35,905 nucleotides of DNA from a virus. The stretch is taken from positions 1 through 35,905 of IMG/VR virus record IMGVR_UViG_3300027730_000078. The stretch is one strand, 5' to 3'. Position numbers and translations under genes: made by a program. Below the pieces are notes generated by a model. The model saw only the letters and a program-made list of their open reading frames with translations, was not told the DNA's origin and made no database searches. Of this stretch, positions 1 through 35,905 are shown piece by piece. Every line of letters begins with the position of its first letter. Positions within the stretch are counted from its first letter, which is position 1.

Positions 1-2
1 CT

Positions 3-95
3 GCCGACCCTAATAACGGCGTGCATACTTGCCAGTTTGAAGTGTTGCAAAGGCTGGATTTAGATACACATACCATTGTCAGGGTTGCAATCTAA
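3..95 (+). CDS. C-terminal end of an unknown protein (partial)
   Basis: The frame starting at base 3 is open to a TAA at 93-95 and encodes the last 30 residues of a protein whose beginning lies outside the window (ends ...RLDLDTHTIVRVAI). The peptide carries no motif I recognise. It is followed at once by a hairpin and lies upstream of structural genes in the same direction, so it is probably the end of another virion gene. It is not in frame with the open gene at the right end of the window if the ends are joined directly. Confidence 0.5.
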   Translation, partial: ADPNNGVHTCQFEVLQRLDLDTHTIVRVAI

Positions 96-101
96 AAAAA
101 T

Positions 102-127
102 GGGAAGGGGTTAAACTGCCCCTTCCC
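102..127. terminator. Strong hairpin after the first partial gene
   Basis: A perfect 9-bp stem (GGGAAGGGG / CCCCTTCCC, loop of 8) lies 6 bases after the stop codon. A run of seven A precedes it and no T run follows, so as an intrinsic terminator it reads better for leftward transcription. For the plus strand it could be an RNA 3'-end stabiliser or processing site. Confidence 0.5.
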
Positions 128-204
128 TCAACGCTAAATCAAAACACTTCCAAATGTAAACAGGGCTTTCGTTATATCCAAGCCTGCGTTAAAACTTTAT
201 TGCT

Positions 205-262
205 TATATTTGTCGCAGCCCTATCCGGTAGCCATGCGGTTAAATGGCCTAAGCATTAAATA
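205..262 (+). promoter_or_regulatory. Promoter and structured 5' leader of the 269-811 gene
   Basis: TATATTTG at 205-212 fits the Bacteroidetes -7 box. The transcribed leader holds CTATCCG, then a CCAT...ATGG stem and the block CGGTTAAATGG. The same series of elements in the same order occurs in the leader of the major capsid gene (7763-7855), pointing to shared late control of two highly expressed genes. Confidence 0.6.
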
Positions 263-268
263 TTTACA

Positions 269-811
269 ATGGCAACAATCGATTATTGCTCGGTTGCGCT
301 CGGTGAACACGAAAGAGTACAATGTGCCGACTACCCCAAAGGTGGCGCACCTGTAATCGCGCTCATGGAGCAAGACCACAGCATCACTGACCTTGAAGAT
401 AACGCGCAATGGCTGGCCGCAGAAACCGCTGGCGAGGTTGTGCTGCTCAGGTCCGTTAAGGGCTTGTATGAAGCCGCAGCGCCCAACACGCAGACCAACC
501 CTGTAGGCGATGGGCCGGACGAAATCCCGGTATCCTTCAGCCACAGCATCACTTGGACGGACGCTAACGTCACCACGACCAACGATGCAAGCTACGCGGG
601 TTATAACGGTCGGACGCTTTACTTGGCTATCTACAACCCGAACACGGGCAAGATCAGCTACTTTGACCAAGCTGCGGTCATCCTTACCCCGCCTTCAACT
701 TTGCCTGCAACCAAAAACGAATACCAGCAGTATTCGGGAACGGCAAACTTCACAAGCGACATCGACTGGTATCCCGTTAAATACACGGCCCCGGCTCTGT
801 TCACGGCCTAA
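269..811 (+). CDS. Putative virion structural protein (major tail protein candidate)
   Basis: This 180-residue soluble protein has no signal peptide or membrane segment. The second half is rich in Thr, Asn, Tyr and Asp, typical of beta-structured virion proteins. I do not recognise the family from sequence. Context suggests an abundant virion component: its own TATATTTG promoter, a long leader of the same design as the capsid gene leader, and a strong terminator directly behind it, so it is a single-gene transcription unit. The size fits a siphovirus major tail protein, and no other gene in the window fills that role. That is inference; a head decoration protein is the main alternative. Confidence 0.55.
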   Translation: MATIDYCSVALGEHERVQCADYPKGGAPVIALMEQDHSITDLEDNAQWLAAETAGEVVLLRSVKGLYEAAAPNTQTNPVGDGPDEIPVSFSHSITWTDANVTTTNDASYAGYNGRTLYLAIYNPNTGKISYFDQAAVILTPPSTLPATKNEYQQYSGTANFTSDIDWYPVKYTAPALFTA

Positions 812-830
812 TCTGTTAACCCCTAAAAAG

Positions 831-856
831 AAAGCCCCTTAATTGGGGCTTTTTTG
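831..856 (+). terminator. Intrinsic terminator after the 269-811 gene
   Basis: AAAGCCCC, loop TTAATT, GGGGCTTT followed by further T residues (T run 850-855). The flanking A run lets it also serve the convergent minus-strand gene whose stop codon lies inside the hairpin. Confidence 0.85.
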
Positions 857-1063
857 CTTTATATACTCCCGTATGTCATCTGCGGTTTCGCGCGGAGTTG
901 GCGCATCTTCGCCCGGATACCAGACTTCGTAAGGCCCATCCTTATCCGTAAGTACACCATGACCGCCGAAGCGAACGCTAATTGTGCCGCAGGCAAGTTC
1001 TATCTTACATTGATAGCCGCCATAGCCATATGGCAAAAAGACCATGTCTTCCCTAATAAGCAT
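839..1063 (-). CDS. Small unknown protein, end of the minus-strand cargo block
   Basis: A 74-residue acidic protein with no recognised domain; the middle (KDGPYEVWYPGEDAPTPRET) is Pro/Glu/Asp-rich. Its ATG lies inside the last codons of the zinc-ribbon gene upstream (11-base overlap including that gene's stop), a translational-coupling layout that supports both being real. The stop codon falls in the terminator it shares with the convergent structural gene. Function unknown. Confidence 0.6.
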   Translation of the reverse strand: MLIREDMVFLPYGYGGYQCKIELACGTISVRFGGHGVLTDKDGPYEVWYPGEDAPTPRETADDIREYIKQKSPN

Positions 1064-1205
1064 GGGGGCTTTTTTGTTCTAAGTTCGTAAAAAGCACAAG
1101 GTTATTGCAGCACGGGCATTGCAGTCTAGCCGTGCCGTATGGCCTAACCGCTACCCATTCATGGGCGCAAAGGTCACAGCGGACTAAAGATGATTCCCAA
1201 GCCAT
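1053..1205 (-). CDS. Small zinc-ribbon protein (50 aa)
   Basis: Begins MAWESSLVRCDLCAHEWVAV and carries two Cys pairs, CDLC at residues 10-13 and CPCC at 30-33, spaced as in a zinc ribbon with a Trp/Val-rich strand between. Such miniature zinc ribbons are common in phages and often bind nucleic acid or act as adaptors; the role here is unknown. The stop overlaps the start of the next gene, so the two are probably one operon. It starts directly downstream of a cassette-like junction sequence. Confidence 0.65.
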   Translation of the reverse strand: MAWESSLVRCDLCAHEWVAVRPYGTARLQCPCCNNLVLFTNLEQKSPHAY

Positions 1206-1274
1206 TTCGTTTAATTTCGATTATCGGCATTAAACCGCAACTGAGTTTCGTTAATCCGGTTGTTAGCCGCAACC
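1206..1274 (-). other. Intergenic junction resembling a gene-cassette boundary (J3)
   Basis: Between the methyltransferase stop and the zinc-ribbon start, the minus strand reads GGCTAACAACCGG, then AGTTGCGGTTTAATGCCGAT. The pieces TAAC and GTTGCGG.TTA resemble those at 1985-2030 and 2474-2525, in the same order and orientation relative to the genes. I do not see the classical inverse R-box pair of an integron attC site, so this is only a suggestive similarity. Confidence 0.3.
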
Positions 1275-1961
1275 CTAAAAGAGCCGCATCTGTGCTGAGA
1301 AGTTTTTAAAACGCTTTTCTTGCTTCTCATAATATTCGGGGTCGATTTCAAAAGCCACAAAATCAAAGCCATTTTTATAGGCTGCAATTCTACTGCTTCC
1401 GCTCCCCAAATGAGTATCCAAAATCAAATCCCCTTCCTTTGCAAATAGTTGTAATTGCCATTCGTAAAGCGTTACAGGTTTTTGAGTTGGGTGTATTTTA
1501 CCTTCTTGCAATGCTTTTGCTCTGCTATATGTTTTTATTCGCATCGCTTTACTAAATGAAGTCCACGCCATCTCGCCATCGGAAAGGCTAAAATCTCTTT
1601 GCCCTTTATCCCAAATTAGCCAGCAACTACTATCATAAGGCATTTTGCTAATAAAGTGGTTTGCTCCCCAAATAATTTGATTTTTAGATACTCTTCTTAG
1701 TTCAGTAAAATATTCATTATTTGGGCTTTCATTATCCCATTGCTTTATCCCCCAATCAGCCCAACCATTATGTGGCTTTTCTTTTGCTGCTCCAATCCCA
1801 TACGGTGGGTCAACAATTGCCAAATCAAAGTATTTATCGGCAAAGCGTTTTAAACCTTGCACACAGTCCTCCAAATAAACGACAGACAAAGGGCAGCGGC
1901 TAACACATGGTATAACCAATGGCGGCTGCGGTGGTGTGCTTATGTTTGTATCTTCGTTCAT
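1275..1961 (-). CDS. DNA methyltransferase, N6-adenine/N4-cytosine type, beta class
   Basis: 228 residues from the ATG at 1961 (a GTG 42 bases upstream is also possible). Catalytic motif IV DPPYG is at residues 51-55; the SAM-binding motif I, LDTHLGSGSS, comes later at 181-190, followed by FEIDPEYY at 204-211. This order, with the catalytic motif first, defines the beta class. The IHPTQKP element at 156-162 is typical of the family. It modifies bases in DNA, probably to shield phage DNA from host restriction. It lies behind an HNH nuclease gene on the minus strand; whether the two form a restriction-modification pair cannot be told. The gene is visibly more AT-rich than the flanking plus-strand genes, suggesting recent acquisition. 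Confidence 0.92.
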   Translation of the reverse strand: MNEDTNISTPPQPPLVIPCVSRCPLSVVYLEDCVQGLKRFADKYFDLAIVDPPYGIGAAKEKPHNGWADWGIKQWDNESPNNEYFTELRRVSKNQIIWGANHFISKMPYDSSCWLIWDKGQRDFSLSDGEMAWTSFSKAMRIKTYSRAKALQEGKIHPTQKPVTLYEWQLQLFAKEGDLILDTHLGSGSSRIAAYKNGFDFVAFEIDPEYYEKQEKRFKNFSAQMRLF

Positions 1962-1984
1962 GCTTTTATGTAATTTGATAAATT

Positions 1985-2030
1985 TGTACTCGTAATCCGC
2001 CACTGGTCATACCATCAACGTTATCGGCAA
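1985..2030 (-). other. Intergenic junction resembling a gene-cassette boundary (J2)
   Basis: The HNH stop codon lies within TGCCGATAACGTTGATGG on the minus strand, followed by AGTGGCGGATTACGAGTACA before the methyltransferase. The TAACGTT and TGGCGGATTA blocks match the pattern of J1 (CAACGTT ... TTGGGGATTT) and in part J3. This is similarity by eye only. Confidence 0.35.
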
Positions 2031-2446
2031 CTGCTACCTACACGTTCAAAATGAAATTTCCCATCCCATAAACTGTGCTTAATTGAACCCATATTCATTG
2101 CAACTTGCATCTTTGTTTTGCTTTTGAATAAGTATTCCAGTTTTTCATTTAGCATTTTGTGTAGTTGATGTCTATATCCTTCCAAATCTGTATGGCATTT
2201 GTAATTGTTGCAATCCTTACAACTTGCATTTAGGTTGTATAAATCATTTGTGCCTCCAAATATTTGTGGTTTAATGTGGTCAACATTCCAACCCTTTACT
2301 AAATAAACTCCACAATAAGCACACTTTCCACCGCACTTATCAAATACTATTGCTCGAATTTTGGCTTTAGATAACTTAACCGCAGCAGCCGATAACACGG
2401 GTTTTGCGTCATTCGGGCTGTGGTATTTCAAATCAAGTTCTGTCAT
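2021..2446 (-). CDS. HNH endonuclease
   Basis: 141 residues with the complete HNH arrangement: zinc pair CAYC at 42-45, DHIKP at 56-60 containing the catalytic His and metal ligand, NLNASC at 71-76 and a second zinc pair CKDC at 76-79 followed by Asn. It makes metal-dependent cuts in double-stranded DNA. It is transcribed leftwards ahead of the DNA methyltransferase, 60 bases upstream of that gene's ATG. A free-standing homing nuclease, an integron-style cassette gene or the restriction half of a two-gene system are all possible. Base composition is AT-rich like the methyltransferase. Confidence 0.9.
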   Translation of the reverse strand: MTELDLKYHSPNDAKPVLSAAAVKLSKAKIRAIVFDKCGGKCAYCGVYLVKGWNVDHIKPQIFGGTNDLYNLNASCKDCNNYKCHTDLEGYRHQLHKMLNEKLEYLFKSKTKMQVAMNMGSIKHSLWDGKFHFERVGSSCR

Positions 2447-2473
2447 AAGTTCAAATTTTGTTTTTCAAATGAT

Positions 2474-2525
2474 CTTTAGTGCTGGAAATCCCCAACAAAC
2501 GCAAAGCCCGAAAACGTTGCCCGCC
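2474..2525 (-). other. Intergenic junction resembling a gene-cassette boundary (J1)
   Basis: Upstream of the HNH gene the minus strand reads GGCGGGCAACGTTTTCGGGC, then TTTGTTGGGGATTTCCAGCA. It parallels J2 in order and spacing of the CAACGTT/TAACGTT and GG.GGATT blocks. Just outside it lies a small palindrome, CGCCAGTCTGGCG (plus strand 2533-2545). Confidence 0.35.
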
Positions 2526-2555
2526 AAAACCTCGCCAGTCTGGCGCGATTCAAAG

Positions 2556-2747
2556 CTAATCGGGGCTTTTTGACTTCAGAATAATTTTGCAGTAAATATC
2601 CATTGCTAGCCATATCACGGCATCCAGCCGCATAAAATGACCGTACTCTTTTAGGGTAAACCTCCATGTGTCTTCACGGATTTGTGCTAAATCAAAGCCA
2701 TTGCCCACCATTTCAACGGCTTCTTCAATCTAGGTTTCAATGTCCAT
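2556..2747 (-). pseudogene. Small gene interrupted by an amber codon at codon 6
   Basis: A consensus -7 box TAGCTTTG (minus strand, 2759-2752) sits 4 bases before the ATG at 2747, the leaderless layout used throughout this genome. The frame reads MDIET, TAG (2732-2730), then 57 protein-like residues to a second TAG at 2556-2558. A restart at the ATG at 2711 would give a 51-residue protein beginning MVGNGFDLAQIREDTWRF. The sequence after the first TAG looks coding, so this is a nonsense-mutated or restarted gene. No family recognised. Confidence 0.5.
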
Positions 2748-2780
2748 CCCCCAAAGCTAAATCCTATCTCCAGAAATACC

Positions 2781-2788
2781 TAACTTTA
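2781..2788 (+). promoter_or_regulatory. Promoter -7 box for the glycosyltransferase gene
   Basis: TAACTTTA, 13 bases before the ATG at 2802, and back to back with the minus-strand box at 2752-2759. Together they form a compact divergent promoter region. Confidence 0.45.
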
Positions 2789-2801
2789 GCCTAATAAAAG
2801 T

Positions 2802-3674
2802 ATGCAAGGACTATCATTACTCGCAATCGGCGACCAAAGCTACGGGCATTGGGCGTACATATTCGCAAAATCCGTTAAGCACTTCCACCCCGACCTACCC
2901 ATTCAGCTTGTTCACGAACCCGGAACAATCAAAAATATTGAACGCGACCCGTTCGACATCCTGACCGAAATAAGCCCCTTCCATTCAAGGCGTGGGGGCA
3001 GATTGTCCCCCTCCTTTGCAAAGCTATCCATGTATGAATACTACCCCGATTGGGAAAAGGTCATGTTCATTGATGTTGACACGCTGTGTATCGCGCCGTT
3101 CCTCGACCTGTTCGACATTGACAGCGACTACCAGATACAATGCGCGGGCAGCACGCTACAAGCCTCTGGCGTGTACCCCAACATGCTGTGGATGAAGATT
3201 GAGAGCGTCCGGCGCATCTTTAACCTACCCGACCAGCCGATACCCGGCGTTAATTCCAGCTTTCAGGTCATGAAGATGGGGGCCGCAGCGGAGCAAGTGT
3301 ATAGCGATGCGCTGCGGGCGTACTATCACTTTGAGCAGCATGGAACAGCCAAAGACTTGTACATGCGCTGGGGAAAGAAAGCAGTCAACCCGGTGTACCC
3401 CGATGAACTATTTTTTAACGTATCCCTAGCTACTAAACAAGGCTACATGGGCGAGAATCCCATACACTTTAGGATACCGCGTCAGGGCGCGTTTGAGGGC
3501 ATACAGGGCTGCATAGACGGCGGCAAAAGGTTCCTCGGCTTTTGGGGCGACAAGCGGCTAAACGACAAGCCTTACCAGCAAGCCTTTGAACTGACGCTAA
3601 AAAAGTACGTTGACTCGGCTAAAGTGCCGTCAATTACGCGGCTGCTGGATGCGAAGTTTATTAATGTGAACTGA
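2802..3674 (+). CDS. Glycosyltransferase, GT-A fold
   Basis: 290 residues, cytoplasmic. The nucleotide-sugar site is recognisable: FIDVDTLCIAPF at 89-100, with the DxD motif (D91, D93) that binds the divalent metal and sugar diphosphate, preceded by KLSMYEYYPDWEKVMFID as in GT8-like enzymes. It probably transfers a sugar to a phage protein, to modified DNA or to a host surface polymer; the acceptor cannot be told. It sits between the cargo block and the portal gene with its own promoter-like box, and its GC-rich codon use matches the structural genes, so it seems a settled member of this genome. Confidence 0.85.
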   Translation: MQGLSLLAIGDQSYGHWAYIFAKSVKHFHPDLPIQLVHEPGTIKNIERDPFDILTEISPFHSRRGGRLSPSFAKLSMYEYYPDWEKVMFIDVDTLCIAPFLDLFDIDSDYQIQCAGSTLQASGVYPNMLWMKIESVRRIFNLPDQPIPGVNSSFQVMKMGAAAEQVYSDALRAYYHFEQHGTAKDLYMRWGKKAVNPVYPDELFFNVSLATKQGYMGENPIHFRIPRQGAFEGIQGCIDGGKRFLGFWGDKRLNDKPYQQAFELTLKKYVDSAKVPSITRLLDAKFINVN

Positions 3675-3700
3675 CCGGAAACACTTAATCAAAACTTGTT

Positions 3701-3708
3701 TATCTTTA
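3701..3708 (+). promoter_or_regulatory. Leaderless-type promoter before the portal operon
   Basis: TATCTTTA, 4 bases before the ATG at 3713. The upstream sequence TCAAAACTTGTT resembles the ACAAAACTTCTT found before the boxes at 9257 and 10772. Confidence 0.6.
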
Positions 3709-3712
3709 TACC

Positions 3713-3787
3713 ATGTGTACAAAACCTAACTGCGGAGGAACCCGGCCAAAGCCAGTTAAGAAGCCGACAATCAAACGTCCCCGATGA
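3713..3787 (+). CDS. Very small basic protein (24 aa) ahead of the portal gene
   Basis: Translates as M C T K P N C G G T R P K P, then VKKPTIKRPR: two Cys and many Lys, Arg and Pro. The stop TGA overlaps the portal ATG (ATGA), and a promoter box sits 4 bases before its start, so it is the first reading frame of the portal transcript. It may be a real micro-protein or a leader peptide that couples translation to the portal gene. Compare the 36-aa basic protein at 25649. Confidence 0.5.
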   Translation: MCTKPNCGGTRPKPVKKPTIKRPR

Positions 3788-5511
3788 TAGATGCGGCGTT
3801 AATCCCCGAACTTGTTAGCCCGTTTATTCAGGCTTACAAGGATGCCAAAAAGGGCAAGCTGTCCTATACCGCATTGTACAACAAGGCGGTGGAGAACGCC
3901 CATGCCATCAAGATACACAGCGAAGGGGAGTTCCCAGAGGAACTTATCCGTGAACGTGCGCCATCGCAGACGGACGAAGAGTTTAACTACCTCAAGGCCA
4001 ACTACCAGAGCGTAACGAAAAGCCCGTGGGCGAAGCTGTGCAACAGCGTAGGGAGTGTCATGCACAACGTAACGCTGACCGTGGATGACGAGGCTGCCAA
4101 TGACTACCTAAAAGCTGGATACCCCGCGTATTCCGCTGGCTTTCTGGCGTGGTGTACGGACGTGGTATCTCCCATCAAGTGCGATCAGCCAATGGCCGTG
4201 CTGGTGTCCACCGTGGCCTATATGCCTGAATCCGATACCGAGCTACCCGAATCCGTGGCGGTTATCTATGAAACCGAGGACGTTGTGCAGTTCACCCGCG
4301 ACCATTTCATAGGCGTTGTTTCTCGGTCGATGCCCGTCAGACATGGCAATTCAACCGTATATGAAGGGCTGGAATTCGTGTTATTAGACGATAATATCGA
4401 ATATCGGTATACGCAAGTAGGCAAAAAGCTAGATTGGACGTTTGAGTTAACCGAGTATTACAAGCACAATCTAGGCAGGCTCCCGGCCAGCCAGCTAAAG
4501 GGCATCCCGCAATACGTTGACCGCCAAATCCTGTGGACTAGCTTCTTTGAGAACGCGCTGCCCTACTTGAACAAGGCGGCAATGGAAGCCAACACGCTGG
4601 ACGCCATCATAGCCCGCGTGGCCTACCCCATCCGCGTGTACTATCAGGAGGACTGCGATGCGCCTGGATGCGATGGCAACGGCTATATAAAAGACCACGA
4701 AAGCGGTAAAGAATTAACGTGCCAGACCTGCAACGGCTCCGGCAAAAAAGATGCGTTTAACCTTTTCCGAGACTACACGCATAAGCCGCCAGACCGGATG
4801 GGAAGCGACCAGCAGCCTACCTTTCCGGGCATGGCCTATGTCGCGCCAGATTCCGACCCCATGCGGTTTCTGCAAGAGCGCAACGATAGGCTTATCGAAA
4901 AAGCGGGGTACTCGGTTAACTTCGACATTTCGAGCAAAGACGGCCAGCCTGAGACGGCCACAAAGCACAGGCAAGACAAGCAGGAGCAGTACAAAATGCT
5001 CTCCCGCTTTGCCAGCCAGATGTACAACCTTATCGAAAAAACCGCCCGCGACCTTATCGACATTCGGTTTATCCGCAACAGCTACACCATAACCCTAACC
5101 CGCCAGTCTGACTTTGAAATCCGCAGCCCCGAAGAGTTAAGCGAGGAAATCAAAGCAGCCCGCGAGGCCGGACTACCGCAGTACATTATCAATGAGTTAA
5201 TCCGTTCTAACGCCCTGTTGCGCTTCAGTCAGGATGACTACATTGCCAAGTTACTCGCCCTGTCTGAATACGTGGACCCGCTGCACGGAACGCCAGCAGA
5301 CAAGGTGAGCATGGTTGCCTCCCGTGGTTTCCAGCCGTGGCAAATTAGCCTTCACAACCAATTCGGCGCACTTGTTAGCCAGTTGCTTACCGAGAATGAC
5401 GGGTTTTTAGACCTTGAGATAGCCGAACAGGCGGCACTCATTGAGGCCAAAGCACGGGCGTTAACACCACAGGCTAACGGGGTGCAGTCGATTATAGATA
5501 GCTTGGGCTAA
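3784..5511 (+). CDS. Portal protein
   Basis: 575 residues, the size of a large portal. The call rests on length, on the order portal-MuF-scaffold-capsid, and on late sequence features (long helical region 360-420 with Gln/Lys/Glu, and the acidic EELSEEIKAAREAGLPQYII stretch common near portal C termini). It would form the dodecameric ring at the head vertex through which DNA passes. Unusually, residues 291-321 contain a Cys4 insertion of DnaJ type: CDAPGC (C291, C296), GNG, then CQTCNGSG (C313, C316). The stop TAA overlaps the ATG of the MuF remnant at 5511. Confidence 0.8.
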   Translation: MIDAALIPELVSPFIQAYKDAKKGKLSYTALYNKAVENAHAIKIHSEGEFPEELIRERAPSQTDEEFNYLKANYQSVTKSPWAKLCNSVGSVMHNVTLTVDDEAANDYLKAGYPAYSAGFLAWCTDVVSPIKCDQPMAVLVSTVAYMPESDTELPESVAVIYETEDVVQFTRDHFIGVVSRSMPVRHGNSTVYEGLEFVLLDDNIEYRYTQVGKKLDWTFELTEYYKHNLGRLPASQLKGIPQYVDRQILWTSFFENALPYLNKAAMEANTLDAIIARVAYPIRVYYQEDCDAPGCDGNGYIKDHESGKELTCQTCNGSGKKDAFNLFRDYTHKPPDRMGSDQQPTFPGMAYVAPDSDPMRFLQERNDRLIEKAGYSVNFDISSKDGQPETATKHRQDKQEQYKMLSRFASQMYNLIEKTARDLIDIRFIRNSYTITLTRQSDFEIRSPEELSEEIKAAREAGLPQYIINELIRSNALLRFSQDDYIAKLLALSEYVDPLHGTPADKVSMVASRGFQPWQISLHNQFGALVSQLLTENDGFLDLEIAEQAALIEAKARALTPQANGVQSIIDSLG

Positions 5512-5621
5512 TGGCCTACATAGACGACCGGATACGACTGATTGAAACTGTTCCCGATAACTTTAAAACTCATAAACAATGCAAGCATCGTAAATGCAAT
5601 TTTCGAAACTTGGTTGATTAA
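5511..5621 (+). pseudogene. Orphan 5' end of the original MuF-like gene
   Basis: Directly coupled to the portal stop (TAATG). The first 18 codons give MAYIDDRIRLIETVPDNF, nearly the same as MAYLDDRISLIETVPDAF at the start of the intact gene at 5793, but in different, GC-richer codons. After codon 18 the similarity ends and the frame closes at 5621. This is the stump left when a homologous, AT-richer version of the gene was recombined in. Confidence 0.75.
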
Positions 5622-5736
5622 TTAAGTTTGAGGCGGAAAGATTGGCCGGCTGCTCTTTGATAATCAATACGGTCCCAATAATTGACTCCGTAGCTTGTAC
5701 GGTTGCAATCTCGATAGGTGCGTTTGTGTTTGTCAT
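5563..5736 (-). CDS. Small minus-strand protein (57 aa) between portal and MuF genes
   Basis: Begins MTNTNAPIEIATVQ and ends CIYDACIVYEF; I do not recognise it. Support for a real gene is its promoter: TTG (5771-5769), 20 bases, TAGCTTTG (5748-5741), then 4 bases to the ATG at 5736. It lies wholly in the AT-rich imported segment between the MuF stump and the intact MuF gene, antisense to the structural operon, and its stop falls at the junction with the stump. Confidence 0.55.
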   Translation of the reverse strand: MTNTNAPIEIATVQATESIIGTVLIIKEQPANLSASNLINQPSFENCIYDACIVYEF

Positions 5737-5740
5737 GAAG

Positions 5741-5771
5741 CAAAGCTAAGTAGCCCAAAAACAAAAAGCAA
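5741..5771 (-). promoter_or_regulatory. Consensus Bacteroidetes promoter (minus strand)
   Basis: On the minus strand: TTG, 20 bases, TAGCTTTG, then CTTC and the ATG. Both boxes and the spacing fit the TTG-N19/20-TAnnTTTG consensus, and the start codon coincides with the expected transcription start. Confidence 0.7.
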
Positions 5772-5792
5772 TAGCTCAAACACATTTATTTT

Positions 5793-6608
5793 ATGGCATA
5801 TTTAGATGATAGGATATCGCTTATTGAGACAGTTCCTGATGCGTTTGTTGACGCAGTTAGTGGTTTGCGGGAAGAAATATTTAAAAGACTTGTAAGAGTA
5901 ATTGCACAATTTGATACAGATGGCGGCCAAATTGTCTTAAACGAAGCAAATATCCTCAGAATAGACCAGTTAATTGAAGAACTTGACGGCTTTCTTTTTG
6001 AACCAGAATCCGAATATTTAAAAGCCCTCTCAAAATTTGTTGCTGGGATTGGAGAAAGCGCAGCATTAACCAACGAGTTTTTGGGCGTTAGAGACAGCCC
6101 ACTTTACAAACAAATGCTAAGGCAGAACCAATTTAATGTCATTAAGCTATTTGACAAAACATCCGTAAATAGCTTTATATCAAACTCAATACAAAGACAA
6201 ATAACCGCATCCGTTGCCGAGCAGGGCAAGGTTGCCGACACTATTGACTTTTTGAGAAAATTTGTTGGCGGCATGGATTACGACGGGCAAGGATTGACGC
6301 GGTGGGTAAAGACACAAGCCCTAACCGCATACGGAACTGCCGATGCTGCTTATGTAGTAACCGTTGGAAAGAATGAGGGTATTGACAAATGGTTATATGC
6401 GGGGGGTCTGGTTAAGGACAGTAGGCCGTTTTGCGTCAAACGAGCCGGCAATGTTTACACGACCGCCGAGGTGCTGAAATGGCCGGAGGAAGAGCAAAAG
6501 CTAGACAACTATCCGTGGCAGGGCATGATAGCCGGAACCAATGCGTCTAACATCTTTACGGTTAGGGGCGGCTGGAATTGTAGGCATATATTAATGCCTG
6601 TTACATAA
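5793..6608 (+). CDS. MuF-like minor head protein (phage head morphogenesis)
   Basis: 271 residues. The C-terminal third is the MuF domain: WLYAGGLVKDSRPFC (200-214) and the closing GGWNCRHILMPV (259-270), the family hallmark with paired Cys. Members are minor capsid proteins bound near the portal, needed for head assembly or DNA ejection, as for Mu gpF and SPP1 gp7. The N-terminal two thirds is helical. Codons are AT-rich up to roughly base 6240 and GC-rich afterwards, so the gene is a mosaic of an imported 5' part and the resident 3' part. The resident 5' end survives as the stump at 5511. Confidence 0.88.
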   Translation: MAYLDDRISLIETVPDAFVDAVSGLREEIFKRLVRVIAQFDTDGGQIVLNEANILRIDQLIEELDGFLFEPESEYLKALSKFVAGIGESAALTNEFLGVRDSPLYKQMLRQNQFNVIKLFDKTSVNSFISNSIQRQITASVAEQGKVADTIDFLRKFVGGMDYDGQGLTRWVKTQALTAYGTADAAYVVTVGKNEGIDKWLYAGGLVKDSRPFCVKRAGNVYTTAEVLKWPEEEQKLDNYPWQGMIAGTNASNIFTVRGGWNCRHILMPVT

Positions 6609-6614
6609 TTTGAG

Positions 6615-6622
6615 TATCTTTG
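6615..6622 (+). promoter_or_regulatory. Leaderless-type promoter
   Basis: TATCTTTG, 4 bases before the ATG at 6627, directly behind the MuF stop. It would let the scaffold-side genes be transcribed separately from the portal operon. Confidence 0.6.
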
Positions 6623-6626
6623 TTAC

Positions 6627-6893
6627 ATGAGAAAGATTGTTACCCTCGTCCGGGATGGGCAAGTTAAGCAGTTCACGGAGAACGTAGCCAGACACGCCCG
6701 CAACAATGGCTGGATTGAATACACCGAGCCGCCCGCAGAACCTACCGAATCGCTTACAGACCTCAAGGCCCGCATTAACGCAATGACCAGCCTTGAGGAC
6801 ATTAACCGGGCTTTGGATGCGGAGTTAACCCGCGAGGCTCCGCGTGAAAGCGTAATCAAATTGTGCAATAAACTAATCGCAGAATGGAATTGA
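6627..6893 (+). CDS. Unknown small protein between MuF and scaffold
   Basis: 88 residues, no recognised domain. The first 35 residues (MRKIVTLVRDGQVKQFTENV and on) look like a small alpha/beta domain; a Pro/Glu linker (PPAEPTES) leads to a helical C terminus. It has its own promoter box, and its last 10 bases overlap the scaffold start, so the two are co-translated. The position suggests a head-assembly accessory role, but nothing in the sequence proves it. Confidence 0.65.
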   Translation: MRKIVTLVRDGQVKQFTENVARHARNNGWIEYTEPPAEPTESLTDLKARINAMTSLEDINRALDAELTREAPRESVIKLCNKLIAEWN

Positions 6894-7696
6894 CAAAAGA
6901 AGATATTTTAAAGGCATTTGGAATCGAAGGCGAAGTAACCAGCGTTGACCAACTGGTGCAAATCTTCAACAGCACCTACGTACCCATCGCCAAGGCTAGC
7001 GACCACCCAGAGGTTCGCAAGGCTACCGAGGGGCGCATCTTTGGGGAGCAGTACGGCAAACTAGCGAAGTTGTCTAACGGCAAGTTCACTAAAGAGCAGT
7101 TAGCCGCTAAGCCCTTTGGGGAGGCATTGGAGGACTTTGCTACCACTATTTACGGTGAGTTGGAAACCGTCAAGCTCAAGGCCAACGAGGGCAAGGCAAA
7201 GCGGGAGGCTGAACTAGAAAAGGAAGTAGAGGACTACAAAAAGAGCCTTCAGGACTATGAGCGCGACAAAAAGACGTTAGCTGACCGGCTTTCCGAAGTT
7301 GAAACGCAGGCTAGCCAAAAAGTCAAGTCCTACATTGTTGGCATGAAGCGCAAAGAAGTAGAGGCTAAACTGCCGTGGAAAGACGGCATGACAGACCTTG
7401 AGCGTGCAGGGCTAGAAACATTCTTAGCCAGCAACTACCGATTTGATGCCGATGAAAGCGGCGCAATCATTGTCAAAGACAAAGACGGCCATACTATACC
7501 TTCGCCCAAAAAGGCGGGCGATGTCATTAGCCTTGAGGATGTTTACCTTGAGGTAGGCGAAAAAAACAACCTCTTTAAAAAGAACAACACGGACGGCAAC
7601 CGGACGCGGGAGCCACAGCGCCATTCAGAACCGAACAAGTCGGGCTATACCCCCCGAAGTTTGCCGCCCGTGACTGTTGTGCAGGGGCGTTCTTAA
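6884..7696 (+). CDS. Capsid scaffolding protein
   Basis: 270 residues, very rich in Lys and Glu. A long coiled coil runs from about residue 85 to 155 (repeated ELEKEVEDYKKSLQDYERDK pattern), and a polar, basic C-terminal tail with Arg, Asn and Pro follows, the usual build of scaffolds that bind the capsid protein through their C terminus. It stands immediately upstream of the major capsid gene and overlaps the preceding gene by 10 bases. It would fill the procapsid during assembly and then leave or be degraded. No protease gene is visible next to it. Confidence 0.78.
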   Translation: MELTKEDILKAFGIEGEVTSVDQLVQIFNSTYVPIAKASDHPEVRKATEGRIFGEQYGKLAKLSNGKFTKEQLAAKPFGEALEDFATTIYGELETVKLKANEGKAKREAELEKEVEDYKKSLQDYERDKKTLADRLSEVETQASQKVKSYIVGMKRKEVEAKLPWKDGMTDLERAGLETFLASNYRFDADESGAIIVKDKDGHTIPSPKKAGDVISLEDVYLEVGEKNNLFKKNNTDGNRTREPQRHSEPNKSGYTPRSLPPVTVVQGRS

Positions 7697-7711
7697 CGGA
7701 CGCTATCCTTC

Positions 7712-7738
7712 AAAGGCCATCCTTCGGGGTGGCTTTTG
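7712..7738 (+). terminator. UUCG-loop terminator, copy 1
   Basis: GCCATCC-TTCG-GGGTGGC with outer A-T pairs and TTTT. The C(UUCG)G tetraloop is exceptionally stable. It is almost identical to copies at 8919 and 15386. Confidence 0.9.
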
Positions 7739-7762
7739 TGTTTGCACTAAATATTTATTTCC

Positions 7763-7855
7763 TATATTTGCAGCAGGGCTATCCGTGACCAACGGTTAAA
7801 TGGGCATACGTGGCGCACGTTAAAGCGCAATACCTAACCATTTAACAAAAACAAA
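7763..7855 (+). promoter_or_regulatory. Promoter and structured leader of the major capsid gene
   Basis: TATATTTG at 7763-7770 with a TTG 18 bases upstream. The leader of about 85 bases carries GCAG, CTATCCG, CCAACGGTTAAATGG, matching the leader at 205-262 element by element. CCGT...ACGG and CCA...TGG can pair in alternative ways. Confidence 0.7.
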
Positions 7856-8899
7856 ATGAGTGCATTTGACTTGTCCCTCGTCTCGTGCGGGGACATCCAA
7901 CTGGGCCTCAATCGGGCCTTTGCCGCGTCCGGGCCTTTGAATGAAGAGTTCCTGCCAGTTACCAACTTCTTGCTTTCTGAAGTAAACACCGAAAACGTCC
8001 TTCAAAGAACCATTAGTCCGGGTAACGGTAAAAACTTCGTCGCAAAAACGATTTACACCCCGCGCATTACCGAGGACGATGTTTCTACGGCCATTGCTCG
8101 CGCTTGTGCGTCCACCAAAAAAGCCGGAAATACGTATTCGATTTGCGAGGTTGACCTTGAAGTTGGTGCGGAACTGGAGGCTGAAGTAATCGAAATCGCT
8201 GACCTTGCCGCAATCTGCGAGGGAACCGCATCCTACACTCAATCCCGTCTGGCTGCCATGTTCTCCGCAATGCGCCGGAAAATTGAAACGGAGTTGACCG
8301 ACCAACTTGCGGCTGGCCCCGGCAACTTCCCAAGTGACGACAACGAGGGTGTTGCGGCTGGTGTTAAGGTTGTACAAACCTTGACCAGCACGGGCGGGAC
8401 GGACTTAAGCGCGATTGAAGAGTTGGGTTACACCAAAGATAACATGGGGCTGCCCCGCTTGTTTACCTTTGGCTCTAACCTGATCACCAAATACTTCAAA
8501 CGACTTGACGCTGGCTGCTGTGTTGACGGGTACGGTGTTGACTTGCGCGAGTTCTACGGCAATCAAGGCATTGTCCATGCGCACTCCTACCGGATTGCAT
8601 CGGCCTTTGCTAATGCTAACGACTTCCTCGCCCTGATTCCTGGTGCTGCTCACATGGTTTATGTCAACTTGTACGCTGGCGAAAATAGCCGCGATACGGG
8701 TAGCTTTAAGCGCATTGTGCTAAATGACCCGCTTACGGGCCTGCCAATCGACTTCAAGTTTACCGACACCTGTGACGGCATTGTGGTAACGCCATCGCTG
8801 GCCTTCAAAGTCTGTGTTGCTCCCCCGGACATGTTCGCCCTCAACGACCGCATGTCGGGCGTTAACGGGCTGTTCCACTTCCGAGTGACGAACCCGTAA
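7856..8899 (+). CDS. Major capsid protein
   Basis: 347 residues. Called from position directly after the scaffold, the usual size for HK97-fold capsid proteins, and expression signals fitting the most abundant virion protein: its own promoter, a long structured leader and strong terminators on both sides. The N terminus (residues 1-60) is helix-poor, followed by a region rich in acidic and small residues (AELEAEVIEIADLAAICEGT) as in the spine-helix part of such proteins. It holds many Cys for a capsid protein. I cannot match it to a named family by eye. Confidence 0.82.
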   Translation: MSAFDLSLVSCGDIQLGLNRAFAASGPLNEEFLPVTNFLLSEVNTENVLQRTISPGNGKNFVAKTIYTPRITEDDVSTAIARACASTKKAGNTYSICEVDLEVGAELEAEVIEIADLAAICEGTASYTQSRLAAMFSAMRRKIETELTDQLAAGPGNFPSDDNEGVAAGVKVVQTLTSTGGTDLSAIEELGYTKDNMGLPRLFTFGSNLITKYFKRLDAGCCVDGYGVDLREFYGNQGIVHAHSYRIASAFANANDFLALIPGAAHMVYVNLYAGENSRDTGSFKRIVLNDPLTGLPIDFKFTDTCDGIVVTPSLAFKVCVAPPDMFALNDRMSGVNGLFHFRVTNP

Positions 8900-8918
8900 G
8901 CTACTGCCTTAGACGCAA

Positions 8919-8950
8919 GAGCCATCCTTCGGGGTGGCTTTTGTGTTTTT
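8919..8950 (+). terminator. UUCG-loop terminator, copy 2
   Basis: GCCATCC-TTCG-GGGTGGC, TTTTGTGTTTTT, 20 bases after the capsid stop. The T tract reaches the stop codon of the convergent membrane-protein gene. Confidence 0.9.
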
Positions 8951-9194
8951 ATCGCCGCCTCATAAGTTGTTCTTCTATGTGGTCTTTAACTATTGATTTT
9001 ACTAGTTCGTAAATCAAAAAGCAGAGCAGGGTTCCAATAATTCCCGTTAGCCCAATTTTCCAAGCCAAGGCCCACCCAAGCCAAAGCCAAACAAAGGGGC
9101 TTCCAATAAAAACCATAACAAAAATGCCCTGAGCAATGCCAATTGGTTTCAAAAATGGCTTACCAGCCTTGAGGATTATTTTTTCGTTTATCAT
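8949..9194 (-). CDS. Small membrane protein (81 aa), minus-strand cargo gene
   Basis: Starts MINEKIILKAGKPFLKPIGI. Two hydrophobic spans are plain: about residues 19-40 (IAQGIFVMVFIGSPFVWLWL) and 45-65, followed by a charged tail ending EEQLMRRR. I chose the ATG at 9194 because the 18 upstream codons overlap its promoter region. The gene is convergent to the capsid gene, AT-richer than it, and has its own promoter, the pattern of a moron. Envelope-level exclusion of other phages is one possible role but is only inference. Confidence 0.7.
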   Translation of the reverse strand: MINEKIILKAGKPFLKPIGIAQGIFVMVFIGSPFVWLWLGWALAWKIGLTGIIGTLLCFLIYELVKSIVKDHIEEQLMRRR

Positions 9195-9211
9195 TGTTTT
9201 GGTTTGGACCC

Positions 9212-9219
9212 CAAACATA
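9212..9219 (-). promoter_or_regulatory. Promoter -7 box for the membrane protein gene
   Basis: On the minus strand TATGTTTG, 17 bases before the ATG at 9194. Confidence 0.45.
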
Positions 9220-9256
9220 CTCATTCCACACCACAAACACATGAACAAAACTTCTT

Positions 9257-9264
9257 TATCTTTA
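9257..9264 (+). promoter_or_regulatory. Leaderless-type promoter
   Basis: TATCTTTA, 4 bases before the ATG at 9269, preceded by AACAAAACTTCTT, which recurs before the box at 10772. Confidence 0.65.
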
Positions 9265-9268
9265 CGTT

Positions 9269-10279
9269 ATGAGTTGCTTAGACGACCTGAACTTAGTTGG
9301 CCTGCGCAATGACTGCGGGGAAGACGTCCTAACCGCATCCAGCGGGTACTACGTCAACGACCTGAGCATCCCCGGCCTTCTCGAACTTATGGCTGCCGCC
9401 AAAGATAAATCCACAGCAACCGCGCAAGAGGAAGTCATTAAGCAAATCACGAATGCAAAGCGGCTCACCCTAGACCTGTTTCGCGGCCACATCGGGGAAC
9501 GCTATTCAGCCGGTACGCTGCTCGAGAACGAAACAATCGGCGTTTACGATCCTCCCCGGCAAATGCAGTCCGCGCAAGCCTTTAACGTAGGGGTTGAACT
9601 GAAGGTACAACGCAACAGGTACGCCCAAATCCAGGTACACCGCATCGGCATTGTAACGCAGTCCAGTGTAACCGTACCCGTCAAGGCATGGGACATTTAC
9701 AGCGGTGAGGAACTATACAGCGAAGACATTGCCACAACCGCAGGGGTTCCCACCTTCGCTAACGTAGAATGGTTGTTTGCTGGCCGTGGTGAAATCCGCG
9801 ACATTTTCATAGGCTATGACGCAACAAGTGTCGGTACATACCGGACACTTTTCGGCGGGGTGGGCTGCAATAGTTGCAACGGCGGGTCCATGAACTTGCG
9901 CCATCTGCAAGCCTACACGCGCAAAAAAGCAACCGGGGCTAATCCGCAGGGCGCGTTAACCTCGCAAGACGGAACCTCTGGCCTCATGCTGGATGTATCG
10001 CTGGTGTGCAACATGGACAACTACATTTGCAGCTACGGCCCCATGCTGGCCCCAGTGGTCTATTACAGAGCGGGCCAACTCATATGCGATTACTTTACGT
10101 ATTCACAGCGTCTAAGCCCGAAGGTAGCCGCTTACAAAGAGCAATGGGAAGCGTTATCCGGCAAGTACATGGACGCTTGGCGCGAGCAGTATGAGATACT
10201 CCTGTCAAACGTCAGCATCCCTAAAGGCGATTGCTTTAAGTGCCAGAGCAAGACGCAGATAATCTCAAGGCTTCCGTAG
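9269..10279 (+). CDS. Putative virion protein (neck or head-associated)
   Basis: 336 residues, no membrane segments. It is Cys-rich at both ends and in the middle (GGVGCNSCNGGS near residue 200; GDCFKCQSK near the C terminus), which may bind metal. The central part is beta-rich. It follows the capsid gene under its own promoter and precedes neck and tail-completion genes, so a structural role is likely. I do not recognise the family. Its last 15 bases overlap the 3' end of the convergent SpoU methyltransferase gene, so the two transcripts would pair at their ends. Confidence 0.65.
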   Translation: MSCLDDLNLVGLRNDCGEDVLTASSGYYVNDLSIPGLLELMAAAKDKSTATAQEEVIKQITNAKRLTLDLFRGHIGERYSAGTLLENETIGVYDPPRQMQSAQAFNVGVELKVQRNRYAQIQVHRIGIVTQSSVTVPVKAWDIYSGEELYSEDIATTAGVPTFANVEWLFAGRGEIRDIFIGYDATSVGTYRTLFGGVGCNSCNGGSMNLRHLQAYTRKKATGANPQGALTSQDGTSGLMLDVSLVCNMDNYICSYGPMLAPVVYYRAGQLICDYFTYSQRLSPKVAAYKEQWEALSGKYMDAWREQYEILLSNVSIPKGDCFKCQSKTQIISRLP

Positions 10280-10717
10280 TTTGGCTACCCTGTCATACAT
10301 TACGATACTCCCGGCTACCGCGACATTCATGCAGTAATCGCCCGGCAACTGCACTAGCTTATGGCATCGCGTCATGGCCTCTTTGGTAAGCCCATTATCC
10401 TCTGCCCCAAGTAAGTAAATACATCTTTCGGGGTGCTTAAAATCCGAAACGGGTATGCTTCGCTCATCAAGTTCAACCCCTATCAACTGGCAATCGTAAG
10501 GAATTGATGGGTAAAAATCCTCAAAAGATTCATAGTGATAAAGCGGGATATGCTTCCAGCTTTCCATTGTGTCGCTAGACTGACGCTTGTAACGCCTGCC
10601 TATTGTAAAGATGAATGACGCGCCCATAATAGACGCGCTACGCCACAACGTCCCTACGTTTAACTCGGTCTTTGTGTTCTGTATTCCAATGCCGAAAAAG
10701 CCACGCTGTTTGTTCAT
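10265..10717 (-). CDS. SpoU/TrmH-family RNA 2'-O-methyltransferase
   Basis: 150 residues, a minimal SPOUT (knotted) methyltransferase. All three family motifs are present: NVGTLWRSA at 20-28 with the conserved Asn and Arg, LLGAEDNGL at 102-110, and LPGDYCMNVAVAGSIVMYDR at 124-143, which forms the SAM-binding knot. Family members methylate the 2'-OH of tRNA or rRNA nucleotides. The usual SxN in motif 3 is CMN here, with Cys in place of Ser. The gene is an antisense single-gene unit inside the structural module with its own promoter 4 bases before the ATG. RNA modification by a phage could restore host RNAs damaged or unmodified during infection. Confidence 0.88.
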   Translation of the reverse strand: MNKQRGFFGIGIQNTKTELNVGTLWRSASIMGASFIFTIGRRYKRQSSDTMESWKHIPLYHYESFEDFYPSIPYDCQLIGVELDERSIPVSDFKHPERCIYLLGAEDNGLTKEAMTRCHKLVQLPGDYCMNVAVAGSIVMYDRVAKLRKP

Positions 10718-10721
10718 GCGT

Positions 10722-10729
10722 CAAACCTA
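10722..10729 (-). promoter_or_regulatory. Leaderless-type promoter of the SpoU gene
   Basis: On the minus strand TAGGTTTG followed by ACGC and the ATG at 10717. Confidence 0.6.
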
Positions 10730-10771
10730 AAAAATAAAAGCCGCATATCGAACACATTAACAAAACTTCTT

Positions 10772-10779
10772 TACCTTTA
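10772..10779 (+). promoter_or_regulatory. Leaderless-type promoter
   Basis: TACCTTTA, 4 bases before the ATG at 10784, preceded by AACAAAACTTCTT as at 9244-9256. Confidence 0.65.
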
Positions 10780-10783
10780 TGCA

Positions 10784-11392
10784 ATGGCTGCCCCAATTTC
10801 CACCCAGCAATACTTGGCGAAAATTCGCAAGGACATTGAGCAGTTGCGCGAGTTCGACAAGGAACTAAACCGCGAAATCTTTAACATCCACAGCCGCCAC
10901 ATGCAGGGCATCTTTGGCGATGGGCTGGAAGACACAAGTTACAGCACAGAGCCAACACTTGCGGGGTCTAATGTGTTCGGGAAAACCAACAAGTTCGGAA
11001 CGCGAAACTATACGTTTGCCACGGAAAAGGGTTCAAAAAAGTTCTTCGGCTCAAAGAAAAAAATCAAAGAGGCCGAATGGGCAACCGTATCCACGCCAAA
11101 AGGTGCGCGTTCACTGATTGTAATTGCCGGTGGCTACAAGGCTATACGCGAGGCTGACGGGCAAAGAACGGACAAGGTGAACCTTGACCATACCGGGGTG
11201 CTTAAAAAAGACATGCGAAGCGGCATCGAAAAGACTTCAACCGGATGGGTGTCCGGGGTTCGTAAAGAGGAAAACGTAGGCAAGCTAGAGGGCCAGATAG
11301 CCCGCTACGGCCAAAAGTTAGCCGTACCCAAAAAGTTACTGGACGAGTTTAACGCGAAGTTCGGGCGGATTATGTTGGAAATTCTCAAATAA
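10784..11392 (+). CDS. Head-tail joining / virion morphogenesis protein (Mu gpG-like layout)
   Basis: 202 residues. A helical N terminus (KIRKDIEQLREFDKELNREI) is followed by a polar centre, the element GGYKAIREADGQRTDKVNLD, then HTGVLKKDM, and a final region with RYGQKLAVPKK ahead of a C-terminal helix. That succession (GxYxxxR..., LxxTGxL..., G....PxRxFL-like) is the pattern of tail-completion or virion morphogenesis proteins of the gpG/HK97 gp10 type, which set tail diameter at the neck. The position between neck and tail-completion candidates agrees. Confidence 0.6.
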   Translation: MAAPISTQQYLAKIRKDIEQLREFDKELNREIFNIHSRHMQGIFGDGLEDTSYSTEPTLAGSNVFGKTNKFGTRNYTFATEKGSKKFFGSKKKIKEAEWATVSTPKGARSLIVIAGGYKAIREADGQRTDKVNLDHTGVLKKDMRSGIEKTSTGWVSGVRKEENVGKLEGQIARYGQKLAVPKKLLDEFNAKFGRIMLEILK

Positions 11393-11401
11393 CAATTTGT
11401 G

Positions 11402-11409
11402 TATCTTTA
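11402..11409 (+). promoter_or_regulatory. Leaderless-type promoter
   Basis: TATCTTTA, 4 bases before the GTG start at 11414; it supports that GTG over later start codons. Confidence 0.6.
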
Positions 11410-11413
11410 GCCC

Positions 11414-12580
11414 GTGGTTAAAACACTTGTTGACTACCTAAATGTTTACCTCGGAACGCTCGGACTGCGAACCGAGGGCATCGCGGTAGTGCGTGAACTT
11501 GACGGCAATCGCTGGCCCGCTTTGACGGGTTCCGGCGAAGACATGGCCGTTAACATAGATGCTCCGGTAATATACCACCGGATTCTATCCGGGCCAACAA
11601 AAGGCACTGACGAGGACGGCTCCCCCCGACACGATGACCCCATAGCAACTTTAACATGGTCAATGCGGGCGGTGGCCGTTTTCGACAATATTTACTGTCA
11701 GGACACCGAAGAAAAGGTAATACAGAACATCTTAGCCACGCTTAAACTGGCCTCCACGGATGCCATTGCCGAAAGCCTGTTAATCTCTCAAGTTTCCTAT
11801 CAAGGAAACAACAGCGACCGGGGTTTGTCGGCATGGGAAGCGGAGTTCGGCATAGCCTATGATTATTCAAAGTTCATTGTCTATGTAGACTATGACATCG
11901 AGGCCGAAGCGTTTGAATCATGCTTTACCGTGCGGGGATGCCAAGATGACATTGACGTCATTGAGGTAATTATAGGCGAGTATTGCACGGGAGAAACGCC
12001 TGAGGATGTAACAATCACAGTCAACGGTTCGGCCTATTCAACCGTGGCCGCTGGCGGTTCGGATAACATACCAGTAGTGGACGGCGATGGGGCGACCGTT
12101 GGCGCGGTAACTCCCGGCGGTAACGTGGTCATAGCGGATTCAGCGATTACGGTCAATGCGACCCCTTACGCTGACCTTCCGGCTACCGATGCCTTGACCA
12201 TCCCCGTTGTCAACTCCGCAGCAACCCAAATCGGAACCGTCAACGCAGGTACGAATGTGGTCATAGGGAACATGACGCTGGACTATCCAGACGGCACAAC
12301 AGCCCCGCTGGTCATCGTTCCTGGTTCGACCGTGACCATTGCCCCGGTCTGGCAGATTGACCTAACAGGCACGGTATCCTCCCCCGTTACGTTTTCTTCG
12401 CCCGCTTGGGATTCGTCCTTCGTTTGCGCTACCCAAACCCTAACAGGCGGCACAATTTCAGGCATCACAATTAACGGAGGTGCCTCAATCGGTACCTTTG
12501 TCGGGGCAACGATTCCAGCATCAGCGACCATTGTGGTTACTTTTGCATCTTCGCTGACCCGCATACTTTTGACCTTTTAA
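11414..12580 (+). CDS. Tail-completion-like protein with C-terminal repeat domain
   Basis: 388 residues from a GTG start fixed by the promoter box 4 bases upstream. Residues 1-150 look like a tail terminator or completion domain (variable-length tail proteins open with a helix such as VKTLVDYLNVYLGTLGL). From about 195 to 290 two tandem ~43-residue beta repeats follow, each starting ITVN and containing IPVV and NVVI. A Thr/Ser/Gly-rich beta region closes the protein. The repeats suggest a surface-exposed appendage. It overlaps the next gene by one base (TAATG). Confidence 0.55.
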   Translation: MVKTLVDYLNVYLGTLGLRTEGIAVVRELDGNRWPALTGSGEDMAVNIDAPVIYHRILSGPTKGTDEDGSPRHDDPIATLTWSMRAVAVFDNIYCQDTEEKVIQNILATLKLASTDAIAESLLISQVSYQGNNSDRGLSAWEAEFGIAYDYSKFIVYVDYDIEAEAFESCFTVRGCQDDIDVIEVIIGEYCTGETPEDVTITVNGSAYSTVAAGGSDNIPVVDGDGATVGAVTPGGNVVIADSAITVNATPYADLPATDALTIPVVNSAATQIGTVNAGTNVVIGNMTLDYPDGTTAPLVIVPGSTVTIAPVWQIDLTGTVSSPVTFSSPAWDSSFVCATQTLTGGTISGITINGGASIGTFVGATIPASATIVVTFASSLTRILLTF

Positions 12581-13389
12581 TGGCATCCCGGAACTACTAT
12601 ACAACCGTCTTTCAGGGGTCAACCTTCACCCCGGCTAACCTTCCGGGTATCATTCATTGGTATCGGTCAACGGTCGGGGTAACGATTAATGGCGGCACGG
12701 GTAGGGCAACGCGGGTTAATGACCAGATAGGTACAATAGATTGGCTGGATAATGCTACGGGCTTTACTGTTAACGCAACAGACCCTGCTGTTCCAAATGG
12801 CACACAGACACTTACAAGCCCCTCAAGTGGCCCTGTAAGTGTTGACCGAGCATTGGGAGATGCTGCTGCCGGATGGGTTACAACACACCCCTTTACGGTG
12901 CTGTTGATTGCAAAACTTAGCTATACATCCGGCGCACCTTCGCAGTTTACCGAGCGCGTAGGCGGGGCATTTGGTTCTGCCGTTACCCTGTTCCGACAAA
13001 GCAACGTGCCACTAAACGGCGCAAACACAAACGAATGGAGGGCCGCAACATCTGGCAACCTGTTGTTAAATGGCGCGGGAGTAAACAGCATTAACTTTAA
13101 CTCGACAACCGGGGCTAACCTGACTGTGGGGCAAACAACTCCTTACCAGATTGTCGCATTCCGAACCACAACAGGGGCAAACGGATTGCAGTTTGCAAGG
13201 AATGGTACAGTGCTGGTTCAATCAACCCCGACAACGCCACGCGTTTACACCGGATCACAATTACGCTTTAGCAATTCAACCGCAGCCATTACCTTTCTTG
13301 ACTTAATTGTCATGAATGCTACGATGTCTGCGGGCGATTATACTAATCTCAAAACCTGGCTAAACTCCGAATACGGATTCTCATTCTAA
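12580..13389 (+). CDS. Jelly-roll-like surface protein, possible receptor-binding or decoration protein
   Basis: 269 residues, rich in Thr, Asn, Ser and Gly, with short alternating hydrophobic stretches typical of beta-sandwich (concanavalin/LamG-like) domains. The opening FTPANLPGIIHWYRSTVGVT with a following WLDN..., and the ending NLKTWLNSEYGF, resemble LamG-like phage and secreted proteins that bind glycans. It is translationally coupled to the gene before it (TAATG) and stands just upstream of an exported protein and a glycosidase-like protein, so host-surface recognition is plausible. Confidence 0.5.
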   Translation: MASRNYYTTVFQGSTFTPANLPGIIHWYRSTVGVTINGGTGRATRVNDQIGTIDWLDNATGFTVNATDPAVPNGTQTLTSPSSGPVSVDRALGDAAAGWVTTHPFTVLLIAKLSYTSGAPSQFTERVGGAFGSAVTLFRQSNVPLNGANTNEWRAATSGNLLLNGAGVNSINFNSTTGANLTVGQTTPYQIVAFRTTTGANGLQFARNGTVLVQSTPTTPRVYTGSQLRFSNSTAAITFLDLIVMNATMSAGDYTNLKTWLNSEYGFSF

Positions 13390-13390
13390 C

Positions 13391-14110
13391 ATGAAAAACA
13401 CATTACTGCTTTTCCTTTTTCTCCCTCTCTTTGCCTTCGGGCAACCCGTTATCATGGACGACGACGGTACGCCACGGACGGGGTTTGCCATCCCGACCTT
13501 GACCCCGCAGATTGGTTGTCCGTTTGATACGGGCTTTGTGTTCTGGTGGGCAATGGCGCAGCCCGGCGGTGGTGGCGATGCGGCTTACTTTCATTCAATG
13601 GCACCTTTTACCGATGGCGTGTATCACTTGGGCGTAGACGATTCGCACAAGCTGGCCCCGGCAACGGGCTGGTGCTTCATCTGTGTAGAAGGAACCGATT
13701 ACAACGCGGTTGCTTCCGCTTGGGGCGTAGCCGATTCAGCGGGAGGCATTACCCCGGCTCCCGATTGCACTATGGTTCCTGATTGGTCCTACGTTCCCGG
13801 TACGCCGTGGAATCGCTTTAACTACGATGAGCCTTACGCGACTGCCTTGGGTGAGCGTTGGACTATTTGGCGGTCTAACAACGCGGATTTTTCGGCACCC
13901 TACGAATACAAAACCCCCCGGTTTACCTACTTCCCGCTTTACGGCCCTTATGATTACGTTAAAGTGCTGTTCACCTTTGAGAACGGAACGCAATGCTTTG
14001 AAGTGCTGGACCTGTCGGGATTGCGAGTTGGCCCCGTGGGCTTTGACGGGCAGCCCAAAGAACGGGTGGGATTTTACATCGAGGATCGCAAATTGAAAAT
14101 CGGACAATGA
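13391..14110 (+). CDS. Exported protein with a cleavable signal peptide
   Basis: 239 residues. The start, MKNTLLLFLFLPLFAFGQPV, is a clear Sec signal peptide with a likely cut after FAFG. The mature part is rich in aromatic residues, Pro and Gly, with paired Cys (GWCFICVEG), and holds no catalytic motif I recognise. It starts one base after the stop of the preceding gene, and its stop overlaps the next start (ATGA). A phage protein exported to the periplasm or cell surface inside a structural operon is unusual and could act on the host envelope. Confidence 0.7.
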   Translation: MKNTLLLFLFLPLFAFGQPVIMDDDGTPRTGFAIPTLTPQIGCPFDTGFVFWWAMAQPGGGGDAAYFHSMAPFTDGVYHLGVDDSHKLAPATGWCFICVEGTDYNAVASAWGVADSAGGITPAPDCTMVPDWSYVPGTPWNRFNYDEPYATALGERWTIWRSNNADFSAPYEYKTPRFTYFPLYGPYDYVKVLFTFENGTQCFEVLDLSGLRVGPVGFDGQPKERVGFYIEDRKLKIGQ

Positions 14111-15339
14111 AAAAACTTTGGCTTGCATTTTTGAAACTTATAGGTTTCCCCACTGCCGAACCCGAACAGCCGCCCGTAGTTACCCCTCCGGTTGTCGTTG
14201 ACCCGCCCGTTATCGACCCACCGACATGGACGCTACCCGATACCTTCCACGGCCTTAACGGGGCACGGGCAATGCGTTCTGGCCTCAAGGCTGCCGGGAA
14301 GCATTGGTATGAACTGGATTTGGGCCTGTTTTCCAAACAAGGCGGGCCGTTCAACGTGTTCCGCAACGGCGGCACGGTTACAATGGGCGCACGGTTTGAC
14401 ATGGCCTACACGGGCAACGGCTACGCTAAGTCCGTAGGTACATGGCCTGCAATCTTTAGCCCTGAAAGAGTTGCTGAATTTAAGGCAAGAAACGGCAACG
14501 ATACCCCGCCTTCGCTGATAGAGTTCGTGTCTGACTATGAACTTCGCATTGATGCACGGGAGCCATTCAACTATCATTACAACCTCAAGCAAGCGCAAGG
14601 GCTGTTGGGCTTCAAGATTCTGTACGTTGCAAACCCGTTTCAGGATGCTGCCGAACTTAGGGCTGTCATTCAATACTTTGGCGCCAATAACCTTGTAGGC
14701 ATTGTGGCGGGGAATGAATTGAACAGCCCAAAAGCGGTGCGCTACGGCATTACACCGGAAGACGTAACCTATTGGGCGGCCACGCTTAAGCCGGTGTGTC
14801 AGGAGTTTGGTTTGCAGTTGGGTATAGGCTTGCCGCCCTATGAGTACGTGGACAACGAACTGAAAGGCATTGCGTTAAACGGCAAACTAGCCTCGGATAA
14901 GCGATTTGCCGAACACATCAAGGCCAACACCAGCCTGTTCGATTTCGTTTGCTTTCACCCCTACGGGCAACTCCCAGCAAAGGACAAAGCCCTTCCCTTT
15001 GAGCAGTACGTAAACGGGGTAATCTTGCCCGATGACTACGAGTTTCTTAAAGTGCAAGTTGCGCACTTCCACGGCATGTTTGGCCTGCCCATGTATGCCG
15101 ATGAACACGGGCTGGAAAACCCCGAATATGGGCACGTCAACAGCGACCTTGCCGTCAACTGGCACATCAACCGGGGCAACGCTTTGGTTCAACTGGCTAC
15201 CGAGTTTCCGCTTATGGGTTCCTGCTTTCAAGTTCTCTTAGGCGATGTTATTGAAGATCAGCCGCAAAGCCTGCTGTACGTTGAAAATGACAAGTTCGTC
15301 AAATCCCGCGAACTTCAGGCCATGCTGGACACATTTTAA
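14107..15339 (+). CDS. TIM-barrel glycosidase-like protein (clan GH-A pattern)
   Basis: 410 residues. A hydrophobic N terminus (MKKLWLAFLKLIGF) and a Pro/Val linker to about residue 40 lead into a large domain. VAGNELN at 200-206 matches the Asn-Glu of strand 4 in clan GH-A glycosidases (E204 acid/base), and YADEHGLEN at 330-338 fits the strand-7 nucleophile (E333). FHPYG at 283-287 resembles the strand-6 motif. It probably cleaves a host polysaccharide, as a depolymerase or cell-wall enzyme. It overlaps the exported protein gene by four bases and ends the structural operon before a double hairpin. Confidence 0.65.
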   Translation: MKKLWLAFLKLIGFPTAEPEQPPVVTPPVVVDPPVIDPPTWTLPDTFHGLNGARAMRSGLKAAGKHWYELDLGLFSKQGGPFNVFRNGGTVTMGARFDMAYTGNGYAKSVGTWPAIFSPERVAEFKARNGNDTPPSLIEFVSDYELRIDAREPFNYHYNLKQAQGLLGFKILYVANPFQDAAELRAVIQYFGANNLVGIVAGNELNSPKAVRYGITPEDVTYWAATLKPVCQEFGLQLGIGLPPYEYVDNELKGIALNGKLASDKRFAEHIKANTSLFDFVCFHPYGQLPAKDKALPFEQYVNGVILPDDYEFLKVQVAHFHGMFGLPMYADEHGLENPEYGHVNSDLAVNWHINRGNALVQLATEFPLMGSCFQVLLGDVIEDQPQSLLYVENDKFVKSRELQAMLDTF

Positions 15340-15352
15340 CCCCGACAAGGTT

Positions 15353-15412
15353 CCCGTCCGACCCTGATTCAATCGGGCGGGTTACAAAGCCATCCTTCGG
15401 GGTGGCTTTTTT
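15353..15412 (+). terminator. Double hairpin terminator with UUCG-loop copy 3
   Basis: First hairpin: CCCGTCCGA (15353-15361) with TCGGGCGGG (15373-15381). Second: GCCATCC-TTCG-GGGTGGC (15389-15406) followed by TTTTTT, the third copy of the UUCG terminator. Together they form a strong stop at the end of the head and adsorption module. Confidence 0.9.
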
Positions 15413-15440
15413 GCTTAAATACTTATAAGCAAAAGTTCAC

Positions 15441-15448
15441 TATCTTTG
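15441..15448 (+). promoter_or_regulatory. Leaderless-type promoter of the lysis operon
   Basis: TATCTTTG, 4 bases before the ATG at 15453, right behind the double terminator; the preceding AGCAAAAGTTC resembles the other late boxes. Confidence 0.65.
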
Positions 15449-15452
15449 AGCA

Positions 15453-15899
15453 ATGCGCACATCCGAAAACGGTTTGCAACTTATCACAGCACATGAGGGT
15501 TTTCGCTCAAAGCCCTATTTATGCCCCGCTGGCGTTCCCACAATCGGCTACGGCTCCACGTTCTACCCTGACGGCTGCAAGGTAACGCTGCAAGATAAGC
15601 CCGTTACAGAGGCCGAGGCGACCGCGCTACTTGCTGCCGCGCTCGAGGGCTTTGAGGGCGCGGTAAACGACCTAGTAACGGCAACCATAACGCAGGTGCA
15701 ATTTGACGCGCTAGTTAGCTTTGTGTACAACGTAGGGCGTAACGCCTTTGTAAAATCTACCCTACTTCGCAAGGTCAACGCTAACCCGAACGACCCGACC
15801 ATTTATGCCGAATTTGCCCGGTGGAACAAGGGCGGCGGCAAGGTACTGCCGGGGCTGGTTAAACGCAGAAAAGAAGAGGCTGAACTCTATTTCACATGA
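15453..15899 (+). CDS. Endolysin, T4-type lysozyme (GH24)
   Basis: 148 residues, the usual length for a phage GH24 muramidase. HEGFRSKPYLCPAGVPTIGYG (residues 14-34) contains the catalytic Glu15 and the T..GYG signature; the fold continues with FDALVSFVYNVG and the C-terminal FARWNKGGGKVLPGLVKRRK typical of the family. It cleaves peptidoglycan between MurNAc and GlcNAc. There is no N-terminal signal or membrane anchor, so release to the periplasm needs the holin. First gene of the lysis operon; its stop overlaps the next start (ATGA). Confidence 0.95.
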   Translation: MRTSENGLQLITAHEGFRSKPYLCPAGVPTIGYGSTFYPDGCKVTLQDKPVTEAEATALLAAALEGFEGAVNDLVTATITQVQFDALVSFVYNVGRNAFVKSTLLRKVNANPNDPTIYAEFARWNKGGGKVLPGLVKRRKEEAELYFT

Positions 15900-16120
15900 T
15901 GGAAATACTACTTCAAGACGTGGTGGCGCAGGGGATACCCGCTTACCTTCAGTACGGGGCCATTGGGCTGATTGCTGTAACCGCAATCGCGTGGGGCTGG
16001 ATTGAGCGCACGGAGCGCATCAAGATTCAGGAAGAGAAAAATAAGCTATACGATGAACGCAACAATACACAGGCGCAGCTTGACCGCATCTTAGAGGAAC
16101 TTAAAGACATGAACCGATGA
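15896..16120 (+). CDS. Holin-like membrane protein
   Basis: 74 residues with one transmembrane span (about residues 18-36, LQYGAIGLIAVTAIAWGWIE) and a charged coiled-coil tail. Small size, a single span and position between endolysin and spanin genes fit a holin, but sequence alone does not show pore formation. It is coupled to both neighbours by four-base ATGA overlaps. A second ATG one codon later is also possible. Confidence 0.65.
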   Translation: MMEILLQDVVAQGIPAYLQYGAIGLIAVTAIAWGWIERTERIKIQEEKNKLYDERNNTQAQLDRILEELKDMNR

Positions 16121-16335
16121 AGGACACGCTTGACCAGATAAGCCTAAACATCCGTTCATTGGTCGGGGCTAGGATTGAAAAGAATGGACAATATTTTTAC
16201 ATTCTTGCAAAAGATGGAAAGAGAACCAACATTAAAGCCCCCATCAATGAAGACACAGAACGGCTTAACTCTGCTGCTGATTTGCTGGCTTACGTGCTTC
16301 GCGGCTTGCCGTGCGCCGGAGCCGGTACGCAATAA
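16117..16335 (+). CDS. Small lysis-cassette protein overlapping the spanin gene
   Basis: 72 residues, soluble, no recognised domain (MKDTLDQISLNIRSLVGARI at the start, then GQYFYILAKDGKRTNIK). The ATGA overlap with the holin-like gene supports a real start. Its last 89 bases are shared with the spanin gene in another frame, so this stretch codes twice. Confidence 0.5.
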   Translation: MKDTLDQISLNIRSLVGARIEKNGQYFYILAKDGKRTNIKAPINEDTERLNSAADLLAYVLRGLPCAGAGTQ

Positions 16336-16765
16336 GGCTAAAGCACAACGCTACGTGGAACGCATCAAGGCACTTGACCCTGATGCGTTGACGTATTTGA
16401 ACGACACGGTATTTTCTGAATACATCTTTTCGGACACCGTTTACCTTCGCTCCATCCTTCGGGATACTTTGTTCCAATACCTACCGGGCGATACTGTTTT
16501 TATCCAGTCCGAAGGCACTACCGCCCGCGTTATCTTCCTGCCTGGCAACCAAGCCTCATTAACCCTGTCGCGTCCTACTTTGCCCATAGTGTTTACCGAT
16601 ACGTTTAGTGTTGCGACCAATATACAAACAACTCAAATAAGTGAAAAGCCGTTTTGGTCATGGTTAAATTCTAGCTGGCAAAAAATCAATACGGCTGCGC
16701 TTATTATAGGGCTGCTCTTCATTGTGCTGTTCGTTATCCGGTTTACCAACAAGGTAGTTCCATGA
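16247..16765 (+). CDS. Unimolecular spanin (u-spanin)
   Basis: 172 residues from the ATG at 16247. The N terminus is a lipoprotein signal, LTLLLICWLTCFAAC, with lipidation expected at C21. The ectodomain is beta-rich and repeats short D-T-V patterns (NDTVF, FSDTVYL, RDTLF, GDTVF). A C-terminal transmembrane span (about 148-166, ALIIGLLFIVLFVIRF) follows. An outer-membrane lipid anchor plus an inner-membrane span in one chain is the definition of a u-spanin, which fuses the two membranes in the last step of lysis. It starts inside the preceding gene in another frame. Confidence 0.82.
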   Translation: MKTQNGLTLLLICWLTCFAACRAPEPVRNKAKAQRYVERIKALDPDALTYLNDTVFSEYIFSDTVYLRSILRDTLFQYLPGDTVFIQSEGTTARVIFLPGNQASLTLSRPTLPIVFTDTFSVATNIQTTQISEKPFWSWLNSSWQKINTAALIIGLLFIVLFVIRFTNKVVP

Positions 16766-17103
16766 CGGCAAACGAACTAACTAAAGCGATCCTAACCGTT
16801 ATGCAGGCAACGCCCGGCTGCAAGGCATGGAGGCAGAACAACCATGCGACCAGGGGCCGTATAAACAACGCAACTAAAGGAGTGCCGGATATACTGGCCT
16901 GCTATCGCGGGCAGTTTACAGGGGTTGAAGTGAAGGTAGACAAGGACAAGTTAAGCGATGCACAGATTGCCTTTGCCGATGAATTACAGCGATGCGGTGG
17001 GGTGTACTTTGTGGCGAAAACACTTGATGACTTTTTAGTTTTCTGGAAAGAAAAAACCCCGACCACAAGGGCCGGGGCCATCCATGAAAACCAACACAAC
17101 TAA
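16762..17103 (+). CDS. VRR-NUC domain nuclease
   Basis: 113 residues. The PD-(D/E)XK core is visible: GVPDIL at 40-45, VEVK at 55-58 and Q68 in KLSDAQIAF. The N terminus with WRQNNHATRGR is as in free-standing phage VRR-NUC proteins, which cut branched or structured DNA. It is the last gene of the plus-strand lysis operon (ATGA overlap with the spanin gene), and its 3' end contains a hairpin that can stop the convergent minus-strand operon. Confidence 0.88.
   Translation: MTANELTKAILTVMQATPGCKAWRQNNHATRGRINNATKGVPDILACYRGQFTGVEVKVDKDKLSDAQIAFADELQRCGGVYFVAKTLDDFLVFWKEKTPTTRAGAIHENQHN
17051..17077 (-). terminator. Terminator of the minus-strand accessory operon
   Basis: On the minus strand CCCCG...CGGGG with inner GG/CC pairs and then TTTTTT. 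It lies inside the end of the VRR-NUC coding sequence, just past the stop of the convergent minus-strand gene. Confidence 0.7.
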
Positions 17104-17418
17104 TTAAAACGGCAAGTCGTCTGCAAATTCCTCTGACTTTGCCGATGCTGGCACGGGGTCTTTTGCGGCCCTTTCAGCAACCGTAATCTGTCCGTCTGTC
17201 CAGTAAACTTTGCCGTTCCCGGTGTAATACCTTTGCTTTTTTGCAGCGCGCTCCTCTTTGGTTTGCGAAACGTAGCTGTTCACGTTCTGCCCGTAGTCAT
17301 TTGTATTGTTCTCAATGCTGATTGTAATGCCGATTCCTTTTAGCTGCCTCGCCTTGATTACCTTAAGTAATGCCTCAAGGGTGTCAGGCTTCAGCCACAA
17401 TTCCGCAAGTGCTGCCAT
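17104..17418 (-). CDS. Protein with an SSB-like acidic tip
   Basis: 104 residues. The C terminus KSEEFADDLPF ends in DDLPF, almost the tip (DDIPF) by which bacterial single-strand DNA-binding proteins recruit repair and replication enzymes. The rest (GITISIENNTNDYGQNVNSY, then RYYTGNGKVYWTDG) is small and beta-rich, as expected for a compact OB-like domain. I therefore read it as a phage SSB or SSB mimic. It is last in the minus-strand operon, and its start overlaps the end of the gene before it by 35 bases. Confidence 0.6.
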   Translation of the reverse strand: MAALAELWLKPDTLEALLKVIKARQLKGIGITISIENNTNDYGQNVNSYVSQTKEERAAKKQRYYTGNGKVYWTDGQITVAERAAKDPVPASAKSEEFADDLPF

Positions 17419-17575
17419 GTATGTGTTGTTTTAAGATTATGTATTCTTTGCCTTTGTACCCGTACCAATCGCCATCAAAAGCAGGGCGAAGGTAGGTTAA
17501 TTCTGCGCCCACCGGGATGGCGGGACAGTTGGTGTTATTGAGGAGGGTTGATTTCATGGTTTGCGGGTTTACCAT
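17384..17575 (-). CDS. Unknown small protein (63 aa)
   Basis: Starts MVNPQTMKSTLLNNTN; a second ATG lies six codons on. It contains DGDWYGYKGKEYIILKQHI, a beta-rich stretch, and no known motif. I chose this start because the frame upstream is covered by the well-formed 56-aa gene at 17598-17768, 22 bases away. Confidence 0.5.
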   Translation of the reverse strand: MVNPQTMKSTLLNNTNCPAIPVGAELTYLRPAFDGDWYGYKGKEYIILKQHIHGSTCGIVAEA

Positions 17576-17597
17576 TTTGCCGGGGTCGGTCAAATGG

Positions 17598-17768
17598 TTA
17601 TAAATGGTCTTCAATAATCGGTAGCCAATTCTGCCCATCGCTTGTGTAGGTGTGATCCAAGAGGTTGTACACAACCATTCCGAGCGAGTCATCTAAATGG
17701 TTTTCAGCATCAAAAAAGTTCGTGAAAAACGGACTATGCTCCGTTGCAAATGTTACTAAGTAATTCAT
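17598..17768 (-). CDS. Unknown small protein (56 aa)
   Basis: Begins MNYLVTFATEHSPFFTNFFD and ends NWLPIIEDHL: acidic, aromatic-rich, compositionally protein-like. It fills the space between the lipoprotein gene (15 bases upstream) and the next gene (22 bases downstream) in the same direction. No family recognised. Confidence 0.5.
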   Translation of the reverse strand: MNYLVTFATEHSPFFTNFFDAENHLDDSLGMVVYNLLDHTYTSDGQNWLPIIEDHL

Positions 17769-17782
17769 GTGTTAATTCCCTT

Positions 17783-18292
17783 TCACCAAATTACCGGAGC
17801 AATCTGACCATCAGGCCCGATAGCACCAAAAATACAAAGCACGCCTTCAATCACTCCCCAATCGTCAGCGTTGGGCAGTTCCCCGGTTATCGGGTCGTAG
17901 GCAAATTGGAAGGACCGGAAGCCCAGGTTCTTGTGCGTACCTACCCGCTCACCTTTGGCGTTCAGGCAATGGACGGTTTCGTAAATTCTCCAGACGTGGC
18001 CGTACTTATCCTTCCAGATTGACCGGCCCTCGACTTCATAACGCCAAAGGATTCCACCCGTTTCTTGGTAATGCTCCCATGAGGGTTTGTCGCCGGGGCA
18101 GTCCTCGCCAGCGGCAGACGGGAGGCATGATGCCCAGACCCATTCAGTAAACGAAGGACGGGCTTCTAGTGGGGTTTCTTTGGCGCAGGAGGCCACCAAT
18201 GCCATCAAAGCAGCGGCCCAAATTAGGAGCCAAGGCAGGGCTTTGCGGTTAAGTTGCTTTTTCAAAATTTGTCGAGGGTCTAACTTGCTCAT
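17783..18292 (-). CDS. Phage-encoded lipoprotein
   Basis: 169 residues. A basic, 20-residue N-region is followed by WLLIWAAALMALVASC, a lipoprotein signal with lipobox LVASC (C36). The mature part has several Cys (ASCLPSAAGEDCPGD; VHCLNAK) and many Trp and Tyr, suggesting a compact exported domain. Expressed from the minus-strand early-side operon rather than the lysis operon, it may act in the envelope during infection, for example by blocking adsorption or entry of other phages as known phage lipoproteins do; that is inference. The start ATG lies beside the upstream stop (TGACATG order reversed in the gap), and an in-frame ATG at 18304 is possible. Confidence 0.75.
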   Translation of the reverse strand: MSKLDPRQILKKQLNRKALPWLLIWAAALMALVASCAKETPLEARPSFTEWVWASCLPSAAGEDCPGDKPSWEHYQETGGILWRYEVEGRSIWKDKYGHVWRIYETVHCLNAKGERVGTHKNLGFRSFQFAYDPITGELPNADDWGVIEGVLCIFGAIGPDGQIAPVIW

Positions 18293-18293
18293 G

Positions 18294-18689
18294 TCAATCT
18301 TCATTTGGTACGTCGGCAATCGGTTCCTTGCGTTTGTCAGCCCAGTCGCCTGCATCGCGTTTGGCCCAGCAGTAGGCGACCCCGAGCATCCAGAGGGTTG
18401 AGGTTTCGGAAATGTCTTCGCACTTTGCTCCAAGCCACGCAACCCCGCTAATCAATGCCGAATTTGCTGGGTCGTTGTAGGCAGACAGCTTCTCAATCCA
18501 CTCATCTCCAATCTGGTCGTAAACGTAAACAACGTCAACGTAGTAATCCCATTTAATAGACGGCCCCTTGGCTATCCCGTGCGCCCTTAATTCAATGACG
18601 CAGTTGTCAATCTCCCATTCACCAGAGGCTTCCCAGCGTCCGGTAGGGTTGTAGCATGAAGGGTGGTCAAGTGTAATAAGGTCGTTCAT
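18294..18689 (-). CDS. Unknown acidic protein of the accessory operon (131 aa)
   Basis: Starts MNDLITLDHPSCYNPTGRWE two bases after the stop of the preceding gene, which decides the start. The sequence alternates WEASGEWEIDNCVIELRAHG, a beta-meander, with a helical second half (ALISGVAWLGAKCEDI). It is Trp-rich. I do not recognise it. It stands directly before the lipoprotein gene and may work with it. Confidence 0.6.
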   Translation of the reverse strand: MNDLITLDHPSCYNPTGRWEASGEWEIDNCVIELRAHGIAKGPSIKWDYYVDVVYVYDQIGDEWIEKLSAYNDPANSALISGVAWLGAKCEDISETSTLWMLGVAYCWAKRDAGDWADKRKEPIADVPNED

Positions 18690-18691
18690 GG

Positions 18692-18898
18692 TTAACCGAT
18701 TGAAGTCATTAATGAAGGGTTCGCCTGATTGGCCAGTTCGTAGTTGCGAGAGAAGTTGTGCCAAAGAATCTTGCGCCCATCGGCTAATTTGGCAAAGGGG
18801 GTTGAATGTGTGTGCCCACTTTTGCCATTAAACACTGTTTCTTTGCCTGTGTTAATGTTGCGCACCTTAGTGCCGAGGGTAATGTTGTAGGGGATCAT
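18692..18898 (-). CDS. Unknown small protein (68 aa)
   Basis: [20 protein letters not shown] is followed by TVFNGKSGHTHSTPFAKLAD, a basic beta-rich peptide of the kind seen in small phage KOW/SH3-like proteins. The start overlaps the stop of the Ala-rich repeat gene (ATGA), the stop lies two bases from the next start. Function unknown. Confidence 0.55.
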   Translation of the reverse strand: MIPYNITLGTKVRNINTGKETVFNGKSGHTHSTPFAKLADGRKILWHNFSRNYELANQANPSLMTSIG

Positions 18899-19404
18899 GG
18901 TAGCATCGTTTTAAGTTGTTCAATCTGCGCAGCCGATGCCGCATCCGATGCCGCATCCGATGCCGCATCCGATGCCGCAGCCGTTGCCGCATCCGATGCC
19001 GCAGCCCATGCCGCAGCCCATGCCGCATTCGTTGCCGTTGCCGCATCCGTTGCCGCAGCCCATGCCGCATCCGTTGCCCATGCCGCATCCGTTGCCGCAG
19101 CCCATGCCGCATCCAATTCATCTTGAGTTGCTTCGCCGTTCGCGAAGCGTTCAGCAACGTTGCAAGCCTTCACACTTCGCGCGTCGGGTTCCGCGATTAG
19201 CTTCAATGCTTCGCGTGCGCACCAGACGGCAAAAAGTCTATTTGCCCGCTCGTCCAAAAAGTTAGTAACTACCCAAATTCGGTCCCCCGCCGGGCAGGCT
19301 TCAATGTTCAAAATGTCCAGCAGCGTCCCCTGCCAGTCTTCGGGCAGGAACCTAACCGGGTCGTAGCATGGAGATTTTGAACGGATGTCGTTGATGGCGA
19401 TCAT
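18895..19404 (-). CDS. Alanine-rich short-repeat protein, immunity-protein-like N-terminal region
   Basis: 169 residues from [14 protein letters not shown]. Residues 50-95 contain [13 protein letters not shown]...[19 protein letters not shown], a helical segment that also occurs in putative bacterial immunity-like proteins with Ala/Trp repeats, as far as I recall that family. Residues 97-160 are a degenerate four-residue repeat (DAAW, TDAA, SDAA) encoded by a 12-base DNA repeat. All-helical and Ala-rich, it could form a helical rod. The copy number of the DNA repeat may vary. The first 12 possible upstream codons were left out because they overlap a promoter-like stretch. Confidence 0.6.
18929..19114. 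repeat. 12-bp tandem repeat array inside a coding sequence
   Basis: About fifteen units of GCCGCATCCGAT and close variants (GCCGCAGCCCAT, GCCGCATCCGTT). A unit of 12 keeps the frame, so gain or loss of units changes protein length by four residues each. The other strand gives artificial Met-Pro-His reading frames. Confidence 0.85.
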
Positions 19405-19489
19405 AGTGTGTTGTTGTGAACTGATGAAGCAAAGATGCACCCCATTTTCCAGCGGTGCAAGTTTTCGGCACTTTTTCTACACATTTTTT

Positions 19490-19807
19490 TTATGGCAAAT
19501 CAATGCCGTCCCTGCGCCGGTAAATCATAAGCATATTAGCCGCCGTGTTAATTACATCCAGCATGTTGTCTTCTATGGATTCATGGTTGGGTTCGCGGCC
19601 GGCCAGTAGTACCCCCAATCGGGACATTTTTTCTGATATACGAACTAAACATACCCGTTCGGGGCTGATCTGTGCCTGTTGTGCCGATAGGTTGTAATTG
19701 CTAAACACGTCCGTCTCGGTAGCATAATCCTCAGACTTGCTGCGCATAATCTTTAAACACTCCTCAAAAATGACCTGCGCCATTTCATCGCGTTCACTTG
19801 CTAACAT
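19490..19807 (-). CDS. Nucleotide-modification-associated protein (DUF1599-like)
   Basis: 105 residues. MRSKSEDYATETDVFSNYNL, then RISEKMSRLGVLLAG and ESIEDNMLDVINTAANMLMI match the conserved pieces of the DUF1599 / nucleotide modification associated domain family, distant relatives of MazG-type all-helical nucleotide pyrophosphohydrolases. Members often occur in phages with altered nucleotide pools. First gene of the minus-strand operon, 54 bases from the divergent ERF gene. An alternative start at residue 9 exists. Confidence 0.7.
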   Translation of the reverse strand: MLASERDEMAQVIFEECLKIMRSKSEDYATETDVFSNYNLSAQQAQISPERVCLVRISEKMSRLGVLLAGREPNHESIEDNMLDVINTAANMLMIYRRRDGIDLP

Positions 19808-19822
19808 AAAAAATGTGTTTGG
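19808..19822 (+). repeat. 15-bp direct repeat, copy 1, in the divergent promoter region
   Basis: AAAAAATGTGTTTGG between the divergent genes at 19807 and 19862. An exact second copy lies at 20810. A shorter inverted relative (ACACATTTTTTTTAT on the plus strand) lies at 19484-19498. Possible binding site for a regulator. Confidence 0.5.
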
Positions 19823-19861
19823 TTTCTTGTTTGTGAGCGGGAAAGGTACGAATTTAGCGGC

Positions 19862-20413
19862 ATGGAAACCACAATAACCAAAGCAATGGCAGAGGCCCTG
19901 ACCAAGTTTCAGGCGACCTGCCCAGACATTAACCTTGACGGTAAGGTCAAATTTGGCAATACTGAATTTAAGTACGCCACACTTGGCAACATTTTAAAGT
20001 TGACCAAAGGGCCGCTAAAAGAGGCTGGCTTGGTAATAAGCCAGCCCATTCTTGGCGACAAGATTATTACCGTACTGACATGCCTTGAGGACGGCACGGC
20101 CTTGCGGGCAGAAATGACATTGCCGAACCGCAACAAGCTACAAGACACCGGGGCCGATATAACGTACTGCCGCCGTTATATGTATGTGTCTTTATTAGGC
20201 ATTGTAGGCGAAGATGACAAGGACGCGGAAAACATGGGCGAAATCCCAAAGAAGGCAAAGAAGCCCGTAATGAATAAGGCAATGTTTGACAAAGCCTTAG
20301 CCCGTATTGGCGATGGAGAGCCTGAAGTTACCGCCCGCGCTTTGGAACTGCTGGACATCCCAGAAAACTTCCTTAAGCAACTGCGAGCCGCTGAACAATC
20401 CTTAAGCGCATGA
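19862..20413 (+). CDS. erf: ERF-family single-strand annealing protein
   Basis: 183 residues. FGNTEFKYATLGNILKLTKG (31-50), PLKEAGLVISQPI and the GADITYCRRYMYVSLLGIVGEDDKDAE stretch are the ERF core, ending with the acidic DDKDAE common in the family. A Lys-rich linker leads to a helical C terminus. It anneals complementary single strands during phage recombination and genome circularisation. It is divergent from the minus-strand operon, and its stop overlaps the next start (ATGA), so it is the first gene of the recombination operon. Confidence 0.93.
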   Translation: METTITKAMAEALTKFQATCPDINLDGKVKFGNTEFKYATLGNILKLTKGPLKEAGLVISQPILGDKIITVLTCLEDGTALRAEMTLPNRNKLQDTGADITYCRRYMYVSLLGIVGEDDKDAENMGEIPKKAKKPVMNKAMFDKALARIGDGEPEVTARALELLDIPENFLKQLRAAEQSLSA

Positions 20414-20703
20414 GTTGGGAAGCTGACTTGCTTGATTATGCCCTAAGCGGTGAAGGCGATCAGCCGGAAGGCGGACCAGCCAGCGAAGGCCAATTAGACT
20501 ACCTTGAGTACCTGGTGCTGGATGGCCGCGTCAACTTAACCAAGCAATGGCTCCAGCATTACTATTGCGTTCGGGATTCGCTGACCTTCAATCAAGCTAA
20601 CCAACTCATTGAACTGGTCAAACAGTTTGAACTTGATCCGGTGTGCCCTACAATGAAGGAGATTGGCGCGATGGTGGAAAGGCGGGCAAACCGTGAAGAT
20701 TAA
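20410..20703 (+). CDS. Unknown protein coupled to ERF
   Basis: 97 residues, acidic. After a 30-residue low-complexity start (EGDQPEGGPASEG), SEGQLDYLEYLVLDG and FNQANQLIELVKQF resemble the short helical modules (xxxQLxYLxxL...A..LI..L) found in many phage recombination-gene neighbours. The ATGA overlap with erf indicates co-translation and perhaps a shared role in recombination. Confidence 0.6.
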   Translation: MSWEADLLDYALSGEGDQPEGGPASEGQLDYLEYLVLDGRVNLTKQWLQHYYCVRDSLTFNQANQLIELVKQFELDPVCPTMKEIGAMVERRANRED

Positions 20704-20760
20704 TCACACGTTAATAGTACGCAAAGGCTTACCGTAAGATCAGCCAAGCGTCATTCAAGG

Positions 20761-20790
20761 CCCGATGCGTTTAGGCGTATCGGGTTTTTT
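20761..20790 (+). terminator. Intrinsic terminator of the erf operon
   Basis: CCCGATGCG, loop TTTAGG, CGTATCGGG and TTTTTT, 57 bases after the last stop codon. Confidence 0.9.
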
Positions 20791-20809
20791 GTGCTATGAT
20801 TTTGTGTAA

Positions 20810-20824
20810 AAAAAATGTGTTTGG
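20810..20824 (+). repeat. 15-bp direct repeat, copy 2
   Basis: AAAAAATGTGTTTGG, identical to the copy at 19808-19822, just behind the erf terminator and at the edge of the gene-free region. From here to 20960 I see nothing but AT-rich sequence. Confidence 0.5.
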
Positions 20825-20961
20825 CAAATATTTTCCAGAAAGAAGGGTTTTCTGGCGTTTTTTTGGTGTTTAACCGTTTCTTAGTTGATAGACTGCTGGT
20901 TGTATTGTGTTGTCTTTCAAAACATCTAACAAATAAAATGCAAGTGGAGATTGCTTTGAAG

Positions 20962-21227
20962 CAAAAGAGGGTTTTAGGCAAACGTCCAAAAAAAAGGACG
21001 CTGCTTACCCTCTCAAAATGCAATGCGGAGCCATGCCCATCGCATAAGACCGGGAGCGACCCCGGGGGCTGAAAAGCCCGGTCCACTAACTATTAACCCA
21101 ACACGACAGCGTTGCTGCCCAAATACGTTTTCAGATGCCTTCTGACGCGGTTAGTGGCCCGCTTTGTTGGTTTGGTGTGAGGCGATCCTTTCGCGTCCCA
21201 ACTGGCTACTAAGGGCGCAACCCTTAG
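20962..21227 (-). ncRNA. Candidate structured noncoding RNA, about 265 nt
   Basis: No convincing gene lies in 20704-21361. Reading the minus strand from 21227: hairpin CTAAGGG-TTGCG-CCCTTAG at the very 5' end; GTTGG/CCAAC arm enclosing GCGA/TCGC; 8-bp stem CCACTAAC/GTTAGTGG enclosing hairpins TCAGA/TCTGA and CAGC/GCTG (three-way junction); GACCGGG/CCCGGTC arm; TGCGATG/CATTGCA stem; and a long final hairpin AGAGGG...GCA.CGTCC-T8-GGACG..TGC...CCCTCT followed by a few T. The TGCGATG/CATTGCA stem has a G-U pair on the minus strand but an A-C mismatch on the plus strand, which favours minus-strand RNA. A consensus promoter points the same way. I do not recognise it as tmRNA, 6S RNA or RNase P. A replication origin is an alternative. 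Confidence 0.55.
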
Positions 21228-21232
21228 CGATG

Positions 21233-21262
21233 CAAATATAAACAAGGTTTGCGAAAAAACAA
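21233..21262 (-). promoter_or_regulatory. Perfect-consensus promoter driving the ncRNA candidate
   Basis: On the minus strand TTG (21262-21260), exactly 19 bases, TATATTTG (21240-21233). The predicted start falls at the first base of the 5' hairpin. Confidence 0.75.
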
Positions 21263-21361
21263 CCCCGATACTTTACGGAAAAATAAATGTAAGAAAAAAG
21301 CCCAAAAAGTTTGGTGCTTCGGGATTAACGGCGCAACTTAGCGGCCATAACCAGATAAGCC

Positions 21362-21877
21362 ATGTACGCAACAGACCGAATTTACTATCGCTCAATAGTT
21401 GGGCCAGGAACTTCTGAGATTCAAAATTGCTCAGACATTGAACAATTAAGAGAATGGCACAAATTGTTTGACTTAGAAATATCCAAACTAAATAAACAAC
21501 TTGAAGAAACTAGCCATCAATCAGACAGCCAAAAATATTTTAGGCTATCAGGATTTATAAAGGTTCAAAAAACAATTCGCGCTCAATTAAATAATAGAAT
21601 ACACATAATTAAGGGCACTTTAAAAGAACAGCGCGACATTATTCTTTTAAAAAGAAGTGAAAAAACCGTAAATTTTTTAAAGTACAAACTTATAGAGCTT
21701 ATAGGCCAAGATGCTGTTTTTTCTCTTCTTGATGATTTTACACAAACCGAAGAATATAGGTGTGGTTATACTCAGGCCGAATTAGATCAAATGGCGGCAG
21801 ATGCGGCCGATAAAACCAGAAGAGGGTCATTAAAACGCAAAGCGAGACTGTCTTCAAAAAAAGAAAATCAAGCATGA
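21362..21877 (+). CDS. Unknown coiled-coil protein
   Basis: 171 residues, AT-rich codons unlike the neighbours. Residues 30-100 are strongly helical and charged (LREWHKLFDLEISKLNKQLE ...), ending in a basic tail (KRKARLSSKKENQA). No known domain. The region upstream back to the ncRNA promoter is AT-rich with no clear -7 box; TACTTTAC near 21270 is a weak candidate. Its stop overlaps the next start (ATGA). Confidence 0.6.
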   Translation: MYATDRIYYRSIVGPGTSEIQNCSDIEQLREWHKLFDLEISKLNKQLEETSHQSDSQKYFRLSGFIKVQKTIRAQLNNRIHIIKGTLKEQRDIILLKRSEKTVNFLKYKLIELIGQDAVFSLLDDFTQTEEYRCGYTQAELDQMAADAADKTRRGSLKRKARLSSKKENQA

Positions 21878-22119
21878 AACGAATCCAGAATACACCGGCA
21901 ACTATCCTACTTACCGAGAAACAGGCGCAACTGATGTATAACGAAGGCCCGAATGAAGGCGACCCTAGCTGGCTGCGATTGGGCATGGAGGTTATCGTAA
22001 CCCACAAAAGCCATTACTTCCCGATTGTCATTGCCAAGCCAAGCCACAACGGCAACATTAGGCCGGAAGACAAAGAGGGCATTTTTTGGCTTTCACAACT
22101 TGAGGGCGATGGACTTTGA
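21874..22119 (+). CDS. Unknown small protein (81 aa)
   Basis: Starts MKRIQNTPATILLTEKQAQL. A short beta-rich protein with HKSHYFPIVIAKPSHNGNIR in the middle. It is tied to both neighbours by overlaps, in a run of compact replication-region genes. Function unknown. Confidence 0.6.
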   Translation: MKRIQNTPATILLTEKQAQLMYNEGPNEGDPSWLRLGMEVIVTHKSHYFPIVIAKPSHNGNIRPEDKEGIFWLSQLEGDGL

Positions 22120-22369
22120 CGTTCCTCTGACCTGGACACCGGAAGTGACGGAACTTTTTTTAGAGTTCATGAAACTTCGCAAGGCTAAGCGCAAGCCATT
22201 GGCTACCGAGCGAGGCGTAAAGGCCCGCATAGCCAAGCTAGAGCGCCTCAGCGGCAATAACATGGAGTTGAAACGCAAGATTATAGAGCAGACGCTAGAC
22301 GAGGAATGGCTAGACTTCTATGAACTCAAAGAAGACCAAAAGGTGAGCAAATGGGACAGGATACTATAA
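22109..22369 (+). CDS. Replication-initiator-like small protein (helicase-loader type module)
   Basis: 86 residues from the ATG at 22109, inside the last codons of the previous gene. The pattern WTPEVTELFLEFMKLRKAKR, then ERGVKARIAKLERLSG and IIEQTLDEEWLDFYELKE matches the C-terminal module of phage replication initiator and helicase-loader proteins (I.Q.I...W.g.Y.LK). Here it is free-standing. It may help load the host replicative helicase, which would fit the absence of a phage helicase or polymerase in this window. Confidence 0.55.
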   Translation: MDFDVPLTWTPEVTELFLEFMKLRKAKRKPLATERGVKARIAKLERLSGNNMELKRKIIEQTLDEEWLDFYELKEDQKVSKWDRIL

Positions 22370-22956
22370 GCAAACAAGAAGTATTGGACGGCATTAAGTA
22401 CGCCAATATTTCAATGGGTATTTACCTGACCAATGACGAAACAGACATCCGCCTGTTGGTTAACTACACCTTTGATGCTCTGACCGCAATAGGGGCAACG
22501 GCTCTTGAACTAATGAAAGCCCTTGAGCGCGTTGAATTGACGCAGGCCGAACTACCGCGCAACCTATCCGCTAGCTTTTTTAAAAACGCTGTGCTGACCT
22601 TGAGGGCTAAAACCAAAGAGCGGCAGCAACAGGAGGAAGAAACGCGGGAAACCAGCGAAGCGGACAAAATGTCATATGTAGAGATTTACTATGACCATTA
22701 CAAGGTTGGCGGGGCGACATGGGCGCATTGGTCTGCGGGTAGCGCATGGATAGCCAGGTTCTTAAAGTTAGACCTTGAGCCGTTTATGGAAAAGGCGCGG
22801 GCCAAAGTGTCCAGCGACACAAGAGACGAAAGCCTAGCCAAGGGATTGCGCACAATGGTTGCCAACGTTGAACCCAACAAGGTAGAGGCCGAGGCTGGCC
22901 GCATGGCCGTGCAGGCTTATTTCAGGGAACGCTTCGACAAAGAAATACAACCATGA
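22351..22956 (+). CDS. Unknown protein of the replication region (201 aa)
   Basis: A helical N-terminal half (residues 1-80), a Gln/Glu-rich linker near 90-105 (KERQQQEEETRETSEADKMS), then MSYVEIYYDHYKVGGATWAH and a helical end. The organisation, helical adaptor domains joined by a polar linker, is common in phage replication proteins. It overlaps the preceding gene by 19 bases and the next by four. No motif for nucleotide binding is seen. Confidence 0.55.
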   Translation: MGQDTISKQEVLDGIKYANISMGIYLTNDETDIRLLVNYTFDALTAIGATALELMKALERVELTQAELPRNLSASFFKNAVLTLRAKTKERQQQEEETRETSEADKMSYVEIYYDHYKVGGATWAHWSAGSAWIARFLKLDLEPFMEKARAKVSSDTRDESLAKGLRTMVANVEPNKVEAEAGRMAVQAYFRERFDKEIQP

Positions 22957-23165
22957 AAACAAAATGTCCATTTCCACAAGAAAAGCCCATTATTATAAGC
23001 ATAGACGAAATTCGGGGCGAATGTGGTGGTTTTATTCACCCCGAAGACATAACCCACTTAACAATTAGGGTGATGGTAAGAGTGAAGGCCAATGTTTCCT
23101 ATAAATATGCCAACAAGGAGCTAACCATAAAGGACTTGAGTGAAATAATAAAATTAAGGCAATAG
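22953..23165 (+). CDS. Unknown small protein (70 aa)
   Basis: Starts MKTKCPFPQEKPIIISIDEI; AT-richer than its neighbours; beta-rich with a helical end. ATGA overlap with the gene before. No known domain. Confidence 0.55.
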   Translation: MKTKCPFPQEKPIIISIDEIRGECGGFIHPEDITHLTIRVMVRVKANVSYKYANKELTIKDLSEIIKLRQ

Positions 23166-23169
23166 GGTA

Positions 23170-23616
23170 ATGCAAAAGGTAGAGTTCGGATGGATAATGG
23201 AAGGCGGCAAGCTGGTGCTAAACAACCGGCAGGCGTTCACCGAGCGCGTGGCTAGGACCTTTAAGGATGGCGCACGGGGTGTTATGGTGCTGGAAGAGTT
23301 GCAACCCAGCAAGAGCAGTTGGCAGCTACGTTACTATCATGGACCTGTCATGGACATGGTTCTGAAGTACATGCTGGATGCCGGCTATGAGGTCACAAAG
23401 ACTCAGGCCCGTGGCTATGTAGAGGCATTGAACCCCTATCTAAAGCAGGCTATCCAGCACAACAGCGGAGAGGTTGCCGAGGTTCGCATATCGCTTTCAG
23501 ATTGCAGCAGGGAGCAAATGAGCGAGGTTATAGACTGGACGATCCGCTTGCTGGCCGAGGCTGACTACATTGTGGAGAGTGCGGAAGAGTGGAGACAAAA
23601 CATGGGCATAAAATAA
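23170..23616 (+). CDS. Conserved-type phage protein of the recombination/replication region
   Basis: 148 residues. LEELQPSKSSWQLRYYHGPV (residues about 41-60) resembles the S..Q..YYxG motif of a group of uncharacterised phage proteins found near recombination genes; a helical region follows and the end is DWTIRLLAEADYIVESAEEW. A substitute for NinB-like recombination proteins is possible, but I cannot show it. It starts four bases after the preceding stop. Confidence 0.55.
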   Translation: MQKVEFGWIMEGGKLVLNNRQAFTERVARTFKDGARGVMVLEELQPSKSSWQLRYYHGPVMDMVLKYMLDAGYEVTKTQARGYVEALNPYLKQAIQHNSGEVAEVRISLSDCSREQMSEVIDWTIRLLAEADYIVESAEEWRQNMGIK

Positions 23617-23622
23617 ATCAAC

Positions 23623-23820
23623 ATGGCAAATATGAGTTATTGTAGGTTTGAAAATACCTACCGGGATTTACAGGATTGCGCAGATGCTTTAGCGGAGGCC
23701 GGCAGTTTAAAACAAACACAGGCCTACAGGAACAAAAGAGAGGCATATTACGTGCGTCAATTGGTAACACTTTGCCGTGTCATTGCAGAGGAATACGGTG
23801 AACAGCTGGACAAACCATGA
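23623..23820 (+). CDS. Small phage protein of the MSYCRFENT type
   Basis: 65 residues. MANMSYCRFENTYRDLQDCA is the opening of a family I know from many unrelated phages, always of this size and without assigned function. It overlaps the DnaA-like gene that follows (ATGA). Confidence 0.65.
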   Translation: MANMSYCRFENTYRDLQDCADALAEAGSLKQTQAYRNKREAYYVRQLVTLCRVIAEEYGEQLDKP

Positions 23821-24212
23821 TTATAGACCAGCAAAAAAAGGCGATTGAGGTGGTAAATGCGATTTTTGCCATTGACATAGGGGCTAATTGGGAGAGCCGT
23901 AGGGCTATCTATGTGGTTGCCCGCAGGCTTATATCGGTCTGGCTGCTTTACAACGGCTATACGGTTGTTGAAATCGGTCAGATTATGAAGCGCGACCATT
24001 CAACCATTAGTTATATATCTGGCATTCATTGCAACTACATTATGGGCGGCGACAAGTACAGCCGAGTGTATGCGGTTGCATTTGAGCACTTCATGGCACT
24101 CATGCAGGGCAAGGAACCTAAAGAAACCATGACCCCTGATGAATACAATTATTTAATCTATAGACCAAAATCACATGGAAAAAAAGGAAAGGGTTTACCA
24201 GTCAGTCGTTAA
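23817..24212 (+). CDS. DnaA domain IV-like DNA-binding protein, copy 1
   Basis: 131 residues. ESRRAIYVVARRLISVWLLY (26-45), GYTVVEIGQIMKRDHSTISY (47-66) is the helix-turn-helix of bacterial DnaA domain IV, including the RDHST signature (59-63) that contacts the DnaA box. No ATPase domain is present. Free-standing DnaA-type binding domains may mark the phage origin or compete with host DnaA. Directly followed, with a 38-base overlap, by a second protein with a related helix-turn-helix. Confidence 0.82.
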   Translation: MIIDQQKKAIEVVNAIFAIDIGANWESRRAIYVVARRLISVWLLYNGYTVVEIGQIMKRDHSTISYISGIHCNYIMGGDKYSRVYAVAFEHFMALMQGKEPKETMTPDEYNYLIYRPKSHGKKGKGLPVSR

Positions 24213-24612
24213 TTGCGATTACAAGCGGTTTGTGGCTATTGCTGAGCGCAGAACGGGCATACAGGTTCACCGTCAGCAAAAGAAGAGGTCTACCCCACAA
24301 ATTATGGTTAGGCGCATGGTTTACAACTACATGGGCGAGTTGGGCTATTCGGACTCAATGGTGTCGAAAGCTAGCGGCATAAACCGAACCACAATTATTT
24401 ACCACAGAAAGCAGCACAACAGGCTAATTAACGAAGACACTATTGTGGCTACCCGATACCGTGCCATATTTTGCGAATTGCGGTTGTGCTTTATGCGCGG
24501 TACAACGCCAGACGCGGCGGTAGTGGGAAGGGCCGGAGCCAGTCCCTACGTTTACCCCGGTGTGGAGCCGCCGATTGGACTGGAAACTTTCAATCAAATG
24601 TTTGACCAATAA
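24175..24612 (+). CDS. DnaA domain IV-like DNA-binding protein, copy 2 (diverged)
   Basis: 145 residues. RRMVYNYMGELGYSDSMVSK (46-65), ASGINRTTIIYHRKQHN (66-82) has the same spacing as copy 1, with GINRTTIIYH in place of the RDHST signature. Probably a diverged tandem duplicate that recognises another sequence. Its start lies inside copy 1. The C-terminal 40 residues are Pro/Gly-rich and without a known motif. Confidence 0.65.
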   Translation: MEKKERVYQSVVNCDYKRFVAIAERRTGIQVHRQQKKRSTPQIMVRRMVYNYMGELGYSDSMVSKASGINRTTIIYHRKQHNRLINEDTIVATRYRAIFCELRLCFMRGTTPDAAVVGRAGASPYVYPGVEPPIGLETFNQMFDQ

Positions 24613-24615
24613 ATC

Positions 24616-24744
24616 ATGCAAATGAACTGGATTTTATTTTTTACGCATTGGATAGCCTTCATTGTGGGCTTTTGCGTGGCAGTATTCCTTACGTATAAAC
24701 GGCGACAGGTGAGGCTTAAACGAAGGCTGAGAAAATCTAAGTAA
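24616..24744 (+). CDS. Small single-span membrane protein (42 aa)
   Basis: MQMNWILFFTHWIAFIVGFC continues into a span of about 22 hydrophobic residues, then a very basic tail ending VRLKRRLRKSK. It starts three bases after the preceding stop. Its TAA forms the first bases of the promoter box of the next gene. Function unknown; the design fits small membrane-disturbing or anchor peptides. Confidence 0.55.
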   Translation: MQMNWILFFTHWIAFIVGFCVAVFLTYKRRQVRLKRRLRKSK

Positions 24745-24749
24745 CTTTG
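24742..24749 (+). promoter_or_regulatory. Leaderless-type promoter of the phosphoesterase gene
   Basis: TAACTTTG, 3 bases before the ATG at 24753; it overlaps the stop codon of the preceding gene and supports the ATG over a TTG six bases upstream. Confidence 0.55.
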
Positions 24750-24752
24750 GTT

Positions 24753-25625
24753 ATGCGAAAACACATAAACAGCATCACGGTTACGCGACCAAGCCACGCA
24801 TTAACTTACGTGGACATAGAGTGCGACAATGTTCACGCCTCTATGCCCATCCTGTTTACTGCGGACAGGCATTGGGATAACCCAAAGTCTGACCAAAAGA
24901 TGCAAAAAAAGCACCTTGATTGGGCGGTTGAAAATGGGGCGTTGATAGTGGATGTGGGGGATTTGTTTTGCGCTATGCAGGGGGCTGGCGATCCGCGAGG
25001 CAGCAAAAGCGATATTAGGCCCGAACACATGACGGGGCGTTATTTGAACAGCCTTAGCAGCACGGCGGCTGACTACTTTAAGCCATATGCAAAGCAGTTT
25101 CTTGCTCTGTTCTACGGCAACCATGAAACATCGGTTATTAAAAAGAAAGAATATGACCTGACCGAGCGGCTGGCGCACGACCTTTCGCGCGAGGGTTCGG
25201 ATGTTCAAAAAATGGGTTATTCGGGGTATATTAGGCTTAACATGAGGCGCAAAAACAGCGGCGACCGCAAGACGTTTACAATTTACTGCAACCACGGAAG
25301 CGGCGGCGGTGGTATTGTAACGAAGGGCGTTATACAGACCAACAGGCGGGCGGTGTTTGTTGCAGATGCGGACCTTGTTGTTTCGGGGCACATTCACGAG
25401 GCGTGGATGCTGGAGGTTCCAAAGGAGCGCATTAATCAAAACCATGTGCCGGTTTTAGAAACACAGGTTCACCTTCAGTTGCCGACCTACAAAGAAGAGT
25501 ACATGGCGCATGAGGGCTATCACATTGAGAAAGGAGGCCCACCAAAGCCATTGGGCGCGTGGGCTGTTCATTTTGAGTTTGGGGGCGGTGGGCTTAAATC
25601 AATGAGTCCTCAAAGGTTGCATTAA
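24753..25625 (+). CDS. Calcineurin-like metallophosphoesterase
   Basis: 290 residues. The dinuclear metal site is almost complete: TADRHWDN (D38, H40), DVGDLF (67-72), GNHE (122-125), CNHG with H181, and GHIH (212-215). The order D-x-H...GD...GNH(E)...H...GHxH defines the family. Phage members often act on DNA ends or nucleotides, like SbcD/Mre11 relatives, but no SbcC partner is seen here. It stands alone under its own promoter between the replication genes and terminase. Confidence 0.9.
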   Translation: MRKHINSITVTRPSHALTYVDIECDNVHASMPILFTADRHWDNPKSDQKMQKKHLDWAVENGALIVDVGDLFCAMQGAGDPRGSKSDIRPEHMTGRYLNSLSSTAADYFKPYAKQFLALFYGNHETSVIKKKEYDLTERLAHDLSREGSDVQKMGYSGYIRLNMRRKNSGDRKTFTIYCNHGSGGGGIVTKGVIQTNRRAVFVADADLVVSGHIHEAWMLEVPKERINQNHVPVLETQVHLQLPTYKEEYMAHEGYHIEKGGPPKPLGAWAVHFEFGGGGLKSMSPQRLH

Positions 25626-25636
25626 GGTTTTTTGCT

Positions 25637-25644
25637 TATATTTG
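25637..25644 (+). promoter_or_regulatory. Leaderless-type promoter
   Basis: TTGCTTATATTTGTC around 25634-25646 matches the box before the 269-811 gene; the GTG of the 36-aa gene follows after 4 bases. Confidence 0.6.
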
Positions 25645-25648
25645 TCCC

Positions 25649-25759
25649 GTGGAAAAGCGCACGGTCAAAGCGATTAAGGCGTTAAGCCGGAACACTAGGC
25701 CCAAGCGTGGGTCTGTGGTTATGGTGTCTAAGAAGGTGTACAATAGGAAGCGTAATTAA
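25649..25759 (+). CDS. Very small basic protein (36 aa)
   Basis: From GTG: MEKRTVKAIKALSRNTRPKR, then GSVVMVSKKVYNRKRN. Net charge is strongly positive. The start is set by the promoter box 4 bases upstream. Similar in style to the 24-aa protein before the portal gene. It may bind nucleic acid; nothing more can be said. Confidence 0.45.
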   Translation: MEKRTVKAIKALSRNTRPKRGSVVMVSKKVYNRKRN

Positions 25760-25765
25760 ATTGTC

Positions 25766-25773
25766 TATATTTG
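25766..25773 (+). promoter_or_regulatory. Promoter of the terminase operon
   Basis: TATATTTG, 22 bases before the ATG at 25796; the short leader contains the hairpin ACGC-ATAAA-GCGT. Confidence 0.6.
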
Positions 25774-25795
25774 TGGACGCATAAAGCGTTTAATT

Positions 25796-26089
25796 ATGGC
25801 ACATAGGGCAGGGCCGGGTGCGCCCGCATTAGTAGATAGGCTTGGTATTAAACAGGCCATTGGTCAGTATGTTACATTGGCTTATGCAGATAAGGGCAAA
25901 AGCATTACCGACCCTGTTTTTGCAATGGTCGAAAGGCTGGTTCGCATTATTGAGGACGAGCAAACCAATGATGTTTTAAGGGTTCGCTGCGTTGAAATGC
26001 TCTTGCACTACATGTGTGGCAAGCCGAATCAGTCTATTGACTTTGGCGACAATTCCCTAACGGTTGTGGTAACGAAGGCAACCGAGTAA
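25796..26089 (+). CDS. terS: Putative small terminase subunit
   Basis: 97 residues, mostly helical, with a conserved-looking LRVRCVEMLLHYMCGKPNQS and a polar end (LTVVVTKATE). Position directly before the large terminase under a dedicated promoter is the main argument; size is at the small end for the family. It would form the ring that recognises phage DNA for packaging. No clear helix-turn-helix can be seen by eye. Confidence 0.5.
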   Translation: MAHRAGPGAPALVDRLGIKQAIGQYVTLAYADKGKSITDPVFAMVERLVRIIEDEQTNDVLRVRCVEMLLHYMCGKPNQSIDFGDNSLTVVVTKATE

Positions 26090-26092
26090 CTT

Positions 26093-26140
26093 TAACTAAA
26101 TTGCGTCAACAGGCTGACCGTATTTAGCTAAATAGCGTCA
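26093..26140 (+). repeat. Direct repeat pair between the terminase genes
   Basis: TAACTAAATTGCGTCA (26093-26108) and TAGCTAAATAGCGTCA (26125-26140), 14 of 16 identical and 32 bases apart (about three helical turns). Candidate binding site of the small terminase (pac/cos-type) or of a regulator. The TTG start of the large terminase follows one base later. Confidence 0.55.
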
Positions 26141-26141
26141 T

Positions 26142-27443
26142 TTGAATGTCGAGTTACCCATTGCCAATGACCCAGCGATTGCCCGCATCTTTAGAGCGCG
26201 GGAGAGGTTTAAGCTATTGCGTAAGGGCAGGCGAGTAGGGGCAACGCGCAGCAAGGCTAATGATTGGATTGAACTGGCCGTAGAGAGCGAGGCAGAACTA
26301 AAGTTCCTTTGGGTTGACACGGTGCAAAGGAACATCGACCGCTATTACGAACGGTTTTTTTGGAAGCCCCTACGCAACCTGCCCCGGCAACTTTGGGAAT
26401 GGAACGGGCAGCGCAAGACCCTGCGGATTCGGGAGAGCCTTATTGACTTTGGCAGCGCGGAGAGGCCGGAGAACCTTGAGGGGTTCGGCTATGACGATAT
26501 GTTCCTGAATGAGGCTGGAATCATTCTCAAGGGCGACAATGGCCGGAAGCTGTGGGAAGAGAGTTTGCGCCCGATGCTTTCAGACCGTCAAGGCACGGCC
26601 CTAATAGCTGGCGTGCCAAAGGGCTTGCGCGATAACTACTTTGCTCACCTGTGGATTACCACGCAAGGCAATCCAGATTGGGGGCATTACACGCTGACAA
26701 GCTACGAAAGCCCGTATGTCAAGCGTTCCGAAGTAGAGGCAATGGAGCGCGACATGCACCCGTCAACGGCCCGTCAGGAGATATGGGCAGAGTTCATCGA
26801 CTATGCCGCTACGGAGATGCCGTGGCTTATGAACTTCACAGACGAGCATGTCAGCACTGAAGCCGTGTACCGGCCAAACCTTCCGGTTATCCTGTCTTTT
26901 GACTTTAACATTGACCCGATGGTGGCAACGTGCCATCACATGTGGTTCGATTCAGCGGGCCATCATTGGCATACTTTTGATGAGATAGTGATACCGAACG
27001 GGTCGGTCCCCGCAGCCATTAAAATCATAACCGATAAGTTCCCGCCGCATGTGCTGGCTGGTGTGATTGTAACGGGCGATGCAACCAGCAGCAAGAAGGA
27101 CATTAACGCGATTGACCACCGCTCTAGCTGGCTGCTGATTAAACAGGGCTTGCGGGTTAGCGATGCTAGGTTTAAGGTTCCCCGGTCTAACCCTAGTGTG
27201 GCCACCAACCGGGAACTATGCAACTACATCTGTTATGCCCACCCTGACGTTAAGGTTAGCCCCGTTTGCAAGACGCTGCTTTATGAGTTAAAGTACACCG
27301 AAGCCGATGCGGAAGGCGGCATACCCAAAAAGAACAGGAGCAAGCTAGAACAGCGGGCTGACGCGCTGGATACCTGGCGATACGTGGCTAATGCGTTTAT
27401 ACCAGACTTTATTGAAAAGCCGTATAAGTACAAAAAAAGTTAG
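26142..27443 (+). CDS. terL: Large terminase subunit
   Basis: 433 residues from TTG; the only in-frame start after the upstream stop and before the ATPase motifs. Motor domain: Walker A of the RGRRxGxT style, KGRRVGATRS at 28-37, and Walker B MFLNE at 120-124. Nuclease domain: SFDFNIDP (252-259), GDATS (312-316) and DALDTW (407-412) supply the acidic metal ligands of the RNase H-like fold. It packages DNA into the procapsid and cuts it at the start and end. Unlike in most siphoviruses, the portal gene does not follow; tail genes do. Confidence 0.95.
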   Translation: MNVELPIANDPAIARIFRARERFKLLRKGRRVGATRSKANDWIELAVESEAELKFLWVDTVQRNIDRYYERFFWKPLRNLPRQLWEWNGQRKTLRIRESLIDFGSAERPENLEGFGYDDMFLNEAGIILKGDNGRKLWEESLRPMLSDRQGTALIAGVPKGLRDNYFAHLWITTQGNPDWGHYTLTSYESPYVKRSEVEAMERDMHPSTARQEIWAEFIDYAATEMPWLMNFTDEHVSTEAVYRPNLPVILSFDFNIDPMVATCHHMWFDSAGHHWHTFDEIVIPNGSVPAAIKIITDKFPPHVLAGVIVTGDATSSKKDINAIDHRSSWLLIKQGLRVSDARFKVPRSNPSVATNRELCNYICYAHPDVKVSPVCKTLLYELKYTEADAEGGIPKKNRSKLEQRADALDTWRYVANAFIPDFIEKPYKYKKS

Positions 27444-27451
27444 TGCAGCGT

Positions 27452-27482
27452 TTGGATATATCGGGAAAGCGGGTTAGGTTTG
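27452..27482 (+). promoter_or_regulatory. Promoter after terL
   Basis: TTG (27452-27454), 20 bases, TAGGTTTG (27475-27482), 18 bases before the ATG at 27501. Confidence 0.6.
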
Positions 27483-27500
27483 GGGTCTAAATTGTAACCA

Positions 27501-28010
27501 ATGAAACTTGAATTTCCTAGCCTGAAAGGATTGGCCGCAGATTGCGATACGGGAGTAAAACGCGATTGGCTTTTTGGTCAATTGAATTTGCTCGGATTGC
27601 CAACAGAGCAACCAAAAAAATGGGGTTCGATTACGAAATACCCCGCTATTTGGTTTAAAAGTGGCGGGTTTTATGCCTGCGATCCAAATGGCATGCAAAC
27701 AATCCCCAAAGAGGAATACCTTGAACTGGTCAAAAAAGACCTTGCGGCACAGCAGCAAGAGCAAAAGCCAGTAGAAGCCGAATCCTTTGAATCTCTGGTT
27801 GCTCAGCGTGACGCGCTCGACCAGCGCATACGTGCTGCGGCTGTTGAGTTCTCCAACACCATTAACCCCGAAGATCTCATTTGGGTGTTGTGTGAGGTTA
27901 CGGAAATTCAGTCAGCAGATGGGGGTGGTGTAGATATTGAGGTTTCCCCTATTCTCGGTACATGGATTGAGGCACACGAAATGACCCCCGATAAAATCCG
28001 CAAGGCATGA
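27501..28010 (+). CDS. Unknown protein (169 aa)
   Basis: N-terminal 70 residues rich in aromatics (WLFGQLNLLGLPTEQPKKWG ... KYPAIWFKSGGFYA), then a helical, Gln/Glu-rich middle (KKDLAAQQQEQKPVEAESFE), and an acidic C-terminal domain. It has its own promoter, AT-richer composition than terL, and a four-base overlap with the next gene. Function unknown. Confidence 0.6.
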   Translation: MKLEFPSLKGLAADCDTGVKRDWLFGQLNLLGLPTEQPKKWGSITKYPAIWFKSGGFYACDPNGMQTIPKEEYLELVKKDLAAQQQEQKPVEAESFESLVAQRDALDQRIRAAAVEFSNTINPEDLIWVLCEVTEIQSADGGGVDIEVSPILGTWIEAHEMTPDKIRKA

Positions 28011-28231
28011 AGACCGCACACCCTGACCTACCCCTGTCCTTCAACGACTGGGCACAATACGTCCACCAGCATTTCCGCGAGAAAGGTGTAACTTCGGAGC
28101 ATGGGATGCAACCTATGCTACGACCTTTGCGAGATTTACAAGGGCAACCCGCTTCAGATAATCGGGAGCGTGGACGATCTGAATGCGCAAGTGATTGCGT
28201 TTATCACGAACTTGGGGTCAGGCCGTACTGA
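28007..28231 (+). CDS. Doubtful small protein overlapping the next gene
   Basis: The ATGA overlap with the preceding stop argues for a true start, and the first ~31 residues (MKTAHPDLPLSFNDWAQYVH ...) look coding. After base 28101 the frame runs antisense in character to the convincing 28101-28424 frame and looks like a shadow. Either the gene really overlaps by 131 bases, or it has lost its original end through a frameshift. Confidence 0.35.
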   Translation: MKTAHPDLPLSFNDWAQYVHQHFREKGVTSEHGMQPMLRPLRDLQGQPASDNRERGRSECASDCVYHELGVRPY

Positions 28232-28424
28232 CGCCCAAGACATTACAACTACCGCTGACGGTACGGTCAGGCTTGACCTTACGGAGGACTACCTAGAGGC
28301 CGGCCAGACCTACCGAGTGCAGCTAAGCCTGCTGGAATACGGCAGCGACTATTTACCGATTACCCCGCCCGACAGTTTAACTGAGTACACATGCATTATG
28401 TTCACCATACGGGCATTGTGCTAA
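28101..28424 (+). CDS. Unknown protein (107 aa), possible small tail or neck protein
   Basis: MGCNLCYDLCEIYKGNPLQI opens with three Cys; the rest (DAQDITTTADGTVRLDLTED, LEAGQTYRVQLSLLEYGSDY) is an immunoglobulin-like beta pattern common in virion proteins. No promoter box; translation probably continues from the overlapping frame upstream. Confidence 0.55.
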   Translation: MGCNLCYDLCEIYKGNPLQIIGSVDDLNAQVIAFITNLGSGRTDAQDITTTADGTVRLDLTEDYLEAGQTYRVQLSLLEYGSDYLPITPPDSLTEYTCIMFTIRALC

Positions 28425-28443
28425 GTTGGACTTGCACGGCCCC

Positions 28444-28451
28444 TATCTTTT
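28444..28451 (+). promoter_or_regulatory. Leaderless-type promoter
   Basis: TATCTTTT with a TTG 12 bases upstream, 6 bases before the ATG at 28458. Confidence 0.45.
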
Positions 28452-28457
28452 TCACAT

Positions 28458-28736
28458 ATGACTTACTCGATTGGGCCGAATCTTCCGGCTACTTTCCGCG
28501 AACTGTTGCCTACACGCTTTACTTTTGAAGAGTTCCTAGAGATTGCCGGCCACAACTGCCGTAGGCGCAAAGCGGTTGCCGCTGACTGGATACGCGAACT
28601 GGAAAGCCCCGACCCCTTTGAGAGCTGGCGCAACCCCGAAGGCTTGTATAATCCAAACCACGGGCGTAACTTGCTGACCGGATGGGACGACAAGACCGAC
28701 AAGATTAGCCGGATTAAAGATGGCTATGAAGTATAG
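28458..28736 (+). CDS. Unknown protein (92 aa)
   Basis: Starts MTYSIGPNLPATFRELLPTR; helical N-terminal half with FEEFLEIAGHNCRRRKAVAA and an Asn/Gly/Asp-rich end. GC-rich codon use matches the structural genes. No family recognised. Confidence 0.55.
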   Translation: MTYSIGPNLPATFRELLPTRFTFEEFLEIAGHNCRRRKAVAADWIRELESPDPFESWRNPEGLYNPNHGRNLLTGWDDKTDKISRIKDGYEV

Positions 28737-28769
28737 CGATTTCCGATAACTTTACTAAACTTGCTAGAA

Positions 28770-28982
28770 ATGATAGGAATTAAGTTTTCAGCCCTGCATA
28801 GTTCTGGGCACTTGCAGCACCTTCACATTGACAAAGTGGATAACGTTGAAGAAATAGGGCTTGAGTCTGGTTTTGAAATCAGCATTACAAGCCGTGGGGG
28901 CACAGAAATTCAGTTTTTCCTGACATGCGAACAACTTGAGGAGTTACGTGAGGCTATTGGTTTTATGCTTTCCATTGATTAA
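28770..28982 (+). CDS. Unknown small protein (70 aa)
   Basis: Starts MIGIKFSALHSSGHLQHLHI; beta strands followed by the helix CEQLEELREAIGFML. A TAACTTTA box lies at 28747-28754. An upstream TTG is possible; I chose the ATG. No known domain. Confidence 0.5.
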   Translation: MIGIKFSALHSSGHLQHLHIDKVDNVEEIGLESGFEISITSRGGTEIQFFLTCEQLEELREAIGFMLSID

Positions 28983-28996
28983 GAAATTGATTGGTA

Positions 28997-29305
28997 ATGT
29001 CAATACCCTACCTCATCCTCCAAAGCCTAGGCATCTCGTTCTACCTAGTGGGCCTTTACGAAGCAACCAGCGAGGGCGAACCCCTATACTTTGTGCGCCG
29101 CTTCCTTGATAGGTGGGGGCTAAACAAGTACCTTCAGCCTAAGACGTGGTACATGCCGATACTTGGCTGCAATGCGTGCATGGCAAGTTTCCACAGCCTC
29201 TACATTTGGTTTGTTTTTCCTATTTCGTGGCCGTACCTTGCGCCTCAAATCATTATCACCTATGGGATTATCCGTTTCATTAGAAACCAATGGTACCAGT
29301 CCTAA
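28997..29305 (+). CDS. Small membrane protein with a GCNACM motif
   Basis: 102 residues. Hydrophobic stretches at about 3-22 (IPYLILQSLGISFYLVGLYE) and 62-96 (with WFVFPISWPYLAPQIIITYG). In between, the sequence MPILGCNACMASFHSLYIW carries a C-x2-C-M motif of a type I know from Bacteroidetes phage and plasmid membrane proteins of unknown role. Its end overlaps the next gene by 44 bases. Confidence 0.6.
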   Translation: MSIPYLILQSLGISFYLVGLYEATSEGEPLYFVRRFLDRWGLNKYLQPKTWYMPILGCNACMASFHSLYIWFVFPISWPYLAPQIIITYGIIRFIRNQWYQS

Positions 29306-29534
29306 AGCTACGCTGGCAAAGGGCGCAGAACTGCACCACCTTATCCAGCAGCTAAAGGACATGGGCGCACCCATCTATGAACCAGCTACCCTTACAGACG
29401 ACCACAGGGGCTTTATCGGGCTGGTCTATGAGGATGGATGCATTCAGCGGTTTCCGGTGGATGACTGCTATCGGTACTATGCCAACCAGGACTTTCTCAA
29501 TCTTTTCAAGGGCAAGCAGTTGGCTTATCTGTAA
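29262..29534 (+). CDS. Unknown protein (90 aa)
   Basis: From the ATG at 29262: MGLSVSLETNGTSPKATLAK, a helical part (AELHHLIQQLKDMG) and a beta-rich end with YEDGCIQRFPVDDCYRYY. I chose this start to limit the overlap with the membrane protein gene. It ends before a block of inverted repeats and a terminator, so it closes this transcript. Function unknown. Confidence 0.5.
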   Translation: MGLSVSLETNGTSPKATLAKGAELHHLIQQLKDMGAPIYEPATLTDDHRGFIGLVYEDGCIQRFPVDDCYRYYANQDFLNLFKGKQLAYL

Positions 29535-29536
29535 AG

Positions 29537-29600
29537 CGTGAAAGATATTCACGGGTTGTTTCCAAAATGGAAATAACTCAAGTGTTTCCAAAAAGGGAAC
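29537..29600 (+). promoter_or_regulatory. Three consecutive inverted repeats, possible operators
   Basis: CGTGAA-AGATA-TTCACG (29537-29553), TTTCC-AAAAT-GGAAA (29559-29573) and GTTTCC-AAAAA-GGGAAC (29584-29600). The last two are near-identical sites 26 bases apart. They could be repressor or activator sites controlling the promoter at 29660, or RNA hairpins at the end of the upstream transcript. Confidence 0.45.
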
Positions 29601-29628
29601 AGTTGCATGGCATTAACTAGGGATAGAG

Positions 29629-29653
29629 GCCGGGATTAATTCCCGGCTTTTTT
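29629..29653 (+). terminator. Intrinsic terminator before the tail-assembly genes
   Basis: GCCGGGA-TTAAT-TCCCGGC followed by TTTTTT. The promoter for the tail genes starts seven bases later. Confidence 0.92.
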
Positions 29654-29659
29654 GTGCCT

Positions 29660-29667
29660 TATATTTA
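29660..29667 (+). promoter_or_regulatory. Leaderless-type promoter of the tail-assembly operon
   Basis: TATATTTA, 4 bases before the ATG at 29672. It decides that start against an in-frame GTG at 29654. Confidence 0.6.
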
Positions 29668-29671
29668 CCGC

Positions 29672-29968
29672 ATGGGGGAGCAACTGACGGATAAGGGCTT
29701 TTTTGTTAAGCTGAAGTTCAAACTTAAGCAAACCGTATATTTGCAAACAGATGTTAGTCAACTGCCAAGGCTAGTTAAGGCTATCCTGTTGGTTGACGGG
29801 CCGCCGCAGTACATGCTGGTTTGCGGAACAGAGCCGGCTACGTTCCATGAGGAATTTGAAATATCCGAGAAATACAACATACATTTAACAGAGGCTTATG
29901 ACATGGATTTGGGGCCTATTGAAGAGGACGAAGACGACGAAGAAGACGGAAACTGGCTTACGTACTGA
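29672..29968 (+). CDS. Unknown small tail-operon protein with acidic tail
   Basis: 98 residues. The core (KQTVYLQTDVSQLPRLVKAI, then PQYMLVCGTEPATFHEEFEI) is a small beta-rich domain; the C terminus is a run of Glu and Asp (EEDEDDEED). It is first in the operon that leads to the chaperone and tape measure. The last 71 bases also encode the basic N terminus of the next protein in another frame. Function unknown; a tail-assembly role is inferred from place only. Confidence 0.6.
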   Translation: MGEQLTDKGFFVKLKFKLKQTVYLQTDVSQLPRLVKAILLVDGPPQYMLVCGTEPATFHEEFEISEKYNIHLTEAYDMDLGPIEEDEDDEEDGNWLTY

Positions 29969-30518
29969 CTGGAAGCAACTTGCGCCACGGGTTTTTCAGG
30001 ACAGCAACGGGTTCTGGTATCATAGGTATGAGGACGAAATGCAGATGCCCATTGAGCGCATGAAGGAGATTCAAACGTGCATCCGCGAGATTGGCAACAA
30101 GGTTAGCGATGCTGACTTGTCTGTATTTCTGGACAACCAGAACAAGATACTGTTTGGCAACGAACCAGCCGATAAGAAGCTGGAATTACTGGCAAAGCAT
30201 ATATCAATCCTTAAAGAACGTACCGAGTTTAGCATCGCGGCCCCTGACTTGCTTATGAATTTGGCCTGTGTGCTGTACATCCGTGAGGATGAAGACCCGT
30301 ATGTGGTTTCAAAAGACATCCACGAACAAAAGGTAGGGCAACTAACCAAAGACAGCCGGGGGGTGCTGGCCGATTTTTTTTACAGAGTAGGATTGAGCGC
30401 ATACTTGCCCTCGCAAAGTGGTTTAACGACAGGTATAGAGCGGCTGTTGCAGCAGTCAGCGGAAATGACGGCGAAGGCGAGGATGTACGAGAAACACCTC
30501 GCGGAAGCTATAAGTTAG
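29898..30518 (+). CDS. Tail assembly chaperone, short form (gpG-like)
   Basis: 206 residues from the ATG at 29898 inside the previous gene. A short basic N terminus (MTWIWGLLKRTKTTKKTETG) leads to PRVFQDSNGFWYHRYEDEMQ and a long helical body. It stands directly upstream of the tape measure gene, the invariable place of the G/GT chaperones. At codons 160-161 it runs through eight T residues, where a -1 slip would extend it as the long form. It would coat the tape measure protein during tail assembly. Family assignment rests on position and the frameshift layout, not on sequence similarity. Confidence 0.72.
   Translation: MTWIWGLLKRTKTTKKTETGLRTDWKQLAPRVFQDSNGFWYHRYEDEMQMPIERMKEIQTCIREIGNKVSDADLSVFLDNQNKILFGNEPADKKLELLAKHISILKERTEFSIAAPDLLMNLACVLYIREDEDPYVVSKDIHEQKVGQLTKDSRGVLADFFYRVGLSAYLPSQSGLTTGIERLLQQSAEMTAKARMYEKHLAEAIS
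30374..30380 (+). promoter_or_regulatory. -1 ribosomal frameshift site (T TTT TTT)
   Basis: In frame the codons are GAT TTT TTT TAC, giving the slippery heptamer T TTT TTT of the X XXY YYZ type within a run of eight T (30374-30381). After the slip translation continues TTA CAG AGT AGG. Confidence 0.7.
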
Positions 30519-30664
30519 AATTACTGGAATACATCCAGAACCAGCGGCGCGAATCGGTCATTTTGGCCAACGGCGACCCGGTAAGGTGGCGCGAGATATG
30601 CAGGCTACCCGCTGAAACGTATTTGCTTTTCCTCGAAGCATTGCCAAAGCACAAACCTAAATAG
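30380..30664 (+). CDS. Frameshift extension of the tail assembly chaperone (T part of gpGT)
   Basis: The -1 frame is open from well before the slippery site to a TAG at 30662-30664 and reads as protein throughout: LQSRIERILALAKWFNDRYR and, past the end of the short form, KLELLEYIQNQRRESVILAN and LPAETYLLFLEALPKHKPK. It has no ATG of its own near its start, and 146 bases of it lie between the short form's stop and the tape measure start, where no other gene exists. The fused product would be 255 residues (161 plus 94). Both frames overlap over 30380-30518 and both look protein-like, as in other G/GT systems. Confidence 0.72.
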   Translation, partial: LQSRIERILALAKWFNDRYRAAVAAVSGNDGEGEDVRETPRGSYKLELLEYIQNQRRESVILANGDPVRWREICRLPAETYLLFLEALPKHKPK

Positions 30665-30668
30665 TCTG

Positions 30669-30676
30669 TATATTTG
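30669..30676 (+). promoter_or_regulatory. Leaderless-type promoter of the tape measure gene
   Basis: TATATTTG, 4 bases before the ATG at 30681. Confidence 0.55.
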
Positions 30677-30680
30677 GAGT

Positions 30681-32990
30681 ATGGCTACGGAAATACAGAC
30701 AATACTAATAAAATACGAAACCGATGTAAAAGCGGTTGTGGCCGGGGCCGAAAAGATTATAGATGCCAACGAGGGCATTGTCGATTCCGAAAAGGACGTA
30801 GCCAAGGAGGGTAAAAAAGCATTTAGTGGCCTTCAAAAAGAACTAAAGGATACCGAAAAACCCATAAATGGCTTGCTCGGAAGCATCAAGGCTATTGGTG
30901 GGGCCATTGCTGCCGCGTTTACGGTGCGGGAGGTTATTCAGTTTTCCGAAGAATCGGTTAAGTTGGCCGACATTCAACTAAGGGCAGAGGCGCAGTTGCT
31001 TAAGGGCTTACAGGGCCGCGAGGATATTCAGCAAAGGCTAATTACATCCGCTGCCGAACTTCAAAAGCGCACAATCTTTGGCGATCAAGCCATTATACAG
31101 CAACAGGCGTTCCTTGCTTCGCTGGGCTTTTCCGAACAAAAGATTAACGATGTCATAGCCGCGTCTGTTGACCTTTCGGCGGCCACCGGGTTAACCCTTG
31201 AGGGTTCGGTAAGGAACCTTGCCAAAACCTATTCGGGGCTTTCTGGTGAACTTGGGGAACTTATCCCGCAGTTGCGCGGGCTAACCGCCGAGCAGTTGCA
31301 AAACGGCGAAGGCGTTAGGGTTACAACCGAATTATTTAAGGGGCAGGCAGAAATTATCGCACAGACCGGAACCGGGCCAATTATACAGCTTCAAAACGCA
31401 TTTTCGGACCTTCAAGAAGAAATAGGCAAGGTCATTATTGAATCCATGCCGCAGTTTACCGAGCAACTGCGCAGGGGTGTGGCCGGTGCAACTGAGTTTG
31501 TAAAGCAACTAACGGGCGTTGAAGAAAGAACGGGCAAAATTGGGGCTGCCGCCGATACAGCCGACAAGGCCATAACAGCCTTGCGTAAATCTTTTGAGTT
31601 GCTGACCGAGCCGATGAACCAGGTCATTGCGTTGTTTAGGGACATGAGCATTGAAATACCGGGGACCGGCAAAGAGATAAACCTTTTTAACACTTACATA
31701 AAAGGACTTGGTGTTGTAATTGACACTTTGGTAACGAATCAGATTGAAAATGCAATTAAAGCAATGCAGTTTTTGGGTGCTGCCATTGCTGGTGTTCGCG
31801 CAGCGCTTGTTCCGGGTGGCAAAACATTTATAGAGGCATTCAACGAAAGCCTAAACCAATCGCGCGGAACCGTTGCTGGCGAAGGTAAAAAGCTAGGCGA
31901 GGAGTTTGGTAATTCATTTGACATTGGCTATAAGCAGGCATTGGATAGTGGCATGTCGGCAGAGGGCGCGCTGGCCGCTGTATTGGCCGCCGAAAAGGCC
32001 CGCAAAGAAGCGCAGGCGGCTGGCAAGGTCATTGGTGGCGAAGTTGTTAATGGTGTAACCGCTGGTGTTAAAGAGGCTGACTTTAGCAACTTAATCATTG
32101 AACTTCAAAAGCAACTAGAACTTATAGACTTCCGCTTAAGGTTCCGAATTGACCCCGAAGGCGTTGATTTAATCAATGATGGGATTATATACATTGAACC
32201 TATACGGGCAGCGGGTACTGAAATTGATAACCTTGAAGAAAAAATAATAGAAAACGGCAAACGAAGGGACAGGGAAAGAAGGCGCAGGCAACAACAAGAC
32301 CAACAAGACGCTGAGGCTTTGGCCGAAAGTAACCAGTTCTTTTTTGACACGTTTTCGGCGTCCATTCAAGGCATCCAGCAACTTAGCCAAGCCACATCAA
32401 ACGCCCGGATTGATTCGATTCAGGCCGAGATAGCGGCCGGTAGGCTAAGTGAGGAAGCGGGCCGTGCGCAGCTTAACAGAGAAGCACAGAGGCAAGCCAA
32501 CTTTACCGCGTTCTTTGTCCAGCTTCAGCAGTTCCAAGCCATCGCGCAGGCCATTGCTTCCCGTGCTAAATTGCCGATACTTATCCCGCTGATTGTGGGC
32601 AGTATCGTAGGCTTCTTTTCGCGCTTCATTGGACAGACCCCGCAGTCTCCCGGCTTTGCCAAAGGAACCAGCTTTGGGCCGGGCACAGATGCTATTGTGG
32701 GCGAGAAAGGGCCGGAACGCATGTTTGTGCCGAGGGGTGCGCGAATCTTTACGGCAGAGGCCACAAAGAAAGAACGCAGCCTGATTGACGCACTAAACGC
32801 TGGCAAGCATGAGCAGTTTATCCATGACCATTACCTTAAACCCTTCGCGGCCCAGTTGCAAGGCGGCCAAAGTGGCTGGTCCTATGACGACTTCCAGTTG
32901 CGGCAGGCGGTGCGCAGTAACAAGGTCATTGAACTTGGGCCTAAAACCTTGCGCAAGATTACTAAAGCCAATAGGCCCACCTACCATTGA
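30681..32990 (+). CDS. Tail tape measure protein
   Basis: 769 residues, almost entirely helical. Residues 1-65 are Lys/Glu-rich coiled coil; 70-85 hold a hydrophobic stretch (IKAIGGAIAAAFTVREVIQF); the central part has the A/L/G-rich repeats typical of tape measures; near 650 a hydrophobic segment (LPILIPLIVGSIVGFFSRFI) is followed by GFAKGTSFGPGTDAIVGEKG and PERMFVPRGARIFTAE, a frequent C-terminal signature in tape measure proteins. At about 1.5 angstrom per residue the length predicts a tail near 115 nm. Its last bases overlap the TTG start of the next gene. Confidence 0.92.
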   Translation: MATEIQTILIKYETDVKAVVAGAEKIIDANEGIVDSEKDVAKEGKKAFSGLQKELKDTEKPINGLLGSIKAIGGAIAAAFTVREVIQFSEESVKLADIQLRAEAQLLKGLQGREDIQQRLITSAAELQKRTIFGDQAIIQQQAFLASLGFSEQKINDVIAASVDLSAATGLTLEGSVRNLAKTYSGLSGELGELIPQLRGLTAEQLQNGEGVRVTTELFKGQAEIIAQTGTGPIIQLQNAFSDLQEEIGKVIIESMPQFTEQLRRGVAGATEFVKQLTGVEERTGKIGAAADTADKAITALRKSFELLTEPMNQVIALFRDMSIEIPGTGKEINLFNTYIKGLGVVIDTLVTNQIENAIKAMQFLGAAIAGVRAALVPGGKTFIEAFNESLNQSRGTVAGEGKKLGEEFGNSFDIGYKQALDSGMSAEGALAAVLAAEKARKEAQAAGKVIGGEVVNGVTAGVKEADFSNLIIELQKQLELIDFRLRFRIDPEGVDLINDGIIYIEPIRAAGTEIDNLEEKIIENGKRRDRERRRRQQQDQQDAEALAESNQFFFDTFSASIQGIQQLSQATSNARIDSIQAEIAAGRLSEEAGRAQLNREAQRQANFTAFFVQLQQFQAIAQAIASRAKLPILIPLIVGSIVGFFSRFIGQTPQSPGFAKGTSFGPGTDAIVGEKGPERMFVPRGARIFTAEATKKERSLIDALNAGKHEQFIHDHYLKPFAAQLQGGQSGWSYDDFQLRQAVRSNKVIELGPKTLRKITKANRPTYH

Positions 32991-34885
32991 GCGAGTTTAG
33001 AGCAACCCTTGACGGCATGAACTTTCCAAACCCGCTGGAATGGCGGGAAACGGCGTTTGTGCTGGGCTGGGAAGAGGACGTATTTACCAAGCGGCAGTCG
33101 ATAACCTACACGTTCACGGGCGAGGGATACGAATACATTGTGGGCAAATACGATGAATCCAGTTGTCAAAGCATAGAGATTAAGATATACATATGCGACA
33201 AACTTGAATTTATTGGCCTCATTTACATGACGGACATAACCGTCAACCGCATGAAGTGCCGGGTATCTTGCCCGATTGCGGATAACGGGTATCGGTCGTT
33301 CATCAACAACAAAAAGCGGCAGCAGTACACGGTGAACGTAGGGGTTGGCTCGGACGGCACAGACATAGACCCAGCGCCGGATTATTACTTTGCCGTTCAC
33401 GATGTGCAGACGGGCACATACGAAGCTACCAACAGGCTAGGGTTCCGCGTTTATGACGCGCTGGACTTTCTGGTCAGGGCCATGTCCAACGAAACGCTGG
33501 CCTTCGCTTCGGATGCGTTTGACACAGGCGGGATATATGATGGATATGTCATTGTGTCGGGTGAGGACTTGCGGGCTGCGGGCAGCTATGCCAGTACGGA
33601 CATTGCCCCTACAACCTCATGGGACGACCTGTACGGGGACTTAAAGATTCTGTTTAACTTGGCTATCCGGGTATATGACGAAGCGGGTGTACCGACCTTG
33701 CGCGTGGAGCCTTACGATTACTTCCGCGAAACTAATGTATCGGCAGAGGTTGCCATCAAAGACCTTGAGGAAGCCATCGAGGCCGATACCATCTATTCAA
33801 CCATCGACATAGGCAGCAGCAACTCACGCGGGCCATTTCAGGACGACCCCAATACGTCCATGCCTAGCGAGATTTACACGGGGTTTCTGCAAGAATCCCA
33901 CAACGTCTTTGGCGATTGCGTTACCGAGAATACGCTACCCGTTCAGACCCAAAAGCTGGTTTACGACAGCAACAGCATAGAGAACGCCATTAACGGAAGC
34001 GAAGTAAACGACAGCAATACGTTCCTGATTAAGACGGACGGCCCACAAAGTGAGCAGTTCGACATTCTGGGGGACGGCAACCATTATTATAACGGGACGC
34101 TGACCAATGAGGAAGTGCTAGGGCGATGGCTAAACAGGGTTCACAACGACAGCTACCAGTTCTCTGGCGATTCGTCTAATGACTTTGAGGCAGCCACTAC
34201 GGCCGATGTAAGCGTACTGGTTACGACCGGCTGGGGCTTGCCCTCGGTGGACTGGACCCCGCAGATGGAGTTTGACGATGTAATTTCAGACCCCGGTAGC
34301 AACTATGACGGTGTTACCAACTTTGAGTACACCATGCCGGTTACTCAAACGCGGTTTTTTACCTACCAATTCGATGTAGAGGTTACAATGGCCTCGCTTG
34401 GCGTGGGGTTCTTTTACGTGGACACCTACATCATTATCAACGGCGGCGAAAGCTACCAGACGCGCCGTTACCCCATCTACAACGAATCCCGCGACCTACC
34501 GCCCATTACAACGGTTGTGCGGGACTTTCAAATTAACCAGACCTTTGTAGTTACAGCAACCGTGGGCGACACCATACGAGGCTTTGTAGTGTTTAACAGC
34601 GACCAGAACCTACCATTTGGCGGTACGGCGGTGTTTAAATCGGGAGCCATCTTCAAATCAGGCAGCTTCATAGATGCCAGTTCAACGCTTGTGCAGATAA
34701 CCAGCGAGGCCCCGATAACCTACGAACAATGGAACAGCATCAAAGCCGATACCAGCGGGCAATTAAGGCTTTACGGAACTTCTGGAAGTGGTCATGGCGT
34801 GCAAGAGTTCGGGAACATTAAAGAGTTAACCTATACGCCATTCTCGGTTTCGAGCATCGCGCTTAACAAGGTCAGAAACAGCTAA
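32987..34885 (+). CDS. Large tail-tip / baseplate protein
   Basis: 632 residues from a TTG coupled to the tape measure stop (TTGA); an ATG ten codons on is possible. The protein is acidic and beta-rich, with many Tyr, Asp, Ser and Thr, and regular strand patterns (ITYTFTGEGYEYIVG, SIEIKIYICDKLEFIG). Directly downstream of the tape measure this fits the distal tail or tail-hub part of a siphovirus tip. No enzymatic motif is visible. I do not recognise the family beyond that. Confidence 0.7.
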   Translation: MSEFRATLDGMNFPNPLEWRETAFVLGWEEDVFTKRQSITYTFTGEGYEYIVGKYDESSCQSIEIKIYICDKLEFIGLIYMTDITVNRMKCRVSCPIADNGYRSFINNKKRQQYTVNVGVGSDGTDIDPAPDYYFAVHDVQTGTYEATNRLGFRVYDALDFLVRAMSNETLAFASDAFDTGGIYDGYVIVSGEDLRAAGSYASTDIAPTTSWDDLYGDLKILFNLAIRVYDEAGVPTLRVEPYDYFRETNVSAEVAIKDLEEAIEADTIYSTIDIGSSNSRGPFQDDPNTSMPSEIYTGFLQESHNVFGDCVTENTLPVQTQKLVYDSNSIENAINGSEVNDSNTFLIKTDGPQSEQFDILGDGNHYYNGTLTNEEVLGRWLNRVHNDSYQFSGDSSNDFEAATTADVSVLVTTGWGLPSVDWTPQMEFDDVISDPGSNYDGVTNFEYTMPVTQTRFFTYQFDVEVTMASLGVGFFYVDTYIIINGGESYQTRRYPIYNESRDLPPITTVVRDFQINQTFVVTATVGDTIRGFVVFNSDQNLPFGGTAVFKSGAIFKSGSFIDASSTLVQITSEAPITYEQWNSIKADTSGQLRLYGTSGSGHGVQEFGNIKELTYTPFSVSSIALNKVRNS

Positions 34886-34890
34886 CTTAG
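34883..34890 (+). promoter_or_regulatory. Weak promoter-like box
   Basis: TAACTTAG, 4 bases before the ATG at 34895; it departs from TAnnTTTG at one base but keeps the leaderless spacing. Confidence 0.35.
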
Positions 34891-34894
34891 CATC

Positions 34895-35905
34895 ATGGAA
34901 ATTACGCCAGCCCCCAATAGCCCGATAGGATGGAGCGATGCCCACCAGTCGGCATTGCAGCCTAAAGATTCGCGCTATTGCCAGCCGTGGGGGGTAACTC
35001 CCGCAGGCGTAGAGCATGATATGAGGTTTCAGCTTCAGTTTAGCAAGGTGGGCTATAATCTTTATCCAGACTATCCCCAAGTGCTGTTTACCGGAAACAC
35101 TACAAGTGTCGGCTCTTTTCAGTTGATTGATTCGGGTGCCAATTTTACTAGCCCGCCAATACAGGCTGGGACGCTTGCGGTTAACGTGGACACAGAGGAA
35201 CAGACCTACGCAACAGGGCTTGGCGGAACAACGGCCATTAACACCAATGATGACATATTTGATTCTGGCACATCTGGTGACGAATACAAGGTGTTTAACC
35301 TAATTTTGCTTGGTTCCGTATCTTATAACTTCGATAACAACAACGTAGATTTTGCGCCAAATAACACAGCAAACACGCTTGTAATAGATAACTTTTTTCC
35401 GAATACCACGGACCGCTTTGCGGTTGAAATTGAAATTGAAAATTATGCTGGCGGCGAATTAACCTTATCTACCGGTTCCTATCCGGGGTCGCCAACGGCT
35501 TTCGATTCTGTTTTTTCTGCTCAAGGCAATGGAACATTTACATTTTTCGGCATACCGGCTGGTTTTGACCTTTTTTTGTTAGACAGTACGGGAGAGGCCA
35601 ACTACACCATTACGGCCATTCGCATTTACTACGCAGCAAAGCCAGAGGTTTTTGTTTATGAGGAATCAACAGAAATTGACCAAATTGACCCAACGGAATA
35701 CATCCACAACAGAGCTTTATTTACGGTTGACATTCTGTCGTATGGAATTGGTTGCTATACGTTGTATGCCAACAGCGTTAACGGGCTGGTGGGTTCATCT
35801 ACCTTTCCGCTTCAGGTAAACCCGCCGTGGCTCTTAAACAACATAGGGCCGGGATGGGCTTTTACCGCAGGCGAGTTGGTTCACACAGTGGACGGGCCGG
35901 TCGAA
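34895..35905 (+). CDS. Tail protein, cut by the end of the window
   Basis: Open from MEITPAPNSPIGWSDAHQSA to the last base (337 codons, no stop). Ser/Thr/Asn/Gly-rich with long beta-structured stretches and little helix, as in tail-tip or fibre proteins; one segment reads TLYANSVNGLVGSSTFPLQV. It follows the baseplate-like protein with a promoter-like box before the ATG. The rest of the gene and its function lie outside the window. Confidence 0.7.
   Translation, partial: MEITPAPNSPIGWSDAHQSALQPKDSRYCQPWGVTPAGVEHDMRFQLQFSKVGYNLYPDYPQVLFTGNTTSVGSFQLIDSGANFTSPPIQAGTLAVNVDTEEQTYATGLGGTTAINTNDDIFDSGTSGDEYKVFNLILLGSVSYNFDNNNVDFAPNNTANTLVIDNFFPNTTDRFAVEIEIENYAGGELTLSTGSYPGSPTAFDSVFSAQGNGTFTFFGIPAGFDLFLLDSTGEANYTITAIRIYYAAKPEVFVYEESTEIDQIDPTEYIHNRALFTVDILSYGIGCYTLYANSVNGLVGSSTFPLQVNPPWLLNNIGPGWAFTAGELVHTVDGPVE

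Follow-up and report, generated by a model that had tools for sequence, protein, structure and literature searches.

A candidate orphan non-coding RNA behind a probable minus-strand promoter in the longest gene-free gap of a tailed phage

Genomic context

The DNA analysed here (the window), a virus record, is 35,905 bases long, has a GC content of 0.49 and lacks terminal repeats. It belongs to a tailed phage with its structural genes on the left, followed by the gene of an Erf recombinase (19862-20413, plus strand; Pfam PF04404, E 1.7e-11), an exonuclease-like gene (24747-25625) and the large terminase gene (26142-27443). Divergent from erf, and 54 nt away from its start, begins a group of minus-strand genes (19807-17104); the product of the one at 18895-19440 has a C-terminal half consisting of an Ala/Asp/Trp/Ser low-complexity repeat. 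Within the collections the phage is isolated: related terminases are 25-45% identical and related portal proteins 23-30%, with the exception of L134/L182 at 70%. This best relative is a 4.8-kb fragment that lacks the gap region described below.

The longest gene-free gap of the window extends from 20704 to 21361 (658 nt), between the erf operon and a plus-strand gene for a protein of 171 residues (21362-21877). Open reading frames in the gap (111, 85, 50 and 40 residues) score -0.06 to -0.16 for codon use, like shadow ORFs (mean -0.05; nearly all known genes score 0.01-0.23), match no credible PHROG or Pfam family and have no tblastn partner in related phages. A coding gene in the gap is thereby rejected, which bears out the description of the segment 20960-21262 in an earlier note as free of genes. 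No trace of a lost gene was found in the six frames of the gap, and ARAGORN detected no tRNA or tmRNA gene.

On the erf side, two terminator-like hairpins on the plus strand agree with the operon terminator noted before. One, read from the sequence, pairs CCCGATGCG with CGTATCGGG and is followed by T6 (20761-20790); the second was found by a terminator scan (20835-20862). Neither has a U-run when read on the minus strand. On the other side, the 171-residue protein has no assigned function, family or detected relative; the codon score of its gene is weak (0.03), and its single-sequence structure model (pLDDT 57) is too poor for use. The gene is AT-rich (GC about 0.33, versus 0.49 for the window) and was possibly acquired recently. 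Its antisense strand (21401-21660) folds with a z-score of -4.86, more strongly than the segment in the gap. Among the neighbouring proteins searched, which are part of the window's genes, no retron, diversity-generating element or AbiF-type partner was seen.

Within the gap a GC-rich island (0.51-0.58, overall 0.54) coincides with the transcript predicted below and lies between AT-rich flanks (0.34-0.38), including a gene-free spacer at 20796-20960 with a GC content of about 0.35. No iteron-like repeats or repeat array were found, and the DnaA box TTATnCACA is absent from the window. The minimum of the cumulative GC skew, at 19805, is a flat one that spans 17.5 to 22.5 kb; the skew turns from negative to positive at 19805 although the genes on both sides lie mostly on the plus strand.

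A probable minus-strand promoter pointing into gene-free DNA

Promoters read by the primary sigma factor of Bacteroidetes have the consensus TAnnTTTG at -7 and TTTG near -33 (PMC7366714, PMC9723704). On the minus strand of the gap, a perfect match to TAnnTTTG, TATATTTG, is located at 21240-21233, with a TTG (context GTTG) 19 nt before it at 21262-21260, the spacing expected of a -33 element. The promoter had been called perfect; TTG-N19-TATATTTG is indeed present at 21262-21233, but the -33 element agrees with the full TTTG in three of its four bases. The exact arrangement TTG-N19-TAnnTTTG occurs once in the window, at this site, against 0.66 occurrences expected by chance. Stronger evidence for a promoter than this exact match, and the strongest in the whole case, is the enrichment of the box: TATATTTG is present in seven copies versus 1.2 expected, a roughly 6-fold excess, and none of 100 shuffled sequences reached seven.

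The other six copies (at 205, 7763, 25637, 25766, 29736 and 30669) lie on the plus strand ahead of ORFs. The copy at 21240 alone lies on the minus strand and points into gene-free DNA, and it alone lacks an ATG-started ORF of at least 35 residues within 300 nt; the first ORF behind it with any start codon begins 146 nt away and has a non-coding codon score. Of the 62 boxes in related phages, 48 are followed by an ORF within 120 nt (versus 42% at random places), and one copy is conserved before an operon homologous to gene 269. Together with the TTG 19 nt before it, the minus-strand box is probably a genuine promoter. These statistics give good support to minus-strand transcription from about 21228, a start predicted from the placement of TAnnTTTG at -12 to -5 (PMC9723704). 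By itself, the promoter motif also points to a Bacteroidetes host.

Several further boxes deserve mention in their own right. Four nucleotides behind the copy at 25637-25644, a GTG codon opens a basic ORF of 36 residues (25649-25759), which is probably an unannotated small gene. In a distant relative (L330), a TATATTTG box at 13076 precedes a 180-nt gene-free leader on the minus strand (12890-13069), which has a long closing stem (z -3.27) and stands directly before a gene of the Rha family (Pfam PF09669, E 6e-29). In four other relatives (L315, 8487-8580; L317, 2820; L318, 17524; L335, 1941) about 85 nt of DNA without genes follow the box. This element, convergent with an exonuclease gene, ends in a hairpin and a U-run (z -2.61) and is a candidate small RNA.

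Predicted transcript and its helices

Initiation at 21228 and termination near 20962, the latter a guess, would yield a non-coding minus-strand RNA of about 267 nt with a GC content of 0.54. Its 5' end is predicted to fold into a hairpin (21228-21208) around the perfect 7-bp dyad CTAAGGG/CCCTTAG, with nine pairs and a pair probability of 0.97. Transcription had been expected to begin at the first base of this hairpin, which holds to within 1-2 nt: the predicted start is 21228 and the hairpin begins at 21227. The dyad CTAAGGG-TTGCG-CCCTTAG occurs once in the window, at the predicted start, and could equally be a DNA operator.

A second hairpin (21202-21166) pairs GUUGG with CCAAC and, further inside, GCGA with UCGC (pair probability 0.74-0.82). 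It is followed by an 8-bp stem, CCACUAAC/GUUAGUGG (21157-21083), which closes a three-way junction with the hairpins 21145-21131 and 21119-21105 and has a probability of 0.87 in the 267-nt RNA. Two adjacent GC-rich hairpins, GGGCUUUUCAGCCC and CCGGGGUCGCUCCCGG (21079-21050; 0.88-0.95), precede an 8-bp hairpin (21045-21018) whose pair probability of 0.55-0.92 varies with the 3' end chosen. The predicted RNA closes with a long hairpin (21014-20965; 0.95) followed by UUUUGCUU, a possible intrinsic terminator. The U-run behind it is short and weak (UUUU), and the site does not appear in the terminator scan.

The stems listed in the earlier note, including the perfect 8-bp pairing CCACTAAC/GTTAGTGG and the terminal hairpin, can all form, but the three-way junction is lost in longer RNA, being replaced by other pairings in versions of 289 and 439 nt; an extension of 22 nt suffices. 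Also correct is the remark that one stem has a G-U pair only as minus-strand RNA: on the opposite strand, the G-U pairs of GGUAAG/UUUGCC would become C-A and A-C mismatches. In the folding models the robust elements are single helices, namely the 5' hairpin, the two GC-rich hairpins and the terminal hairpin, while the three-way junction is not robust.

Folding energy against background

The minus strand of 21230-20960 folds with -102.2 kcal/mol (z -2.20), and 7 of 200 shuffled sequences fold as well. The plus strand of the same stretch reaches -100.4 kcal/mol (z -2.73), so the segment folds slightly better than its shuffled controls, but so does the opposite strand. Of its parts, the junction stretch 21161-21046 alone has z-scores of -1.88 (minus) and -3.08 (plus), and the 3' part 21064-20962 alone has -3.37. 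In a scan of the whole window, 6.7-7.8% of all 260-nt windows attain -2.2. Far lower values occur in coding windows, two of which, with 200 shuffles each, gave -3.3 (the plus strand at 28201-28460) and -4.9. As a consequence, the description of the segment as highly structured is overstated and not supported as a feature that sets it apart.

Search for homologues and comparison with known RNAs

Relatives were sought by scanning viral contigs with Erf, terminase and portal alignments and with hand-made motif patterns, and by scans of genome contigs. A blastn search with the segment against phage and plasmid collections gave no homologue, nor was one found in about 340 loci and about 45 related phage records. 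The relatives with portal proteins 23-30% identical yielded nothing in blastn, nhmmer or a single-sequence covariance model, and the same model found nothing in the exonuclease-bearing records. Since a single-sequence model is of limited reach, these searches show only the absence of a close homologue in the sets searched. With the covariance models of Rfam 15, the whole window gave no match at the gathering threshold, and at E<=10 the region 20700-21400 gave chance-level matches only, in agreement with the statement that the RNA is not a known one.

The 6S RNA of Bacteroidetes is also non-coding and broadly comparable in size. It consists, however, of one long hairpin with a central bubble, whereas the candidate has many short stems and no Rfam match. 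The ornate RNAs ROOL, GOLLD and OLE are likewise large RNAs of gene-free DNA, some of them in phages, but they exceed 400 nt and are detectable by Rfam models, none of which matched here. With the put RNA of phage HK022 the candidate shares a structured RNA right behind a phage promoter and adjacent stem-loops, a resemblance only. The put RNA measures about 70 nt and acts in cis at the head of long early operons (PMC9378689), while the candidate is about 265 nt long, has no proven downstream operon and has no Rfam match.

The RCd22/abiF RNA and the RNAs of type III toxin-antitoxin systems are also phage-encoded structured RNAs beside a gene. They lie upstream of a toxin gene on the same strand and carry abiF motifs (RF03085) or tandem repeats (PMC12373285). 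The neighbour of the candidate is divergent and not AbiF-like, and neither repeats nor an RF03085 match are present. An RNA of the AbiF/RCd22 type is excluded by the gene order, the missing partner and the missing motif. A type III toxin-antitoxin RNA does not fit either, as the neighbouring genes belong to no toxin family, and there is no repeat array and no Rfam match.

Possible roles of the segment

We tentatively prefer to read the segment as a stand-alone, leftward-transcribed orphan non-coding RNA gene, because the shift in base composition, the promoter, the 5' hairpin and the 3' hairpin frame the same 267 nt. The start, the 3' end and the stability of this RNA are predictions, and its mode of action is a guess. 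The host RNA polymerase, directed by the primary sigma factor, would initiate at about 21228 on the minus strand and produce an untranslated RNA, about 265 nt long, whose extreme 5' end forms a hairpin that is followed by several more. Transcription would stop at or near the hairpin 21014-20965, and the product would most likely accumulate as a separate folded RNA.

Unlikely, in our view, is that the same RNA is instead the leader of a long leftward early transcript serving the genes at 19807-17104, for example an antitermination element that works in cis on RNA polymerase, like the HK022 put RNA. The 21240 box is the best leftward promoter in this region, with no good -7 box before the minus-strand genes left of erf, the erf terminators offer no U-run in this direction, and the two adjacent GC-rich hairpins recall the two stem-loops of put behind its early promoter (PMC9378689). 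Such a transcript must, however, cross 1.4 kb, including the entire erf operon in antisense, and could already end at the hairpin 21014-20965. Other early operons of the phage also lack a strong box, so its absence before 19807 proves little, and no Rfam model supports the analogy.

An equally improbable reading places the function in the DNA: the dyad at 21209-21227 would be the operator of a regulator, and the gap an early control region, a replication origin or both, with the RNA having no role. The perfect 7-5-7 dyad, found once in the window, sits at the start site, the plus strand folds equally well, and AT-rich DNA adjoins the structured segment. From its minimum at 19805 the cumulative GC skew climbs to the right though the flanking genes are mostly on the plus strand. 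It is this minimum that gives the suggested link to an origin a weak hint, but the minimum is flat between 17.5 and 22.5 kb, and iteron-like repeats and a DnaA box are missing. There is also no second good operator (at 21325-21342, a copy-like match to the 5' hairpin loses significance after correction), and several stems are present rather than one. More doubtful still is that the segment serves only as a spacer: the box would be accidental, the gap could for instance be what is left of a lost gene, and the stems would be typical of GC-rich DNA. About 7% of the phage windows fold as well, 1.2 boxes are expected by chance, and no conservation is detectable in the sets searched. Pure chance is made less likely, however, by a gap of 658 nt in a compact genome, by the -33 element that accompanies the box and by the agreement of the composition with the predicted transcript ends; a lost gene has left no trace in six frames.

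If the segment is a stand-alone RNA gene, its product may act as a regulator that binds a phage or host protein or pairs with a host RNA, which is a guess. Antisense action on phage mRNA finds no match beyond chance, and nothing speaks directly for the proposed control of early genes. The promoter statistics and the absence of coding make the earlier wording of a probable new phage non-coding RNA fair, and Rfam has no match to it; its structural part is weak. What emerges is an orphan candidate with a well-supported promoter and a putative structure and role. It is a long shot that this RNA, about 265 nt long and expressed from a strong host-type promoter, is the first representative of a new class in Bacteroidetes phages and acts in trans on the host machinery or on phage replication.

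Very little is known about the non-coding RNAs of Bacteroidetes phages, and a promoter box that can be read from the genome allows transcripts leading into gene-free DNA to be picked out. The present segment is one of these, and two further candidates of this kind are found in distant relatives.
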